Positions 1 to 64,000 of a DNA stretch of 64,000 bases are shown one piece after another. Location: assembly GCA_945948535.1 (NCBI GenBank), contig CAMFBN010000006.1, positions 1-64,000 on the forward strand, in the 5' to 3' direction. The DNA is from an uncultured Clostridia bacterium. GTDB taxonomy: Bacteria; Bacillota; Clostridia; Oscillospirales; Oscillospiraceae. Every line of letters begins with the position of its first letter. Positions within the stretch are counted from its first letter, which is position 1. Position numbers and translations under genes: made by a program. The notes below the pieces were generated by a model. The model ran no database searches. It saw only the letters and a list, made by a program, of their open reading frames with translations, and had not been told where the DNA came from.

Positions 1-184
1 AGCCGTTCAGGTTGTCGTTGAGGCCGGAGCTTTCGGTGACGAACAGGGGTGCGGAAACGCGCTTTAAGTTCAGCGCTTTGGAAAACTCCTCCTGGAAGGT
101 ATCCTTGATGTAGGCAATGGCGCGCTGGGTGTCGTAGGCATCCAATTTGAGGCGGTAGCCCTGGGGAATCACGATTTTATTCAT
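1..184 (-). CDS. asnA: Aspartate--ammonia ligase, N-terminal part (runs off window)
   Basis: Reverse-strand translation [61 protein letters not shown] matches the AsnA N-terminus. Confidence 0.85.
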
Positions 185-382
185 AGCTGCTTCAACCTTT
201 CCGTGAAATATGCTTTCTATTGTATTCGATTTCGGCATAAAATCAAGGGCGGTGTGAAAATTTTTCTGCCAATGGTGAATACCTGCTCCGATTTTGCCGG
301 TATACTTGAAAATGCCGAAGGAATCCTGTATAATACAGCGGTAAAGGTGTATAAGAGTGAATATCCATTTTGTGAGGTAATT

Positions 383-1513
383 ATGTTTGAACTGAAGAAA
401 ACGGAAGGGAAAGCCAGGCGGGGCGTGTTTACCTGCGCCCACGGCACCGTCCAGACCCCGGTATTTATGAATGTGGGTACGCAGGGGGCCATCAAGGGTG
501 CGCTGAGCGCGGAGGATTTGAAAAACATCGGTTGTCAGGTGGAACTGTCCAATACCTACCACCTGCACCTGCGGCCTACGGACAAGGTCGTCCGGGAAAT
601 GGGAGGGCTGCATAAATTCATGACCTGGGACGGCCCCATTCTGACGGATTCCGGCGGTTTTCAGGTGTTCAGCCTTTCTTCCCTGCGAAAGATCAAGGAA
701 GAGGGGGTCTATTTTGCCTCCCACATCGATGGACACAAGATTTTCATGGGGCCGGAGGAGAGTATGCAGATTCAGTCCAATCTGGGCAGCGATATCTGCA
801 TGGCCTTTGACGAGTGCATTGAGAATCCCTCTCCCCGGGACTATGTACAGCAGAGCGTGGACAGAACCTACCGCTGGCTGGTACGCTGCAAGGCAGAGAA
901 TGCTCGGCTGAACAGCCTGCCGGACACGGTGAATCCGCAGCAGATGCTGTGGGGCATCAATCAGGGCGGTACCTACGCAGATATCCGGATGGAGCACATG
1001 AAGCGTATCGCCGATTTGGATTTGCCCGGCTATGCCATTGGCGGCCTTGCGGTTGGGGAGACAGCTCAGGAGATGTACGACATCATCGAGGCAGTGGAAC
1101 CCTATATGCCCGCCGACAAGACCCGCTACCTTATGGGTGTGGGTACACCAACTAATATCATTGAGGCCGTTGCCCGTGGCGTGGACTTCTTCGACTGTGT
1201 CATGCCCGCCCGCAATGCCCGGCACGCCCGTCTGAATACGTGGGAAGGGGCCATCAATCTGAAGAATGCCAAGTATATGACAGATGAGCGGCCCATCGAT
1301 CCCCAGTGTGACTGCCCAGTGTGCCGTCGGTTCAGCCGTGCCTATATCCGCCATCTCTTTATCGCGGAGGAGATGCTTGCCATGCGCCTTGCGGTGATGC
1401 ACAACCTGTATTTTTACAATAAGCTTATGGAGCGGATTCGTCAGGCACTGGACGAGGGGACCTTCGCACAGTTCCGGGCGGAGTATTCCGAGAAATTGGC
1501 GAGAAGAATCTAA
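383..1513 (+). CDS. tgt: Queuine tRNA-ribosyltransferase
   Basis: [22 protein letters not shown]...[21 protein letters not shown]...GGLAVGE; start moved to the ATG at 383 from the 203 ORF start. Confidence 0.95.
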
Positions 1514-1582
1514 AGTTGCCCTTGCTTTTTACGGGAACGATGCTATAATAGTGTCTATATTAAAAACGAAGGAGTTTTTTTA

Positions 1583-1960
1583 ATGAATTTTCTGACTTCA
1601 ACCAGTGCAGGCGCCGGCATGGGCAGCACCCTGATTATGATGGTGCTGATGATCGCCATCTTCTACTTCATGCTGATTCGTCCTGAGAACAAGCGCAAGA
1701 AGGAAGCGGAGCAGATGCGTTCCGCTGTCAAGAAGGGCGATAAGATCACCACCATCGGCGGCATCACCGGTACGGTTGTGGATGTTAAGGAGTCCCGGAT
1801 TGTTCTGGAGACCGGTGCGGACCAGGTTCGCATTGAGTTCGAGAAGTGGGCAATTTCCTCCAACGAAACCGCCGCTGAGCATGCGAAAGAGGAAGCAAAG
1901 AAGGCTCAGGAAGCCAAGGCCAAGGCCAAGGCTGCCAAGAAGGCGGAAAAGAATCAGTAA
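1583..1960 (+). CDS. yajC: Preprotein translocase subunit YajC
   Basis: Single TM followed by RPENKRKKEAEQMRSAVKKGDKITTIGGITGTVVDV; downstream of tgt. Confidence 0.93.
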   Translation: MNFLTSTSAGAGMGSTLIMMVLMIAIFYFMLIRPENKRKKEAEQMRSAVKKGDKITTIGGITGTVVDVKESRIVLETGADQVRIEFEKWAISSNETAAEHAKEEAKKAQEAKAKAKAAKKAEKNQ

Positions 1961-1970
1961 TTGACACAGA

Positions 1971-2006
1971 AAACAGGCTCCGAATTTGTTCGGGGCCTGT
2001 TTTTTA
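1971..2006 (+). terminator. Rho-independent terminator after yajC
   Basis: aaacaggctccgaatttgttcggggcctgtttttta hairpin plus T-run. Confidence 0.75.
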
Positions 2007-2027
2007 TCATGCGTTGTACGGGCAATA

Positions 2028-2063
2028 CTAATTCTTGATTGAAGCATTTAATCAAGAGTTAGT
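2028..2063. repeat. Inverted repeat overlapping the stop codon of the GerMN lipoprotein gene
   Basis: ACTAATTCTTGATT-gaagcattt-AATCAAGAGTTAGT, 13/14 arm match. Confidence 0.6.
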
Positions 2064-2544
2064 ATAAATAAAATTCAAGGGGCTGATCATAAACGGAATG
2101 CCCGGTCTCCAAAACCTCTCCCTCCACGGTGATGGTAATGGCATCGGCCTGGTAGGCAGTCAGGAAGGTGTTCACCACACTGCCCATCAGCACATATTCC
2201 CCAGCGGTACCCATGGGCAGAAGGGACTGCCGCAGAGCGTCATTGAAGTCTGCTTCCAGTGTGGCTTTTCCTGTATCAGTAGACACCTCCATGACAGTGC
2301 TGACGCTGGTATCTTCAGCTAGCACACCGACATTGACCAGCTGCTGGATTATGACAGCGTCCGTTATGGCGGGAACTGCGATATCCGTTTTGACAAAGCC
2401 ATCCGCATTCTCGTTGGGTGAGAATACGGTCAGAATTTCCAGCGGCTCTGTGGTTTCCACCGCAGTGGTGGGGGTAGAAGCGGTACTGCCGCAACCGGTG
2501 AGCAGCAGGCAGCAGAGCAGAATCAACAGCAGTGTTTTTTTCAT
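2059..2544 (-). CDS. GerMN-domain lipoprotein
   Basis: Lipobox LLTGCGS; C-terminal region resembles GerMN (LEADFNDALRQSLLPMGTAGEYVLMGSVVNTFL). Confidence 0.75.
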   Translation of the reverse strand: MKKTLLLILLCCLLLTGCGSTASTPTTAVETTEPLEILTVFSPNENADGFVKTDIAVPAITDAVIIQQLVNVGVLAEDTSVSTVMEVSTDTGKATLEADFNDALRQSLLPMGTAGEYVLMGSVVNTFLTAYQADAITITVEGEVLETGHSVYDQPLEFYLY

Positions 2545-2599
2545 GACAGAAAATCTCCTTACAAGAAACCCTGACAGGTGCATATGCTTCTGGTTATAA

Positions 2600-2629
2600 T
2601 GCGGGGCTTCCGAATTGGGAAGCCCCGCT
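2600..2629 (-). terminator. Hairpin terminator of the SH3 lipoprotein gene
   Basis: gcggggcttccgaattgggaagccccgc. Confidence 0.6.
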
Positions 2630-2640
2630 GTAACAGCCTA

Positions 2641-4002
2641 TTAATCAAGCGAAACGTAATCCATGCAGATCCAGCCGGTGCTGATTTCGCCCCAGGTGGT
2701 GCCGTCCACGGTCTTCTGAGAGAGAATTGTGACCTTGGTACCGTATTTCAGAGAACCTACCACGTCATAGTTCGTACCTGCGCCGCTGCGCACACGCAGA
2801 CCGCTTTCCGTAGTGACGGTAGCCTTTTGACCATCCGAGGAATTGGAACTGCTGCTGCCGGAGGAACCGGTATCCACATAGGCCATGCTGATCCAGCCCT
2901 TGTTGGTGCAGCCCCAGGTGACGCCGTCATAGGTGAACTGCTCCAGAATGGTCACGCTGTCGCCCTCGGCGTAGGAACCCACGGAATCGTAGCCCTTACC
3001 GGGACCGCTGCGGATATTCAGACCGCCGCCCGCGGTGACGGTGCCCTTGGCGGTGTTGGAGCCGGTGGTACCGTCCTGATAGACGTAGTTCAGGCTGATC
3101 CAGCCCTTGCTGGTACGTCCCCAATCGCCGCTCTTTTCGAGAATTTCCACCCGTGCGCCGTAGGAGTAGCTGCCGAGGCTGTCACTGTCCTTGCTGGCGC
3201 TGGCACGGATGTTCAGCTGCTTGGCGGTGACAATTCCCCGGAACTGGACGGTGGTGCTGCCGTTGCCGGTGCTGGCAGTGGTGTTATTGTTGGTGGTATT
3301 ATTGCTGGTGGTGTCAGTGGGGGTCTGGGTGGTGGTGCCGCTGGTGTTTACGTACTCCATCTTAATCCAGCCCTTATTGGTGCGGCCCCAGCCATTCTTG
3401 GTTTCCAGAATGGTCACCACATCGCCCTTGTTGTAGGAGCCCTGCACCTTGCCGTCAGGTTCGCTGCGGATGTTCAGGTTATTCACAGTGACAACGCCCT
3501 TGATGCTCGTGGTGTCATTGCTGCCGGCAGTGGGTTCCGTCGCGGGATTCTCACCGGCGGGGGTATTGATGTCGCCGCCTGTGGGCATCTGGCTGGGAAT
3601 GTCCATTTCTACGTAGTCCATGACAATCCAGCCCGCCTCGGGGGATATGATGTAGGCCCAGTTGATGCCGGTGACTTCCTCCCGGCGGCTGATTTCCACT
3701 TTATCGCCGGCGTCCAGCGTACCGACCACGGTAGCTTCCGTGCTGGGCGAGCTGCGAATGTTTATCTGGCTGGTGACAGTCGCGGTATTCTCGTTGACAG
3801 GCTCCGTTGCTTCAGTGGTGGGCGCCTCGGTTTCAGTAGGAGCGGAGGTATCCGACAGGCTGATGCCGGGGTTTTGAGGGGTTGTATCCGCAGGCTCCTG
3901 TGTATCTTTCTTCATACAGCCGGTAAACAGCGTTGCGGTGAGAGCCGTTGCGAGAATCAGGCTCAATGGCTTCCTGAGGTTGTACTGATCGGAGAAATTC
4001 AT
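2641..4002 (-). CDS. Lipoprotein with five bacterial SH3 (SH3b) repeats
   Basis: Lipobox LFTGCMKK; five repeats of the form ...LNIRSxP...GSY..GD.VTILE...WG.T.KGWI.M.YV. Confidence 0.85.
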   Translation of the reverse strand: MNFSDQYNLRKPLSLILATALTATLFTGCMKKDTQEPADTTPQNPGISLSDTSAPTETEAPTTEATEPVNENTATVTSQINIRSSPSTEATVVGTLDAGDKVEISRREEVTGINWAYIISPEAGWIVMDYVEMDIPSQMPTGGDINTPAGENPATEPTAGSNDTTSIKGVVTVNNLNIRSEPDGKVQGSYNKGDVVTILETKNGWGRTNKGWIKMEYVNTSGTTTQTPTDTTSNNTTNNNTTASTGNGSTTVQFRGIVTAKQLNIRASASKDSDSLGSYSYGARVEILEKSGDWGRTSKGWISLNYVYQDGTTGSNTAKGTVTAGGGLNIRSGPGKGYDSVGSYAEGDSVTILEQFTYDGVTWGCTNKGWISMAYVDTGSSGSSSSNSSDGQKATVTTESGLRVRSGAGTNYDVVGSLKYGTKVTILSQKTVDGTTWGEISTGWICMDYVSLD

Positions 4003-4154
4003 GGGGTTGCCTCACTTTCGTCTCATTTCTCGAAACTATTATAGCGAACAAGGTAGGCTCTTGTCAATAGCGTAAGAATATCTTAAATATTTTCCAAGGA
4101 AGATTATGGAATAGCGACAGCCAATACTTGACAATAATATGGTATCGGTGGTAC

Positions 4155-4361
4155 AATAACGCAGAATTAAATACCGCTGTGAACGGAAAGAGTACCGTTT
4201 TCTGCCCTTCAGAGAGTCCGGGTCATCGGCTGTAAGCCTGGATACGTGCGGGAAACGGGAAGGTGCGTCCGGGAGCGGAATGCGATCAAAAGTGAGAAAT
4301 AAGAGTGGAACCGCGGCCCAGACCGCCTCTTGTACATAGGTACAGGGGGCGTTTTTTATTT
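4155..4361 (+). promoter_or_regulatory. T-box leader (tRNA-Cys responsive) upstream of cysS
   Basis: T-box core AGTGGAACCGCGG at 4304-4316 followed by a terminator hairpin (gaccgcctcttgtacataggtacagggggcgtttttt); candidate specifier TGC at 4281-4283. Confidence 0.88.
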
Positions 4362-4406
4362 GATCATTCTCATTTTTCATGCACGATTATATTAGGAGGA
4401 AGCACT

Positions 4407-5822
4407 ATGTATCTATACAATTCTCTGACCCACAAGAAGGAACTGTTCGTTCCCAACCACCCCGATATTGTAAAAATGTACACTTGCGGCCCGACGGTGT
4501 ATCACTTCGCCCACATCGGCAATCTGCGTACCTACATCATGGAGGACGTGCTGGAAAAGGCACTGCGCTACAATGGCTACAACGTCAAACGGGTCATGAA
4601 CATCACCGACGTGGGCCATCTGGCCTCCGATGCGGACACCGGCGAGGACAAGATGCTCAAGGGCGCCCGCCGGGAGCACAAAACCGTCATGGAAATTGCC
4701 CAATACTACACCGACGCCTTCTTCTCCGACTGCGACAAGCTGAACATCAAGCGCCCGGATGTGGTGGAGCCTGCAACGAACTGCATCGACGAGTATATCC
4801 ATATGGTGCAGACTCTGCTGGATAAGGGCAGGGCCTACCTTGCTGGCGGCAACGTGTACTTCGACACCTCCACGCTGGAGAAATACTATGTCTTCAACGA
4901 TCATGACGAGGAAGATCTGGCTGTCGGCGTTCGGGAAGGCGTGGAAGAGGATGTAAACAAGCGGAACAAAAATGACTTTGTCCTTTGGTTTACCAAGTCC
5001 AAGTTTGAGGATCAGGCCCTCAAGTGGGATTCTCCCTGGGGTGTTGGCTATCCCGGCTGGCATATCGAGTGCTCCTGCATTTCCATGAAGCACCTGGGCG
5101 AGGATCTGGATATTCACTGCGGCGGCATCGACAATGCCTTCCCCCACCACACCAACGAAATTGCCCAGTCCGAGAGCTATCTGGGCCACAAGTGGTGCAA
5201 CTACTGGTTCCATGTCCACCACCTGAATACCGATACCGGCAAAATGTCAAAGTCCAAGGGCGAATTCCTGACGGTGTCCCTGCTGGAGCAGAAGGGCTAC
5301 GACCCCATGGCCTACCGGCTGTTCTGCCTGCAGAGCCACTACCGGCGGAATCTGGTGTTCTCCTGGGAGAACCTGGATAACGCCGTGGCGGCATACGATA
5401 AGCTGGTTGCAAAGATTGCCACACTGAAAAATGACGGCGATGTGGATCAGGAAGCCTTCGGCAAGCTGAAGGAGCGGTTCGTAAACGCTCTGAACGGCGA
5501 TCTGAATACTTCTGTTGCTGTAACGGCCCTGTATGACGTGCTGAAAGCCAAGTGCAATGACGCCACCAAGCTGGGACTGATCGCTGACTTTGACCAGGTG
5601 CTGTCTCTGAATCTACTGTCCGCGGCGGAGAAGCTGAACAAGGCGAAAGCGGAGGAGGAAGTGGCTAACGCCGATCCTGAAATCGACGCGCTGGTTGCCG
5701 CCCGTACGGAGGCCAAGAAGGCCAAAAACTTTGCCGAAGCCGACCGGATTCGGGACAATCTGAAAGCCCGGGGCATCGAAATCATCGATACCCCGCAGGG
5801 GACCAAGTGGAGAAAAGTATGA
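4407..5822 (+). CDS. cysS: Cysteinyl-tRNA synthetase
   Basis: MYLYNSLTHKKELFVPNHPDIVKMYTCGPTVYHFAHIGN...KMSKSKGEF; RBS aggagga. Confidence 0.97.
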   Translation: MYLYNSLTHKKELFVPNHPDIVKMYTCGPTVYHFAHIGNLRTYIMEDVLEKALRYNGYNVKRVMNITDVGHLASDADTGEDKMLKGARREHKTVMEIAQYYTDAFFSDCDKLNIKRPDVVEPATNCIDEYIHMVQTLLDKGRAYLAGGNVYFDTSTLEKYYVFNDHDEEDLAVGVREGVEEDVNKRNKNDFVLWFTKSKFEDQALKWDSPWGVGYPGWHIECSCISMKHLGEDLDIHCGGIDNAFPHHTNEIAQSESYLGHKWCNYWFHVHHLNTDTGKMSKSKGEFLTVSLLEQKGYDPMAYRLFCLQSHYRRNLVFSWENLDNAVAAYDKLVAKIATLKNDGDVDQEAFGKLKERFVNALNGDLNTSVAVTALYDVLKAKCNDATKLGLIADFDQVLSLNLLSAAEKLNKAKAEEEVANADPEIDALVAARTEAKKAKNFAEADRIRDNLKARGIEIIDTPQGTKWRKV

Positions 5823-8347
5823 AGCTGCTGATTTTAGACGGCAACAGTGTGATTAACCGGGCCTATTTCGGCGTTCGTCCCCTGACGACCCGGGACGGCT
5901 TGTACACTCACGCCATCTATGGTTTTCTGAACATTTTGGAGCGGATGGAAAAGGAGGAGCAGCCGGAAGCCATTGCTGTGGCCTTTGACCTCCACGGCCC
6001 TACCTTCCGCCATCTGAAATATGAGGGCTATAAGGCGAACCGCCACGGTATGCCGGAGGAGCTGGCCCAGCAAATGCCCATTATGAAGGATGTGCTTCGG
6101 GCCATGAACATCCCCATTTATGAGTGTCAGGGCTGGGAGGCCGATGATGTCATCGGTACGGCGGCGAAAATCTGCTCAAATCAGGGCTGGGAGTGCGTTA
6201 TCGTCACCGGCGACCGGGATTCTTTGCAGCTGATTGACGAAAATGTCCACGTCAAGCTGGTAATTTCCAAGTCGGGCCAGACCACGGCGACCCTGTATAC
6301 CGAGGAAGTGTTCCGGGAGGAATACGGTTTTGAGCCCAAGAAGCTGATTGACCTGAAAGCGCTGATGGGAGATTCCTCCGACAATATTCCCGGCGTCGGC
6401 GGCGTCGGACCCAAGACAGCCAAGGAGCTGCTGGCGAAATTCGGCAGTCTGGATGGAGTGTATGCCCATCTGGACGATCCTTCCATCCGACCAAAGCTGC
6501 GAGAAAAGCTGGAAAAGGACAGGGAACAGGCCTATCTTTCCTATGATCTGGCCACCATCCGCCCGGAAGCACCTGTGGAATTTGCCCCGCGGGATGCCAT
6601 TGTCCAGCCCTATAACCGCCCGGAGTTATATAAACTGTTCCAGAAACTGGAATTTGTGCGCCTGATTGACAAATACGGCCTTCGCGGGGCGGCGGAGGAA
6701 GCGCCGAAGCAGGAGACTGCTGTCAAGGCCCTGCCCAGGGTGGATACCCTGCCCGCAGACGTATCGGAGTGCGCCCTGTACCTGGCTGAGGACGGGAGTC
6801 TGGGCATCGCGTGGGAGGGCGGCGTGTGTGCCTATACTCCCATGGAGCTGACAATGCAGGGACTTGCCCTTGCGGATAAGAAGCTGATTCTGCACGACAG
6901 TAAATCTACCTTCCACCGGCTGGATGGACTGGGAATCGGCGGCGGAACCTGCGTTTTTGATACAGCTCTTGCCGCCTATGACCTGAATCCTTCCCAGTCT
7001 GACTATCCCGTCTCCAAACTGGCGACAAATTTCCTCGGAACCTCCGTGGAGGATGGAGATGCCACCGCCTGTGCCGAGGCTCTGTGGCAGCTGCGCCCCA
7101 TCCTGGCAGCGGAACTGGAAAAGAGCGGCATGACGGCCCTGTACCGGGATATGGAGCTGCCGCTGTGCGAGGTGCTTTACCGCATGGAAAACCGGGGCAT
7201 TCGTATTGACCGTAACCAGCTGGAACAGTTCGGTCAGATGCTGTCCCAGCGCATTGCTGCCTGTGAAGAATTGATTTTCTCCTATTCAGGGGGAACCTTT
7301 AATATCAATTCCCCAAAACAATTGGGGGAAGTCCTCTTTGAGAAACTGGGCCTGCCGCCTTCCAAGAAGACCCAGAAGGGCTACTCTACAAATGCCGAGG
7401 TACTGGAAAAGCTGAAGGACAAGCACCCCATCATCCCCGCCATCATGGATTACCGGATGCTGACCAAGCTGAAATCCACCTACGCCGACGGCCTGCTGAA
7501 GGAAATCGGCGAAGACGGGCGGGTGCACACCACCTTCCAGAATTTGGTGACTGCCACCGGGCGGCTGTCCTCCACGGAGCCAAACCTGCAAAATATCCCG
7601 GTTCGAACGGATTTGGGTGCGGAAATCCGAAAAATGTTCGTGCCGGAGCCGGGCTGTGTTCTGGTGGACGCGGACTACAGCCAGATCGAACTGCGGGTGC
7701 TGGCCCATATTGCCGATGATAAGGCAATGCAGAAGGCTTTCTGCGACCGGGTGGACATTCACACGGCCACAGCTTCGCAGGTCTTTGGCGTTCCCGTGGA
7801 GAAAGTGACGCCCCTGCAGCGCCGCCATGCCAAGGCGGTGAACTTCGGCATTGTCTACGGCATCAGCGAGTTTTCCCTTGCTGAGGATATCGGCGTATCC
7901 CGCTATGAGGCCCGGGAATATATCGACAATTATCTTGCGAACTATTCCGGTGTCCGCGCTTATATGAAACAGGTGGTGGCGGATGCCCGTGAGACCGGAC
8001 ACACCCAGACCCTCTACGGCCGCCGCCGGTATGTACCGGAGCTGAAAAGCAGCAACTTCAACGTCCGCAGCGGCGCGGAGCGCATCACGCTGAACACCCC
8101 CATTCAGGGCACGGCGGCGGATATCATCAAGCTGGCCATGATCCAGGTGGAGAACGCGCTGAAAGAGAACTACCCGCAAGCCAAGCTGCTGCTTCAGGTA
8201 CACGATGAACTGATTGTGGAATGTCCGGAGGAACAGGCCGAAGCGGTTGCCGCGCTGGTCAGCCGGGAGATGGAAGGGGTTGCCCAACTGAAAGTACCAC
8301 TGACGGCGGAGGCCCACTTCGGAAAGAGCTGGTATGATGCAAAATGA
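5819..8347 (+). CDS. polA: DNA polymerase I
   Basis: 5'-3' exonuclease domain plus polymerase motifs (DYSQIELRVLAHIADD, QVHDELIVE); ATGA overlap with cysS. Confidence 0.96.
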   Translation: MKLLILDGNSVINRAYFGVRPLTTRDGLYTHAIYGFLNILERMEKEEQPEAIAVAFDLHGPTFRHLKYEGYKANRHGMPEELAQQMPIMKDVLRAMNIPIYECQGWEADDVIGTAAKICSNQGWECVIVTGDRDSLQLIDENVHVKLVISKSGQTTATLYTEEVFREEYGFEPKKLIDLKALMGDSSDNIPGVGGVGPKTAKELLAKFGSLDGVYAHLDDPSIRPKLREKLEKDREQAYLSYDLATIRPEAPVEFAPRDAIVQPYNRPELYKLFQKLEFVRLIDKYGLRGAAEEAPKQETAVKALPRVDTLPADVSECALYLAEDGSLGIAWEGGVCAYTPMELTMQGLALADKKLILHDSKSTFHRLDGLGIGGGTCVFDTALAAYDLNPSQSDYPVSKLATNFLGTSVEDGDATACAEALWQLRPILAAELEKSGMTALYRDMELPLCEVLYRMENRGIRIDRNQLEQFGQMLSQRIAACEELIFSYSGGTFNINSPKQLGEVLFEKLGLPPSKKTQKGYSTNAEVLEKLKDKHPIIPAIMDYRMLTKLKSTYADGLLKEIGEDGRVHTTFQNLVTATGRLSSTEPNLQNIPVRTDLGAEIRKMFVPEPGCVLVDADYSQIELRVLAHIADDKAMQKAFCDRVDIHTATASQVFGVPVEKVTPLQRRHAKAVNFGIVYGISEFSLAEDIGVSRYEAREYIDNYLANYSGVRAYMKQVVADARETGHTQTLYGRRRYVPELKSSNFNVRSGAERITLNTPIQGTAADIIKLAMIQVENALKENYPQAKLLLQVHDELIVECPEEQAEAVAALVSREMEGVAQLKVPLTAEAHFGKSWYDAK

Positions 8348-8784
8348 AGATCATACCCATGAACGAAGGCCATGTAGCCCAGGTCGCTGTGCTGGAAAAG
8401 CTGTGCTTTTCCGACCCGTGGAGTGAGAACAGCGTAGCTTCTGAACTGGAAAACCCCTTGTCCCTGTGGCTCATCGCCGAGGAGGATGGAGCCGTCTGCG
8501 GCTATGTCGGCTCCCAGACGGTGCTGGACGAGACGGATATGATGAACATTGCCGTGCGCCCGGACTGCCGCCGGAATGGCATTGCCGCCGCCCTGATTAC
8601 AGAGCTGGTCAGCCGGCTGAAGGCGCAGGGAAGCCGCATTCTGCGGTTGGAAGTCCGGGAGTCCAACTTCTCCGCCATAGCGCTGTATGAAGCATTGGGC
8701 TTCACACAACTGGGCCTTCGGAAAAACTATTACAGAAATCCCAAAGAGAACGCCCTGATTCTGGGAAAGGAGTGGGAAATTTGA
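8344..8784 (+). CDS. rimI: Ribosomal protein alanine N-acetyltransferase
   Basis: GNAT fold, LEVRESNFSAIALYEALGF; located between polA and tsaD. Confidence 0.9.
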   Translation: MKIIPMNEGHVAQVAVLEKLCFSDPWSENSVASELENPLSLWLIAEEDGAVCGYVGSQTVLDETDMMNIAVRPDCRRNGIAAALITELVSRLKAQGSRILRLEVRESNFSAIALYEALGFTQLGLRKNYYRNPKENALILGKEWEI

Positions 8785-9797
8785 ACATTCTTGCGGTAGA
8801 ATCCTCCTGCGATGAAACCGCCGTCGCCATCGTCAGGGATGGGCGGCAGGTGCTGACGGACTGCATCGCCTCCCAAGTGGACCTGCACCGGATTTACGGC
8901 GGCGTAGTGCCGGAGATCGCCTCCCGGAAGCACATTGAAGCGATTTACGGTCTGGCTGAGCAAGCGCTGCGCGAAACCGGCCTGACCCGGCGGGACATTG
9001 ACGCAGTTGCCGTGACCTATGCCCCGGGTCTCATCGGCGCGGTGCTGGTGGGTGTGAACTTTGCCAAGGCGGCGGCGCTGGCCATGGGCAAGCCCCTGAT
9101 TCCGGTGCACCACATCCGGGGCCATATCGCCGCCAATTATCTTGCCTACCCGGAATTGGAACCGCCTTTTCTGTGTCTGGTGGTGTCCGGCGGACACACC
9201 ATGTTTGTGGAGGTCAAGGACTATACGGATATGCGGATCCTCGGTACCACGCTGGACGATGCGGCAGGGGAGAGCTTTGACAAGGTGGCGCGGGTGCTGG
9301 GAATGCCCTATCCCGGCGGAGCGGCTCTTGACAAGGCGGCAAAGCTGGGCGATGAAACAAAATACGCGCTTCCTCGCAGTAAACCCGGCGAAAATCCCTA
9401 CAACATGAGCTTTTCCGGCCTGAAAACCGCCGCCCTGAACCTGATTCACCATGCGGAGCAGGTGGGAGAGGAACTGGACATGCCCAGTCTGTGCGCGGCC
9501 TTTTCCGCTGCCGTGTCCGACACGCTGGTTCCCCGGGCAGTGATGGCTATGAGGGAAACCGGCTACCGGAAAATCGCGGTTGCCGGCGGTGTGGCGGCCA
9601 ATTCCCGCATTCGCGCTGACCTGTTGGCGGCGGCGAAAGAATTGGGTGCGGAGGTCTATATGCCCCCCTTAAGTCTTTGCGGCGACAACGGCGCCATGAT
9701 CGGGGCACAGGCATATTATGAATACCGTGCCGGGAACACGGCGGATATGCGCCTGAACGCCTACGCGACCAAATCCATACTGGGGGAAGCACTGTAA
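8772..9797 (+). CDS. tsaD: tRNA threonylcarbamoyladenosine biosynthesis protein TsaD
   Basis: LAVESSCDETAVAIV...HIRGHIAANYL...VSGGHT; likely TTG start near 8781. Confidence 0.95.
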   Translation: MGNLNILAVESSCDETAVAIVRDGRQVLTDCIASQVDLHRIYGGVVPEIASRKHIEAIYGLAEQALRETGLTRRDIDAVAVTYAPGLIGAVLVGVNFAKAAALAMGKPLIPVHHIRGHIAANYLAYPELEPPFLCLVVSGGHTMFVEVKDYTDMRILGTTLDDAAGESFDKVARVLGMPYPGGAALDKAAKLGDETKYALPRSKPGENPYNMSFSGLKTAALNLIHHAEQVGEELDMPSLCAAFSAAVSDTLVPRAVMAMRETGYRKIAVAGGVAANSRIRADLLAAAKELGAEVYMPPLSLCGDNGAMIGAQAYYEYRAGNTADMRLNAYATKSILGEAL

Positions 9798-9940
9798 ACT
9801 GGTGTGGATAAATATAAGCGCGTTGGCATGGTGATTATAGCGTAATTGTTAAAAGCCTGTTACTAAAGCACGGATATTATCAACATTTGAACTGTACTTT
9901 TGTGGATAGGTCTGTGGAAACTGTGCATAACATAACGCAA

Positions 9941-9968
9941 AAGAGAGGGCAATTCGCCCTCTCTTTTC
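9941..9968. terminator. Bidirectional terminator
   Basis: AAAGAGAGGGCAATTCGCCCTCTCTTTT between convergent genes. Confidence 0.75.
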
Positions 9969-9970
9969 AG

Positions 9971-10930
9971 TTACCTATTCACAACGTTCTGCGGCTTCCC
10001 CTCGAGGAATGCCCGGATGTTCTCCACCACAGTATCCAGCAACCGCTGACGGCTCTCCACCGGAGCCCAGGCCATGTGGGGCGTGATGATGCAGTTCTTG
10101 CAGGAAAGCAGGGGACAGTCTGCGTCCATAGGCTCGTGGCACACCACATCAACGGCGGCAGAGCGGAGCTTGCCGGAATTCAGAGCGTCGGCAAGGGCCT
10201 GTTCGTCTACCAGAGGCCCGCGGGAGGTGTTGATGAGCATGGCCCCGTCCTTCATTTTGGCAATGGATTCCGCGTTGATAATTTTCTCCGTCTCCGGGAA
10301 CAGGGGGCAGTGCAGGGACACAATGTCGGACTGGGTCAGCAGCGTGTCCAAGTCCACATATTCACCAATCTGGCGGCCCTCCTCGCTCTGGGAACGGTTG
10401 TAGGCGATGACCTTCATACCGAAAGCCTTTGCCAGCCTGCCCACGGCTTTCCCAATGCTGCCGAAGCCGATAATGCCCAGTGTTTTGCCCACCAGTTCCG
10501 TCTGCGGTGTCAGCCAGTAGGTAAAGCAATTTGCGTTAACCCAGCCCCCGGTGTGAACATCGTGGTTGTGGAGTCCCACCCGGTGGCAAAGCTCCAGAAT
10601 CAGGGCCATGGTGAACTGGGCCACGGCTGCCGTGCCATAGGTGGGAACATTGGTTACGGGGATACCGCGCTTGGCACAGGCGGCGCAGTCCACGACGTTG
10701 TAGCCCGTTGCCTGCACGCAGATCAGACGGATATTGGGGCAGTGGGCCAGCAGATTTTCGGTGATGTGCACCTTGTTCACCAGAACAATCTCGCTGTCGC
10801 CGATGCGTTCGATGGCTTCTTCTTCGGAATCCGTCCGGTCATAGATGGTCAGCTCACCGAACTGGCGCAGGCAGTCGTAGGACAGGTCGCCGGGGTTCAG
10901 CGCGTGTCCGTCGAGAATCACAATTTTCAT
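9971..10930 (-). CDS. D-2-hydroxyacid dehydrogenase (glycerate dehydrogenase-like)
   Basis: GKTLGIIGFGSIGKAVGRLAKAFGMKVIAYNR Rossmann motif; TSRGPLVDEQAL. Confidence 0.9.
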   Translation of the reverse strand: MKIVILDGHALNPGDLSYDCLRQFGELTIYDRTDSEEEAIERIGDSEIVLVNKVHITENLLAHCPNIRLICVQATGYNVVDCAACAKRGIPVTNVPTYGTAAVAQFTMALILELCHRVGLHNHDVHTGGWVNANCFTYWLTPQTELVGKTLGIIGFGSIGKAVGRLAKAFGMKVIAYNRSQSEEGRQIGEYVDLDTLLTQSDIVSLHCPLFPETEKIINAESIAKMKDGAMLINTSRGPLVDEQALADALNSGKLRSAAVDVVCHEPMDADCPLLSCKNCIITPHMAWAPVESRQRLLDTVVENIRAFLEGKPQNVVNR

Positions 10931-10990
10931 GGTTGACCTCCTTGAAATGGGGTGTATTTTTTGGTAGGATAAGGCAAAGGAGAGATTTGC

Positions 10991-11626
10991 ATGGAACTAC
11001 TGTATGTGGATGAAGCCGTGGTAGTGTGCATGAAACCCGCCCGTGTGCTGTCCACGGATGAACCGGGAGGACTGCCGGAGCTGGTGCGTCAGGCACTGGG
11101 GTACCCGAGGGCGGATGTGCGCACGGTACACCGGCTGGACCGGGTGGTCAGCGGGGTGATGGTGCTGGCAAGGTCCGCTGAGGCCGCGTCGGAACTGTCC
11201 CGGCAGGTGCGGGAGGACGAATTTTCCAAGGAATACCTTGCGGTTCTCCACGGCGTTCCAAAGTCCCCGGAGGGAACGCTTACGGATCTGCTGTACCGGG
11301 ACAAGGCCCGCCGTATGACCATGGTAGCCCGTGAGCCGGGGAAGGGCGTGCAGGAAGCGGTGCTTGACTACCGGGTATTGGGGACGGCTGAGGGTCTGAG
11401 CAAGGTAGCCGTGCTTCTTCACACCGGCAGAACCCACCAGATTCGGGTGCAGTTTGCCAGCCGGGGACTGCCGCTGGTGGGGGAGCGGAAGTATTCGGAA
11501 CTGGGGGACCCCTGTGAAATCGCCCTGTGGTCCCATAAAATCGGCTTTACCCACCCGCTGACAGGGAAACAAATGGAGTTCTCTCAGGAGCCGCCAAAGG
11601 AGAATCCCTGGACGCTTTTTGAATGA
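10991..11626 (+). CDS. RluA-family pseudouridine synthase
   Basis: HRLDRVVSGVMVLARS, TGRTHQIRVQFASRGLPLVGE. Confidence 0.92.
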   Translation: MELLYVDEAVVVCMKPARVLSTDEPGGLPELVRQALGYPRADVRTVHRLDRVVSGVMVLARSAEAASELSRQVREDEFSKEYLAVLHGVPKSPEGTLTDLLYRDKARRMTMVAREPGKGVQEAVLDYRVLGTAEGLSKVAVLLHTGRTHQIRVQFASRGLPLVGERKYSELGDPCEIALWSHKIGFTHPLTGKQMEFSQEPPKENPWTLFE

Positions 11627-11700
11627 AGTCCCGACATGCTGTGCGATAAATGGAGTATATCATACTTTTTCCATTCTTGCAAACACCAGGAGGATAAGTA

Positions 11701-11958
11701 ATGCCGCATTATGACTTTTTCCAGCACAAACAGTGCGAGTATTTCCCATGCCATGCGGGGGCCGACCCGGAGACCTTCAGCTGCCTGTTCTGCTACTGTC
11801 CGCTGTACTGCCTGGGCGAGAACTGCGGTGGAAACTTTCGATACACCGCCTCCGGCATCAAGGACTGCCAGCACTGTCTGCGGCCCCATAGACGGGAGAA
11901 TTATGACACCATCTGCAAACAAATGAAACAGGTGCTGGAGCTGGTGAAAAAGCCTTGA
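11701..11958 (+). CDS. Cysteine-rich small domain protein
   Basis: CEYFPCHAGADPETFSCLFCYCPLYCLGENCGGNFRYTASGIKDCQHC. Confidence 0.85.
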   Translation: MPHYDFFQHKQCEYFPCHAGADPETFSCLFCYCPLYCLGENCGGNFRYTASGIKDCQHCLRPHRRENYDTICKQMKQVLELVKKP

Positions 11959-11993
11959 TTTTTTGCCGCTAAGCTGGTATAATGGCACCCAAT

Positions 11994-12084
11994 GGAGATG
12001 TACCCAAGTGGCCGAAGGGTGCGGATTCGAAATCCGCTAGGCGCCGAAAGGCGTGCGGGGGTTCAAATCCCTCCATCTCCGCCA
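11994..12084 (+). tRNA. tRNA-Ser(CGA)
   Basis: GGAGATG...CATCTCC acceptor stem, gcgga-ttCGAaa-tccgc anticodon arm, long variable arm, T-loop ggttcaaatcc, encoded CCA. Confidence 0.93.
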
Positions 12085-12088
12085 GGAA

Positions 12089-12120
12089 AGCCATACCCTT
12101 ACGGGGGTATGGTTTTTTCT
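12089..12120 (+). terminator. Terminator after tRNA-Ser
   Basis: ccatacccttacgggggtatggtttttt. Confidence 0.75.
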
Positions 12121-12124
12121 AATT

Positions 12125-12230
12125 GGAGGGATTTGAACCGTAATGAATCCATCAGTCCGGTGGACTGATGGCATCCGGCGGCTCGACGCCGGATGCTCCA
12201 TATTGTAATCAAATCCCTCCATCTCCGCCA
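12125..12230. repeat. Compound palindromic element with a duplicated tRNA-Ser 3' end
   Basis: Inverted GGAGGGATTTGAACC (12125), hairpin CCATCAGTCC-GGT-GGACTGATGG, hairpin GCATCCGGCG-GCTCGA-CGCCGGATGC, then TCAAATCCCTCCATCTCCGCCA (12209-12230), identical to tRNA positions 12063-12084. Confidence 0.85.
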
Positions 12231-12446
12231 ATACATTTAATCCCGGTATTCTTTTGGAATACCGGGATTGAATGTTTTTCGTATTCAATTCAGATAATGA
12301 ATATTTCAAAGACTGCGTTTTCCCTTATTTTTACCCTTATGCCTTCACGGATTTGATAAACTGCTTAATCCGCAGCACCTTTTTGCATTTGGATGGTTCT
12401 GAACCATAGTGAATCAAACCCTCTGAAAACTGGGGAATTACCAATA

Positions 12447-13415
12447 TTAAACAAAAAACTGGAACAGGCAGAAGGCAGCATAGATGCACAGAAGCAGGAT
12501 ACCCTGCCAGCGCTCCAGCTTTTTCCGGGTCAGGGCGGGGACGCACAGCAGCAACATGACAATCAGCATCAGGGGAATGTCCAGCACCAGAGATGCGTTG
12601 TGGCCCAGCAGCAGCTTGCCCACGGGCACCTCGAAGGGAGCCAGCGTGACCGCCACACCGGAAACCAGCACCAGATTGAACACGTTCGCGCCGATGACGT
12701 TGCCGATGCCCAGGGAGGCATGGCCCTTCTTTAGAGATGTGATGGTGGTGACCAGCTCGGGAAGGCTGGTGCCCAGCGCCACGAAGGTCAGAGCGATGAC
12801 GGTTTCGGGCACGCCCAGGAACTGGGCAATGATGGTGCCGTGTTCCACCAGCAGGTCAGCGCCCACGGCGATGAGGGCCGCGCCCACCACCAGCAGCACC
12901 AGCTCCATCAGCAGGGTCCGGGGCTTGCCGTCGCTTTCCTCTTCTTCCTCCACTTCATCGGGGTGCTTCAGGCCCTGACGGACGTTGAGGATCAGGTAGA
13001 CAACGAAGATCGCCAGCATGACAAGACCCATCCAGCGGGGGAAGTAGCCCAGCAGGTAGGCGGCTACGCAGTAGAGAGCTGCGGAGCTGAAGAAGAAAAT
13101 GACGGGCATTTTCATGGTTTTCGCGTTGGCAGGGCCGGGGTTGAAGGCGACGGAAATACCGGCAATCAGGGCGGTGTTGCAGATGATGGAGCCGATGGCG
13201 TTGCCGTAGGCCATGGCGCCCTGACCCAGCATGGCGCCGGTGGCGGAGACCATGACCTCGGGCAGGGTGGTGCCGATGGAAACCACAGTGGCGCCCACGA
13301 TGATATCGGGCAGGTGGAAGCGGCGGGCGAGGCCGGTGGCGCCGTCAACGAACCAGTCGCCGCCCTTGATGAGCAGCAGCAGACCGACGGCAAAGAAAAG
13401 AATGGATTGAATCAT
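12447..13415 (-). CDS. Calcium/sodium antiporter, CaCA family (YrbG-like)
   Basis: Two alpha-repeats: GATVVSIGTTLPEVMVSATG and ALTFVALGTSLPELVTTITS. Confidence 0.92.
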   Translation of the reverse strand: MIQSILFFAVGLLLLIKGGDWFVDGATGLARRFHLPDIIVGATVVSIGTTLPEVMVSATGAMLGQGAMAYGNAIGSIICNTALIAGISVAFNPGPANAKTMKMPVIFFFSSAALYCVAAYLLGYFPRWMGLVMLAIFVVYLILNVRQGLKHPDEVEEEEESDGKPRTLLMELVLLVVGAALIAVGADLLVEHGTIIAQFLGVPETVIALTFVALGTSLPELVTTITSLKKGHASLGIGNVIGANVFNLVLVSGVAVTLAPFEVPVGKLLLGHNASLVLDIPLMLIVMLLLCVPALTRKKLERWQGILLLCIYAAFCLFQFFV

Positions 13416-13447
13416 TTTGCACACTCCTAACACAAATTCTTAACGCA

Positions 13448-13620
13448 AGGCGAAAAAAATACCCGACACCCCAATACGGATGCCGAGCTCAAACATACGA
13501 CTGGGGAGAACATCGTGAGTCTCGCAAATTAAAGCAAGCCAGGCAAAAGCCGCGTCTGTTGACTTGCTGCGCGAAAGGCGCTTGCTACTCCCTCATCGTC
13601 GGAGATATTCATTTCCGCTA
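13448..13620 (-). promoter_or_regulatory. yybP-ykoY-type (Mn2+) riboswitch leader with terminator
   Basis: Minus strand contains GAGGGAGTAGC, AAGTCAACA and GCGAGACT, then the hairpin ctcggcatcc-gtattg-gggtgtcggg followed by tattttttt just upstream of the antiporter. Confidence 0.75.
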
Positions 13621-13720
13621 TTCTAGCATTGCATCCGGAAAAAGTCAAGCTGGAATCTCTGAAAATGTGACGGACTTGTCCATAGCAGCTGTGGTAGGAT
13701 TCTGCGTGGAGGGATGCGGT

Positions 13721-14692
13721 ATGAAAGTAATCTGGAAGGAAATCTGCACGGCTTTTTTTATGGGGGCGATTCTGCCGGTATTGATTCTAAATATTTCCGC
13801 GCTTTTACTCAGGGGAAAAGCGCAGGAACTGCCAATTGTAGAAAGCGTTCCGGAGACAAGCGCGGCAGAGGGGTTGGATTTTCCCGTGCTGATACATTTT
13901 TCGGACGGAAATGTGAAGCAGATGGATATGGATATGTACCTGACCGGTGTCGTTCTTGGCGAAATGCCGGCGGATTTTGAATCGGAGGCGTTGAAAGCGC
14001 AGGCAGTTGCCGCAAGGACCTATACCGCAAAGGCGGTCAAGACCGGTGGAAAACATGGAAACGGAAGCATATGCACCGATCCCAGCTGCTGTCAGGCGTA
14101 TCTGTCGGAAGAAATGTACCTCAGCCGGGGCGGAACGGAGGAACTGCTTCAGAAGGTTCGCAGTGCAGTCGAGGATACCTCCGGCTATGTGCTGACCTAT
14201 GATGGAGAACTGATCGAAGCGACGTATTTCTCCTGCTCCGGGGGCAGCACGGAGGACGCCGTCGCTGTTTGGGGCACGGATTATCCCTATTTAAGGGCAG
14301 TGCCCAGCCCCGGAGAGGAGGAGGCTCATCACTTTTGCGACACGACGTGCTTTACAGTATCGCAGTTTCAGGAAAAGACCGGCTGTACCCTGACTGGGGA
14401 CCAAAGCGAATGGTTTGAAATTGAAGCGTACACACAAGGCGGCGGAATAGACTCAATGCTGATCTGCGGGGAACGATACACCGGGACGCAGCTGCGTCAG
14501 CGATTGGGCCTGCCTTCCACCGCTATGACGATATCCGCCGTGGGAAACACCATTACGATTGTCACAAGGGGCTATGGTCACCGAGTGGGAATGAGCCAGT
14601 ACGGAGCCGATGCCATGGCGGCAACCGGCAGTAATTTTATTGAGATTCTGGCGCATTACTATCCCGGCACGCAGCTGGTCCAGCTTTCTTAA
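13721..14692 (+). CDS. spoIID: Stage II sporulation protein D
   Basis: LTGVVLGEMPADFESEALKAQAVAARTYT...GYGHRVGMSQYGADAMAATG. Confidence 0.93.
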   Translation: MKVIWKEICTAFFMGAILPVLILNISALLLRGKAQELPIVESVPETSAAEGLDFPVLIHFSDGNVKQMDMDMYLTGVVLGEMPADFESEALKAQAVAARTYTAKAVKTGGKHGNGSICTDPSCCQAYLSEEMYLSRGGTEELLQKVRSAVEDTSGYVLTYDGELIEATYFSCSGGSTEDAVAVWGTDYPYLRAVPSPGEEEAHHFCDTTCFTVSQFQEKTGCTLTGDQSEWFEIEAYTQGGGIDSMLICGERYTGTQLRQRLGLPSTAMTISAVGNTITIVTRGYGHRVGMSQYGADAMAATGSNFIEILAHYYPGTQLVQLS

Positions 14693-14847
14693 AAGGTCTG
14701 TTATACAATAGAGAATCACTTATCCTGCGGACGGAAATGCCGCAGGCTTATAATTAACAGTAAGTTCACACAGAGAACCGTTGTTTTATCGAGAAAAATC
14801 TGGTATAGTATACAAAAACTGAGAAGTTAGAAAAAGGAGGAGTCCCA

Positions 14848-16551
14848 ATGATTCTGACGATTGACGGACATACTGCGGAAGCAAAACCGGAGCAAAGTCT
14901 GCTGGACCTGGTGAAACAGTTGGGTCTGGAAGGGAATCGCCTTGCAGACCGTCCACTCGCCGCTAAAATTGCCGGTGAGGTATTTACGCTGAATTATATT
15001 CCTGTCCGCACAAAGGATACGCAGGGTGACCGTCCCTCTATGCGTCAGGCCATGGCGGCTTCCAACGGCGTTATCCGCCTGCTTCACTACGGCGACTCTG
15101 CCGGTAAGAAATGCTATATCCGTACAGCCCAGTTTGCATTCTTTTTGGCACTGCGGCAGCTGTGGCCGGATTCTGCGGGAAAGATCAGCTGTACCCTTGG
15201 CTCCAGCGTCTACATTCAGGTCAGCGGTGCTCCGGATTTTTCAGCGTCGAAACTAAAGCAGCGGGTGAAGGAGATCGTGCAGGAGGGGATTCCGCTGATT
15301 CGCCGCAGAGTCCCGCTGGAAGACGCTGCTGCCAGATTTCACAGGGAAGGGCAGGAGGACAAAGCCCGTCTTCTCCGCTGGCGTTCCACAGATTACTTTG
15401 ACGAATACGTGTTTGGGGACTATGCTGACTATTTCTATGGGGAAATGCTGCCCTCGACGGCGTATCTGACCGTCTGGGATATTTTACCGGCAGATGGAGG
15501 ATTCCTTTTCCTCTACCCGGACGATCAGAATCCTGAGATTTGCGCAAAGATTCCCGCCATGCCGAATTTCTTTTCTGTGTTCAATGAAGGGGAACGCTGG
15601 TGCGCGCTGATGGAGTGTGAAACCGTCGCCGATTTGAACGAACTGACGACCTCGGGCAAAATCCGGGAACTGATCCGGGTAAACGAGGCGCTGCATGAAA
15701 AGCGGTTTTCCCAGGTGGCAGACATGGTTTGCCAGCGCGGCGCGAAGGCGGTTATGCTGGCAGGCCCCAGTTCCTCCGGTAAGACGACTTCTGCTCACCG
15801 CCTGGCGACCCAGCTTCGTGTCCATGGAAAAAAACCAATCCTCATGAGTTTGGATGACTACTACATTGACCGGGATAAAATCGCCCCCGGCCCGGATGGG
15901 AAGCTGGACTTGGAGCACATCAATACCATTGACGTTGCCCTGTTCCGGGAGAATATGGCTCATCTGCTGTCAGGAGAGAGCGTGGAGCTTCCAAGATTCA
16001 ACTTTATCACCGGCCGCAGAGAATGGACAGGGAAGATTCTGACACTGTCTGAGAATTCTGTGATTATCGTGGAGGGTCTCCACGGTCTGAATCCGGCCTT
16101 GCTTCCGGAAAATGTGGAGAAATCCCTGATTTTCCGGCTTTATGTCAGCCCCCTGCTGCCGCTCAATCTGGATGACCATAACCGTATCCCCACCAGCTAT
16201 CTGCGGCTGCTTCGCCGCATTGTACGGGACTACGAGACCCGGGGCGCGTCGGTACAGCATACCCTCTCCATGTGGGACAGCGTGCGCAGGGGAGAGCAGC
16301 GGTGGATTTTCCCTTATCAGGAGAATGCGGATGTGATCTTCAACAGCTCCACGCTGTATGAGCTGGCGGTGCTGAAAAAGCACATCTTCCCCCCACTGAC
16401 AGCGGTGCAGCCGGAGGATGAATGCTACGATGCGGTTCGGAATATTGTCAAGATCCTCAATTACATCCAGGAGGCAGACGTGGACGATGAGATCCCGCCA
16501 ACCAGTCTGGTGCGGGAATTCATCGGCGGGAACACCTTCTATCGAACCTGA
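14848..16551 (+). CDS. TGS/tRNA-SAD-like plus uridine kinase-type nucleoside kinase
   Basis: N-terminal ThrRS-like TGS region; P-loop MLAGPSSSGKTTSAHRLATQL; FNFITGRREW. Confidence 0.88.
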   Translation: MILTIDGHTAEAKPEQSLLDLVKQLGLEGNRLADRPLAAKIAGEVFTLNYIPVRTKDTQGDRPSMRQAMAASNGVIRLLHYGDSAGKKCYIRTAQFAFFLALRQLWPDSAGKISCTLGSSVYIQVSGAPDFSASKLKQRVKEIVQEGIPLIRRRVPLEDAAARFHREGQEDKARLLRWRSTDYFDEYVFGDYADYFYGEMLPSTAYLTVWDILPADGGFLFLYPDDQNPEICAKIPAMPNFFSVFNEGERWCALMECETVADLNELTTSGKIRELIRVNEALHEKRFSQVADMVCQRGAKAVMLAGPSSSGKTTSAHRLATQLRVHGKKPILMSLDDYYIDRDKIAPGPDGKLDLEHINTIDVALFRENMAHLLSGESVELPRFNFITGRREWTGKILTLSENSVIIVEGLHGLNPALLPENVEKSLIFRLYVSPLLPLNLDDHNRIPTSYLRLLRRIVRDYETRGASVQHTLSMWDSVRRGEQRWIFPYQENADVIFNSSTLYELAVLKKHIFPPLTAVQPEDECYDAVRNIVKILNYIQEADVDDEIPPTSLVREFIGGNTFYRT

Positions 16552-16557
16552 ATATGG

Positions 16558-16588
16558 TAACATCCCGGAAGCGCTGCTTCCGGGATGT
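16558..16588. terminator. Bidirectional terminator
   Basis: aacatcccggaagcgctgcttccgggatgt. Confidence 0.7.
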
Positions 16589-16600
16589 CTGCATTCTAGA

Positions 16601-17710
16601 TCAGTTGATTTTCACATTTTCCCACAGGGTGTTCAGGTATCCCAGGGCCTCGCTGTCCAGATTCTTGTAGGCCAGTTTGTTGTATGCCTCAGCAAAGTTC
16701 TCCAATTCCGGATAGAGAACTTCCATGGCTTCGCCGCCCATTTCCTCAATATAGCCGTCGTTGGTATAAACGATGCTGTTGGGAGAGGCATAGTAGGTAA
16801 ACTCGGCGTTTGCGATGGCAGGTTCCTCGGAGAGCATGAAGTTAATAAAGGTCTCTGCCAGCTCCTTGTTCTGGGCGCAGGAGGGGATGCACATGGCGTC
16901 CACATAGAAGTTGGTGTTCTCAGGATAGTAGAATTGCAGGTCAACATTTTCGGACTGGGCGTCCACCATGGTGAAGTAGTCACCGGCATAATATGCGCCG
17001 ATCGCCGCCTCACCGGACTCCATCATGTTGAAGATCTCGTCCATCACGTAGCTCTTGACCAGAGGACGCTGTGCCAGCAGCTCGTCGTACGCCTTGTCCC
17101 AGCTGGCCTTGTCCGTAGTGTTCACGTCGATGCCCAGCTTGTACATGGCGGTACCGAAGGCATCCCGGGAGTTGTTGAACTGCAAGACCTTGCCTGCATA
17201 TTTTTCATTCCAAAGCAGGTCCCAGCTGCCGCTATCGGCTTCGTCAACCACATTGGCGTCATAGATAACGCCCACAATGCCGTAGGTGTAGGGAATGGAA
17301 TACTGGTTGTCGGGATCGTAGTACAAGCCCTTGAAGGTATCTTCGATATACTGATAGTTGGGGATATTGTCAAAGTTCAGGGGCAGCAGCAGGCCTTCCT
17401 GTGCCATTCTCGCAATCATATAGTCGGAAGGGATGATGACATCGTAGCTGACGGCACCGCTGGAAATTTTGCTGTACATATCCTCGTTGGAGGCGAAGGT
17501 AGAGTAGTTAACGGTAACCTTTTCTCCGTAGGTTTCCTGATACCACTTTTCAAATTCCCGAATGGTGTCGAAGGAGCCTTCGCTGCCGTCGGAAATATAC
17601 TCGCCCCAGTTGTAGACATTCAGGGTCAGGCCCTTCTTGCCACCACAGCCGGTCAGGCACATGCCCGCCAGCATCATGGCAATCAGGCACAGGGAAATCC
17701 ATTTTTTCAT
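16601..17710 (-). CDS. potD: Spermidine/putrescine ABC transporter substrate-binding protein
   Basis: Lipobox LTGCGG; LNVYNWGEYISDG..., typical PotD. Confidence 0.92.
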   Translation of the reverse strand: MKKWISLCLIAMMLAGMCLTGCGGKKGLTLNVYNWGEYISDGSEGSFDTIREFEKWYQETYGEKVTVNYSTFASNEDMYSKISSGAVSYDVIIPSDYMIARMAQEGLLLPLNFDNIPNYQYIEDTFKGLYYDPDNQYSIPYTYGIVGVIYDANVVDEADSGSWDLLWNEKYAGKVLQFNNSRDAFGTAMYKLGIDVNTTDKASWDKAYDELLAQRPLVKSYVMDEIFNMMESGEAAIGAYYAGDYFTMVDAQSENVDLQFYYPENTNFYVDAMCIPSCAQNKELAETFINFMLSEEPAIANAEFTYYASPNSIVYTNDGYIEEMGGEAMEVLYPELENFAEAYNKLAYKNLDSEALGYLNTLWENVKIN

Positions 17711-17742
17711 TCTGTTTCCTCCGTTTTTTCTTCAAAGGTAGA

Positions 17743-18534
17743 TTATTTTGCTTCATCCTTTTCGTCCACAAGGTTGCTGATCAGAAGCAGGCCCAGAGTG
17801 ACGAAGAAGATGATGGTCGCCAGTGCGTACATTTTCGGCGTTACGGTCTTCTTGGTCATGCCGTAAATCCGAATGGGCAGCGTTTCAAAGCCGTTGCCGG
17901 AAGTAAAGTAGCTGATTACGAAGTCATCCAGTGACAGAGTGAAGGCCATAATGGCGCCGGTGATGATACCGGGCAGGATTTCCGGCAGCTCCACCTTGAA
18001 GAAAGCGCCCATAGGCGTGCAGCCCAGATCCATGGCCGCTTCCGGCAGGGACTTGTCCATCTGCCGCAGCTTCGGCAGAATCTGCAAAATCACATAGGGC
18101 AGGCAGAAGGTGATGTGGGCGATCAGCATGGTCCAGAAGCTCAGACTGGTGGACGCACCGAACAGTCTGCCCACAAAGACGAACATCAGCATCAGGGAAA
18201 TACCCGTGATGATATCCGGATTGGTCATGGGGATGTCCGTTACGGTGTTCATCACAGCCTTGGACCACTTTGAGCGAAGCTTATTGATACCCACGGCGGC
18301 AGCTGTACCCATAACTGTGGAAATCACGGTGGCGGAAGCCGCCAGAATCAGCGTATTGCGTACCGCCTCCAGCGTGTTGCGGTCCTTCAATAGCTCCTGA
18401 TACCATTTCAGGGAGAAGCCGGAAAACACGGAAAGACTTTTTGACTCGTTAAAGGAGAATACAAGAAGCACCAGAATCGGAGCAAAAAGAATCGCGAATA
18501 CGATGCTGCTGTAGATTTTGGAAGATGTTTTCAT
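17743..18534 (-). CDS. potC: Spermidine/putrescine ABC transporter permease
   Basis: Permease with DLGCTPMGAFFKVELPEILPGIITG; pot operon context. Confidence 0.92.
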   Translation of the reverse strand: MKTSSKIYSSIVFAILFAPILVLLVFSFNESKSLSVFSGFSLKWYQELLKDRNTLEAVRNTLILAASATVISTVMGTAAAVGINKLRSKWSKAVMNTVTDIPMTNPDIITGISLMLMFVFVGRLFGASTSLSFWTMLIAHITFCLPYVILQILPKLRQMDKSLPEAAMDLGCTPMGAFFKVELPEILPGIITGAIMAFTLSLDDFVISYFTSGNGFETLPIRIYGMTKKTVTPKMYALATIIFFVTLGLLLISNLVDEKDEAK

Positions 18535-19421
18535 TCTTCGTCACCTCCGTACACATACCGTGCAGTGACATATTTGACCGCAGCCATACATACCAGCAGA
18601 ATCAGCATCAGGATGAAGGCGATGGCAGCGGCAAAATGCAGATTGTTGGCAACGTACTGCCCTTCAATCGCGTCGCCAATGAGGAAGAACTTGCCGTTGC
18701 CCAGCTTCTGGGAGATATAGAACGTGCTGATAGAGGGAATCAGAACCATGGTAATGCCGGAAATGACACCGGGCATGCTCAGAGGAATGATTACCCGCCG
18801 CAGAACGGAGATGCTTCCGCAGCCCAGATCCCGAGCCGCTTCCAGCAGCCGCCCGTCCAGTTTTGCGAGGATGGAGTAAATGGGGAGCACCATGTAGGGG
18901 AAATAGTCATACACCATGCCGATAATGACGGCGGCCTCCGTGCCGATGATGTGGACGGTTCCAAGACCCAGCGCGGAAAGGAAACCGTTCAGGATACCGG
19001 TATCCTGCAAAATCGTCATCCAGGCGTAGGTGCGGATCAGGAAATTCATCCACATGGGAATCATTATCAGCGTTACCATTGTCTTCTGCGTGCGCTCTTT
19101 GGCACGGGACATGATATAGGCCATGGGATAACCCAGCAGCAGGCAGATAATGGTGGAGATCACTGCCAGCTTGACAGACCGCATGAAGATCAGAAGATAG
19201 GTTCTGACCTCCACGGAGGAGCCGTCCTCCTGCACAATATTGCTGGTTGCGGTAAAGAAACGGGTGATATTCTCGGTGGTAAACGCAAACTGATTATCCG
19301 TAAAGGCGTAATAGGCAATGAACGCCAGCGGCACCACCACAAACAGGGCAGACCAAATGGAGTAGGGAGCCAGAGCCATCCGGTAGCCGTTCTGGGGATG
19401 CCTGCGATTTGCGGTTCTCAT
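18531..19421 (-). CDS. potB: Spermidine/putrescine ABC transporter permease
   Basis: Permease with [29 protein letters not shown]; overlaps potC. Confidence 0.92.
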
Positions 19422-20536
19422 TCTTCCTCTTCACCTCCGGGATTGGACAGCTCGTCCAGTTCGTTGGAGAAGGAGGAGTAGTCGCCGAACATACCGGAAT
19501 ACTTGGACTTCTTCATAATATGGATGGCATCGGGCTCCAAAGAAATGCCAATATGCGCGCCTTCCTCCACCGGGTCGGTGGTCTGAATCATCCACTTGAA
19601 GCCGTCAATATCCACGATGGCCTCGTTGTGAACCCCCATGAAGGTCACGGAGGTCACGGTGCCCTGAAGCACGCCGGGTTCCGGCTTCACGATGTCCACA
19701 TCCTCCGGGCGGATGACCACATCCACAGGCTCATTGGGGGCAAAACCGGTATCCAGACAATCAAAAACCTGCCCGCCGAAACGAACCTTATAGTCCGCCA
19801 GCATCACGCCGTCCACAATATTGCTCTCACCGATGAAATCGGCAACAAAGGCATTGACAGGCTCGTTGTAAATGTCCTGCGGGGTGCCGATCTGCTGAAT
19901 CTTGCCCTCACTCATGACGACAATGGTGTCGGACATACTCAGGGCTTCCTCCTGATCGTGGGTGACGAAAATGAAGGTAATCCCGGTGGATTTCTGAATT
20001 TTTTTCAGCTCCTGCTGCATATCCTTGCGCAGCTTCAGGTCCAGCGCGCCCAGAGGTTCGTCCAGCAGCAGGACCTTCGGCTCGTTGACCAGTGCCCGTG
20101 CGATGGCGACGCGCTGCTGCTGACCGCCGGACAGGCTGGTGACACGGCGGTGGGCAAAGCCGGACAGCATAACCATGTCCAGCATTTTATTGACCTTCTC
20201 CTTGATCTCCTTTTTAGGCAGCTTTCGCTCCCGCAGGGGGAAGGCGACGTTTTCAAACACATTCAGGTGCGGAAACAGGGCATATTTCTGGAAGACCGTA
20301 TTGACGTTACGTTTGTGGGGCGGGACATCGTTGATGCGTTCTCCCATGAAAATCACATCGCCCTGATCCGGGTAGACAAAGCCGCCGATGATCCGCAGGG
20401 TGGTGGTTTTTCCGCAGCCGGAGGGGCCCAGAAGGGTAATAAACTCATTGTCGTGAATGTCCAGACTGATATTGTCCAGAACTGTCTCTCCGTCAAAAGC
20501 TTTGGAGATGTTTTTCAGTTCAATAATTTTGTCCAT
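19418..20536 (-). CDS. potA: Spermidine/putrescine ABC transporter ATPase
   Basis: [35 protein letters not shown]-terminal TOBE region. Confidence 0.94.
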
Positions 20537-20809
20537 TGATCGTTCCTTCTTTCCCGAATTTTGTCCAAACACATGAAAAAGCGGCACGCCGCAAATCGGC
20601 ATACCGCTTGTGTCATTCAAAACGACCGGACTTCAAGACTGTCATAGGAAAAACGGAACCCGAAAACCGCAAGGGTTCGACAAATTTCGCATCCGGCAGC
20701 GCAGAAGGGGAATCGCATCCGAATCAGATCAGAGTCTATATAGCAAAGATTACTTTTACTACTCTTATTGACCATTTCACAAGTTTATGCCATGGGGCAC
20801 TATCGGTTT

Positions 20810-20987
20810 ATAGTAACCAACTTATAAAACTGAGCTTCTAACTCAATCAATAAGGCAACAGAAGTTGCCAAACCGCAAGCGGTCTTCGGCATTCGACCCG
20901 GCTGTCCGTATGGCCTTAGCCGGCAAAGACCGGCGGTCGCAGCATCTTGCTTTGGAAAGACTCTTTCCAATTGAGATGGGTTCATTA
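20810..20987 (-). ncRNA. Unassigned structured RNA candidate
   Basis: Minus-strand promoter TTGACT-16-TATAAT (about 20990-21017) followed by a multi-hairpin region (TTGGAAAG-agt-CTTTCCAA; CCGGCT...AGCCGG; CGACC...GGTCG; GCAAC-ttct-GTTGC; closing CTCAAT/ATTGAG); no ORF. Confidence 0.55.
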
Positions 20988-21162
20988 TAACACAATTCGA
21001 CTGCAAGTCAATATGGAAAAAGAATAAATATTTGTGCAAAAAGTGGAAAAACCGGCGCAATATGCACAATAAGTTCGCCATATCCCAGAAAATGAAGAAT
21101 GCCGGTTGACAGAGCCGCAGCCTTCGTGTATGATGTCCTTGTAATTTAATACCGACAAACGA

Positions 21163-21325
21163 AGTTCTTAGGGGAATGGCGTGAGCCTGCCGAAGGAGTA
21201 ACACTCTCAGGCGCCTGTTTTCAGGTGGGGACTAAGAATGGATGTAGCTCTGGAGAATCTCAGAATTGAGTACCGAAGGTGCAAAGCGGTTTTCCGTCGA
21301 ATCTCTCAGGTAAAAGGACAGAGTA
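21163..21325 (+). promoter_or_regulatory. Tandem glycine riboswitch
   Basis: Two aptamer-like modules; the second has ctctggagaa..taccgaaggtgcaaa..aatctctcaggtaaaaggacagag. Confidence 0.92.
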
Positions 21326-21370
21326 AGTACGTTTCCTGTTTTGGCAGGGGAAACGCGCTTTCTTTTCGCT

Positions 21371-21402
21371 GGAGCAGTTGCGTCCAGCGATTTTTGTTTG
21401 TC
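21371..21402 (+). terminator. Expression-platform terminator of the glycine riboswitch
   Basis: cgctggagcagttgcgtccagcgatttttgt. Confidence 0.7.
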
Positions 21403-21418
21403 AGAAAGAGGTCAAAAA

Positions 21419-22810
21419 ATGGAAACAATCGTAACACAAATCGTGGCAGCAGTCAATGACGTACTTTGGAACAAGTGCCTTGTGCTACTGTTCCTGCTTT
21501 TGGGCAGCGGCGTATTCTTTTCGATCCGTACCCGCTTTGTCCAGGTTCGAAAACTCGGCGAGGGTATGCGCCGGGTCTTCGGCAATATCAAGCTGGTAGG
21601 TGAGGGAGCAGGCAAGGAGGGTATGAGCTCCTTCCAGGCGCTGGCGACCGCGATTGCTGCCCAGGTTGGTACAGGTAACATTGCCGGCTGTGCAACCGCG
21701 CTGGCCTCCGGCGGCCCCGGCGCAATTTTCTGGATGTGGGTGTCCGCGTTCTTCGGAATGTCCACCATCTACGGTGAGGCCGTCCTGGCACAGAAGTACA
21801 AGCAGACCAACGAAGCGGGCGAAGTCACCGGCGGCCCGATTTATTACATCAAGGCCGCGTTTAAGGGGAAACTCGGTTCCTTCATGGCTGCGTTCTTTGC
21901 CATTGCCATTACGCTGGCGCTGGGCTTCATGGGCAATATGGTGCAGTCAAACTCCATCGGCGATGCCTTCCACACCGCCTTTGGCATTCCCAAGGTGGTC
22001 ATCGGTGTAATCATCGCCTGTGTGTGCGCCTTTATTTTCCTCGGTGGTGTCAAGCGGATTGCGGCAGTCACGGAAAAACTGGTGCCCATTATGGCCTGCT
22101 TCTATATTCTTGGCTCTCTGGTTGCCATTTTCATGAACGCCGGGAATATCCTGCCAGCGTTGAAAGCGATTTTTGTGGGTGCGTTCAATCCCCAGGCGGT
22201 TCTGGGCGGTGCGCTGGGCGTTACGGTGAAGGAAGCCATGCGTTTTGGCGTTGCCCGGGGCCTGTTCTCCAACGAGGCAGGTATGGGCTCCACCCCTCAT
22301 GCTCATGCGCTGGCCAAGGTGGCAAAGCCTCAGGATCAGGGTGTCGTGGCTATGATCGGCGTGTTCATCGATACCTTTATCGTTCTGACCATGACCGCGC
22401 TGGTCATTCTGACCTCCGGCGTTCTGGGCACTGTGGGCGCTGACGGTGAGCTGCTCAGCGGCACCGCGCTGGCGCAGGCGGCTTTCAACCATTCTTTTGG
22501 CGGCTTCGGCAACGCCTTTGTGGCAATCTGCCTGCTGTTCTTTGCGTTCTCCACCATTATCGGCTGGTATTTCTTCGGAGAATCCAATGTGAAGGCCCTG
22601 TTCAAGGGGAAGAAGGCAGCCCGGGTGGCTTACGGTGTCATCGCGCTGGTCTTCATCGCCATCGGTTCTTTCCAGAAGGTTTCTCTGGTGTGGGATATGT
22701 CCGATATGTTCAACGGCCTGATGGTCATTCCCAACCTGCTGGCGGTACTGGCCCTCAGCGGCGTGGTCGCCAAGTTTGCGAAGGATGACAATAACCTGAC
22801 CGGAGAATAA
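21419..22810 (+). CDS. Alanine/glycine:cation symporter (AGCS family)
   Basis: GTGNIAGCATALASGGPGAIFWMWVSAFFGMST; glycine riboswitch upstream. Confidence 0.94.
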   Translation: METIVTQIVAAVNDVLWNKCLVLLFLLLGSGVFFSIRTRFVQVRKLGEGMRRVFGNIKLVGEGAGKEGMSSFQALATAIAAQVGTGNIAGCATALASGGPGAIFWMWVSAFFGMSTIYGEAVLAQKYKQTNEAGEVTGGPIYYIKAAFKGKLGSFMAAFFAIAITLALGFMGNMVQSNSIGDAFHTAFGIPKVVIGVIIACVCAFIFLGGVKRIAAVTEKLVPIMACFYILGSLVAIFMNAGNILPALKAIFVGAFNPQAVLGGALGVTVKEAMRFGVARGLFSNEAGMGSTPHAHALAKVAKPQDQGVVAMIGVFIDTFIVLTMTALVILTSGVLGTVGADGELLSGTALAQAAFNHSFGGFGNAFVAICLLFFAFSTIIGWYFFGESNVKALFKGKKAARVAYGVIALVFIAIGSFQKVSLVWDMSDMFNGLMVIPNLLAVLALSGVVAKFAKDDNNLTGE

Positions 22811-22814
22811 AATA

Positions 22815-22845
22815 GCTGCGCCGGGAAACTTTCCCGGCGCAATTT
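22815..22845. terminator. Bidirectional terminator
   Basis: tgcgccgggaaactttcccggcgcaattt. Confidence 0.75.
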
Positions 22846-22847
22846 CT

Positions 22848-23675
22848 CTATTGGAAGGGATTGAAATAGCGTCCGCCGTTTAAATAAGTCAGCGTCAGCG
22901 ACAGGAGCATCAGAACGGCGCAGCTCAGCATACAGGCAAGATCCAATTTTGAAAAGGGCCTGCCGGAGTACCATGTGCGTTTCTTTTCCTTGCCAAAGCC
23001 CCGCAGCTCCATGGCATTGGAAATGGTTTCAATTCGTTCCATGGAGGAAAGAATCAGGGGAATCAGAATGGCGCTGGCAGCTTTCAGACGGTGAATCAGA
23101 TTGGCCTTTTTACTCATTTCCGTTCCCCGGGCCTGCTGGGCAAGGGAAATGTCCCGATATTCCCGCTGAATGTCCGGGATATACCGCAGCGCCAGCGCCA
23201 CAGCGTAGCTGATGCGGTAGCTGATGCCAATGCGGTTCAGGGAGGCGGCAAACTCGGACGGATTCGTCGTGCACACAAACAGCAGAACGATGGGGATGGT
23301 GCAGGCGTTTTTCAGAATCACATTGAGGTGGTAGAACAGCTGTTCCGCCGTCACGCTGTAGGGGCCAGCAATGTGGAACAGAACCGTTTTCGTACCGTAG
23401 ATATTGGTTCCGTGCATGGGGCTGAACAGGAAAATCAGGATGTTGTTCATCACAATATAGACGCACATGATCCCCAGCGTGACCGAAATGTCCTTCAGCT
23501 TCAGCCTTGCGATGCGGAACAGGAGTACAGCGGCGACGGTCATAGCCACCAGCAGCGGTGTGTAGAAGCTGGTCATGGCAGCCAGTGTCCACAGGATCAG
23601 ACACACCAGCTTGCAGGCGCCTGTGAGCCGGTGGATGGGGGAGGGACGGTCGATATAATTAAAGAGGTTGGTCAT
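22848..23675 (-). CDS. ecfT: Energy-coupling factor transporter transmembrane protein EcfT
   Basis: LAQQARGTE...RLKAASAILIPLILSSMERIETISNAMELRGFG. Confidence 0.9.
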   Translation of the reverse strand: MTNLFNYIDRPSPIHRLTGACKLVCLILWTLAAMTSFYTPLLVAMTVAAVLLFRIARLKLKDISVTLGIMCVYIVMNNILIFLFSPMHGTNIYGTKTVLFHIAGPYSVTAEQLFYHLNVILKNACTIPIVLLFVCTTNPSEFAASLNRIGISYRISYAVALALRYIPDIQREYRDISLAQQARGTEMSKKANLIHRLKAASAILIPLILSSMERIETISNAMELRGFGKEKKRTWYSGRPFSKLDLACMLSCAVLMLLSLTLTYLNGGRYFNPFQ

Positions 23676-25432
23676 TTGCGCACCTCCCGGTCTCTGGCAA
23701 TAAAGCGGCGGGTGAACTCTTCGGAATTGTCAATGCCGCACAGGGCGGAAAGGTGGTACAGCGAGGTTTCCTTCAGGTGGGCTTCCGCTACAATCTGGGG
23801 ATCGTTCAGCACCTCTGCCGCGGACTTGTCGGCGATGACCTTGCCCGCATGGAATACCACCGCTCTGGGGGTGTATTCCAGCATCAGGTGCATATCGTGG
23901 GTAATCAGGACAACCGTGATGCCCTGACGGTTCAGCTCCCGCAGAAAATCCATAATTTCCGTGTAATGCTTCAGATCCTGACCGGCGGTGGGCTCGTCCA
24001 GTAGAATCATCTCCGGCTTCAGAACCAGAATGGAAGCAATCGTCACGCGCTTCTTCTGACCATAGCTCAGGGCGGAAACGGGCCAGTTTCGGAAGGGGTA
24101 CAGTCCGCAGATTTTCAGTGTTTCCTCCACCCGGGGGCGGATTTCCTCCTCCGGCACCTGCCGGTTCCGAAGGCCCAGCGCCACTTCGTCATAAATCTGT
24201 GTCTTGGAAATCATCTGATTGGGATTCTGCATCACATAGCCAATGTGGTCAGCCCGCTCCTTGATGGACAAGGTGTTCAGGTCGATGCCGTTCAGTTCCA
24301 AAATACCGCTCTGGGCTTTCTCAAAACCGCAGACTACCTTGGAGAAGGTGGACTTTCCGGCGCCGTTGGTGCCGACAATGCTGAGCATCTCCCCCTTGTG
24401 TACCGTCACACTGACACCCCGCAGGGCATGGTGTCCGCCGTCGTAGGTAAAATCGAGATTTTCTGCCCGGAGCAGTACCGGCGCGGCGGCATTGACTTCG
24501 GCATTGGGATGCTGCTCGTACCAGCAGCGAACCTGTTCCTTCTGCGCATCGCTGAGAGTCAGCTCCGGGAGGTAGGAGGGGCGCATAGCTTTTGTCAATG
24601 CAACACCCGCGTATTTCAGTGCTGTGACATACAGCGGCTCCCGAATGCCGCAGGCGGGAAGCAAATCGGTGCACAGCAGAGAGTCCGGATCCCCATCATA
24701 GCGAATACGCCCATCCTCCATCAGGATGACGCGGTCCACCGGTCGATAGAGTACATCCTCTACCCGGTGCTCGATAATAATGACGGCGCAGCCGGTCCGC
24801 TTCTGAATCTCGTCGATCAGAACAATGGCCTGTTTCCCGGTAGCGGGGTCCAGATTGGCGAGCGGTTCATCAAACAGCAGAACGTCAACATTTCCGACCA
24901 TAACGCCGCCCAGGCCGACCCGCTGCTTTTGCCCGCCGGATATTTCGTGGGGCGCATGGTTCAGAACCTGCTTAACATCCACCAGTTCCGCAATACGCGC
25001 TACTGTGTCGTGCATAGGGCCGACCGGAACGCAATCGTTCTCCAGCGCAAAGGCAATATCCTCCGCCACCGTCAGGCCGATAAACTGCCCATCGGAATCC
25101 TGCAAAACGGTTCCAACCGTTTGCGACAGTTCAAACAGGCCCATATTCTGGGCATTTTTACCGCCGATGGTCAGGCTGCCGGTGGACTTTCCGGGATAGG
25201 AATTGGGTACAAGGCCGTTGATGCAGTGGGCAAGGGTGGACTTGCCGCAGCCGGAGGGCCCGGCAATCAGCACCTTTTCGCCCTTGTGAATGTCCAGATT
25301 GATGTGGTACAGGGTCGGCTCCGCCTGAGCGGTATACTGGAAACCGAAGTCCTGAAAACGGATAATGGGTTCATTCTCCAATGAGGATTCCTCCTGACGA
25401 ACAAAGGCAGGCGGTTGCGCCTGCCTTTGCAA
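23672..25432 (-). CDS. Fused ECF transporter ATPase (two ABC domains); true start probably about 25381
   Basis: Two Walker A motifs (AGPSGCGKSTLAHCINGL; VGTNGAGKSTFSKVVCGF) and two signature motifs in one ORF. Confidence 0.92.
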   Translation of the reverse strand: MQRQAQPPAFVRQEESSLENEPIIRFQDFGFQYTAQAEPTLYHINLDIHKGEKVLIAGPSGCGKSTLAHCINGLVPNSYPGKSTGSLTIGGKNAQNMGLFELSQTVGTVLQDSDGQFIGLTVAEDIAFALENDCVPVGPMHDTVARIAELVDVKQVLNHAPHEISGGQKQRVGLGGVMVGNVDVLLFDEPLANLDPATGKQAIVLIDEIQKRTGCAVIIIEHRVEDVLYRPVDRVILMEDGRIRYDGDPDSLLCTDLLPACGIREPLYVTALKYAGVALTKAMRPSYLPELTLSDAQKEQVRCWYEQHPNAEVNAAAPVLLRAENLDFTYDGGHHALRGVSVTVHKGEMLSIVGTNGAGKSTFSKVVCGFEKAQSGILELNGIDLNTLSIKERADHIGYVMQNPNQMISKTQIYDEVALGLRNRQVPEEEIRPRVEETLKICGLYPFRNWPVSALSYGQKKRVTIASILVLKPEMILLDEPTAGQDLKHYTEIMDFLRELNRQGITVVLITHDMHLMLEYTPRAVVFHAGKVIADKSAAEVLNDPQIVAEAHLKETSLYHLSALCGIDNSEEFTRRFIARDREVRK

Positions 25433-25441
25433 TGCTGAAAA

Positions 25442-25990
25442 TTATTCCTTAGTCAGACTGCCGGCCTTAGTCTTGGTTGCGGCGTAGGCGATGCACAGCA
25501 GGCTTCCGACGATGGCGGTGGTAACAGCGTTGGCAACGGCGGCCATCAGACCCTGGGCGATCAGCTTGTCCCAGGGCTCGCCCATCATGTACACATCCAG
25601 CACAGGGGCGACAGCCAGCCAGCAGATCAGGTGGCAAACCAGCTGGGAGATATTGAACTTAATCAGGCCCTTCTTACCCAGCTCGCCTTCCTCCATCTTC
25701 AGGGTCTTGGCGGCAATGCCCATCAGCAGACCGAACACGCCGGAAGCGATGACCCAGCTCCACCACACACCCCAGCCGTAGCTGAAGTCAATCAGCGTGT
25801 GTCCGATGAGACCGACGAGAGCGCCAGCAACGGGGCCGTAGACCACGGCCAGGAATGCCAGCAGACCGTACTGCACAGAGATGCTGGTATTGGGCACGGG
25901 GCTGGGGATGGCGACAAAGCGGCCCAGAACGAAGAACAGGGCGGCGCCGATGCCAATGGCAACGATGGTTTTCACAGAGAATTTCTTCAT
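25442..25990 (-). CDS. ECF transporter S component (UPF0397-like)
   Basis: IGIGAALFFVLGRFVAIPSPVPNTSISVQYGLLAFLAVVYGPVAGALVGLIGHTLIDFSYG. Confidence 0.88.
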   Translation of the reverse strand: MKKFSVKTIVAIGIGAALFFVLGRFVAIPSPVPNTSISVQYGLLAFLAVVYGPVAGALVGLIGHTLIDFSYGWGVWWSWVIASGVFGLLMGIAAKTLKMEEGELGKKGLIKFNISQLVCHLICWLAVAPVLDVYMMGEPWDKLIAQGLMAAVANAVTTAIVGSLLCIAYAATKTKAGSLTKE

Positions 25991-26046
25991 GTTTTCTACC
26001 TCCATAGTAATTTCTATTCAGGCATAAATGCCAAAACAGCTTTCTC

Positions 26047-26892
26047 TCAGAAGCCCTTAAACGGCTCAATACGGATGCGCCAGGAGTTGCCTGTGCCGAT
26101 GTTGTAGGCCCGGGCAAAGCTGCCCTGATTGATGGCAACAGCAACGCAGTCCAGGCTGTTGACATAGGCCAGCGCCTCGCCCACGTACACATCCGCAAAG
26201 CTCTTGGCAAACTGGATAATGTTGCGGTAGACGCAGCGGGTGTCATTCTCAATGGTAATGCTCACCCGATCACCGTATTGAATGCCGGTTTGCAGGAACA
26301 GCGTCCGGGGGATGTTGGTCCACAGGCTGCCGAACCGCACGTCCAGCACATCAATGGTGCCGCACACGGCATGGCCTTCCATCCTCGGTTCGATTATGGG
26401 AAGCCGCACCAGTGAGTCTGTGTCCCGCAGAGGGCCGACCTCGGCAAAATCAATGATGCCGCTGGCAAGCCGCGCGCCGGTATAAGCGTAGACATCCCGT
26501 CCGTGGAAGGTGTAGCTTTCACCGGAGCGGGGGAGACGGTTCACATTTTCATCGATTTCCCGGACTTCCTCAATGCCGTCAAACCGGATCACATGGGTCA
26601 GCGTACCGTTGTCGGGTGTAACGACATAGTGCCCACTGGCGGTCTTGACCACAACGCTCTTTCGGTCAGAGCCGACACCGGGATCCACCACAGATACAAA
26701 TACGGTGCCCTGGGGCCAGTAACGAATCGTCTGGATCAGGCGATAGCTGGCTTCCCAAATATTGTAAGGGGTAATGTCGTGGGTCAGGTCGTGAATATTC
26801 AGTTGGGGGTGAACGGAATACGCAACGCCGTACATGGCGCTGACCGCGCCGTCCACAAGGCCGAAGTCCGTTTGAAATACCAGATGATTCAT
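26047..26892 (-). CDS. SAM hydroxide adenosyltransferase/hydrolase (DUF62 family)
   Basis: MNHLVFQTDFGLVDGAVSAMYGVAYSVHPQLNIHDLTHDI...VDPGVGSDRKSVVVKT. Confidence 0.9.
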   Translation of the reverse strand: MNHLVFQTDFGLVDGAVSAMYGVAYSVHPQLNIHDLTHDITPYNIWEASYRLIQTIRYWPQGTVFVSVVDPGVGSDRKSVVVKTASGHYVVTPDNGTLTHVIRFDGIEEVREIDENVNRLPRSGESYTFHGRDVYAYTGARLASGIIDFAEVGPLRDTDSLVRLPIIEPRMEGHAVCGTIDVLDVRFGSLWTNIPRTLFLQTGIQYGDRVSITIENDTRCVYRNIIQFAKSFADVYVGEALAYVNSLDCVAVAINQGSFARAYNIGTGNSWRIRIEPFKGF

Positions 26893-27028
26893 GTCTGTGT
26901 TACCTCCGGGGAATTCTATAGTTCATTATACAGGCTGCGGCGAGATTGTCAATGGAAAACATTTTTTCGTATGCTGTCGTTGCAATGAGCGGATACCTAT
27001 GCTATAATATGGAATAGGGAGTGATTTT

Positions 27029-27559
27029 ATGAAGAAAAAAGTAGATGCTTTTGACTACGCCAAAGTGATCTGCAAAGCGCTGCGTAAGGGCGTACTGCTG
27101 ACGACCCGCGCTGGCGACCGCGTGAATACCATGACCATCGGTTGGGGCAAGATCGGCGTGGAATGGGGGAAGCCCATTTTTATTGCCTATGTGCGCGACA
27201 GCCGCTATACAAAGCAGCTTTTGGAGGAATCCGGGGAATTTACGGTCAATGTTCCGATGAACGAGGAAAACCGGGAGATACTGGGCTACTGCGGCAGCAA
27301 GTCAGGCCGCGACACCGACAAAATCCGTGACAGGAAGCTGGAAACTGTGGATTCCGATGTGGTGGCAGCCCCGGGAATTGTACAGTTTCCCCTGACCTTG
27401 GAGTGTAAGGTGATCTACCAGCAGAAGCAGGAGCTTGCGCAAATGCCCCGGGAGGTAATCGGAAGATTCTATCCTCCGGTGGGAGCGGAAGCGGCGCCTG
27501 ATATGCACACCGCGTTCTACGGTGAAATCGTGAATGCGTATCTTATCGAGAAGGACTGA
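27029..27559 (+). CDS. Flavin reductase family protein
   Basis: TRAGDRVNTMTIGWGKIGVEWGKPIFIAYVRDSRYT...EFTVNVP. Confidence 0.88.
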   Translation: MKKKVDAFDYAKVICKALRKGVLLTTRAGDRVNTMTIGWGKIGVEWGKPIFIAYVRDSRYTKQLLEESGEFTVNVPMNEENREILGYCGSKSGRDTDKIRDRKLETVDSDVVAAPGIVQFPLTLECKVIYQQKQELAQMPREVIGRFYPPVGAEAAPDMHTAFYGEIVNAYLIEKD

Positions 27560-27562
27560 CAG

Positions 27563-27602
27563 TATGTAAGCCGCTGCGTGGCGCAGCGGCTTACTTTTTT
27601 TC
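27563..27602 (+). terminator. Terminator
   Basis: gtaagccgctgcgtggcgcagcggcttactttttttc. Confidence 0.8.
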
Positions 27603-27850
27603 ATGGAGGAATTCTGGGTTCCCTGACGTGTGATTTTCTATTCGACTGGATGATTCTTAAAAGTTCTGTCAAAATTACCAGTACCGGGCGGTAAAAACCG
27701 GCGGCAATCAGCAAAGCGCAAGAATTGTCGAATTTTGCAAAATTCTTGTAGCAGTTCTGTCAAGAGTGTGTTACAATAGGAACGTTGGTTTCTATCGCAT
27801 TGCATTTCACTATGAATACTGTAGCGTTGAGATGGAGGAGAGATATTACC

Positions 27851-28996
27851 ATGTCGAACAACAATATCACGCCGTCAGATTTTTTTAATCCGGATACGCA
27901 GGTTGCGCATCTTGGATTGATTGCTTGTCCGGGTGCAGAGGAACTGACCAACCTGATCGATGGTCACCTTCGCACATGGGCAAGGGAAGCTGGCATTGAG
28001 AAGGACACGTTTGTCATTGACTGTGACTGCCCCCGCTTTCAAAGCGGCGACGCAAAGGGCCTCGTCAAGGAGTCTGTCCGGGGAGACGATATTTTCTTCG
28101 TCGTAGACCCCGGCAACTACAGCCTGACCTATAATCTGTTCGGTCAGGAAAACCATATGTCTCCGGACGACCACTTTGCGAACCTGAAGCGGCTGATTCA
28201 GGCAGTGGCAGGCAGAGCCCACCGTATGACGGTTATCATGCCCAGTCTGTACGGCGGCCGGCAGCACCGGCGTGTTGCCCGTGAAAGCCTGGACTGCGCG
28301 GTTGCTTTGCAGGAGCTGCAGAGCATGGGCGTTCAGAACATCATTACCTTCGATGCCCACGATCCGCGGCTGATGAACGCGGTTCCGCTGATGAGCTTCG
28401 ATAATGTGATGCCAACCTATCAGGTGCTGAAAACACTCCTGCGTAAGATGCCCGAGCTGAGCTTCGACAAGGATGACTTTATTGTCATCAGCCCTGATGA
28501 AGGCGCCATCAACCGGAATATGTATTTTTCCAGTGTTCTGGGCTGCAATCTTGGTATGTTCTACAAGCGCCGGGACTATACCCGGGTGGTGAATGGCCGT
28601 AACCCGATCGTTGCGCATGAGTATCTCGGTGAGAGCGTGGAAGGGAAGACCGTTTTCATTGCCGATGATATTATCGCCTCCGGTGAAAGTATGCTGGAGG
28701 TTGCCGGAGAGCTGAAAAAGCGCGGGGCGAAGAACATTATCGCCAACGCTACCTTCCCGCTGTTTACCAGTGGTGTCGCCAAGTTTGATGAGGCGGTCCG
28801 GGAGGGTACGCTGACTGCCGTTCTCGGTACCAACCTGACCTACCGCAAGCCGGAGCTTTTGAGCAGAGAATGGTACTTTGACGTGGACTGCTCCAAGTAC
28901 TGCGCATACTTTGTTGTTGCCATCAACCATGAGATGAGTGTCTCCTCCATTTGCGACCCCATCAAGAAGATTGAAGCGCTGCTGAAGAATCGCTGA
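27851..28996 (+). CDS. prs: Ribose-phosphate pyrophosphokinase
   Basis: GRQHRRVARESLDCAVALQELQSMGVQNIITFDAHDP...VFIADDIIASGESMLEVAGELKKRGAKNI. Confidence 0.88.
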   Translation: MSNNNITPSDFFNPDTQVAHLGLIACPGAEELTNLIDGHLRTWAREAGIEKDTFVIDCDCPRFQSGDAKGLVKESVRGDDIFFVVDPGNYSLTYNLFGQENHMSPDDHFANLKRLIQAVAGRAHRMTVIMPSLYGGRQHRRVARESLDCAVALQELQSMGVQNIITFDAHDPRLMNAVPLMSFDNVMPTYQVLKTLLRKMPELSFDKDDFIVISPDEGAINRNMYFSSVLGCNLGMFYKRRDYTRVVNGRNPIVAHEYLGESVEGKTVFIADDIIASGESMLEVAGELKKRGAKNIIANATFPLFTSGVAKFDEAVREGTLTAVLGTNLTYRKPELLSREWYFDVDCSKYCAYFVVAINHEMSVSSICDPIKKIEALLKNR

Positions 28997-29007
28997 TATC
29001 CCCGCAA

Positions 29008-29044
29008 AAACACAGCCTCCCGTTCCAAACCGGAACGGGAGGTT
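29008..29044. terminator. Hairpin between prs and the cotJC 3' half
   Basis: cacagcctcccgttccaaaccggaacgggaggttttgtg. Confidence 0.7.
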
Positions 29045-29050
29045 TTGTGC

Positions 29051-29464
29051 TTACATATCCATTGCAGGGTTCATATAGTATACATTTTTCTGATTCAGTT
29101 TCTCCCGCAATAATTGCGCGGCTTCTCCGAACCTTTGGAAATGGACGATTTCCCGTTCACGCAGGAACTTAATCACATCGTTGACATCGGGATCGTCACT
29201 AAGCCTGAGAATATTGTCATAGGTAACCCGCGCTTTCTGCTCTGCCGCGAGGTCCTCCACCAGATCTGCCATGGGGTCTCCCTTGACGGCCATGCTGGCA
29301 GCGTTCCAGGGGCTGCCGGATGCGGCGGTGGGATATACACCCACGGTGTGGTCGACGAAATATGGTGCGAATCCGGCATCTTTGATCTGCCCATCATTGA
29401 GATTTCTTGTCAGCTGATGCACAATCGCGCCAATCATCTCCAGGTGACCCAGTTCCTCTGTACC
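29051..29464 (-). pseudogene. cotJC: Spore coat Mn-catalase CotJC, C-terminal half (split gene)
   Basis: Minus-strand GTEELGHLEMIGAIVHQLTRNLNDGQIKDAGFAPYFVDHTVGVYPTAASGSPWNA...EDLAAEQKARVTYDNILRLSDDPDVNDVIKFLREREIVHFQRFGEA; no N-terminal domain or start upstream. Confidence 0.93.
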
Positions 29465-29487
29465 CGGAGAAGCATCGGAAATGTTCC
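29460..29487 (+). other. Left attachment junction (core plus arm)
   Basis: GTACC-cgga-GAAGCATCGGAAATGTTCC. Confidence 0.85.
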
Positions 29488-29519
29488 AAAAAACAGTGGA
29501 CAGGCAATGTCTGTCAGTT

Positions 29520-31430
29520 TTAGCAGCACTCCATAAGGTAGGACTGTCCGGCTTTTACGGTCAGTTCGATGCTGGAGCCGTCCACCGGGCGGTACTCCAA
29601 GGGCGTTCCGAAGATATCCGTGTGTTCCTTAGGCGTGGTTGCGCCTACCGCGCCAAGAGGCAGACGGATTTTCACATCCTGCTGTTCCGTTGAGATTACG
29701 CCGACGAGCACATCATCCTCCCAGAACCGGGCGATGGCTACCACATTGCCTTCGGCGTACAGGAATTTCATACCGCCCAGCCGCAGCGCTTTGTGATCTG
29801 CCTTCAGGTGGGTCATGGTGTGAATCAGGCGGTAAGCGTCACAGGAGGGAATGTCCCGGCTCCAAGGCATGGGATAGCGGCAACCCTCGTTGGTGCCCAG
29901 CGTTCCGTCAATTTCCGCTTCGTCTCCGTAGTAGACAGAAGCCGCGCCGGTGAGCAGGAACTGGAAAATCACCGCCCCCCGGTAGCTTTCCTGAGAAATT
30001 ATGGGATTGTTGTGCAGGCGGCTGGCATCGTGGCTGTCAAACAGGTTAAACTGGTTCTCCCACATCACGTAGGGCAGCTTCGCCAGATGCTCCAGAACGC
30101 GGTTTTTCACATCCTGCGCCGTCATCCGGTAGGGCACGCTGCGAAGAACGGCGTTTCTCGCCATGAACAGATCCGGCTCTCCCAAAAACTGCCGGATGAC
30201 TCTGCCGCAGCCGTAGTAATTCATCGGCGCGTCCCATTCATTTCCCTGCAAATACTGAGCACAGTCGCCCCAGTCCTCCGCCAGAATATAGGCCTGTGGG
30301 TTAACAGCGCGAATGCTTTCACGAATCTCGGGCCAGAGAGTGTGGGCCAGCTGAAGCTCGTCCTTTCTGCCGAAGGTATCCGCCACGTCAAATCGCCAGC
30401 CGTCAATGCTGTAGGGTGGCTTCAGCCATTTTTTCAGAACAGAATCCTCCCCGCGGTAGATCACATCCCGCAGAGCCTCAGAGGTATAGTTGAGGGTGGG
30501 CAGGGTATCGACACCCAGCCATTTGTGATAGGAATTGTCGGGTGCAAAGAAATAGTATTCCCGCTCCGGGCTGTCCGGGTTGTTGTAGGCTCCGACGGAC
30601 TTATCGAAGAAGGCCCCGTCCCGATTAAACCACTTGTGAGCAATGCCGGTGTGGTTGATGGAGATATCCAGAATCAGCTTCATGCTATTCTCATGAAGCG
30701 CCTGGCTCAGCTCCGCCAGCGCCTGATCACCGCCCAGATGGGGGTCCACATGGAAGTAATCCAGGCAATCGTACTTATGTACAGAGGGCGCCACAAAAAT
30801 GGGGTTTAAGTACAGGGCAGTCACGCCCAGCTCTTTCAGATAGGGAATCTTCTGCCGGATGCCCTGCAGATCGCCGCCGAAGAAATCCATGCAGTAGCCC
30901 TTCTCATAGGGCAGGGGCGTATCTTCCCAGTGCTCCATGTGAATGGCCGGGTGACCATCCTGAGAGTATTCACCGGTGCGAACATCGTTTGAGGAGTCAC
31001 CGTTGCAGAACCGTTCCGGGAATATCTGGTAAAACACCGCGTCCTTGACCCACTCCGGCTGGACATAATCCGCCAGCAGCACGAAATCGTAGGTGTGATC
31101 CGGCACATAGGTGGTGATTTCCTTCTGCGTATAGAAGTAAATCACATTCTCACAGACCAGATAGAATTGGTACTGCATCCGATTTTCCGTCATCTGCAGA
31201 GGGGCTTCGTAGTAGACAAGCCCCTTTTCTTCCTTCCAACGGGTCATCGGGATCAACTGCTCCACACCGTTGGGAATGGTACGCAGAAAAACACAGTTCA
31301 CCGGAGCATCCCGGTAAAAACGCAGCCTGATGGTAACGGTTTCAAACAGCTTTGGGCAAGGGCTGCTGACGAAGGCAGGAGTGCCGTCGCTGTAGACGCT
31401 TTCCAGCCAGAGGTCATTGCAATTTTCCAT
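29520..31430 (-). CDS. Glycoside hydrolase family 13 (neopullulanase/alpha-amylase-like)
   Basis: VFYQIFPERFCNGD...GVTALYLNPIF...DISINHTG...GWRFDVADTFG...LFDSHDASRL. Confidence 0.93.
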   Translation of the reverse strand: MENCNDLWLESVYSDGTPAFVSSPCPKLFETVTIRLRFYRDAPVNCVFLRTIPNGVEQLIPMTRWKEEKGLVYYEAPLQMTENRMQYQFYLVCENVIYFYTQKEITTYVPDHTYDFVLLADYVQPEWVKDAVFYQIFPERFCNGDSSNDVRTGEYSQDGHPAIHMEHWEDTPLPYEKGYCMDFFGGDLQGIRQKIPYLKELGVTALYLNPIFVAPSVHKYDCLDYFHVDPHLGGDQALAELSQALHENSMKLILDISINHTGIAHKWFNRDGAFFDKSVGAYNNPDSPEREYYFFAPDNSYHKWLGVDTLPTLNYTSEALRDVIYRGEDSVLKKWLKPPYSIDGWRFDVADTFGRKDELQLAHTLWPEIRESIRAVNPQAYILAEDWGDCAQYLQGNEWDAPMNYYGCGRVIRQFLGEPDLFMARNAVLRSVPYRMTAQDVKNRVLEHLAKLPYVMWENQFNLFDSHDASRLHNNPIISQESYRGAVIFQFLLTGAASVYYGDEAEIDGTLGTNEGCRYPMPWSRDIPSCDAYRLIHTMTHLKADHKALRLGGMKFLYAEGNVVAIARFWEDDVLVGVISTEQQDVKIRLPLGAVGATTPKEHTDIFGTPLEYRPVDGSSIELTVKAGQSYLMECC

Positions 31431-31618
31431 AGACAATTCTTCCTTTCCTTTGTAGCACCCTGACATTGTATCAAAATGACAGAAAAAGTAAAGGGCATAA
31501 GCAAAGCTGTTTCCGGATTAAGACTTTTTGTTGAGATAGCTTGGTCAAAGCATATCCGAATCAGTTATGGCTTCTTGCGGAACTCATAAGAGAAGGCGAG
31601 AACCGACCCGCTGGTGTA

Positions 31619-32878
31619 TTATTTGCGTTTGGCAGATGTCTGCCTTTGGCGCTGTGGCAGCGTTACAGTGATTTGCAGTTTGCCCTTTGTGGGCTGGGAC
31701 GCATGAATCTGACCGTTGTGGGCGGCAGTAATGGCACTGGCGATGGAAAGGCCGATGCCATGCCCACCGGTTTGAGAGTTTCGGGAAGGGTCAGCCCGGT
31801 AGAAACGCTCAAACAGCCTGTTCAGATCACCTTCCGGCAGGGGAACTGCGGAGTCATTGCAGACTGTCAGCCTGAGCTGCTTACCGTGCTTTGACAGAGA
31901 CAGCATAATAGCAGTCTCTTCCGGGGAATACTTCAGAGCATTGTCCAGCAGGATACCGACCAGCTTGGAAATCGCCTTTTCGTCTGCTTCCATGGAAAGC
32001 ATGGGTTCGACGGCAATTTGCAAATCTTTCTTCTGTGTCTGCGCAAGGGTATGGAAGGACTGCGCCGTTTCCGCAATTACATCGGCAACCGGGATTTCCA
32101 GCAGCTCCAGCGGCGTTCCGCCTTCCTCCATCCGGGCAAGGCTCACCAGATCATTGGTCAGGCCTGTTAGCCTGTGAACATTGCTTTGGATATCCGCCAG
32201 CCACTCGTTTTCTCCCAACTCCATTGCCAGAACGTCTGCATCCGCCTGAATAATGGTCAAAGGCGTTTTGATTTCATGTCCCGCATCCGTGATAAACTGC
32301 TTCTGCTTTCCGTAGCTTTCCGCAAAGGGACGGACGATCCTGCCGGAAAAGTAGACCACAATGCCAAAAATCAGCAGCAGGCCAGCGGCTGAAAGGAGGA
32401 TACTGGTCAGCAGAAACCGCTGAAAGGCGCTGATTTCCCGTCCGCAGTCCAGAAATCGAATCCGAACGGTATCCCCATCATATTGCTTGCGGTAGCGGTA
32501 GATACTCTGAAAGCCGGTATCTGTGTCCTTTGCAAAGACTTTGGCAGCCAGGGAGGAGGCTTCGTCATCATCGATCATGGCCCCAACCGGAAGCTGGGTG
32601 TCAAGCACATTGCCGTCCGATGACAGAACCACAGAAAAGAAACGGGCATAGCTGTGCGAGTCCGGCGAAAATTGGCTGAACAAACCATTTGCCCCTGTTC
32701 CAATGGTGCCTTTGCTTTTCACCATGCGTCCCGGATTATCGACAGTTATTATTCGGTCCGCCTCTGACACGATGCCCCGGTAACTGGCAAGGTTGATTCC
32801 ACCTACCAGTACCACCAGCACGACAAGCAGGGTAGACATAGACAGAATGATAAAGCGGGCGCGTAACTTCTGGATCAT
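31619..32878 (-). CDS. Sensor histidine kinase
   Basis: FITDAGHEIKTPLTIIQADADVLAMELG...DNALKYSPEE...GHGIGLSIASAI. Confidence 0.94.
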   Translation of the reverse strand: MIQKLRARFIILSMSTLLVVLVVLVGGINLASYRGIVSEADRIITVDNPGRMVKSKGTIGTGANGLFSQFSPDSHSYARFFSVVLSSDGNVLDTQLPVGAMIDDDEASSLAAKVFAKDTDTGFQSIYRYRKQYDGDTVRIRFLDCGREISAFQRFLLTSILLSAAGLLLIFGIVVYFSGRIVRPFAESYGKQKQFITDAGHEIKTPLTIIQADADVLAMELGENEWLADIQSNVHRLTGLTNDLVSLARMEEGGTPLELLEIPVADVIAETAQSFHTLAQTQKKDLQIAVEPMLSMEADEKAISKLVGILLDNALKYSPEETAIMLSLSKHGKQLRLTVCNDSAVPLPEGDLNRLFERFYRADPSRNSQTGGHGIGLSIASAITAAHNGQIHASQPTKGKLQITVTLPQRQRQTSAKRK

Positions 32879-33546
32879 GTATGTTCCTCCAAAAGATACC
32901 CGGCGTTTCGCACCGCTTTAATGGCAACATTGGCGTTTAACGCATTCAGCTTTTTGCGAAGATAGGAAATATAGACCCAGACCACGCTGTTTTCCACATT
33001 GGAATCCAAACCCCAAATCTTTTCCATAAAACGGTCAGGGGAGATCAGCTGCCGTGGGTTTGCCATCAGCAGCTCCATCATCTGATATTCCTTGTTGGCC
33101 AAACGGAAGCTGCCGGTGGGAGAGCTTAATTCGAAATTTCTGCGGTTCAGGGTGAGGTTTCCGAAGGTCAGGGAGGCATCCACCTCCAGATGTCCTCTTG
33201 TCATGGCACGAATCCGGGCCAGCAGCTCCTGTGTATCAAAGGGTTTTGTCAGATAGTCGTTGGCCCCGGAGTCCAGACCCAGCACTTTGTCATCGACTTC
33301 TGCTTTCGCGGTCAGCATCAGTACAGGAACCTGCTTTCCCTTGGCACGGATAGCCTTTAAAACGGAGATTCCGTCCAGCTTCGGCATCATGATATCCAGA
33401 ATTACACCGTCATAGTCACCGTTTTCCAGATACTCCATCGCAGTCTGTCCATCGTATACGGCATCCACACTGTAACAGTTTTTCTCCAAGATATGTGTGA
33501 TGGCTCTGGACAGGGAACGTTCATCCTCAGCAAACAATAATTTCAC
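32875..33546 (-). CDS. OmpR-family response regulator
   Basis: MKLLFAEDERSLSRAI...DGVILDIMMPKLDG...LMLTAKAEVDDKVLGLDSGANDYLTKPF. Confidence 0.95.
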   Translation of the reverse strand: MKLLFAEDERSLSRAITHILEKNCYSVDAVYDGQTAMEYLENGDYDGVILDIMMPKLDGISVLKAIRAKGKQVPVLMLTAKAEVDDKVLGLDSGANDYLTKPFDTQELLARIRAMTRGHLEVDASLTFGNLTLNRRNFELSSPTGSFRLANKEYQMMELLMANPRQLISPDRFMEKIWGLDSNVENSVVWVYISYLRKKLNALNANVAIKAVRNAGYLLEEHT

Positions 33547-33702
33547 GGTCCATTCCTCCTTTTCGGCTATTGTACACCATTCACATTAACTATAGCTTAA
33601 ATTTGGAGGCAAGTAAAGCAGGCCAATTTTGAAATTTTTGTGTCTTTAAGGCTCAGTTATGGTTGGCGTGTTATGCTTTCCCCAGAAAAGGAGGAATCCC
33701 AT

Positions 33703-34422
33703 ATGGCCTATCAATCGGTGTTCAGTCGGTATGAGCTGAAATATTTACTGACCCCAGCCCAGAAAAAGCAGGTTCTTCTGGCAATGCAGCCTTATATGAA
33801 GCTGGACGACTACGGGCGAACTACCATACGAAATATCTATTATGATACCCCCAGCTACCGTCTCGTGCGGCAGTCGCTGGAGCGTCCCGCTTACAAGGAG
33901 AAGCTGCGCATTCGCAGCTATGCCCAGGCTGATCCCTTCAGCCCGGTGTATGTGGAGTTGAAAAAGAAATACGACGGCATAGTATACAAACGCCGTATCG
34001 CCCTGCCGGAGAGGGAAGCCATGGCATGGATTTCGGGAAATTGCCCCTGCCTGCGGGAGGAACAGATCGTGAGAGAAATCGACTATTTCAAATGTTTTTA
34101 CACCCCGCTGGAACCAAAGGTGTTCCTTTCTTACGAACGGGAGGCCTATTACGCGCTGGATGGTTCCGATTTCCGGGTGACCTTCGATGAATCCATCCTC
34201 AGCCGTCAGAGAAATCTGTCCCTGTGCGACGGAATATGGGGCACGCCTCTGCTGAGTGCAGGACAAACCCTCATGGAAATCAAATGTGCAGGCGGAATTC
34301 CGCTGTGGATGACGGCAGTGCTTTCTGAAGAAGGTATTTTCAAAGCTTCCTATTCCAAATACGGTACAGCATATCAGAAAATGATTTATCCATATTTACA
34401 GGGAGGACGCAAATATGCTTGA
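33703..34422 (+). CDS. VTC-domain (polyphosphate polymerase-type) protein
   Basis: FSRYELKYLLTPAQ...IRNIYYDTPSYRLVRQSLERPAYKEKLRIRSY...VELKKKYDGIVYKRRI. Confidence 0.92.
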   Translation: MAYQSVFSRYELKYLLTPAQKKQVLLAMQPYMKLDDYGRTTIRNIYYDTPSYRLVRQSLERPAYKEKLRIRSYAQADPFSPVYVELKKKYDGIVYKRRIALPEREAMAWISGNCPCLREEQIVREIDYFKCFYTPLEPKVFLSYEREAYYALDGSDFRVTFDESILSRQRNLSLCDGIWGTPLLSAGQTLMEIKCAGGIPLWMTAVLSEEGIFKASYSKYGTAYQKMIYPYLQGGRKYA

Positions 34423-35110
34423 CTTTTTCTTTCGGGGAGTCTTTAATACAGATATTTCCGGTGTGATTTCCTTCGGAGATTTCCTTTTGTGCATGGGCTG
34501 CTCGTTGCTGATTGGCGGGATTCTGGCCTTTAGCTGCCGCTATCAGGGACGGTATACCAAGAGCTTTCTGGTCACGCTCATGCTGCTGCCTGCTGTGGTC
34601 TGCACCATTATCATGATGGTAAGCGGCAGTGTGGGCGCAGGTGTGGCGGTAGCGGGAGCCTTCAGTCTGGTGCGCTTTCGTTCGGCACCGGGGACAGGCC
34701 GTGAAATTACCATGCTGTTTCTTGCCATGGGTGCGGGATTGATTGCGGGTATGGGGTATCTGGCATTTGCATTGCTGTTTGCTCTGATCATGTCGGTCAT
34801 GAATGTGATATACAATCGTCTGGACTTTGGCGAAAAGAAAAATAGCCAGCGGTATCGGACACTGTCCATCATGATCCCGGAGAGCCTTGATTACGGCGGT
34901 GTCTTTGACGAGGTGCTTCGCCATTACACCACGGATTACACGCTGACCCGGGTAAAAACCACCAATATGGGAAGCCTTTTCCGCCTGACCTACGACCTGA
35001 CCCTGCGGGAAGACGTCAGCGAAAAGGAACTGATTGACCAGCTGCGCTGCCGGAACGGGAACCTGGAAATCATGCTGTCCTGTCAGGAGAGCGCCCCGGC
35101 GGAGCTGTAA
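34415..35110 (+). CDS. DUF4956 membrane protein
   Basis: SGSVGAGVAVAGAFSLVRFRSAPGTGREITMLFLAMGAGLIAGMGY; overlaps the VTC gene. Confidence 0.9.
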   Translation: MLDFFFRGVFNTDISGVISFGDFLLCMGCSLLIGGILAFSCRYQGRYTKSFLVTLMLLPAVVCTIIMMVSGSVGAGVAVAGAFSLVRFRSAPGTGREITMLFLAMGAGLIAGMGYLAFALLFALIMSVMNVIYNRLDFGEKKNSQRYRTLSIMIPESLDYGGVFDEVLRHYTTDYTLTRVKTTNMGSLFRLTYDLTLREDVSEKELIDQLRCRNGNLEIMLSCQESAPAEL

Positions 35111-35122
35111 GGAGGAAGAGCT

Positions 35123-36979
35123 GTGAAGAATAGAGCAATGATCAGTTTTGTGCTGTGCGCCGGTATGATGCTGACAGGGTGTGTCTCCGGCAGCAGTGCA
35201 ACTGTGGCAACTGTTACCGCTGCGGGAACAGCGCCCACGGAGGCAACCATTGCGGCGGAAAAAACCGACATTTTCAGCGACCGGGATATGGACACATCCT
35301 ATTCCAAAACGGACAGTATTGCCGTTGTACTGACCGGTGACGCCGTCTCCTGTAATAGCGGCAATGTGGATATTTCCGGTACGACAGTGACCATCGAAAA
35401 GGAAGGCACTTATCTTCTCAGCGGAACACTGGACGATGGTGTAATCCTTGTAGATGCGGACAAAGCTGATAAAATTCATCTGGTTTTGAATGGCGTATCT
35501 ATCCACAGCGAAGCGAGCGCTCCAATTTTTGTCCGTCAGGCGGACAAAGTGTTTGTAACGCTGGCGGCAGGAACCCAGAACAGCCTGACAAACGGCGGCA
35601 GCTTCACGCCGGATGGGGATACCAATGTGGACGCGGTGATTTTCTCCAAGGAGGACCTGACTCTGAACGGAACCGGAACGCTGACCATTACCAGTCCCGG
35701 CGGGCACGGCGTTGTCTCCAAGGATTCCCTGAAAATAACCGGGGGCACCTACGCCATTGACGCGGAGGCCCACGGACTGTGCGGCAAGGATGCGGTGAGC
35801 ATTGCGGATGGCACCTTTGATATCATCGCCGGGAAGGACGGCATTCACGCTGAAAACAGCGAGGACGCAGAGCTGGGCAGAGTCTATCTGGAAAACGGCG
35901 CCTATCGCATCAACGCTGAAGGAGACGGCATCAGCGCTTCCGGGAGCTGTCGGATTGTGGACGGAGACTATGCCATCACAACTGGCGGCGGCAGCGAGAA
36001 CGCCCAAAAGCCTGCCTCCAATCCGGGCTTTGGCAGAGGACAGAAGGGCGGAGGTACCCCCGCTGGCAAACCGCAGTTTGATTCTCAGGACTTCCCGGAA
36101 CGGGGAGCGGACGGAAAGGGCGGAATCAAGGGAATGGAACGAATAGATCCGCCCCAGGAGCCTGCGGGGGGACAGGAGCCCGCAGCTACCACGGCGGAAG
36201 CCGATACCGTCAGCACCAAGGGCATCAAGGCAAAAAGCCTGACCATTGAGGGCGGTACCTTCACCATCGATTCTGCCGATGACGGTCTCCATACCGATGG
36301 AAATCTGACCCTTCGAGGCGGAACACTGGAAATTGCCTCCGGCGACGACGGCATCCACGCTGATGATACTGTGACCATTGCTTCCGGCGCCATCCACATT
36401 ACGGAAAGCTATGAGGGAATCGAGGGTCAGCACGTTGTCATTCAGGGCGGCGAGATCACGCTGACGGCCACCGACGACGGCCTGAACGCCGCAGGCGGTA
36501 TGGATGGCAGTGGCTTTGGCAAACGCGGCGATACCTTCGCCAAGTCCGGCGAGACCCCCAGCATTGTGATTTCCGGCGGCAGCGTCGATGTCACAGCCTT
36601 CGGCGACGGCATTGACGCCAACGGTACACTGGAGATCACCGGCGGTACTGTGACCGTCAGTGGCCCCACCTATGGAGATACCTCTGTTCTGGACTACGAC
36701 ATTTCCGGAACAATCACCGGCGGCGCCTTCATTGGTACAGGCGCGTCCTCAATGGCACAGAACTTCTCCGTCAGCACGCAGGGGGTAATCTGCGTGAATG
36801 TGGGCGCACAGAACGCAGGCACGAACATCACCTTGACGGACCATAATGGAACGGTTGTCCTGTCCCACACGCCGGCACTGGACTATGAAATTGTGATTCT
36901 CAGTGCTCCTTCGATTCAGTCGGGCGAAAGCTATACACTGAACGTTGGCGGTTCCACGCAGGTATCCACCGCGAAATAA
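35123..36979 (+). CDS. Carbohydrate-binding beta-helix lipoprotein (Cthe_2159/DUF4353-like)
   Basis: Lipobox LTGCVSG; repeated TIEGGTFTIDSADDGLHTDGNLTLRGGTLEIASGDDGIHADD units. Confidence 0.85.
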   Translation: MKNRAMISFVLCAGMMLTGCVSGSSATVATVTAAGTAPTEATIAAEKTDIFSDRDMDTSYSKTDSIAVVLTGDAVSCNSGNVDISGTTVTIEKEGTYLLSGTLDDGVILVDADKADKIHLVLNGVSIHSEASAPIFVRQADKVFVTLAAGTQNSLTNGGSFTPDGDTNVDAVIFSKEDLTLNGTGTLTITSPGGHGVVSKDSLKITGGTYAIDAEAHGLCGKDAVSIADGTFDIIAGKDGIHAENSEDAELGRVYLENGAYRINAEGDGISASGSCRIVDGDYAITTGGGSENAQKPASNPGFGRGQKGGGTPAGKPQFDSQDFPERGADGKGGIKGMERIDPPQEPAGGQEPAATTAEADTVSTKGIKAKSLTIEGGTFTIDSADDGLHTDGNLTLRGGTLEIASGDDGIHADDTVTIASGAIHITESYEGIEGQHVVIQGGEITLTATDDGLNAAGGMDGSGFGKRGDTFAKSGETPSIVISGGSVDVTAFGDGIDANGTLEITGGTVTVSGPTYGDTSVLDYDISGTITGGAFIGTGASSMAQNFSVSTQGVICVNVGAQNAGTNITLTDHNGTVVLSHTPALDYEIVILSAPSIQSGESYTLNVGGSTQVSTAK

Positions 36980-37032
36980 ACGCATAGGCCGGGACTCCCA
37001 CCTCAGGGAGTCCTGGCATTCTAATGGATGAT

Positions 37033-37530
37033 TCAGTAAAGGGAACGGATAATCTCAGCACACCGCTCCAGCCCCAGTACACCGCTGTCAAGCGTAACAT
37101 GGTAGTTCTGGGATTGTCCCCACTTCTTGTCCGTATAGAAGCGATGGTAGGCAGCCCGGCGCTTGTCCTTGTCCTTAAGCCGCTGCTCCGGGGAAGCGTC
37201 CCGCTCACCGTAGACCTCAACAATCCGCTTTGACCGGAAATTCAGATCTGCGTGGATAAAGACCTTCAGGCAATCTGCTGTGTCCCGGAGGATGTAATCC
37301 GCGCAGCGGCCCACGATGACACAGGACCCCTTCCGGGCAAGCTCTGTAATGATTTGATATTGGATTGTCCACAGATAATCTTCGTTGGTAGGGCCATAGG
37401 CACGGTTGGAGAATACATTGGCAAGCACGCCGCCGGGGGTATATTCCCCGGCTTCCAGGATGTAGCCCTCGCTGAACCCGCTCTCCTCGGCAATTTTCTG
37501 GATGATCTCCGCGTCATAACAGTCTGCCAA
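37033..37530 (-). pseudogene. Cytidylate kinase-like protein lacking the N-terminal P-loop
   Basis: DAEIIQKIAEESGFSEGYILEAGEYTPGG...VIVGRCADYILRD; frame closed by a stop a few codons upstream, no GREFGSGG motif. Confidence 0.6.
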
Positions 37531-37652
37531 TACGCGCTGTTCCCAAATGCTGATTGGATTGTTCCATTGGTATCACGTTCCTTTGCATAATAATAGCGTG
37601 CAGCCTGAAAACGCTGGATTTACGCCGCAGGCTACACGCTTAATGGATGTAT

Positions 37653-37892
37653 TTAGTTCAGATAGTCGCCCACAGGACAGGAGTTATACTGTTTTATGAC
37701 TTTTAAGAGGATTGAGCCATCCTCTTGAGGAATTTCCTCCACAATTTTGTACTTTGTGCGGTTCCGACCCAAGTTTGCCTTATAATGCGCCACTTCTTCC
37801 GTTACCAGCTTTACTGCGTAATCGTGTTCTACATCCTCCTTCAGCAGGAAATGAAGTGTCTGGCAGATGCACGTCGCTTTTACCCGTTTCAT
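37653..37892 (-). CDS. Small conserved hypothetical protein
   Basis: MKRVKATCICQTLHFLLKEDVEHDYAVKLVTEEVAHYKANL...; preceded by an AGTGGCA/TGCCACT inverted-repeat leader. Confidence 0.6.
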   Translation of the reverse strand: MKRVKATCICQTLHFLLKEDVEHDYAVKLVTEEVAHYKANLGRNRTKYKIVEEIPQEDGSILLKVIKQYNSCPVGDYLN

Positions 37893-38115
37893 TCTGATAC
37901 CCTCTTTCAAAAATAGTGGCACCTCTGCGCAACTGGATTTACGCAGAGATGCCACTCGTTACAATCATAGTATACTTCGTTTTGTGATGGGTTGCAAAGG
38001 ACAATTTACACAAAAAACAGCCGTTTTCCTTTGGGAAAAACTGCCTTTGCAATTGCGGGCCCATTTTTGATACAATATGGTTGTATTCAATTGCCCAGTG
38101 GAAGGATGATGAAAC

Positions 38116-38595
38116 GTGTATCGGAAAGGCGACTATATCAGCTATAACGGACATGGTGTCTGCCGGATCGGAGATATTCGAAAAATGAACTTTGGAAATG
38201 GGGAACAGGAATACCTTGTGATTGAACCGATTGCTTCCGGCAGCGCGACGATTTACCTGCCGGCGGAGAATCCAAAGGCGCAGACGCGGATGCGTCCGGT
38301 GCTGACCCGGGAAGAAATCGATTCTATCATTTTCAGTGTCAGAAACGACCAAATGCCGTGGATACTGGATCGTAAGGCCAGAATGGCTCTGTTCCAGCAG
38401 ATACTGTCCCGGAGAGATACACGGGAACTGCTTCTGCTGGCAAGCTGTCTGCACAAGCGAAAAATAGAAGCAGGACTCCCGACCAGTGAAATGGATATCC
38501 TGCATAAAGTGGAGGGTATGATTGAGCAGGAGTTTTCCTTTGCTCTGAATATCAGCAGGGCGGAGATTGGACAGTACATTCGAGATCGGCTGTGA
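38116..38595 (+). CDS. CarD family transcriptional regulator
   Basis: MYRKGDYISYNGHGVCRIGDIRKMNFGNGEQEYLVIEP; GTG start. Confidence 0.85.
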   Translation: MYRKGDYISYNGHGVCRIGDIRKMNFGNGEQEYLVIEPIASGSATIYLPAENPKAQTRMRPVLTREEIDSIIFSVRNDQMPWILDRKARMALFQQILSRRDTRELLLLASCLHKRKIEAGLPTSEMDILHKVEGMIEQEFSFALNISRAEIGQYIRDRL

Positions 38596-38661
38596 GATGC
38601 AGCCAGACCTCAGACATCCTTCAAAGAAGGGGCGCACAATGATTATGTCCCCATGAAAAAT

Positions 38662-38698
38662 GGAAAGGACTCGGGCAGAAGTGCCTGAGTCCTTTCCG
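38662..38698. terminator. Strong hairpin
   Basis: GGAAAGGACTCGGGCA-gaag-TGCCTGAGTCCTTTCC. Confidence 0.7.
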
Positions 38699-38787
38699 CT
38701 TTGCGTTATGAACACATAGGTTCCCTCGGGAACCTATGAATAAATCACCTGCGGCTGAGCAGCGGGCCTTTTGCTTTCCCAGTGCGG

Positions 38788-38831
38788 TTTGAAAAACAGG
38801 AAATACACACAGTATTCTTCTGTTTTTCAAA
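38788..38831. repeat. Long inverted repeat
   Basis: TTTGAAAAACAG...CTGTTTTTCAAA, with an inner AAATAC/GTATT extension. Confidence 0.75.
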
Positions 38832-38889
38832 TCTTCCGGGAAAACAAAATCTCATGCTGTCAGCTCTTGCTGATTTAATCAGAGCTTCC

Positions 38890-39423
38890 CTAGTTCCGAT
38901 TCGGAAAGCGACCGATTTGGTAAAATACCTCCGAAAGCTCATCTACGCTCTCTGCTTTCCCATTTTGGAGCCAGACCAGACCGGTGTTGTACAGGGAACC
39001 GGTGTACATATACAGCTCGTAACGTTCAATAGAACGTTGGGGCATATTCCCGGCAATTTCCTCATGAAACTGGTTGAGCTTCTCCAGAATGAGGGAGCCA
39101 TATCCAAAGCGGTGCAGATCCAGTATCTGCTTTTCATACCGGCTGAAGAATTCAAAACTTCTGCGCATATTATCGTAAGTATAGTAGTTATCGCCATCGT
39201 ATTGAACCTCTGCCCGGAACTGTTCCAGAACATCGGTGATCAGCGTGGTAATCACGCTTTCCTTCGACGAGTAATTGCGGTAAAAGGACGCACGGGCCAC
39301 ACCGGCTTCTGATATGATCTCCGTGACTGTGATGTCAGAAATACTTTTTTCATTCAATAGTGTTAATAAAGCGGCTGTGATCCGTGCTTTTACCCGTATA
39401 TTTGCTTCCTGACGTTTGTTCAT
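38890..39423 (-). CDS. TetR/AcrR family regulator
   Basis: ARITAALLTLLNEKSISDITVTEIISEAGVARASFYRNYSSKESVI. Confidence 0.9.
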   Translation of the reverse strand: MNKRQEANIRVKARITAALLTLLNEKSISDITVTEIISEAGVARASFYRNYSSKESVITTLITDVLEQFRAEVQYDGDNYYTYDNMRRSFEFFSRYEKQILDLHRFGYGSLILEKLNQFHEEIAGNMPQRSIERYELYMYTGSLYNTGLVWLQNGKAESVDELSEVFYQIGRFPNRN

Positions 39424-39630
39424 TGATAGCTCCTTGCAATATATGATATAAATACTGCGTTTTTGTCTCAGTTTGCCTTATTGCGGCAGTCAGTGAAATA
39501 AGATACAATTGTATCATTTCATTATATCTATTTGAAAGTCCCGTTGTCAACAGCTGACCATATGAATGATTACAACTTGCCGGATGGAAGGGACTGCGCC
39601 GATTATGTGGATAAACAGAAAGGAAACGCT

Positions 39631-40497
39631 ATGAAAATTGCGATTACGACAGACAGCAACAGCGGCATCACTGCCCAGGAGGCGGAGAAGCTGGGGGTTT
39701 TCTTGCTTCCCATGCCGGTGATAATCGATGAGGAAACCTATCTGGAGGGTTTGAATATTCACACAGAGCAGCTGTTTGCGGCGATGGAACTGGAGCGCGG
39801 TGTTTCTTCATCCCAACCGGCACCGGGCAGCATTCTCCAATTGTGGAATTCTATTTTTGAGCAGGGCTATGACGCCATCGTATATATTCCCATGACCAGC
39901 GGACTCAGCGGAAGCTGTCAGAATGCCGCTATGCTCGCGGAAGACTTCGAAGGCAGAGTATATGTGGTGGACAATCACAGAATCTCCGTGACCCAGCGGG
40001 GGTCGGTGCTGGAAGCGAAGCATATGGCGGACGCGGGATATCCGCCGGAAGAAATCAAAGCGTATCTGGAGGCATCTGCGTTTCAGGCCAGCATCTATCT
40101 GACGGTTGCGGATTTAAAGTATCTTCAGCGGGGTGGACGGCTCAGTTCCTCGGCGGCTTTGCTGGGAACGCTTCTGAATATCAAGCCGATTCTTTCCATA
40201 CAGGGTTACCAAATTGACGTATTTTCAAAGGTCCGCGGATTGAAGGCATGTGAGAAGAAAATGATCGAAGCGGTTCAAAACGATATTTCGACACGCTTTG
40301 CGGATGTTCCCATGGAAAAGCTCCGAATTGAGGCAGGCGGAACCCAACGGAATCAAGAGGACAGGGACCACTGGCAGTCGACAGTTCAGGCGGCGTTCCC
40401 GGGTGCGGCAGTGGAGTATGTGACGCTTCCGTGCAGTATTGCCAGCCATGTTGGACCGGATTGTATGGCGATGGCTGTTTTTGCCAGTGAATATTGA
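39631..40497 (+). CDS. DegV family fatty-acid-binding protein
   Basis: MKIAITTDSNSGITAQEAEKLGVFLLPMPVIIDEETYLEG...SSQPAPG. Confidence 0.9.
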   Translation: MKIAITTDSNSGITAQEAEKLGVFLLPMPVIIDEETYLEGLNIHTEQLFAAMELERGVSSSQPAPGSILQLWNSIFEQGYDAIVYIPMTSGLSGSCQNAAMLAEDFEGRVYVVDNHRISVTQRGSVLEAKHMADAGYPPEEIKAYLEASAFQASIYLTVADLKYLQRGGRLSSSAALLGTLLNIKPILSIQGYQIDVFSKVRGLKACEKKMIEAVQNDISTRFADVPMEKLRIEAGGTQRNQEDRDHWQSTVQAAFPGAAVEYVTLPCSIASHVGPDCMAMAVFASEY

Positions 40498-40601
40498 CAG
40501 ACGGCGCCTGCGGAGAGGTGATCGTCCTTGATGGAAATTTCCGCTAATGCGGGCGCATAACATAGAAACTATTGGTTGCATAACGGATATTTGCAGTATT
40601 T

Positions 40602-41921
40602 TTAGAGGGAATTTTGAATATAAAAAACGAGACCCGCCGCGTTGGCCAGGAACCAGCCGATAGGAATGGAGCACCAAATCGCGACCACGCCCAGCGGCGT
40701 ATGGGGCGCCAGTGCGTAAGACAGGGCTACGCGGGTGCCCAGAGAAATGATGGTGAGAGTCAGGGAAATGTGGGGCCTGCGGATGCCGCGGAAGTAACCG
40801 TACCAAAGGAACAGCACGCCGATGCCCACATACATGGCACCCTCAATCCGTAGGTATCGGGCGCCTTCCGCAATGATTTCTGTCTCACTGGCATCAACAA
40901 AAAATCCCATCAGATTTCCGGCGAAGAGGAAGATCAGAACGGAGATGGCAAGACAGAAGCAGGCAGAAGCAAGAAAGGAAATTCTCGTTCCCTTACGGAT
41001 GCGGTCTTCCTTTTTGGCACCGTAGTTCTGTGAAACGAACAGGGAGTAGGCGTTGCCGAATTCCTGTGCGGGCATATAGACGATGGTGTCAATTTTGACG
41101 GCGGCAGCGAAAGCGGCCATAATGGCGGCGCCAAAGCTATTGACCAGGCCCTGAATCATGAGAATGCCAAAATTCATGACAGACTGCTGGATGCCCGTTG
41201 CGACATCGTTGACAATGATTTCCCGAAGCCTGTGAAAACTCCGTCCTGGGGACTTGTCTCCACGCAGGATTGGGAGCCTGGCAAGTGAATAGGCGGCGAT
41301 GCCGATACCGGAGGCAGCTTGCGCGATTACCGTCGCCCAGGCAGCGCCGCCAACGCCCATGTTCAGGCCCACAACGAACCCAATATCCAACACAATGTTC
41401 AGTCCGGCGGATACGGCCAGAAAAATCAGTGGCACCATGGAGTTGCCCATAGCCCGAAGCAGATACGAGAAGAAATTGTAAAGAAATACGAAGAGAATAC
41501 CCACAAACACTGCGGAAACATATTCCCGGGTCATCTCCATCAGTTCTGTCGGCGTTTGCAGCAGATTCAGAATGGACTGCATTCCCGGGTAGATAACGAG
41601 GTAGATTAGCCCGGATACAACAAGAATAAACCAAAACGACAGCCGGATATCCTCCCGGAGTCTTCCATCCTCACCGGCGCCGTAGTCGGCGGAAAAGAAG
41701 GCACCGCTTCCCATGCACAGGCCGATGATAATAGAGGTAATGAAGATCATCAGCGTGTAGGCGGAGCCCACGGAGGCCAGCGCATCCGCGCCGATGCACT
41801 TGCCGACGATCAGCGTGTCCGCCAGATTATATACCTGCTGCAAAAGATTTCCCGCAATCATAGGCAAGGAAAAACGAATGAGCTTCTGAAAAATAGAACC
41901 TTCTGTTAAATTGATTTCCAT
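40602..41921 (-). CDS. MATE family efflux transporter
   Basis: IRFSLPMIAGNLLQQVYNLADTLIVGKCIGADALASVGSA. Confidence 0.94.
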   Translation of the reverse strand: MEINLTEGSIFQKLIRFSLPMIAGNLLQQVYNLADTLIVGKCIGADALASVGSAYTLMIFITSIIIGLCMGSGAFFSADYGAGEDGRLREDIRLSFWFILVVSGLIYLVIYPGMQSILNLLQTPTELMEMTREYVSAVFVGILFVFLYNFFSYLLRAMGNSMVPLIFLAVSAGLNIVLDIGFVVGLNMGVGGAAWATVIAQAASGIGIAAYSLARLPILRGDKSPGRSFHRLREIIVNDVATGIQQSVMNFGILMIQGLVNSFGAAIMAAFAAAVKIDTIVYMPAQEFGNAYSLFVSQNYGAKKEDRIRKGTRISFLASACFCLAISVLIFLFAGNLMGFFVDASETEIIAEGARYLRIEGAMYVGIGVLFLWYGYFRGIRRPHISLTLTIISLGTRVALSYALAPHTPLGVVAIWCSIPIGWFLANAAGLVFYIQNSL

Positions 41922-42310
41922 CTTTATAAACTCCAATCGTAGCTTCCGTATCTTTTCTTGATTTCAGCGTTGATTCAAAAAGCTATTTTACTGTAAAAGC
42001 GGCTAAATTGCAAGACACACCGGATGGAATGGTCACTAAAAACGGATACCGCAAATACGGCTATGCGTATACGCGCCAGTGCGCGCCAGCATGAATTCCG
42101 TTCTGCGCCATATAGCAGGGCAGGGGAGGAATGTCTGATGAAGTCGAAAGCAGATACATCAGTGGGAGAGGCGATTCCAGATCTGGATAAACCGGAATAC
42201 ATCATTTCCCGGCTCACCCGGAAAAATCTGTCCTCTGTTCCCTCGAAAAGAGGAATCTGATTAGCCTGTCCCGGCGGGACAAATGTTAAAATAAAAAACC
42301 AAAAGAGGGG

Positions 42311-42341
42311 AAAGCACCAGACGTTGAATCTGGTGCTTTCC
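42311..42341. repeat. Hairpin copy A (paralogous to 45498-45527)
   Basis: AAAGCACCAGACgttgaatCTGGTGCTTTC, preceded by a decayed small ORF ...VLCSLEKRNLISLSRRDKC*. Confidence 0.8.
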
Positions 42342-42394
42342 GTTTCGTAAGAAACCTAAAAAGCCAATTGAAAGGTTTCCAATATCCCTGCCGC

Positions 42395-43285
42395 TCAGTG
42401 CTTCAAGATCCGAATATAATGGTTTGCTTCGCGCAGCACATGATCTGCCAGCAAGGGAAGAATGATGCTGCGAATTTTGCACTGCTGTATTCCTTGCACG
42501 CCTGCTATCTTGAAATCCCGGAAGCGAATGGTTTCTGAAAGAGATTCTGCCATCTGCGTTTTTTGAGCGGCATTTTTGCTGTTTTCCAGAAGTTTGCCAT
42601 ACTCTTTTGCGAAATTATCCGCAGTGCAGAAGAGCTCTGCTTCGCAGGGGTCCAGCAGCCCCCGGATAAACTGGGCGTGCTCCATCATGATCTGGTTCCA
42701 GAAGCATTCATTTTCCTTCATGGAGCACTCGGACAGGTCACCGTCCCGCTCCAGCATTTCCACGAACTTTCGGTACAGCTTCGCCTCCCGCAGAATGTGT
42801 TCGATCAGGAGCGGATAATTCAGAGTGAACATTTCGCATCTTAATGCCCGTTTGAGAATGGTTTCCTTGAAATCGATCAGCCCAGCCAGAAGCTTTAGCG
42901 CAGTGCGGTTCAGTCTGTGCACTTTTTCCTGCATTTGGGTCAGATTACTTTGGCAGTCTCCGGGCCGTAAACACAGGGAATGATTTGTAATTTCCCTGGC
43001 AATGGGAATTCCGGTAAAGCACTCTGTCTGCTTTTCTGTCCAAGCCGTAAACTCCGTCACTACCTCTCCCGACTCGATCACATCCCTACCGACGACACCG
43101 CCTGCCAAAGTAACGGTGTCCCGCAGCAGTGCCTCGAAGCTCTTTTGGTAAAATGCTGCCCTTTCTGAGAAGGAAGGATCGGCAGAGGTGAATCCTGCCC
43201 GCAGGAAAAACGCATGCTCTTTCATGATTCGCCCGAAAAACAGGTGCAGCTCCAATGATTTTACAACATACCGGTTCGTATTCAT
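42395..43285 (-). CDS. DUF2935 family protein
   Basis: MNTNRYVVKSLELHLFFGRIMKEHAFFLRAGF...HILREAKLYRKFVEML...MMEHAQFIRGLLDP; RBS ggaggt. Confidence 0.85.
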   Translation of the reverse strand: MNTNRYVVKSLELHLFFGRIMKEHAFFLRAGFTSADPSFSERAAFYQKSFEALLRDTVTLAGGVVGRDVIESGEVVTEFTAWTEKQTECFTGIPIAREITNHSLCLRPGDCQSNLTQMQEKVHRLNRTALKLLAGLIDFKETILKRALRCEMFTLNYPLLIEHILREAKLYRKFVEMLERDGDLSECSMKENECFWNQIMMEHAQFIRGLLDPCEAELFCTADNFAKEYGKLLENSKNAAQKTQMAESLSETIRFRDFKIAGVQGIQQCKIRSIILPLLADHVLREANHYIRILKH

Positions 43286-43299
43286 AGTACCTCCAGACC

Positions 43300-45235
43300 A
43301 AAGCCAAATTTCGAAACCCTGATCGAGCGGTTCTTTGCCAATGAGGAGCTGCACACCGTCTTTTTCCATGACCATCTGTTTGCCAACATGCACCAGCAGC
43401 ATGGCCTGTTCGGCGCGCTGATCGTCGAACCCGCCGGGGCGGAATTTCTGGATCCCCACACCCTGTGCCCCATCCGTTGTGGTACGCAGGCAGTGATCCG
43501 CCGGAAGGACGGCACCGCATTCCGGGAGTTCTCTCTGTTCCTCCATGATTTTGCCCTGCTGTTTGACGGAAAGGGAAATCCTTTGAACCCACCGGAGCAG
43601 CCCGGTTCCCACGATGATCCCGGCGTCATGGGAATCAACTACCGCTGCGAGCCTATGCCAGAGCGGCTGAAATACAAAGACGACCCGGCACACATCTTCT
43701 CGTCTCTGACCTACTGGGACCCTGCTACACCTATGCTGGAAACCTATCCTGGCGAGGAGCTGGTGATCCGGCTGCTGGACGGGGCCCATGAGGAGCAGCA
43801 CGCCTTTAACATTGTGGGCATGTCCTGGGAAAAGAAAATCACCAACCCGAATTCCCCGGTGGTAGCAGCACAGACCATCGGCATATCGGAGGTCTTCAAT
43901 ATTCGCGTTGAAGAGCCCTACGCCGCCGGAGATTACCTCTACTACAGCGGCAGCGTGGACGATGTATGGCTTGGGCTTTGGGGAATTATCCGCGCTCATG
44001 CCGAGCCACTGGAATGCCTGCCGCCCCTGTGCGGAAAGCGGAAGAAACAGGTATGCCTGACGCCGCCGCCCGGGGCTTGCATCCACAAATTTGAGATTGC
44101 CGCGATTCAACAGGATCTGGAGTATAACCGCTACGGCGACCACGACCCGGACGGACTGCTGTTTGTTCCGCTGGAGGATGTGGAAAACATCCGCCGGGGC
44201 AGGAAACGGCCCGTTCCGCTGATTCTCCGGGCCAATGCCGGAGACTGGATCGAAGTGACACTTCACAATCTGTTTGAAAAACAGGTGCCCTATTTTGACT
44301 ACCCCTCCGTGCCGCTGGATCTGCGCCACAGGCCCTCCAACCGGGTGTCGCTGAATCCCCAGTTTCTTCAATACGACCCAATAAATGACTCGGGTCTGAA
44401 TGTGGGCTATAACGATGCAGAGCAGACCGTTGCGCCCGGGGAATGCAGAAAATACCTGTGGCATGCCGACAGGGGCCTGCTCCGTTCCTTCGGCGACCTG
44501 AGAAACCACAAGTATCACGGTCTGTTCGGCGCAATCATCATCGAGCCGCCGGGAGCCAAATACTACCGCACATTCAGTCAGGTGGCGCAAAACCATGAGG
44601 TGCAATCCATTATTACGGCGCCGGGTGCGGCAACCTTCCGGGAGTTTGTTCTCTTTGCCCACAACGGAATCCGAATGTTGGTTAAAGCGGGGAATCTCAT
44701 AAAAACCACGGAGGCAGGGGAACCCCACGGTGCCCACGGCGAGGTGGATCATGAGGACACGGGGGAGAAAGGCTTCAATTACCGCTCCGAACGGTTCTTT
44801 AACCGCTTTCAGAGGGTGCCTCTGGCTTCCAAACTTTTTGATTCCAAGGTGCACGGGGAACCGGCTACCCCGGTGCTCAAGGCCTATACCAGGGAGCGGG
44901 TGATCATCCGCTACCTGATGCCGGGAGATAAGCCCAGAAACACAGTCTTCCTGATCCACGGTCATGTATGGCGGGAGCAGCCCGGGAATCCACTGTCCAA
45001 TGTGGAGCCGGTGAAGGGGGCCATCAGCGTGGGCAATGTCTACAATCTGGAACTGCTGGGGGGCGCTTCCGACTGTCCCGGCGACTATCTCTACCGTTCC
45101 GGCGCCCTGCGCTGGGATGTGGAGTCCGGAATGTGGGGCATTCTCAGAATTCAAATGCGTACGGCGTTCTACACGCTGGCATCCTGCTACCGCAATGTGG
45201 GGCAGTGGTGGGAGAAGGTATGGAGGAAAGACTGA
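43300..45235 (+). pseudogene. Large (MnxG-like) multicopper oxidase, N-terminally truncated
   Basis: Frame open from about 43300 without a start: ...FFHDHLFANMHQQHGLFGALIVEPAG..., with two cupredoxin modules (HGLFGAIIIEPPGA; HGHVW). Confidence 0.75.
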
Positions 45236-45263
45236 CGGTTTGGATGGTTTGGGTGATTACAAT

Positions 45264-45512
45264 GGCATGTATCTTTTTCGAACCCCATATAGTAGGGGGT
45301 GGAGGTGCTGCCTGCTGTATCATAAGGAATATGTATACGTGGGAGGATCCATTCCAGAGCTGAACGCACAGGAACACAGGGATTTTTTGATTCTTCTGGA
45401 AAAAGCGGTTCTCTATTCTCTGGAGAATCGAAATCTGATCAGCCGTAATCAAAGGGACAGGTGTCTCATTGGGATCGACAACCTGCACGCAAAGGATAAG
45501 CACCAGACTTAG
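45264..45512 (+). CDS. Small ORF directly upstream of the serine recombinase (uncertain start)
   Basis: ...GGSIPELNAQEHRDFLILLEKAVLYSLENRNLISRNQRDRCLIGIDNL; a homologous decayed copy lies at about 42230-42290. Confidence 0.5.
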   Translation, partial: GMYLFRTPYSRGWRCCLLYHKEYVYVGGSIPELNAQEHRDFLILLEKAVLYSLENRNLISRNQRDRCLIGIDNLHAKDKHQT

Positions 45513-45527
45513 GGTCTGGTGCTTTCC
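45498..45527. repeat. Hairpin copy B
   Basis: AAGCACCAGACttagGGTCTGGTGCTTTCC. Confidence 0.8.
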
Positions 45528-45543
45528 ATATTGGCGTGCCTGC

Positions 45544-47124
45544 ATGGAGGCAAAAAAGCAGAAGGGAGCATTTGCCGTGTCTGTCAATCGATATGAACGT
45601 TTGAATGAGGAACACCGGCACCAGCAGGTGAAAAAGCGCGTTGCCGCATACTGCCGGGTTTCCACCGACCATGAGGATCAGGCCAATTCCTTTGAAAGCC
45701 AGCAGCGGTATTTTCGCCAATACATTCAGTATCACCCGGACTGGGAGCTGTATGACATTTTTGCGGATGAAGGTTTGTCCGGAACCACAACGAAAAAGCG
45801 CAGAGAGTTTAACCGAATGATTGCCTGCGCAGAAAACGGTGAAATCGACCTGATTATTACGAAGGAGATCTCCCGTTTTGCCAGAAACACATTGGATAGC
45901 ATTTCCTATACCCGGAAACTGAAACGACACGGAGTGGGTGTGATTTTTATGAGCGACAACATCAACACCCTGGACGGGGATGCAGAATTGCGCCTTGCCA
46001 TCATGTCCTCCATCGCCCAGGAGGAGAGCAGAAAAACCTCTGAACGTGTCAAGTGGGGGCAGAAGCGGCAGATGGAGCAAGGGGTTGTCTTTGGAAGGAA
46101 CATGCTTGGGTATGACGTGAAAGATGGAAAGATGACAATTAACGAAGATGGCGCGGAAGTGGTGCGCCGGATCTTTCATAAATTCGTTCATGAGGGAAAA
46201 GGCACCCACGTGATTTGCCGGGAACTGCGGGAAGAAGGGATTGTGCCGATGCGGGGGAAAGAGTGGTGCAATACGGTGATTCTTCGGCTCCTTCGGAATG
46301 AAAAATACTGCGGTGATCTGGTTCAAAAGAAAACCTATACGCCGGATTACCTGTCCCACGAAAAAAAGTACAACAAAGGTCAGGAAGAATTCGTAATCAT
46401 CAAAGATCACCATGCGCCGATTATTTCCCGGGAACTGTTTGATGAAGCAAATCGAATTCTGGACGAACGGTCCGATTCTCAGGCCGGGAAATCAAAGCAC
46501 TCCAACCGCTACCCGTTTTCCGGAAAAATCAAGTGTGGATGCTGTGGTGCAAGCTATGTTTCCCGGTATAAGCCCCGGAAGGATGGAAGCAGGTATAAAT
46601 CATGGAGGTGCTATGAAGCAGTGAGGAATGGTTCCCCCCATATTGACCCATCGGGAAACCACGTTGGGTGTTCCGGCACCGGTATCCGCAATGAAGACGC
46701 CGTCCATATCATGTATTTGGTAACCCGGAGCCTGAAATATGACAGAAAAAAGGTAGCAAACAATCTTCTCAGCGTCATTCAGCCGGTTATCCATCAGGAT
46801 ATGTCCGGCGTGGGCATAGAAAGCAGCCAATACCAGATCCAGCGTGAAAAGCAGCAGGAACGGATCCGGGCAATTACTGATGCGATTGATGAGATCATTT
46901 CAGGTGCGGCAGATGAGGATGTGTTTTACAAGCACATCCTGAATAAAATGGTAGTGATTGACTCGGAACATATCGAAGTATACCTTAACCTGCTTCCTTT
47001 TACATGGACCTACGCAGTATCCAGAGTGTTGCCCACCGAGGCCAAAGCACAACGGAGCATTTCTGATGCTTCAGTACCAATGTCGGTCAGCAGCCCCTTC
47101 AATTCGTCGAAGGGCATGGAGTAG
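45544..47124 (+). CDS. Large serine recombinase (alternative GTG start 45577)
   Basis: VAAYCRVSTDHEDQANSFESQQRYF catalytic region; recombinase domain; zinc ribbon KIKCGCCGASYVSRY...C...C; extends past the right att core. Confidence 0.95.
   Translation: MEAKKQKGAFAVSVNRYERLNEEHRHQQVKKRVAAYCRVSTDHEDQANSFESQQRYFRQYIQYHPDWELYDIFADEGLSGTTTKKRREFNRMIACAENGEIDLIITKEISRFARNTLDSISYTRKLKRHGVGVIFMSDNINTLDGDAELRLAIMSSIAQEESRKTSERVKWGQKRQMEQGVVFGRNMLGYDVKDGKMTINEDGAEVVRRIFHKFVHEGKGTHVICRELREEGIVPMRGKEWCNTVILRLLRNEKYCGDLVQKKTYTPDYLSHEKKYNKGQEEFVIIKDHHAPIISRELFDEANRILDERSDSQAGKSKHSNRYPFSGKIKCGCCGASYVSRYKPRKDGSRYKSWRCYEAVRNGSPHIDPSGNHVGCSGTGIRNEDAVHIMYLVTRSLKYDRKKVANNLLSVIQPVIHQDMSGVGIESSQYQIQREKQQERIRAITDAIDEIISGAADEDVFYKHILNKMVVIDSEHIEVYLNLLPFTWTYAVSRVLPTEAKAQRSISDASVPMSVSSPFNSSKGME
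47054..47078 (+). other. Right attachment junction (arm plus core)
   Basis: GGAGCATTTCTGATGCTTC-a-GTACC; arm is the reverse complement of the left arm with 2 mismatches. Confidence 0.85.
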
Positions 47125-47261
47125 CGCTGAGACAGATAGCGCAGGGAAGCGCCAAGCTCGCCATCCGGGCCGCCGTACTGGGAAATGATGATTGCCGCCA
47201 GCCGGGGATTGGTATTGGAAATTTTCACGGGATATTGCAGCTTCTTGTCATATACAAACAT
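47073..47261 (-). pseudogene. cotJC: Spore coat Mn-catalase CotJC, N-terminal half (split gene)
   Basis: MFVYDKKLQYPVKISNTNPRLAAIIISQYGGPDGELGASLRYLSQRYSMPFDELKGLLTDIGT, then non-homologous tail EASEMLRC... Confidence 0.93.
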
Positions 47262-47263
47262 GG

Positions 47264-47710
47264 TTACGCCTCCTTATTTGCGCAGTATTCCCAGGGCCAT
47301 GGGTCATCCAGCCAGGTATATCCCTCGGCGGTGGCAGGCATACCGTGGGTCAGCGGACCATGTTCCTGGATATACAGCTGCCTGCACTTATCGTACATTT
47401 GCTGATACTCTCGGTACAGTGCCAGCGCTTCCTGATCTTCCCTGTGCGTATCTAGGTAAAGTGCCAGCTCCTGAACGGCAAAGCCCAGTGACTGAAGCTC
47501 TGCCAGTGTTGTCGGCGGCAGTTCATACTGATTGACCATGCCCATAAACGGCAGATCCAGACCCGGGAAGAGGGTACCCCGAACCAGACCCTTTTTTGCC
47601 TCATATCTTGCGGGGTTTTCCATCTGGAAGGGAACGTAAGGATTCGCCAGAGGCGCCATGGCAGGTAAGCGCCCGTCCCGATAGGACGGTTCCTGAATTT
47701 GTCTGTCCAA
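47264..47710 (-). CDS. CotJA-CotJB fusion spore coat protein
   Basis: CotJA-like MAPLANPYVPFQ...GTLFPGLDLPFMGM joined to CotJB-like LQSLGFAVQELALYLDTHREDQEALALYREYQQMYDKCRQLYIQEHGPLT...YTWLDDPWPWE. Confidence 0.88.
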   Translation of the reverse strand: MDRQIQEPSYRDGRLPAMAPLANPYVPFQMENPARYEAKKGLVRGTLFPGLDLPFMGMVNQYELPPTTLAELQSLGFAVQELALYLDTHREDQEALALYREYQQMYDKCRQLYIQEHGPLTHGMPATAEGYTWLDDPWPWEYCANKEA

Positions 47711-47827
47711 TTTCGATACCTCCTGAAAGATAGAGTCGGATTTTCGTCCACGTCATACTATGTTTTCTCCCCGCGGGATGTTCAGAAAAGGGCTGCCCCC
47801 GCATAAAAATTGCAGGAGGTGGTGCAT

Positions 47828-48526
47828 TTGAAAAGGTGGAAGTATTATCTGTTCTGCGTTGGGGTCATGACGCTGACGCTGCTGTGCGCGTATTGGGGAA
47901 GCATGGCCGTGACCGTAATCTCCGAAGAACTGCCGTTTGTGCGGAAGCACTGCGTTGTGATTGATCCCGGTCATGGAGGGGAGGATGGAGGCGCCACTTC
48001 CTGTACGGGGCGAATGGAAAGCGCGTATAATCTGGCTATCTCGAGAAGGCTGGATGACCTGCTGCACCTGCTGGGCTATCAAACGCGCATGACACGTACA
48101 TCGGATGTTTCCATCTACACGACCGGCGACACCATTGCACGCAAGAAGATATCGGATTTGAAGGAAAGGGTCAGAATTGTCAATGAAACACCCGGCGCGG
48201 TTTTCATCAGCATCCATCAGAATCTGTTCAGTGATGCCCGGTACAGCGGTGCACAGGTGTTTTACGCAAAAACCGATGGGAGCAAAGAACTGGGGCAGAA
48301 GCTTCAAAGTGAATTGGTCACAGCGCTGAACCCAGGCAGCAACCGGAAAAGCAAGCCAATCAGCGGCGTATATCTGATGGAGAATATCCAATGCACCGGG
48401 GTTCTGATTGAATGCGGTTTCCTGTCAAATCCCCGGGAGGAGGCAAAGCTAAGGAATGCCGAATATCAAAAAAAGCTGTGCTGTGTCATTGGAGCCACGC
48501 TGAGTCAGCAGCTTTCGAACACTTGA
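47828..48526 (+). CDS. cwlD: N-acetylmuramoyl-L-alanine amidase (CwlD-like)
   Basis: VVIDPGHGGEDGGA...VFISIHQNLFSD...GVLIECGFLSNPREEAKL; TTG start after caggaggt. Confidence 0.85.
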   Translation: MKRWKYYLFCVGVMTLTLLCAYWGSMAVTVISEELPFVRKHCVVIDPGHGGEDGGATSCTGRMESAYNLAISRRLDDLLHLLGYQTRMTRTSDVSIYTTGDTIARKKISDLKERVRIVNETPGAVFISIHQNLFSDARYSGAQVFYAKTDGSKELGQKLQSELVTALNPGSNRKSKPISGVYLMENIQCTGVLIECGFLSNPREEAKLRNAEYQKKLCCVIGATLSQQLSNT

Positions 48527-48587
48527 CCCCCTGAAAATTTGCTGGTATAATCACCATAAACGCAATGATTCTCACGGAGGATACCAT

Positions 48588-49949
48588 ATGGCAAAGACGA
48601 AATCCGTTTTTTTCTGCACCAACTGCGGCAATGAGACGCCGAAGTGGATGGGCCGCTGCCCCAGCTGCGGCGCCTACAATACCATGGAGGAGCACATCGA
48701 GAAGCCGGTCGCTCCCGGTAAGGGGAAGGCCGCGCCGGTCGGTATGAGCCGCAGGCCCCAGCGGATCCGCGAGGTAGACGGCGACGGGGAAATCCGCTTT
48801 TCCACCGGTATGGGAGAACTGGACCGGGTCTTAGGCGGCGGTGCGGTGGCAGGCTCACTGGTGCTGGTAGGCGGCGCTCCCGGCATCGGAAAATCCACCC
48901 TGCTGCTTCAGATCTGCAACAGCCTGTGCAGTGGACGGCAGGTGCTGTACGTTTCCGGTGAGGAAAGTGAGCGCCAGCTGAAGCTCCGGGCGGAACGGCT
49001 GGGGGTGTCTCCCGAGAACCTGTTCATTCTCTCCGAAACACGGCTTTCGGATATTGTGGAGACCGTGGACGAGATGAAGCCGGATATTCTGATTGTCGAC
49101 TCCATTCAGACGCTGTACAACGAAAACAACGATTCCTCCCCCGGCAGCGTCTCTCAGGTCAAGGACTGCACCATGACTATGATGCAGCTTTCCAAAGCGC
49201 AGGGAATCACGGTGTTCGTGGTGGGCCACATCAACAAGGACGGCAACATTGCCGGCCCGAAGGTGCTGGAGCACATGGTGGACTGCGTTCTGTACTTTGA
49301 GGGCGACCCCAATACGTCCTATCGGCTCCTGCGTGCGGCCAAAAACCGCTTCGGCTCAACCAATGAGATTGGCGTATTTGAAATGCTGGACACCGGTCTG
49401 GTGGAAGTGCCGAATCCCTCCCAAATGCTGCTGGAGGGGCGGCCCGAGGGGGCCAGCGGAACCTGTGTCGCCTGTGTCATGGAGGGAACCCGGCCCGTTT
49501 TGGCAGAGGTTCAGGCACTGATTGCAAAAACGACCTTTAATGTACCACGCCGCGCGGCGGATGGTTTTGACTTCAACCGTGCGGTACTCCTGATGGCTGT
49601 TGCGGAAAAGCGGGCCGGAATGAAGCTGAGTGCCTTTGATGCCTACATCAATGTCATCGGTGGCCTGCATCTGGACGAACCGGGCGCTGACCTGCCGGTG
49701 GCGTTGGCAATCGCCTCGTCTTACCGGGATGTGCCCATTGCGGATGACTTGGTCGCCATCGGGGAAGTGGGCTTAACGGGAGAAGTGCGTGCCATATCCC
49801 ATCTGAGCCAGCGTCTCGGGGAGGTGGCCCGGCTGGGATTTCATAAGTGCATGATTCCCAGAAGCGGGTCAGAAAAAGTAGAGATTCCCCAGGGACTGAC
49901 GGTATACCGGGTGAGGAATCTCCGGGAAGCCATCGAAACGGCATTATAA
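48588..49949 (+). CDS. radA: DNA repair protein RadA
   Basis: KSVFFCTNCGNETPKWMGRCPSCGAYNT; GGAPGIGKSTLLLQ; C-terminal Lon-like domain. Confidence 0.96.
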   Translation: MAKTKSVFFCTNCGNETPKWMGRCPSCGAYNTMEEHIEKPVAPGKGKAAPVGMSRRPQRIREVDGDGEIRFSTGMGELDRVLGGGAVAGSLVLVGGAPGIGKSTLLLQICNSLCSGRQVLYVSGEESERQLKLRAERLGVSPENLFILSETRLSDIVETVDEMKPDILIVDSIQTLYNENNDSSPGSVSQVKDCTMTMMQLSKAQGITVFVVGHINKDGNIAGPKVLEHMVDCVLYFEGDPNTSYRLLRAAKNRFGSTNEIGVFEMLDTGLVEVPNPSQMLLEGRPEGASGTCVACVMEGTRPVLAEVQALIAKTTFNVPRRAADGFDFNRAVLLMAVAEKRAGMKLSAFDAYINVIGGLHLDEPGADLPVALAIASSYRDVPIADDLVAIGEVGLTGEVRAISHLSQRLGEVARLGFHKCMIPRSGSEKVEIPQGLTVYRVRNLREAIETAL

Positions 49950-49997
49950 AAATGCGGCTGTCCTGTCAACATGCAGGGCAGCCGATTCATTATGGGC

Positions 49998-51194
49998 CTA
50001 TTGTTTTGAAAGCGCGATTGCTTTGTCCAGAATGGTATTTGATACTTCCTCCTTGGAAAGCAGTGGCAGTTCCGTGGTATCAGCCTGCGTGATGATCGTA
50101 ATCACATTGGTATCCACCCCAAAGCCGGCGCCGGGAACCTTCAGATTATTGGCACAGATCATGTCCACGTGCTTCTTCTCCAGCTTTGCCCGGCTGTTTT
50201 CCAGCATATCCCTGGTTTCCATGGAGAATCCGCAGATAATCTGGTCATCTGTGCGGTGCTCCCCCAGATATCCCAGAATATCCTGTGTCCGTTTCAGGGA
50301 AATCTGCATATTTCCATCCTGCTTTTTAATTTTGTCGTCTGAATACTGCACCGGAGTATAATCGGCCACGGCAGCTGCCATGAAAATATAGTCAGACTGG
50401 GGCGCGCGGGACGTAATTTCTGCATACATATCCTGCGCGGAAATCACCGGAACAACCCGAACAAAGGGAGGCGGCGTAATAGAAACAGGACCGGATACCA
50501 AGGTTACAGCCGCGCCTCTCAGCATTGCCATGCGGGCAAGGGCATATCCCATCTTTCCCGTGGAATGGTTGGTCAGATACCGAACAGGGTCCAGAGACTC
50601 CTGAGTTGGCCCGGCGCTGACGAGAACCCGCTTTCCTTCCAAATCCTGCGCCAGCGCCAGACGCCGCAGAACATATTGCAGCAGTTCCTCCGGCTCCGGA
50701 AGCTTGCCCAGGCCGACCGCACCGCAGGCAAGCCGGCCGCTGGCAGGGGAGATCACCTCCCAGTCATACCGGCGCAGGATGTCCAGATTGTCCTGCGTTA
50801 CCGGATTCTCGTACATATTGGTGTTCATGGCTGGGGCAATTAGCTTGGGGCAGCGGCAGGCGAGTACGGTGGTCGTCAGCATATCGTCAGCCAGTCCGTG
50901 TGCCAGCTTTGCGCAGACATTGGCGGTGGCGGGCGCAATGATAACCAGATCCGTGCGCTGGGCAAGAGAAATGTGCTCCACTTGATGCACAAAATTACGG
51001 TCAAAGGTATCGACCATAACCTTGCGCCCGGTGAGCTGCTCAAAGGTCAGCGGCGTAATAAATTCCGTGGCATTTTTTGTCATAACCACCTCAACGGCAG
51101 CATGCTGCTTGACCAGTGCGGATGCCAGTGCTGCTGCTTTATAGGCGGCAATACCGCCGGTAACACCCAGCAAAACGGTTTTTCCCTTCAGCAT
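49998..51194 (-). CDS. coaBC: Bifunctional phosphopantothenoylcysteine decarboxylase/synthase
   Basis: MLKGKTVLLGVTGGIAAYKAAALAS...PAMNTNMYENP...VSAGPTQESLDPVRYLTNHSTGKMG. Confidence 0.95.
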   Translation of the reverse strand: MLKGKTVLLGVTGGIAAYKAAALASALVKQHAAVEVVMTKNATEFITPLTFEQLTGRKVMVDTFDRNFVHQVEHISLAQRTDLVIIAPATANVCAKLAHGLADDMLTTTVLACRCPKLIAPAMNTNMYENPVTQDNLDILRRYDWEVISPASGRLACGAVGLGKLPEPEELLQYVLRRLALAQDLEGKRVLVSAGPTQESLDPVRYLTNHSTGKMGYALARMAMLRGAAVTLVSGPVSITPPPFVRVVPVISAQDMYAEITSRAPQSDYIFMAAAVADYTPVQYSDDKIKKQDGNMQISLKRTQDILGYLGEHRTDDQIICGFSMETRDMLENSRAKLEKKHVDMICANNLKVPGAGFGVDTNVITIITQADTTELPLLSKEEVSNTILDKAIALSKQ

Positions 51195-51352
51195 ATCGTG
51201 TCCTCCAGAATGGTTTCTGTATATTATAGCCGGAATATCGAGTGCTGTAAAGCCCGAAAAAGAAAAGATAAGCCGATAGGGAATTTTCTGGTTGACAAAT
51301 TTAAAAACCTGTGTTAACATAGTCCAGTCGTTGAGAGATGACGGCAGAATAT

Positions 51353-51440
51353 GGGCGAGTGGTGGAATTGGTAGACTCGCTAGATTCAGGTTCTAGTGTT
51401 CACTGCGGACGTGCGGGTTCAAGTCCCGCCTCGCCCACCA
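51353..51440 (+). tRNA. tRNA-Leu(CAG)
   Basis: GGGCGAG...CTCGCCC, anticodon arm CTAGA-ttCAGgt-TCTAG, long variable arm, T-loop GTTCAAGTC, encoded CCA. Confidence 0.93.
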
Positions 51441-51448
51441 TGGAAAAC

Positions 51449-51482
51449 AGGAAGGTACGTGTTTGCGTATCTTCCTGTTTTT
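51449..51482 (+). terminator. Terminator after tRNA-Leu
   Basis: aggaaggtacgtgtttgcgtatcttcctgttttt. Confidence 0.7.
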
Positions 51483-51512
51483 GCTGTACGCTGAAAGGGG
51501 AGAGGGGAGACG

Positions 51513-51902
51513 CTAAAAGAGAACTGCTCCAAGTAAGAAGCCTATAATCAAAGAACCAATTCCAACAAGCGCGTATTCTACAGGATTTCTACGATATTTG
51601 ATTCGTACCACCTTACGAATCACAGGCTTTTCAACAACTTTTTCAACCACCTTATCGACCTTTTTGACCATATTCAGAACAATTGGAGGGTCCTCATAAA
51701 CAGGCTTTCGTCCTGTTGCCAAATACTCAACTTCTGTATCCAGAATATCCGAAAGCTTTATCAGATGAATCGTGTCCGGACTGCTTTGATCGTTTTCCCA
51801 TTTGCTGATTGCTTGTCGGGAAACGCCAAGCGACTGGGCCAGCTGCCCCTGCGACATATTCTTTTGACTGCGAAGCTGTACTATTCTTTCACCGATTGAC
51901 AT
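51513..51902 (-). CDS. XRE-family HTH protein with C-terminal TM segment
   Basis: RIVQLRSQKNMSQGQLAQSLGVSRQAISKWENDQSSPD; C-terminal hydrophobic stretch. Confidence 0.9.
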   Translation of the reverse strand: MSIGERIVQLRSQKNMSQGQLAQSLGVSRQAISKWENDQSSPDTIHLIKLSDILDTEVEYLATGRKPVYEDPPIVLNMVKKVDKVVEKVVEKPVIRKVVRIKYRRNPVEYALVGIGSLIIGFLLGAVLF

Positions 51903-51950
51903 ATAAATTACCTTTAAAATGTGTCAACTATTTGTTGCAATTACAGATTT

Positions 51951-52955
51951 TTATGAACTTTTATCAAAATCCAGCTTGGACAGTGGATTCGCCTCAGCGG
52001 CTATTTTGAGTTCCGTACTTTCTATGTGTGTGTAGATTTGCGTGGTGTTCAGGTTCTCGTGCCCAAGCACTTCCTGCACAGTCTTAACATCAACGCCGCC
52101 TGAAAGCATCATGGTTGCGGCCGTATGGCGCAGCTTATGTGCGGAAAACTGCGTGGAATCCAGCCCCGCCTTCATTAGTGCCTTTTTCACCAGCCTGTGA
52201 ACCGCTGTGACGCTGATTCTGTTATTATCCCTCGACCCAAAGAGCGCGCGGTTGTCCGAGAGTTCTTTCATATTTCGCTCCACCAGATAAGCATCAATTG
52301 CCTTTCGACACGCTTTTCCAAAATAAACAAATCGCTCCTTGTTACCCTTGCCAACTACTCGAATTCGATCCTCATAGACATCCGAGATATTCAGCCCTAC
52401 CAATTCGCTTCGGCGAATTCCGCAATTCAAAAAGAGCATCAAAATCGCATAATCTCTCTTTTCATTTTGCCCGGAAACAGCCTGAAGCAGAGCCGCTGAC
52501 TGCTCCATGGTAAGATACTTTGGCAAACTTTTGCGCAATTTAGGATATTCGAGATCTGCAACCGGATTGTCCTGCAATTGTTTCGTCCTTACTGTAAGGT
52601 ATTTGAAAAAGGATTTAATTGAGGACAATTTTCTGGCACGTGCGGCTGCAGAGATTCCGTAGTCCGGGGAAGCAGTACCCGGATTTATGGCGCGGTCATT
52701 GGCCAAATAGGACAGGAAATCAAAAACATCCGAGGTATCAATATCCTGAATGAATTCGATATCCACATCTCGGATATCAATGTCATCCAAAACCGTCGAA
52801 ATTGGCATTTCATTTCGCATCAGCTTTATAAATCTTAAAAACATTCTTAAATCCAAATAATACTCGGATATTGTTAGCGGTGATTGTCCCATGATATTTT
52901 CATGGTAGATCAGGAATTCCCGCAGAACCTGCGGGCAGTCCGAATAACGTTTCAT
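51951..52955 (-). CDS. Tyrosine recombinase (XerC/XerD-like)
   Basis: LFLNCGIRRSELVGLNISDV...HKLRHTAATMML...LGHENLNTTQIYTHI. Confidence 0.93.
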   Translation of the reverse strand: MKRYSDCPQVLREFLIYHENIMGQSPLTISEYYLDLRMFLRFIKLMRNEMPISTVLDDIDIRDVDIEFIQDIDTSDVFDFLSYLANDRAINPGTASPDYGISAAARARKLSSIKSFFKYLTVRTKQLQDNPVADLEYPKLRKSLPKYLTMEQSAALLQAVSGQNEKRDYAILMLFLNCGIRRSELVGLNISDVYEDRIRVVGKGNKERFVYFGKACRKAIDAYLVERNMKELSDNRALFGSRDNNRISVTAVHRLVKKALMKAGLDSTQFSAHKLRHTAATMMLSGGVDVKTVQEVLGHENLNTTQIYTHIESTELKIAAEANPLSKLDFDKSS

Positions 52956-53009
52956 GATTTCCTCCTGGTAATTGGATTGGTTTGCTGCTATTATAACAGA
53001 TTCTCATCG

Positions 53010-53112
53010 CGAACGCAACAAAATTTTTATTTTGTTGCGTTCGTCAGGGCTTTTTAATAAACAGGGCTAGTTGCCCTGCCCAACGCAACAAAATCAGGCT
53101 TGTTGTTGCGTT
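53010..53112. repeat. Tandem palindromes with four alternating AACGCAACAA copies
   Basis: CGAACGCAACAAAAT-tttt-ATTTTGTTGCGTTCG (53010-53043) and AACGCAACAA...TTGTTGCGTT (53082-53112). Confidence 0.9.
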
Positions 53113-53181
53113 CGCCTATCAGACCCTGACTTCCTCCTTTCAGTAGTGCTATTCGTAGGATATCACAGCCGCCCTCACTTG

Positions 53182-53598
53182 TCAACTCGCTTTTCGCCCG
53201 GATGAAGCCCGCCGCCGTCTATACTTGGCCTGCAACTGCAAATCCGCCAGCGCGTAAATCATGGTCACTGACTCCGAGTTGTGATTCAGTGCCCGCCGCA
53301 CTTTCTCGATATCCCCGTACTTTTTCATCAATTCCACCGCATAAACCTTACGAAAGCTGTGCGGGGCCACGTTCTGCGGCAGTCTGAACGCCTGCGCGGC
53401 CCGCTTTACATCCTTCCAGGCCGCCTGTCTGGTATGGTGTTTCCGGGGATTCCTGCCGGGAAAGACCCAGTATTCCCCGGCATGGTTCCGGAGGTCAGAC
53501 AGCAGGGGCTCAGGTAAACCCACTTGCCGCCGCTTCCCTGTCTTGTCCTCAGTAACCCAGAAATGGGGCCGCAACTGCCACGGCTGAAGCTGTAGCAT
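53182..53598 (-). pseudogene. C-terminal fragment of a tyrosine integrase
   Basis: APHSFRKVYAVELMKKYGDIEKVRRALNHNSESVTMIYALAD (HxxR...H...Y), but no N-terminal/SAM-like domain. Confidence 0.75.
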
Positions 53599-53741
53599 GC
53601 CCCCGCCTTTGGTACAACCAATACAAGTACGGTTTGGATTATGAAAAACAGTCGGGCGAAAGTCGAATTACTTCTTTACATTTTGACGTTTTCCGGCTAC
53701 AATATACTTGAATCAAACCTGAAAGAACGGAGGAACCCTAA

Positions 53742-54713
53742 ATGAGCGTAAAAAGAATTGGTGTACTTACCAGCGGTGGCGACGCCCCCGGCATGAACCC
53801 CTGCGTGCGTGCAGTCGTGCGCACTGCTCTGTATCATGGCCTGGAGTGTTACGGCATTCGGCGTGGATGGAACGGCTTAATCACTGGCGATGTTGTCAAG
53901 CTGGATGAAAAAAGCGTATCCCATACAATCAACAGGGGCGGTACAATCCTGTATACTGCGCGAAGCAAGGAGTTTATGACTGAAGAGGGTCAGAGAAAAG
54001 CTGTTTCTACCTGTAAATTCCTTGGTTTGGACAGCATTATTGCCATTGGCGGTGATGGCACATTCCGTGGCGCTCGTGCTCTGAGCAAGTATGGCATTAA
54101 CGTAATCGGAATTCCCGGTACAATTGATAATGATATCAGCTGCACGCATTACTGCATTGGCTTTGACACTGCCGCAAATACCGCGATCGAGTGTATCGAT
54201 AAGCTGCGCGATACCATGCAGTCTCATGAGCGCTGCTCCGTGGTTGAGGTAATGGGTAGAAACGCCGGATATCTTGCGATGTACGTTGGCCTGGCTGTCG
54301 GTGCCACCGCCGTTCTGGTGCCCGAGGAGGAAATTGACTTTGAGCGGGATGTCGTTGAAAAGATCCGCAAAGCACGGCTGAACGGTTTTACGCACTATAT
54401 GATCGTAGTTGCAGAGGGCGCTGGTTCGGCTTCTGACATCGCAGCGAAAATCAAGGAAGCAACTGACTTGGATCCCCGTGTGACTGTATTGGGGCATATC
54501 CAAAGAGGCGGCTCCCCCACTGGGCGTGATCGTGTCAATGCCACAAAGATGGGATACCTGGCTGTGGAGCTTCTGCTGCAGGGTAAGACAAACCGGATCG
54601 TCTGTACGCATGATGGCGGGTTTACAGACGTCGATATTGACGAAGGACTATCCATGCAAAAGGGCATCCAGAAAATGGAAGTGGATGTGCTTGCGGCAAT
54701 GACAGGAATTTAA
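53742..54713 (+). CDS. pfkA: 6-phosphofructokinase
   Basis: KRIGVLTSGGDAPGMNPCVRAVVRTAL...GGDGTFRGA...GIPGTIDNDI. Confidence 0.95.
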   Translation: MSVKRIGVLTSGGDAPGMNPCVRAVVRTALYHGLECYGIRRGWNGLITGDVVKLDEKSVSHTINRGGTILYTARSKEFMTEEGQRKAVSTCKFLGLDSIIAIGGDGTFRGARALSKYGINVIGIPGTIDNDISCTHYCIGFDTAANTAIECIDKLRDTMQSHERCSVVEVMGRNAGYLAMYVGLAVGATAVLVPEEEIDFERDVVEKIRKARLNGFTHYMIVVAEGAGSASDIAAKIKEATDLDPRVTVLGHIQRGGSPTGRDRVNATKMGYLAVELLLQGKTNRIVCTHDGGFTDVDIDEGLSMQKGIQKMEVDVLAAMTGI

Positions 54714-54755
54714 GGTACTTCTTCTCTGCTGTACGTAATTGAACATATAATTTAA

Positions 54756-54788
54756 AAAGTCTGCCGTTTCAGGACGGCAGACTTTTTA
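54756..54788. terminator. Bidirectional terminator
   Basis: aaaaagtctgccgtttcaggacggcagacttttt. Confidence 0.8.
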
Positions 54789-55673
54789 TGCTTTCGGATG
54801 GCATTTATCATAAACAGATTTCACTTTTGCGTTAACCAGTGAAGCGTACATTTGTGTAGAAGAAATATCGCTGTGTCCCATCAATTCCTGGAGCGCACTG
54901 AGATCTGCCCCATTTTCCAAAAGATGAACAGCAAAGCTATGACGAAGAGTGTGCGGTGTTATGTCTTTCTCAATCCCAGCCTTAGACTGATAATACTTCA
55001 ATATCTTCCAGAACCCCTGCCGGCTCATGCGTACGCCGCTCACATTGACAAACAGCGCATCTTCAGAAGCGCTTACTGCCATCAGAGGCCGTGCATCATT
55101 TAAATAACTCGCAAGTGCTTTCAAAGCGGCAGGATACAAGGGAATCACACGGGACTTCTTGGCGCCATTGCAGCGAACAAAGCCCATTCCCAAGTTTACG
55201 TCCTCGACATTTAGTTCGATCAATTCCGTAACACGAATCCCGGTCGCGTACATAACCTCAAGCATCGCTTTGTCACGAAGCCCTTTAGAATCTGTCGTAA
55301 CTGGCTGCGAAAGAAGAAGCTCCACTTCCCTGCCTGTCAAAATCTGAGGAGGCTTACGCTCGCCGCGATCCACATGGATCTGATCGGTAATCGGAGATGC
55401 TTCCAGGAATCCGGAAGACACGGCGTATACGTAGAAATTTTTAAGGCTGGCAAGCGTACGTGACACCGTTGCACCAGACTTCCCCTGATCCTGCAGATGG
55501 GTAAGATACACGCTGATATTCTGTTGTACAGCATTCAGCAGCTCGGTTCCCTCGGTACGCTCCAGCCAATCAGAGAACTGGCGGATATCGCGCATATAGG
55601 AGGAAACCGTATTACCGGACGCCTTTTTTACCTTACTCAGGTAATTTTCATAAGTGCTTATTATGTCCAGCAT
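54786..55673 (-). CDS. xerD: Tyrosine recombinase XerD-like
   Basis: YATGIRVTELIELNVEDVNL...HTLRHSFAVHLLENGADLSALQELMGHSDISSTQMY. Confidence 0.9.
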   Translation of the reverse strand: MLDIISTYENYLSKVKKASGNTVSSYMRDIRQFSDWLERTEGTELLNAVQQNISVYLTHLQDQGKSGATVSRTLASLKNFYVYAVSSGFLEASPITDQIHVDRGERKPPQILTGREVELLLSQPVTTDSKGLRDKAMLEVMYATGIRVTELIELNVEDVNLGMGFVRCNGAKKSRVIPLYPAALKALASYLNDARPLMAVSASEDALFVNVSGVRMSRQGFWKILKYYQSKAGIEKDITPHTLRHSFAVHLLENGADLSALQELMGHSDISSTQMYASLVNAKVKSVYDKCHPKA

Positions 55674-55689
55674 GAAACAGCCTACCAAT

Positions 55690-56220
55690 TTACCCTTTCG
55701 TAGAATCTATCAAGCACACAAATGGTGCAATAATGCGGTAATCCAATATAGTGGTAAACACGATCGCAGCAAACACGGTACAGGTAACAATAAGCCAGTG
55801 CAGCCTATCCGGCATGGAAACTGAGCAGAGCCAGTACCAATACAGTAACGGGAGTGTTGTACAGCCACTAAATAGAAGGAAGTATCGAAGAAGCCATCCG
55901 CCAGAGCCAAAGCTCACAAGGATTCGCAATGAAACAAAAGAAAACAGGAACGCCTTCACATAGCATACGCCTGCGATTGCCCAGGGCATTGAGAAGACAC
56001 CAAAAAAAGCGGACAGCAGAAAAGGTAACAGAGCTGCGTTCAGCAGGCCAACGATCGACGCAGAACAAGAAACGATTCTGTGCATCAAAGAAAATGTCTC
56101 TGGTGAAAAAAAGAAATACGGAAAAGCACCGAATAACAGGCCGCCGATCCAACACATTGCAAGAACGAACGGCATTCCCTTGCGAGCATTCAGACGTGCA
56201 GAAAACCAATTTTTGTGCAT
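55690..56220 (-). CDS. Hypothetical multi-TM membrane protein
   Basis: Hydrophobic 176-aa ORF upstream of xerD; family not recognised. Confidence 0.6.
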   Translation of the reverse strand: MHKNWFSARLNARKGMPFVLAMCWIGGLLFGAFPYFFFSPETFSLMHRIVSCSASIVGLLNAALLPFLLSAFFGVFSMPWAIAGVCYVKAFLFSFVSLRILVSFGSGGWLLRYFLLFSGCTTLPLLYWYWLCSVSMPDRLHWLIVTCTVFAAIVFTTILDYRIIAPFVCLIDSTKG

Positions 56221-56504
56221 GCCAAAGCCACCTCCGAACACAAACAGGATACCAAAAACCTGCTTACGAAAAAAGGGAGCTGGTATGTCACAAGGGATAG
56301 AATATCTCGTAAAACCTTTACGCACATACTATACTCCATTTCTTACAAAAATTCAAGCTTTTTTAGCCAAAATTGCTTTTTTTGTAAATTATGACGGATA
56401 ATTATGTAAACAAAATTATGTGAACGAAAGTAGGGCTTGTTGCAGATTCTTTACCATTTTAAATTATCGTCCCTATATGTTGCGATTGAGCGAGTCGCGC
56501 GCTA

Positions 56505-56548
56505 CTAAATATTGGATTTGCAAGGCTTCTTGCAAATCCAATATTTAG
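56505..56548. repeat. 20-bp perfect inverted repeat with 4-nt loop
   Basis: CTAAATATTGGATTTGCAAG-gctt-CTTGCAAATCCAATATTTAG. Confidence 0.92.
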
Positions 56549-56560
56549 AGTAATATTTAT

Positions 56561-57037
56561 TTACCTCCTTGGCCTATTGACGCTTGGTATTCGCCGGGAA
56601 CCCGCTTTTCTTCCCCTCTCCCCTTTCATTTCAAGCATACAAATGACTGTACTTCCACAAAGAATAAGGATCCCAGTGGTTCCAATGCCGTTGAATTGAC
56701 CTCCAAAGAATAGGGCGCTGATTATTAACAATGTCACCCAATACAAAATACCCGCAATTGCGCATGTCAATAGTTTTCTTCTCTTGATAATGCGGCAGGC
56801 TGTTTTTGTCCCAATCATCGACGTGACCAGTAACATAATGGCAATCCCATAACCAATTTTCTCCCATTCCAACTTTTCCAAACTGATCAATTTTGCCAGG
56901 AATGCGGACAGAATCAACATGATACCCAGGCTGATACTGGTAGCGATTGCGAATCCGGCAGGCATGGAAACAGCTCTGCCTGTCACCATATGGTTACGCA
57001 TCATTCTCACGTCCCCCTTTCTCTTCATTCTATTCAC
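56561..57037 (-). CDS. Small membrane protein (TIGR04086-like, tentative)
   Basis: Four predicted TM segments in about 120 aa. Confidence 0.5.
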   Translation of the reverse strand: MNRMKRKGDVRMMRNHMVTGRAVSMPAGFAIATSISLGIMLILSAFLAKLISLEKLEWEKIGYGIAIMLLVTSMIGTKTACRIIKRRKLLTCAIAGILYWVTLLIISALFFGGQFNGIGTTGILILCGSTVICMLEMKGERGRKAGSRRIPSVNRPRR

Positions 57038-57096
57038 TCACGATATAAAAATACCGGGACAGGCATACGCCCATCCCGGATATGTTTATATTCATT

Positions 57097-57600
57097 TTAC
57101 ACATCGATGTCCACATTCATCGTTTTTCGCTGTTCCTGTGCTTCAGTTACCGCGCGGAACTTCATCCTCGTATCCCTTACCTCATTCAGAGCCTTGGAAA
57201 CAACTTCCTCTGTCTGCCGCAGGGACTCGTCCATATACTCATTCGCAGCCTTCCGCAGTTGGTTGATTCGGCTCTGCGTTTGAGCGACCAACTCCTCACT
57301 GCGTTTTTTCGCTTCCATGTAGACCGATTCCTTGGTGACCATCTGCTTGGCTTTTTCCTGCGCTTCCCTGACGATATTTTCCGCTTCCCGCCGGGCCTGG
57401 CCAACAATTTCTGTACGGGATTCTACTATGGCGCGAGACTGCTTGATTTCGCCAGGCAACTGAGCCAGAATTTCATCCAGCATATCCAAAACACGATCCC
57501 GCTCCAGAATACACTTATCCGCAGCAAGCGGCATGGAGCGAGCATCCTGCACCATGTCATACAGCGCGCCAATGATATCTTCCGTGTTGCGTTCCGCCAT
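57097..57600 (-). CDS. Coiled-coil protein, ATP synthase B/DivIVA-like
   Basis: RREAENIVREAQEKAKQMVTKESVYMEAKKRSEELVAQTQ; adjacent to coaD. Confidence 0.65.
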   Translation of the reverse strand: MAERNTEDIIGALYDMVQDARSMPLAADKCILERDRVLDMLDEILAQLPGEIKQSRAIVESRTEIVGQARREAENIVREAQEKAKQMVTKESVYMEAKKRSEELVAQTQSRINQLRKAANEYMDESLRQTEEVVSKALNEVRDTRMKFRAVTEAQEQRKTMNVDIDV

Positions 57601-57612
57601 AATGATTTCCTC

Positions 57613-58107
57613 CTAAAATTGTTTTTTCCTGCTCTCTATTCTTTCCTGAAAGTCCGGAATAATTTCACTGGGCAGAAAATCCGATAAGTCCACGCCGTAA
57701 GCTCCCAATTCCTTGACCATGCTGGAACTCAGGTACATATACTGACTGTCAGCAGTCAGGAACATAGTATCCAGATCGGGGTTAATTTTGTGGTTAACCA
57801 GCGCCATCTGAAACTCTGTTTCAAAGTCCGAGACAGCCCGCAGCCCCTTTACAACCACACAGCTCCCCCTTCGCCTGGCGTATTCCGCCAGCAGCTCATT
57901 GGAACTGTCGACCTCAACGTTTGGCAAATCCCCGGTAACACGGCGTATAAGTTCCACCCGTTCTTTCTGCGTAAACATCGGATTCTTGCCGGCATTGACC
58001 ATAACGCAGACAATCAGCTTGTCAAAAATACTGGAAGCTCTGCGTATAATATTCAAATGGCCGCTGGTAATCGGATCAAAACTGCCCGGATAGATTGCTG
58101 TTTTCAT
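57613..58107 (-). CDS. coaD: Pantetheine-phosphate adenylyltransferase
   Basis: MKTAIYPGSFDPITSGHLNIIRRAS. Confidence 0.95.
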   Translation of the reverse strand: MKTAIYPGSFDPITSGHLNIIRRASSIFDKLIVCVMVNAGKNPMFTQKERVELIRRVTGDLPNVEVDSSNELLAEYARRRGSCVVVKGLRAVSDFETEFQMALVNHKINPDLDTMFLTADSQYMYLSSSMVKELGAYGVDLSDFLPSEIIPDFQERIESRKKQF

Positions 58108-58124
58108 ATATAACCTGACACTAC

Positions 58125-58667
58125 TCACAACCTGCGATAAATCGTGAGCAATGTCTTCCCATATTTATAGTCTTTAGAGCGTTGGTAACCGTCGAATTCA
58201 CAGGGTAACTCTTTCCCAACCGGCCTCTCTGTGACTATTATACCATCTGTTTGCAAAATGTCAATTTCTGTGATTCGTTTTAGTGCATTTTCAAGATACG
58301 TTTCGGCGTAGGGTGGGTCAAGAAAGATGATGGAGAAGGTTTCCCGGCATCTGTTCACATAATCCATGTAGTCGCTGCGGATTACTGTTCCATCCTGCGC
58401 AAGCTTCGTGCGTCTCAAATTTTCCCGAATCAATTGGCACGCTTCTTCTCGGGCGTCTACAAACACACTTCGTTTTGCGCCCCTGCTTAGCGCTTCAATT
58501 CCCAACTGCCCAGTGCCGCCAAACAGATCCAAAACATTGGCTCCTGGAATATCAAAGTTGATAATGCTGAAAAGTGCTTCCTTGACTCGGTCCGCCGTTG
58601 GCCGTGTCAGCATCCCCTCCGGGGTTTTCAACTGAACACCTCTGGCTTTTCCAGTGATAACACGCAT
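58125..58667 (-). CDS. rsmD: 16S rRNA (guanine(966)-N(2))-methyltransferase RsmD
   Basis: MRVITGKARGVQLKTPEG...VLDLFGGTGQLGIEALSRGA...IIFLDPPYA. Confidence 0.95.
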   Translation of the reverse strand: MRVITGKARGVQLKTPEGMLTRPTADRVKEALFSIINFDIPGANVLDLFGGTGQLGIEALSRGAKRSVFVDAREEACQLIRENLRRTKLAQDGTVIRSDYMDYVNRCRETFSIIFLDPPYAETYLENALKRITEIDILQTDGIIVTERPVGKELPCEFDGYQRSKDYKYGKTLLTIYRRL

Positions 58668-58675
58668 ATTTTCAC

Positions 58676-60493
58676 CTAGCTTTCTGCGTTTCTGAAATGG
58701 GAATATACAGCTGCAGCCGCATCTTTTGGAAGCAGTCGCTCCAATTCTGGCAGCGTTGCCTGACGAATCGCCTGAATGGATTTAAACTGTCGCAGAAGCT
58801 CCTGCTTCCGTTTCGGGCCGATGCCCGGGATTTCATCCAGCTCGGAATAGCGCAGCCTTTTACTGCGCAGCTGCCTGTGATACGTAATCGCAAAGCGATG
58901 GGTTTCTTCCTGAATAGTACCAATCAAGGAAAAGATTGCCGGATTGTTGTCGATTCGGATTTCCTGCCCCTCCGGCGTTACCAGCGCCCGTGTGCGGTGC
59001 CGATCATCTTTTACCATGCCGAACACCGGGAAAGACAGGTTTAATTCTTCCAGCGCGCTTACGACGGTTCTGGCATGATTCACGCCGCCGTCAATCAGGA
59101 GAAGATCCGGTGCGGTCTCAAAACCATTGTCCCCGGATTTGTAATGCGTAAACCGCCGTTTGACGATCTGGTGCATGGAAGCGTAGTCATCCTGATTGGA
59201 AAGCCCCTCCAGCTTAAACCGTTTGTAACCGCTTTTATAGGGCCTTCCAGATTGAAATACCACCATGCTGGCAACGATATCCGTTCCGGAAATGTTGGAA
59301 ATATCGTAGGATTCAATTCGCATCGGCGGATCCATCCCCAACATTTTGCCGAGAAGTGTCAGTGTCGCGCTGACGCGCTCATCCTTGCCTGTCACCCGCT
59401 CTGCTTCCTCCTGGGCGTTTTTGCAGGCCAGTTCCACCAAACGTACATTGTCCCCTCTTTGCGGTACCAGCAGCTTAGGCTTTCGTCCCAGCTGCTGCTC
59501 CAGCAGCTGAGAAAATAACTCAGCATCTTCCAAAGGAAAAGGAAGCAGCACACGTTTGGGAGCCAACCCTCGGCTTAAATAGAACTGCTTCATCAGGCTG
59601 GATACGGCATCCGCTTTTTCGTCCGGTCTGGAAAACACCTCATATTCTTTATCCAGAAGGCTTCCTCCGGAAAAATGAAGTACCGCAAAACAGGCCTTGG
59701 CTTCTGTCTCACCGTAGCCAATCACGTCTGTATCCGCCAATGTACCTGCTGTGACAAGCTGTTTCTGTCCCAGATTCTCCACGGCCTGCAATCGATCCCG
59801 AAGGCTTGCGGCCAGTTCAAATTCCAAGTTTTCCGCTGCGGCAAGCATCTGCCCACGAATCTCGTCCGCTACAGACTTATAGTTACCCTGAAGCAGTTCC
59901 CGTGCCTGCAGCATGGTTTGCCTGTATTCCGTGCAGGACTTTCCCTCCTGACACCAGCCGGCGCATTGATTCATGTGGTAGTTCAGGCAGGGTCTCCCCT
60001 TCCCTACGTCTCTGGGAAACTGCAAATGGCAGCCGGGCAGCTTCAGCGTCAGGCGAAGCGCTTCCATGACATCATGCGTTACGCTTCTACCACCGAAGGG
60101 GCCAAAGTATTCCGCACCGTCGTCGCTGAGTTTGCTCACAAGGGTGATTCTGGGGTAAACCTCCCGCATATCCAGCCGGAGATAGGGATACCCCTTATCG
60201 TCCTTCAGCAGAATATTATACTTCGGCATATACCGCTTAATCAGAGAGCATTCCAGCACCAGCGCCTCAAATTCGGACGCGGCAACAATCACATCAAAAT
60301 GATGAATCTTAGTCACCATGATGCGGGTCTTCGGCGTATGGGACGCGGTATCCTGAAAATACTGGCTGACACGGTTTTTCAGCTTTTTGGCCTTGCCGAC
60401 ATATATCACCTTGTCTGTCTGATCCCGCATGATATACACGCCGGGGGCATATGGCAGGCTAAGCGCTTTTTCCTTCAGCTGGTCAAACGTCAC
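58676..60493 (-). CDS. uvrC: Excinuclease ABC subunit C
   Basis: LPYAPGVYIMRDQTDKVIYVGKAKKLKNRVSQYF; C-terminal HhH EIPGIGPKRKQELLRQF. Confidence 0.96.
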   Translation of the reverse strand: MTFDQLKEKALSLPYAPGVYIMRDQTDKVIYVGKAKKLKNRVSQYFQDTASHTPKTRIMVTKIHHFDVIVAASEFEALVLECSLIKRYMPKYNILLKDDKGYPYLRLDMREVYPRITLVSKLSDDGAEYFGPFGGRSVTHDVMEALRLTLKLPGCHLQFPRDVGKGRPCLNYHMNQCAGWCQEGKSCTEYRQTMLQARELLQGNYKSVADEIRGQMLAAAENLEFELAASLRDRLQAVENLGQKQLVTAGTLADTDVIGYGETEAKACFAVLHFSGGSLLDKEYEVFSRPDEKADAVSSLMKQFYLSRGLAPKRVLLPFPLEDAELFSQLLEQQLGRKPKLLVPQRGDNVRLVELACKNAQEEAERVTGKDERVSATLTLLGKMLGMDPPMRIESYDISNISGTDIVASMVVFQSGRPYKSGYKRFKLEGLSNQDDYASMHQIVKRRFTHYKSGDNGFETAPDLLLIDGGVNHARTVVSALEELNLSFPVFGMVKDDRHRTRALVTPEGQEIRIDNNPAIFSLIGTIQEETHRFAITYHRQLRSKRLRYSELDEIPGIGPKRKQELLRQFKSIQAIRQATLPELERLLPKDAAAAVYSHFRNAES

Positions 60494-60591
60494 AGTGAAT
60501 CTCCCCCGTTTTCCTTGCAGTGCAGAATGTAATGGTAATGAATACCGCCCCAATGCTTCTACGGGCACTGAGGCGGTTAAGTAAAATGGTG

Positions 60592-60852
60592 TTAATATAC
60601 GTCCCGCTGGAGCAGCGCTTCCAGTGCAGTCACCGCGGCTTCCTCATCCGGGCCGATTGCGCTCAGAGTGACGGTAGAACCGGTGACAATTCCGAGAGAC
60701 ATAATGCCCAGAAGACTCTTGGCGTTCATCTTGCGGCTCCCGGACTCCAGCCAGATGCTGCTTTCAAATTCGTTAGCTTTCTGCACAAAATAGGTAGCCT
60801 GTCTGTTATGCAGACCGGATTCGCAGCGAACAACGACTTCTTTGTTAATCAT
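60592..60852 (-). CDS. HPr family phosphocarrier protein
   Basis: VVRCESGLHNRQATYFVQKANEFESSIWLESGSRKMNAKSLLGIMSLGI; the usual GLHARPA motif reads GLHNRQA. Confidence 0.88.
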   Translation of the reverse strand: MINKEVVVRCESGLHNRQATYFVQKANEFESSIWLESGSRKMNAKSLLGIMSLGIVTGSTVTLSAIGPDEEAAVTALEALLQRDVY

Positions 60853-61019
60853 AATTCCACTCCTTTTCATTACATCCGTGCGGATGCAACGGGTCTGCCT
60901 ATATCATAGCATTTTTACTGAAAATGTCAACTCATTTTCGTCCTGTTTTCACAAGAAGTGAGGGAAAAGAATGTCGATTCTTGTTGAAAACGTTTCCAGC
61001 TTCTTCCAGAAACCATTTC

Positions 61020-63398
61020 TCAGCGAAATTCCGCAATTGTAACGCCGTCTTCTCCCTCACCATACTGCCCAAGCCGGAATTGCTTGATGAACTTATTCTT
61101 CTTCAGCGCTTGCTGCACAGCCGCACGAAGGGTTCCGGTTCCCTTGCCGTGAATGATCCGAACCTGTGTCAAATTGGCGCGCATGGCTTCATCCAGATAC
61201 CGCTCCAAAACACACACTGCCTCAATGGCATCCATCCCTCGCAGATCCACTTCCGTGGGCATAGCACTGAGCTTCATTTCCCGGCCGGAGTGTTTTGGGC
61301 GGGCTCCTTTTTCCTGATAGGGATTCTCATTTTCCAAAAGGTACACCTCGTCCGGTGCCGCAGTCATTTTCAGAATACCTGCCTGAAGCTGGAGGGTTCC
61401 GTCCTTGTTAATACCAATAACACTGGCCTTTGTTCCAAGCTTGAGAAGCTCCACTGTATCACCAATCAGAATGCCGCGGCTGGGCTTGGGGCGTTCCTTC
61501 TGGGGCTGCGCGGCGTGGAGCTTTTCCTCCACCTCATTCAAATTCCGGCACAGGTCCGCCTGCCGCTGGTTGAAACCGGTGGTATCCGCGCTGTCCTGAA
61601 GCTGCTTTTTCATGGCCTTCAGTTCTTCACTGGCCAAGTTCGCGGCAGCACGGGCTTCCTCGATGATGTGCTGCGCCTCCCGCCGGGCGGACTCCATGGC
61701 CTTTTCCTTTTCACGGCGAAGCTGCTCATTGTATTCCTCGCTCTGCTGCTTGATTTTTGCAGTCTCCTGACGCAGCCGCTCTGCCTCCCGCCGGGCAGCT
61801 TCCATCTGCTGACGCTGCTGTTCCAGCTGGGACAGGACATCTTCAAAGTCCTTATCGCTTTTATCGACCAGATCATCGGCTTCCTTCAGAATTTCCTCCG
61901 CCAGACCCAGCTTGCGGGAAATGGCGAAGGCATTGGACTTTCCGGGAATGCCGATCAGAAGCTTATAGGTGGGACGCAGTGTCTCCACGTCAAATTCACA
62001 GGAGGCATTGATGACCCCTTTTGTCCGCATGGCATACAGCTTGAGCTCCGCATAGTGGGTCGTAGCGACAACGTGGCTGCCCATCTTTCGGCAAAACTCA
62101 ATGATAGCCGTTGCCAGAGCGGCGCCCTCCGCCGGGTCCGTACCGGCACCCAGCTCATCAAACAGTACCAGCGTCCGGTCATCACACTGGGCAACCACAT
62201 CTACAATAGTACGCATATGGCTGGAGAATGTGGAAAGGCTCTGGGCAATGGACTGCTCATCACCAATATCTGCCAGAATGGCGTCAAAGGTCGAAAGAAC
62301 GCTTCCATCCCCTGCCGGAATATGCAAACCACACTCCGCCATCAGCGTCAGCAGACCGATGGTCTTCAATGTCACCGTTTTACCGCCGGTATTGGGGCCG
62401 GTAATGATCATGGTGTCAAAATCCGTGCCCAGCCGGACGGTGATGGGCACAACGACCTTGGGATCAATCAGCGGGTGTCGTGCTTTGCGCAGCTCTACCC
62501 TGCCCTGATCGTTCATTATCGGCGCACCTGCGCGCATCTGGTAGGCCAGCTTCGCCTTGGCAAAGATCACATCCAGCTGCACCAGCATCTGATAGTCCAG
62601 ATTGATGGCCTCCCGATAGCCTGCAGCCTCTGCGGACAACTCCGCCAGAATCCGCTCAATTTCTTTCTTTTCCTTCAGTTCCAGCTCCCGCAAGGCGTTA
62701 TTGGCATTCACAGCGGACATGGGTTCCACGAAATAGGTGGAACCGGATGCCGAAACATCGTGCACCAAACCGGGAACGTCATTTTTGCATTCGCTTTTTA
62801 CGGGAACAACGTACCGCCCCTGCCGAATGGTAATGATCGGCTCCCGCAAGAATTTGGAATAGGCTGGTGAGGAAATGACCTTCTGCAAACTGTCTCGAAT
62901 TTTACCGGATTGAATCCGCATATGGCGGCGGATATCCGCCAGTGCGGTAGAAGCCGTGTCCGCAATTTCCTCCTCAGACAAAATAGCGCCGTAGATTTTA
63001 TCTTCCAGGTATTTGTTGGGTGTCAGCGCGTGGAACAGAGGGTCCAGCACTGTCGGTGCGTCGTCCTCGGATATATAACCCTGCGTGTTGCGGGCGCACC
63101 GTAGAATTCCGGCAATACGGAGCAGCTCCTTCGGCTGTAAGGTTCCGCCCCGTTCTGCCCGCTCCAGAGAGGCAGAGACATCAGAGACATCACCAAAAAC
63201 CGGATTGCCCTTCCGGTCACATAAATCGGAAGCCGCTGTGGTCTGCGCAAGCAGAAGGTTTACTTCTTCCAAATCGGCGGTCGGTGCAAGCCCAAGGCAG
63301 GCTTCCTTGCCGCCTACGCTGCCCGCACAGGCAGACAACATCTGCAAAACCTGAGAAAGTTCCAGCTTTTGCAGGGATTTTTCGTATAATTCAGACAT
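61020..63398 (-). CDS. mutS2: Endonuclease MutS2
   Basis: ITGPNTGGKTVTLKTIGLLTLMAECGLHIPA; Smr domain EVDLRGMDAIEAVCVLERYLDEA...IIHGKGTGTLR. Confidence 0.96.
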   Translation of the reverse strand: MSELYEKSLQKLELSQVLQMLSACAGSVGGKEACLGLAPTADLEEVNLLLAQTTAASDLCDRKGNPVFGDVSDVSASLERAERGGTLQPKELLRIAGILRCARNTQGYISEDDAPTVLDPLFHALTPNKYLEDKIYGAILSEEEIADTASTALADIRRHMRIQSGKIRDSLQKVISSPAYSKFLREPIITIRQGRYVVPVKSECKNDVPGLVHDVSASGSTYFVEPMSAVNANNALRELELKEKKEIERILAELSAEAAGYREAINLDYQMLVQLDVIFAKAKLAYQMRAGAPIMNDQGRVELRKARHPLIDPKVVVPITVRLGTDFDTMIITGPNTGGKTVTLKTIGLLTLMAECGLHIPAGDGSVLSTFDAILADIGDEQSIAQSLSTFSSHMRTIVDVVAQCDDRTLVLFDELGAGTDPAEGAALATAIIEFCRKMGSHVVATTHYAELKLYAMRTKGVINASCEFDVETLRPTYKLLIGIPGKSNAFAISRKLGLAEEILKEADDLVDKSDKDFEDVLSQLEQQRQQMEAARREAERLRQETAKIKQQSEEYNEQLRREKEKAMESARREAQHIIEEARAAANLASEELKAMKKQLQDSADTTGFNQRQADLCRNLNEVEEKLHAAQPQKERPKPSRGILIGDTVELLKLGTKASVIGINKDGTLQLQAGILKMTAAPDEVYLLENENPYQEKGARPKHSGREMKLSAMPTEVDLRGMDAIEAVCVLERYLDEAMRANLTQVRIIHGKGTGTLRAAVQQALKKNKFIKQFRLGQYGEGEDGVTIAEFR

Positions 63399-64000
63399 GT
63401 TCTTCTCCTATGTACAGAGATTTGTAGAAATCCAGGGTAGAAAAGCCCCGTTCCAGCTGCGTTGCAAGATAGGCCTCCGTAAGATCCGCAAGCTGTAACA
63501 GCGTATCCTCTCCCGCAGTAAAGGAAAACAAACGCTTTGGGTCACAAAGGCAGATATATCGCATCGCTTCCAGAACTGCCGGTGTAACCGGAAGTCGGAT
63601 TCCGTTGGATTCCGGGCTGCGGCAGCTTTCACATTCCAATTGCCCTGCCAGAAGGTCAAAGCGGGATGGATTCTGGCTGCCGCAGATGTGGCAGCCAAAC
63701 AGATCCGGCGTGTAACCGGACAAGCAGGCAGCGCGCAATTCAAAAACGGACTTTATCTGCGCTTCCGGCAGCGCCAGATTTGACAAGGCATAGAGACTGT
63801 TTAAAAGCAGCGATTGCAGCTCGGGATTTGGCATATCCTCTTGCGATAACACTTCAGCAACCTGTGCAAAATAGGTCGCCAAAGAGAGCTTTGTCAGCTC
63901 CCTTCGCAGGGGCGAGAATAGCTCTATGGAGTGGGCTTCATTGATCGTATACTGACCACGGTATTCAAACAGCGTAAACTCACCATAGGCCAGAAGCTGA
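63391..64000 (-). CDS. recO: DNA repair protein RecO (runs off window)
   Basis: YGEFTLFEYRGQYTINEAHSIELFSPLRRELTKLSLATYF...CHICGSQN zinc-like motif; overlaps the mutS2 start. Confidence 0.85.
   Translation of the reverse strand, partial: QLLAYGEFTLFEYRGQYTINEAHSIELFSPLRRELTKLSLATYFAQVAEVLSQEDMPNPELQSLLLNSLYALSNLALPEAQIKSVFELRAACLSGYTPDLFGCHICGSQNPSRFDLLAGQLECESCRSPESNGIRLPVTPAVLEAMRYICLCDPKRLFSFTAGEDTLLQLADLTEAYLATQLERGFSTLDFYKSLYIGEEHV

Follow-up and report, generated by a model that had tools for sequence, protein, structure and literature searches.

Intervening elements and the split cotJC locus

In a 2023 paper, sigK, spsM, spoVFB and gerE were listed as the known targets of intervening elements in sporulation genes besides yabG, a handful of genes in which several of the elements are single-genome cases. 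Among the described systems, gin in gerE of Bacillus cereus ATCC 10987 is of non-phage type, splits a sporulation gene, and has an internal serine recombinase and a short shared core, and the gene is rebuilt upon excision (PMC5595907). The element described here resembles the members of this group (skin, SPbeta, vfbin, gin and yin): it interrupts the sporulation gene cotJC, carries its own serine recombinase and is bounded by a short direct-repeat core whose recombination would restore the reading frame. It was found in the window, the whole stretch of 64,000 nucleotides analyzed, from an uncultured Clostridia bacterium of the Oscillospiraceae (assembly GCA_945948535.1, contig CAMFBN010000006.1).

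CotJC is a spore-coat protein produced in the mother cell. In the window its gene is present as two halves, both on the minus strand. The 5' half (47074..47261; residues 1-63, including ligand Glu35) starts at 47261 with MFVYDKKLQYPVK and resembles a CotJC-type manganese catalase as far as ...KGLLTDIGT. The family likeness ends after Thr63 at 47074, from where the integrated reading frame continues into the element-encoded TEASEMLRCALASVGNTLDTA and reaches a stop codon 20 residues on. The 3' half (29051..29464) opens at 29464 with GTEELGHLEMIG (G-T-E-E-L-G-H-L-E), contains the ligands E65, H68, E136 and H169, and closes at 29051. Both halves independently matched Mn_catalase (PF05067), the N half with an E value of 5e-19 over profile positions 1-66 and the C half with 1.4e-28 over positions 63-198. 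A profile search of the host genome, a 112-contig draft assembly, gave no PF05067 match beyond these two. The core GGTAC is common to both junctions (29460..29464 and 47074..47078, minus strand) in the identical reading frame, and in-frame joining of the halves results in a 198-aa catalase without a stop codon (MFVYDKK...GLLTDIGTEELGHLEM...NPAMDM). The cotJ operon gene upstream of cotJC is a CotJA-CotJB fusion ORF (47264..47710, minus strand; PF11007 and PF12652).

An uninterrupted cotJC (82-92% identity) was present behind CotJA-B at the same locus in 13 of the 14 genus members examined. As in the window, cwlD was also in view at 12 of the 13 intact loci and radA at eight; in the fourteenth member, cotJC was truncated close to the end of its contig. 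The tested cargo genes were seen at none of the 14 loci. Since cotJC is intact and free of the tested cargo in these relatives, the 17.6 kb between the halves is an insertion. The origin of the window in a 112-contig draft assembly could point to an assembly artefact or a chimera. However, the same type of junction was observed in dozens of genomes, among them cultured isolates and the single-contig genome G225, and an independent recombinase accompanies each junction, which excludes chance or mis-assembly. For the phenomenon as such the artefact reading is refuted, and its overall probability is considered negligible.

A preliminary description of the window had placed the insertion immediately before the metal-binding ExxH motif, and this was confirmed. 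Positions 29464..29435 of the minus strand read GGTACAGAGGAACTGGGTCACCTGGAGATG, which translates to G-T-E-E-L-G-H-L-E-M, and the E-E-L-G-H motif starts directly after the Thr codon overlapped by the core. The ExxH ligand is the second Glu of this motif, E65 of CotJC, equivalent to E66 of the Lactobacillus plantarum catalase. In an alignment with the latter (1JKU) over residues 1-184, the ligands E35, E66, H69, E148 and H181 aligned with E35, E65, H68, E136 and H169 of the rejoined CotJC, so that all five manganese ligands are present in the rejoined protein. As the same description had proposed, the first ligand Glu is parted from the others, and the set is split one (E35) to four (E65, H68, E136 and H169). 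Neither half thus holds a complete dimanganese site. The claim that neither half can be an active catalase stands to this extent, at the level of sequence, together with the single copy of the gene in the genome. The integrated gene is likewise incapable, as shown at the sequence level, of yielding a whole catalase. The same description proposed that activity would depend strictly on excision; carriers of a split cotJC can probably obtain the enzyme only once the intervening DNA is removed.

Alternatively, both halves could be expressed and act together in trans as a split enzyme, and the N half could indeed be expressed from the cotJ operon. It carries, however, a tail of about 20 foreign residues that differs from each element to the next, a start is not conserved in the C half, and it is the conserved protein core that the breaks interrupt. 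Complementation is regarded as highly improbable, since neither a start nor a promoter is obvious for the C half itself and the N half runs out into meaningless residues encoded by the element.

The intervening element (29465..47078), delimited by the two junctions within one gene and by the empty site in genus mates, is about 17.6 kb long including one copy of the core. The predicted attP arms are GATGCTTC (29469..29476, minus strand) and its inverted partner GAAGCATC (47065..47072, minus strand), with GATGCTTCTCCGGGTACTGAAGCATC as the joint sequence in the predicted circle. A large serine recombinase with Resolvase, Recombinase and Zn-ribbon domains (PF00239, PF07508 and PF13408; phrog_95 integrase) is encoded at 45544..47124 on the plus strand. 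Its frame crosses the att core, and the last codons and the stop are supplied by antisense cotJC (47074-47124), an arrangement also seen at about 14 of the 26 site-A loci tested (site A is defined below); the tail of the recombinase would change in the excised circle. Just upstream lies a small ORF of about 66 aa (45312..45512, plus strand), and a hairpin, AAGCACCAGACTTAGGGTCTGGTGCTT, at 45505-45535 between the two is a possible terminator or attenuator.

The remaining genes of the element are cargo, assigned by profile matches. They encode an alpha-amylase-family glycoside hydrolase (29520..31466, minus strand; PF00128), a histidine kinase and response regulator (31619..33546, minus strand), a VTC-domain protein, a DUF4956 protein and a Cthe_2159 carbohydrate-binding protein (33640..36979, plus strand), cytidylate-kinase-like, CarD-like, TetR, DegV and MATE proteins (37033..41936), and a DUF2935 protein (minus strand; PF11155) and a multicopper-oxidase-like protein (plus strand), both within 42395..45235. 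The multicopper-oxidase-like protein gave a partial match, far below the cut-off, to the manganese oxidase MnxG (NF041487), and it rides together with the DUF2935 protein in an element that splits a manganese enzyme. A homologue of the Cthe_2159 gene was found on other contigs in some genus mates. No phage structural or packaging functions were detected among ten insert proteins, of which the recombinase alone matched a PHROG with an assigned function. Base composition was not distinctive, with a GC content of 0.520 in the element and 0.544 and 0.508 in the flanks. The cargo of other cotJC elements included sugar metabolism (L092), transporters and glycosidases. Cas9 with Cas1 (L081:3628-8510), Cas3 with Cas8c (L074:11230-16226) and a type I restriction-modification system (L093:4804-11880) were also observed in cotJC elements elsewhere.

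Integration sites in cotJC and their recombinases

Many split cotJC genes were seen in a first survey of 60 relatives. An order-wide sample of 348 genomes, 305 of them with a family match, was then analyzed, partial matches being listed for genomes without a strong full-length match. cotJC was split in at least 118 of the 305 genomes (119 with the window), which is a lower bound because full-length matches to a diverged paralogue hide some split cases. Among the genomes with a split gene, G225 (split at site A) and G178 (split at site C) are single contigs. The breakpoints fell into three clusters: at the ExxH motif (site A), inside the Glu136 codon (site B) and beside Glu35 (site C). Site A alone was used in 41 genomes, site B alone in 31 and site C alone in 22, while most of the rest were split at two sites and one, G218, at all three; two pieces could not be placed. 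The position before the ExxH motif is therefore not particular to the element in the window. Integration recurs at three sites in cotJC, of which this is one and each of which adjoins a metal-ligand codon; the preliminary description had overlooked this.

Junction cores were read at the DNA level for 48 junctions. At site A the core was GGTA(C) or a close variant in most junctions; the few site-A junctions with other cores are termed site A2. The site B core, GCAGCAGA, spans Ala-Ala-Glu136, and since the break falls inside the Glu136 codon, most N halves encode Asp at this position until rejoined. The site C core, GGnGGnCC, spans Gly30-Gly-Pro. In G218, where the gene is cut at sites B and C in addition to A, site A apparently holds two adjacent elements, with the A recombinase at one end and the A2 recombinase at the other (L096:8434-9999 and L097:3585-5162). 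In the single-contig genome G132 (L289 and L290), about 675 kb separate the cotJC pieces, whose order is unlike that left by a simple insertion and calls for an explanation of its own.

A fourth site at His169 was considered and rejected, as the breakpoint survey gave zero breakpoints there. Candidates for excised alleles were rejected as well. The full-length catalases in the split-cotJC genomes G018, G034, G058 and G059 are of another paralogue, 36-39% identical to CotJC, and in G259 the full-length copy was 71% identical at the DNA level to the split half of the same genome. The phage phi027 lies next to a CotJC homologue in Clostridium difficile, but there the gene is whole and outside attR, so this is a different case.

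All three sites lie at most four residues from a metal ligand, for which the probability is about 0.008 with three randomly placed sites. This proximity could mean that the position was selected, breaking the metal site being the tightest off switch. However, an insertion anywhere in cotJC would inactivate the gene, and the ligand codons belong to the most highly conserved DNA as well, which is sufficient to explain the choice of site. The cores ranked in the top 1-10% (1.4-10%) of cotJC 24-nt windows for DNA conservation, although the ranking was weaker with 40-nt windows. Sites beside ligands are best explained as conserved targets, given that the core windows are among the most conserved cotJC DNA. 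Choice of conserved DNA by the recombinases thus accounts better for the three recurrent sites than selection for a disabled active site, which is considered very unlikely.

Almost every element at these loci had one recombinase at or near an end. In a tree of 66 recombinases, those of sites A (28), A2 (5), B (10) and C (10) formed four separate groups with support values of 96-100, and six changes of site label were needed compared with 34.9 after shuffling. The tree resulted from a quick search, and site labels were taken from the adjacent junction, for L071 and the two site-A recombinases of G218 partly by similarity. By this phylogeny there are four recombinase clades, each with a fixed site in cotJC: two at the ExxH region, one at the Glu136 codon and one at Glu35. 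The recombinase in the window, a member of the site-A clade, was closest to recombinases of other families (76% identity, G275) and not to those of genus mates, pointing to horizontal spread. Among 85,462 species genomes, the 80 recombinases most closely related to the site-A clade were mostly located a few to about 120 bases from a cotJC piece ending near residue 62-69, and the remainder mostly had a more distant cotJC half or lay near a contig end. Cultured carriers with a site-A half next to the recombinase included Dorea sp. 5-2, Roseburia sp. 1XD42-69, Hespellia stercorisuis DSM 15480 and Ructibacterium gallinarum DSM 107454. The same arrangement of recombinase and cotJC was found in two faecal records named 'Bacteriophage sp.' and in several IMG/VR contigs. 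Named phages were tried as a source and rejected, as recombinases close to those of site A or site B were found in none of them.

Maintenance of the split gene and predicted excision

All five ligands were kept in every split gene examined, except where the gene's junction itself cut the codon, and these genes showed no genuine internal stop. dN/dS was 0.07-0.19 for split halves and 0.06-0.12 for intact genes, so that split halves evolve somewhat faster; at the genus level the split values come from very few pairs and the signal partly predates the insertion. The values favour use of the gene after rejoining. The host genome encodes SpoIVA, and its lineage is accordingly spore-forming.

The elements could instead be integrative elements of the ordinary site-specific kind, for which a dispensable spore-coat gene is a safe harbour and which exit for transfer only, the host simply living without CotJC. 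Loss of related coat catalases in C. difficile left coat formation unharmed (PMC11222575), and dN/dS is slightly raised in the split halves. In one relative the 5' half of cotJC is decayed: an in-frame deletion has removed about 30 residues, Glu35 among them (L212:10775-10867). Neither an excised form nor sporulation control was seen: the predicted attP of the element in the window was not found in viral contigs by pattern search, and a sigma-E-like consensus upstream of the recombinases showed no excess over shuffled sequences, in a test in which the cotJ promoter control failed likewise. Against this, reading frames and ligands are retained in nearly all split genes, even in C halves without a start of their own, and dN/dS of the split halves is far below 1. 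This alternative is considered rather unlikely.

Of 99 site-A recombinases, 84, including the one in the window, were directly preceded by a gene of the same small protein family. The ORF in the window gave no Pfam or NCBIfam match and modelled as two helices (AlphaFold2, pLDDT 87). Known directionality factors are of similar size (53 and 72 aa), and the small protein may be a partner or directionality factor of the recombinase.

The model we prefer, and consider probable, is that of a skin- or gin-like intervening element in a sporulation gene, docked by its recombinase at conserved ligand codons and excised during development. As its anatomy shows, the element entered by site-specific recombination at GGTAC, beside the codons of the ExxH helix; its position would reflect a preference of the recombinase for the most conserved codons of cotJC, conserved because they bear the ligands. 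The recombinase and a partner, maybe the small upstream ORF, would excise it precisely. By analogy with skin, SPbeta and gin, excision would most likely occur in the mother cell during sporulation, where frame and all five ligands would be restored, while the spore line would retain the element. cotJC would then serve as a general docking site in spore-forming Clostridia. A wider version is given an even chance: cotJC as a class-wide developmental docking site with four dedicated recombinase clades at metal-ligand codons, where cargo useful to the host, CRISPR-Cas and restriction systems included, stays in the spore line and is discarded from the doomed mother cell as the catalase is rebuilt.

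Comparison with known intervening elements

No report of cotJC splitting was found in the open-access literature, the scope of the search; cotJC is apparently unreported as a target of intervening elements, and its novelty is provisional. With at least 118 of 305 genomes, three fixed places and matched clades, cotJC offers a natural series on target choice by serine recombinases. The series also bears on the coupling of excision to development, and on whether accessory and defence genes of gut Clostridia regularly reside in elements of this kind. CotJC will also be wrongly called truncated or missing in many draft annotations. Since the recombinases are accompanied by their natural attachment sites and by a candidate for an accessory protein, the system is directly testable in laboratory strains.

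The skin element in sigK of B. subtilis and C. difficile (PMC5025042) shares with the cotJC element a large serine recombinase and a disrupted mother-cell gene, and its directionality factor CD1234 (53 aa; PMC10747680) has a possible counterpart in the small candidate ORF. Whereas skin is prophage-derived and controls a sigma factor, the cotJC element lacks phage structural genes, and the gene it splits encodes a coat enzyme. A spore-envelope or coat-stage gene is likewise interrupted by an excisable element, excision being predicted here, in the cases of SPbeta in spsM (PMC4191935) and yin in yabG (PMC10747680), but both are prophages or prophage-like. In cyanobacterial heterocysts, a serine recombinase for developmental excision is known as XisF of the fdxN element (NF041201). 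This family was the second-best NCBIfam match of the recombinase in the window (E value 8e-36, below the family cut-off), yet development programme, host, target and recombinase subfamily all differ. Compared with gin, the target is cotJC and not gerE, and one recombinase is present where gin has three (PMC5595907). The cotJC elements further differ from gin in their three recurrent sites and their wide spread in Clostridia, and their excision is a prediction.
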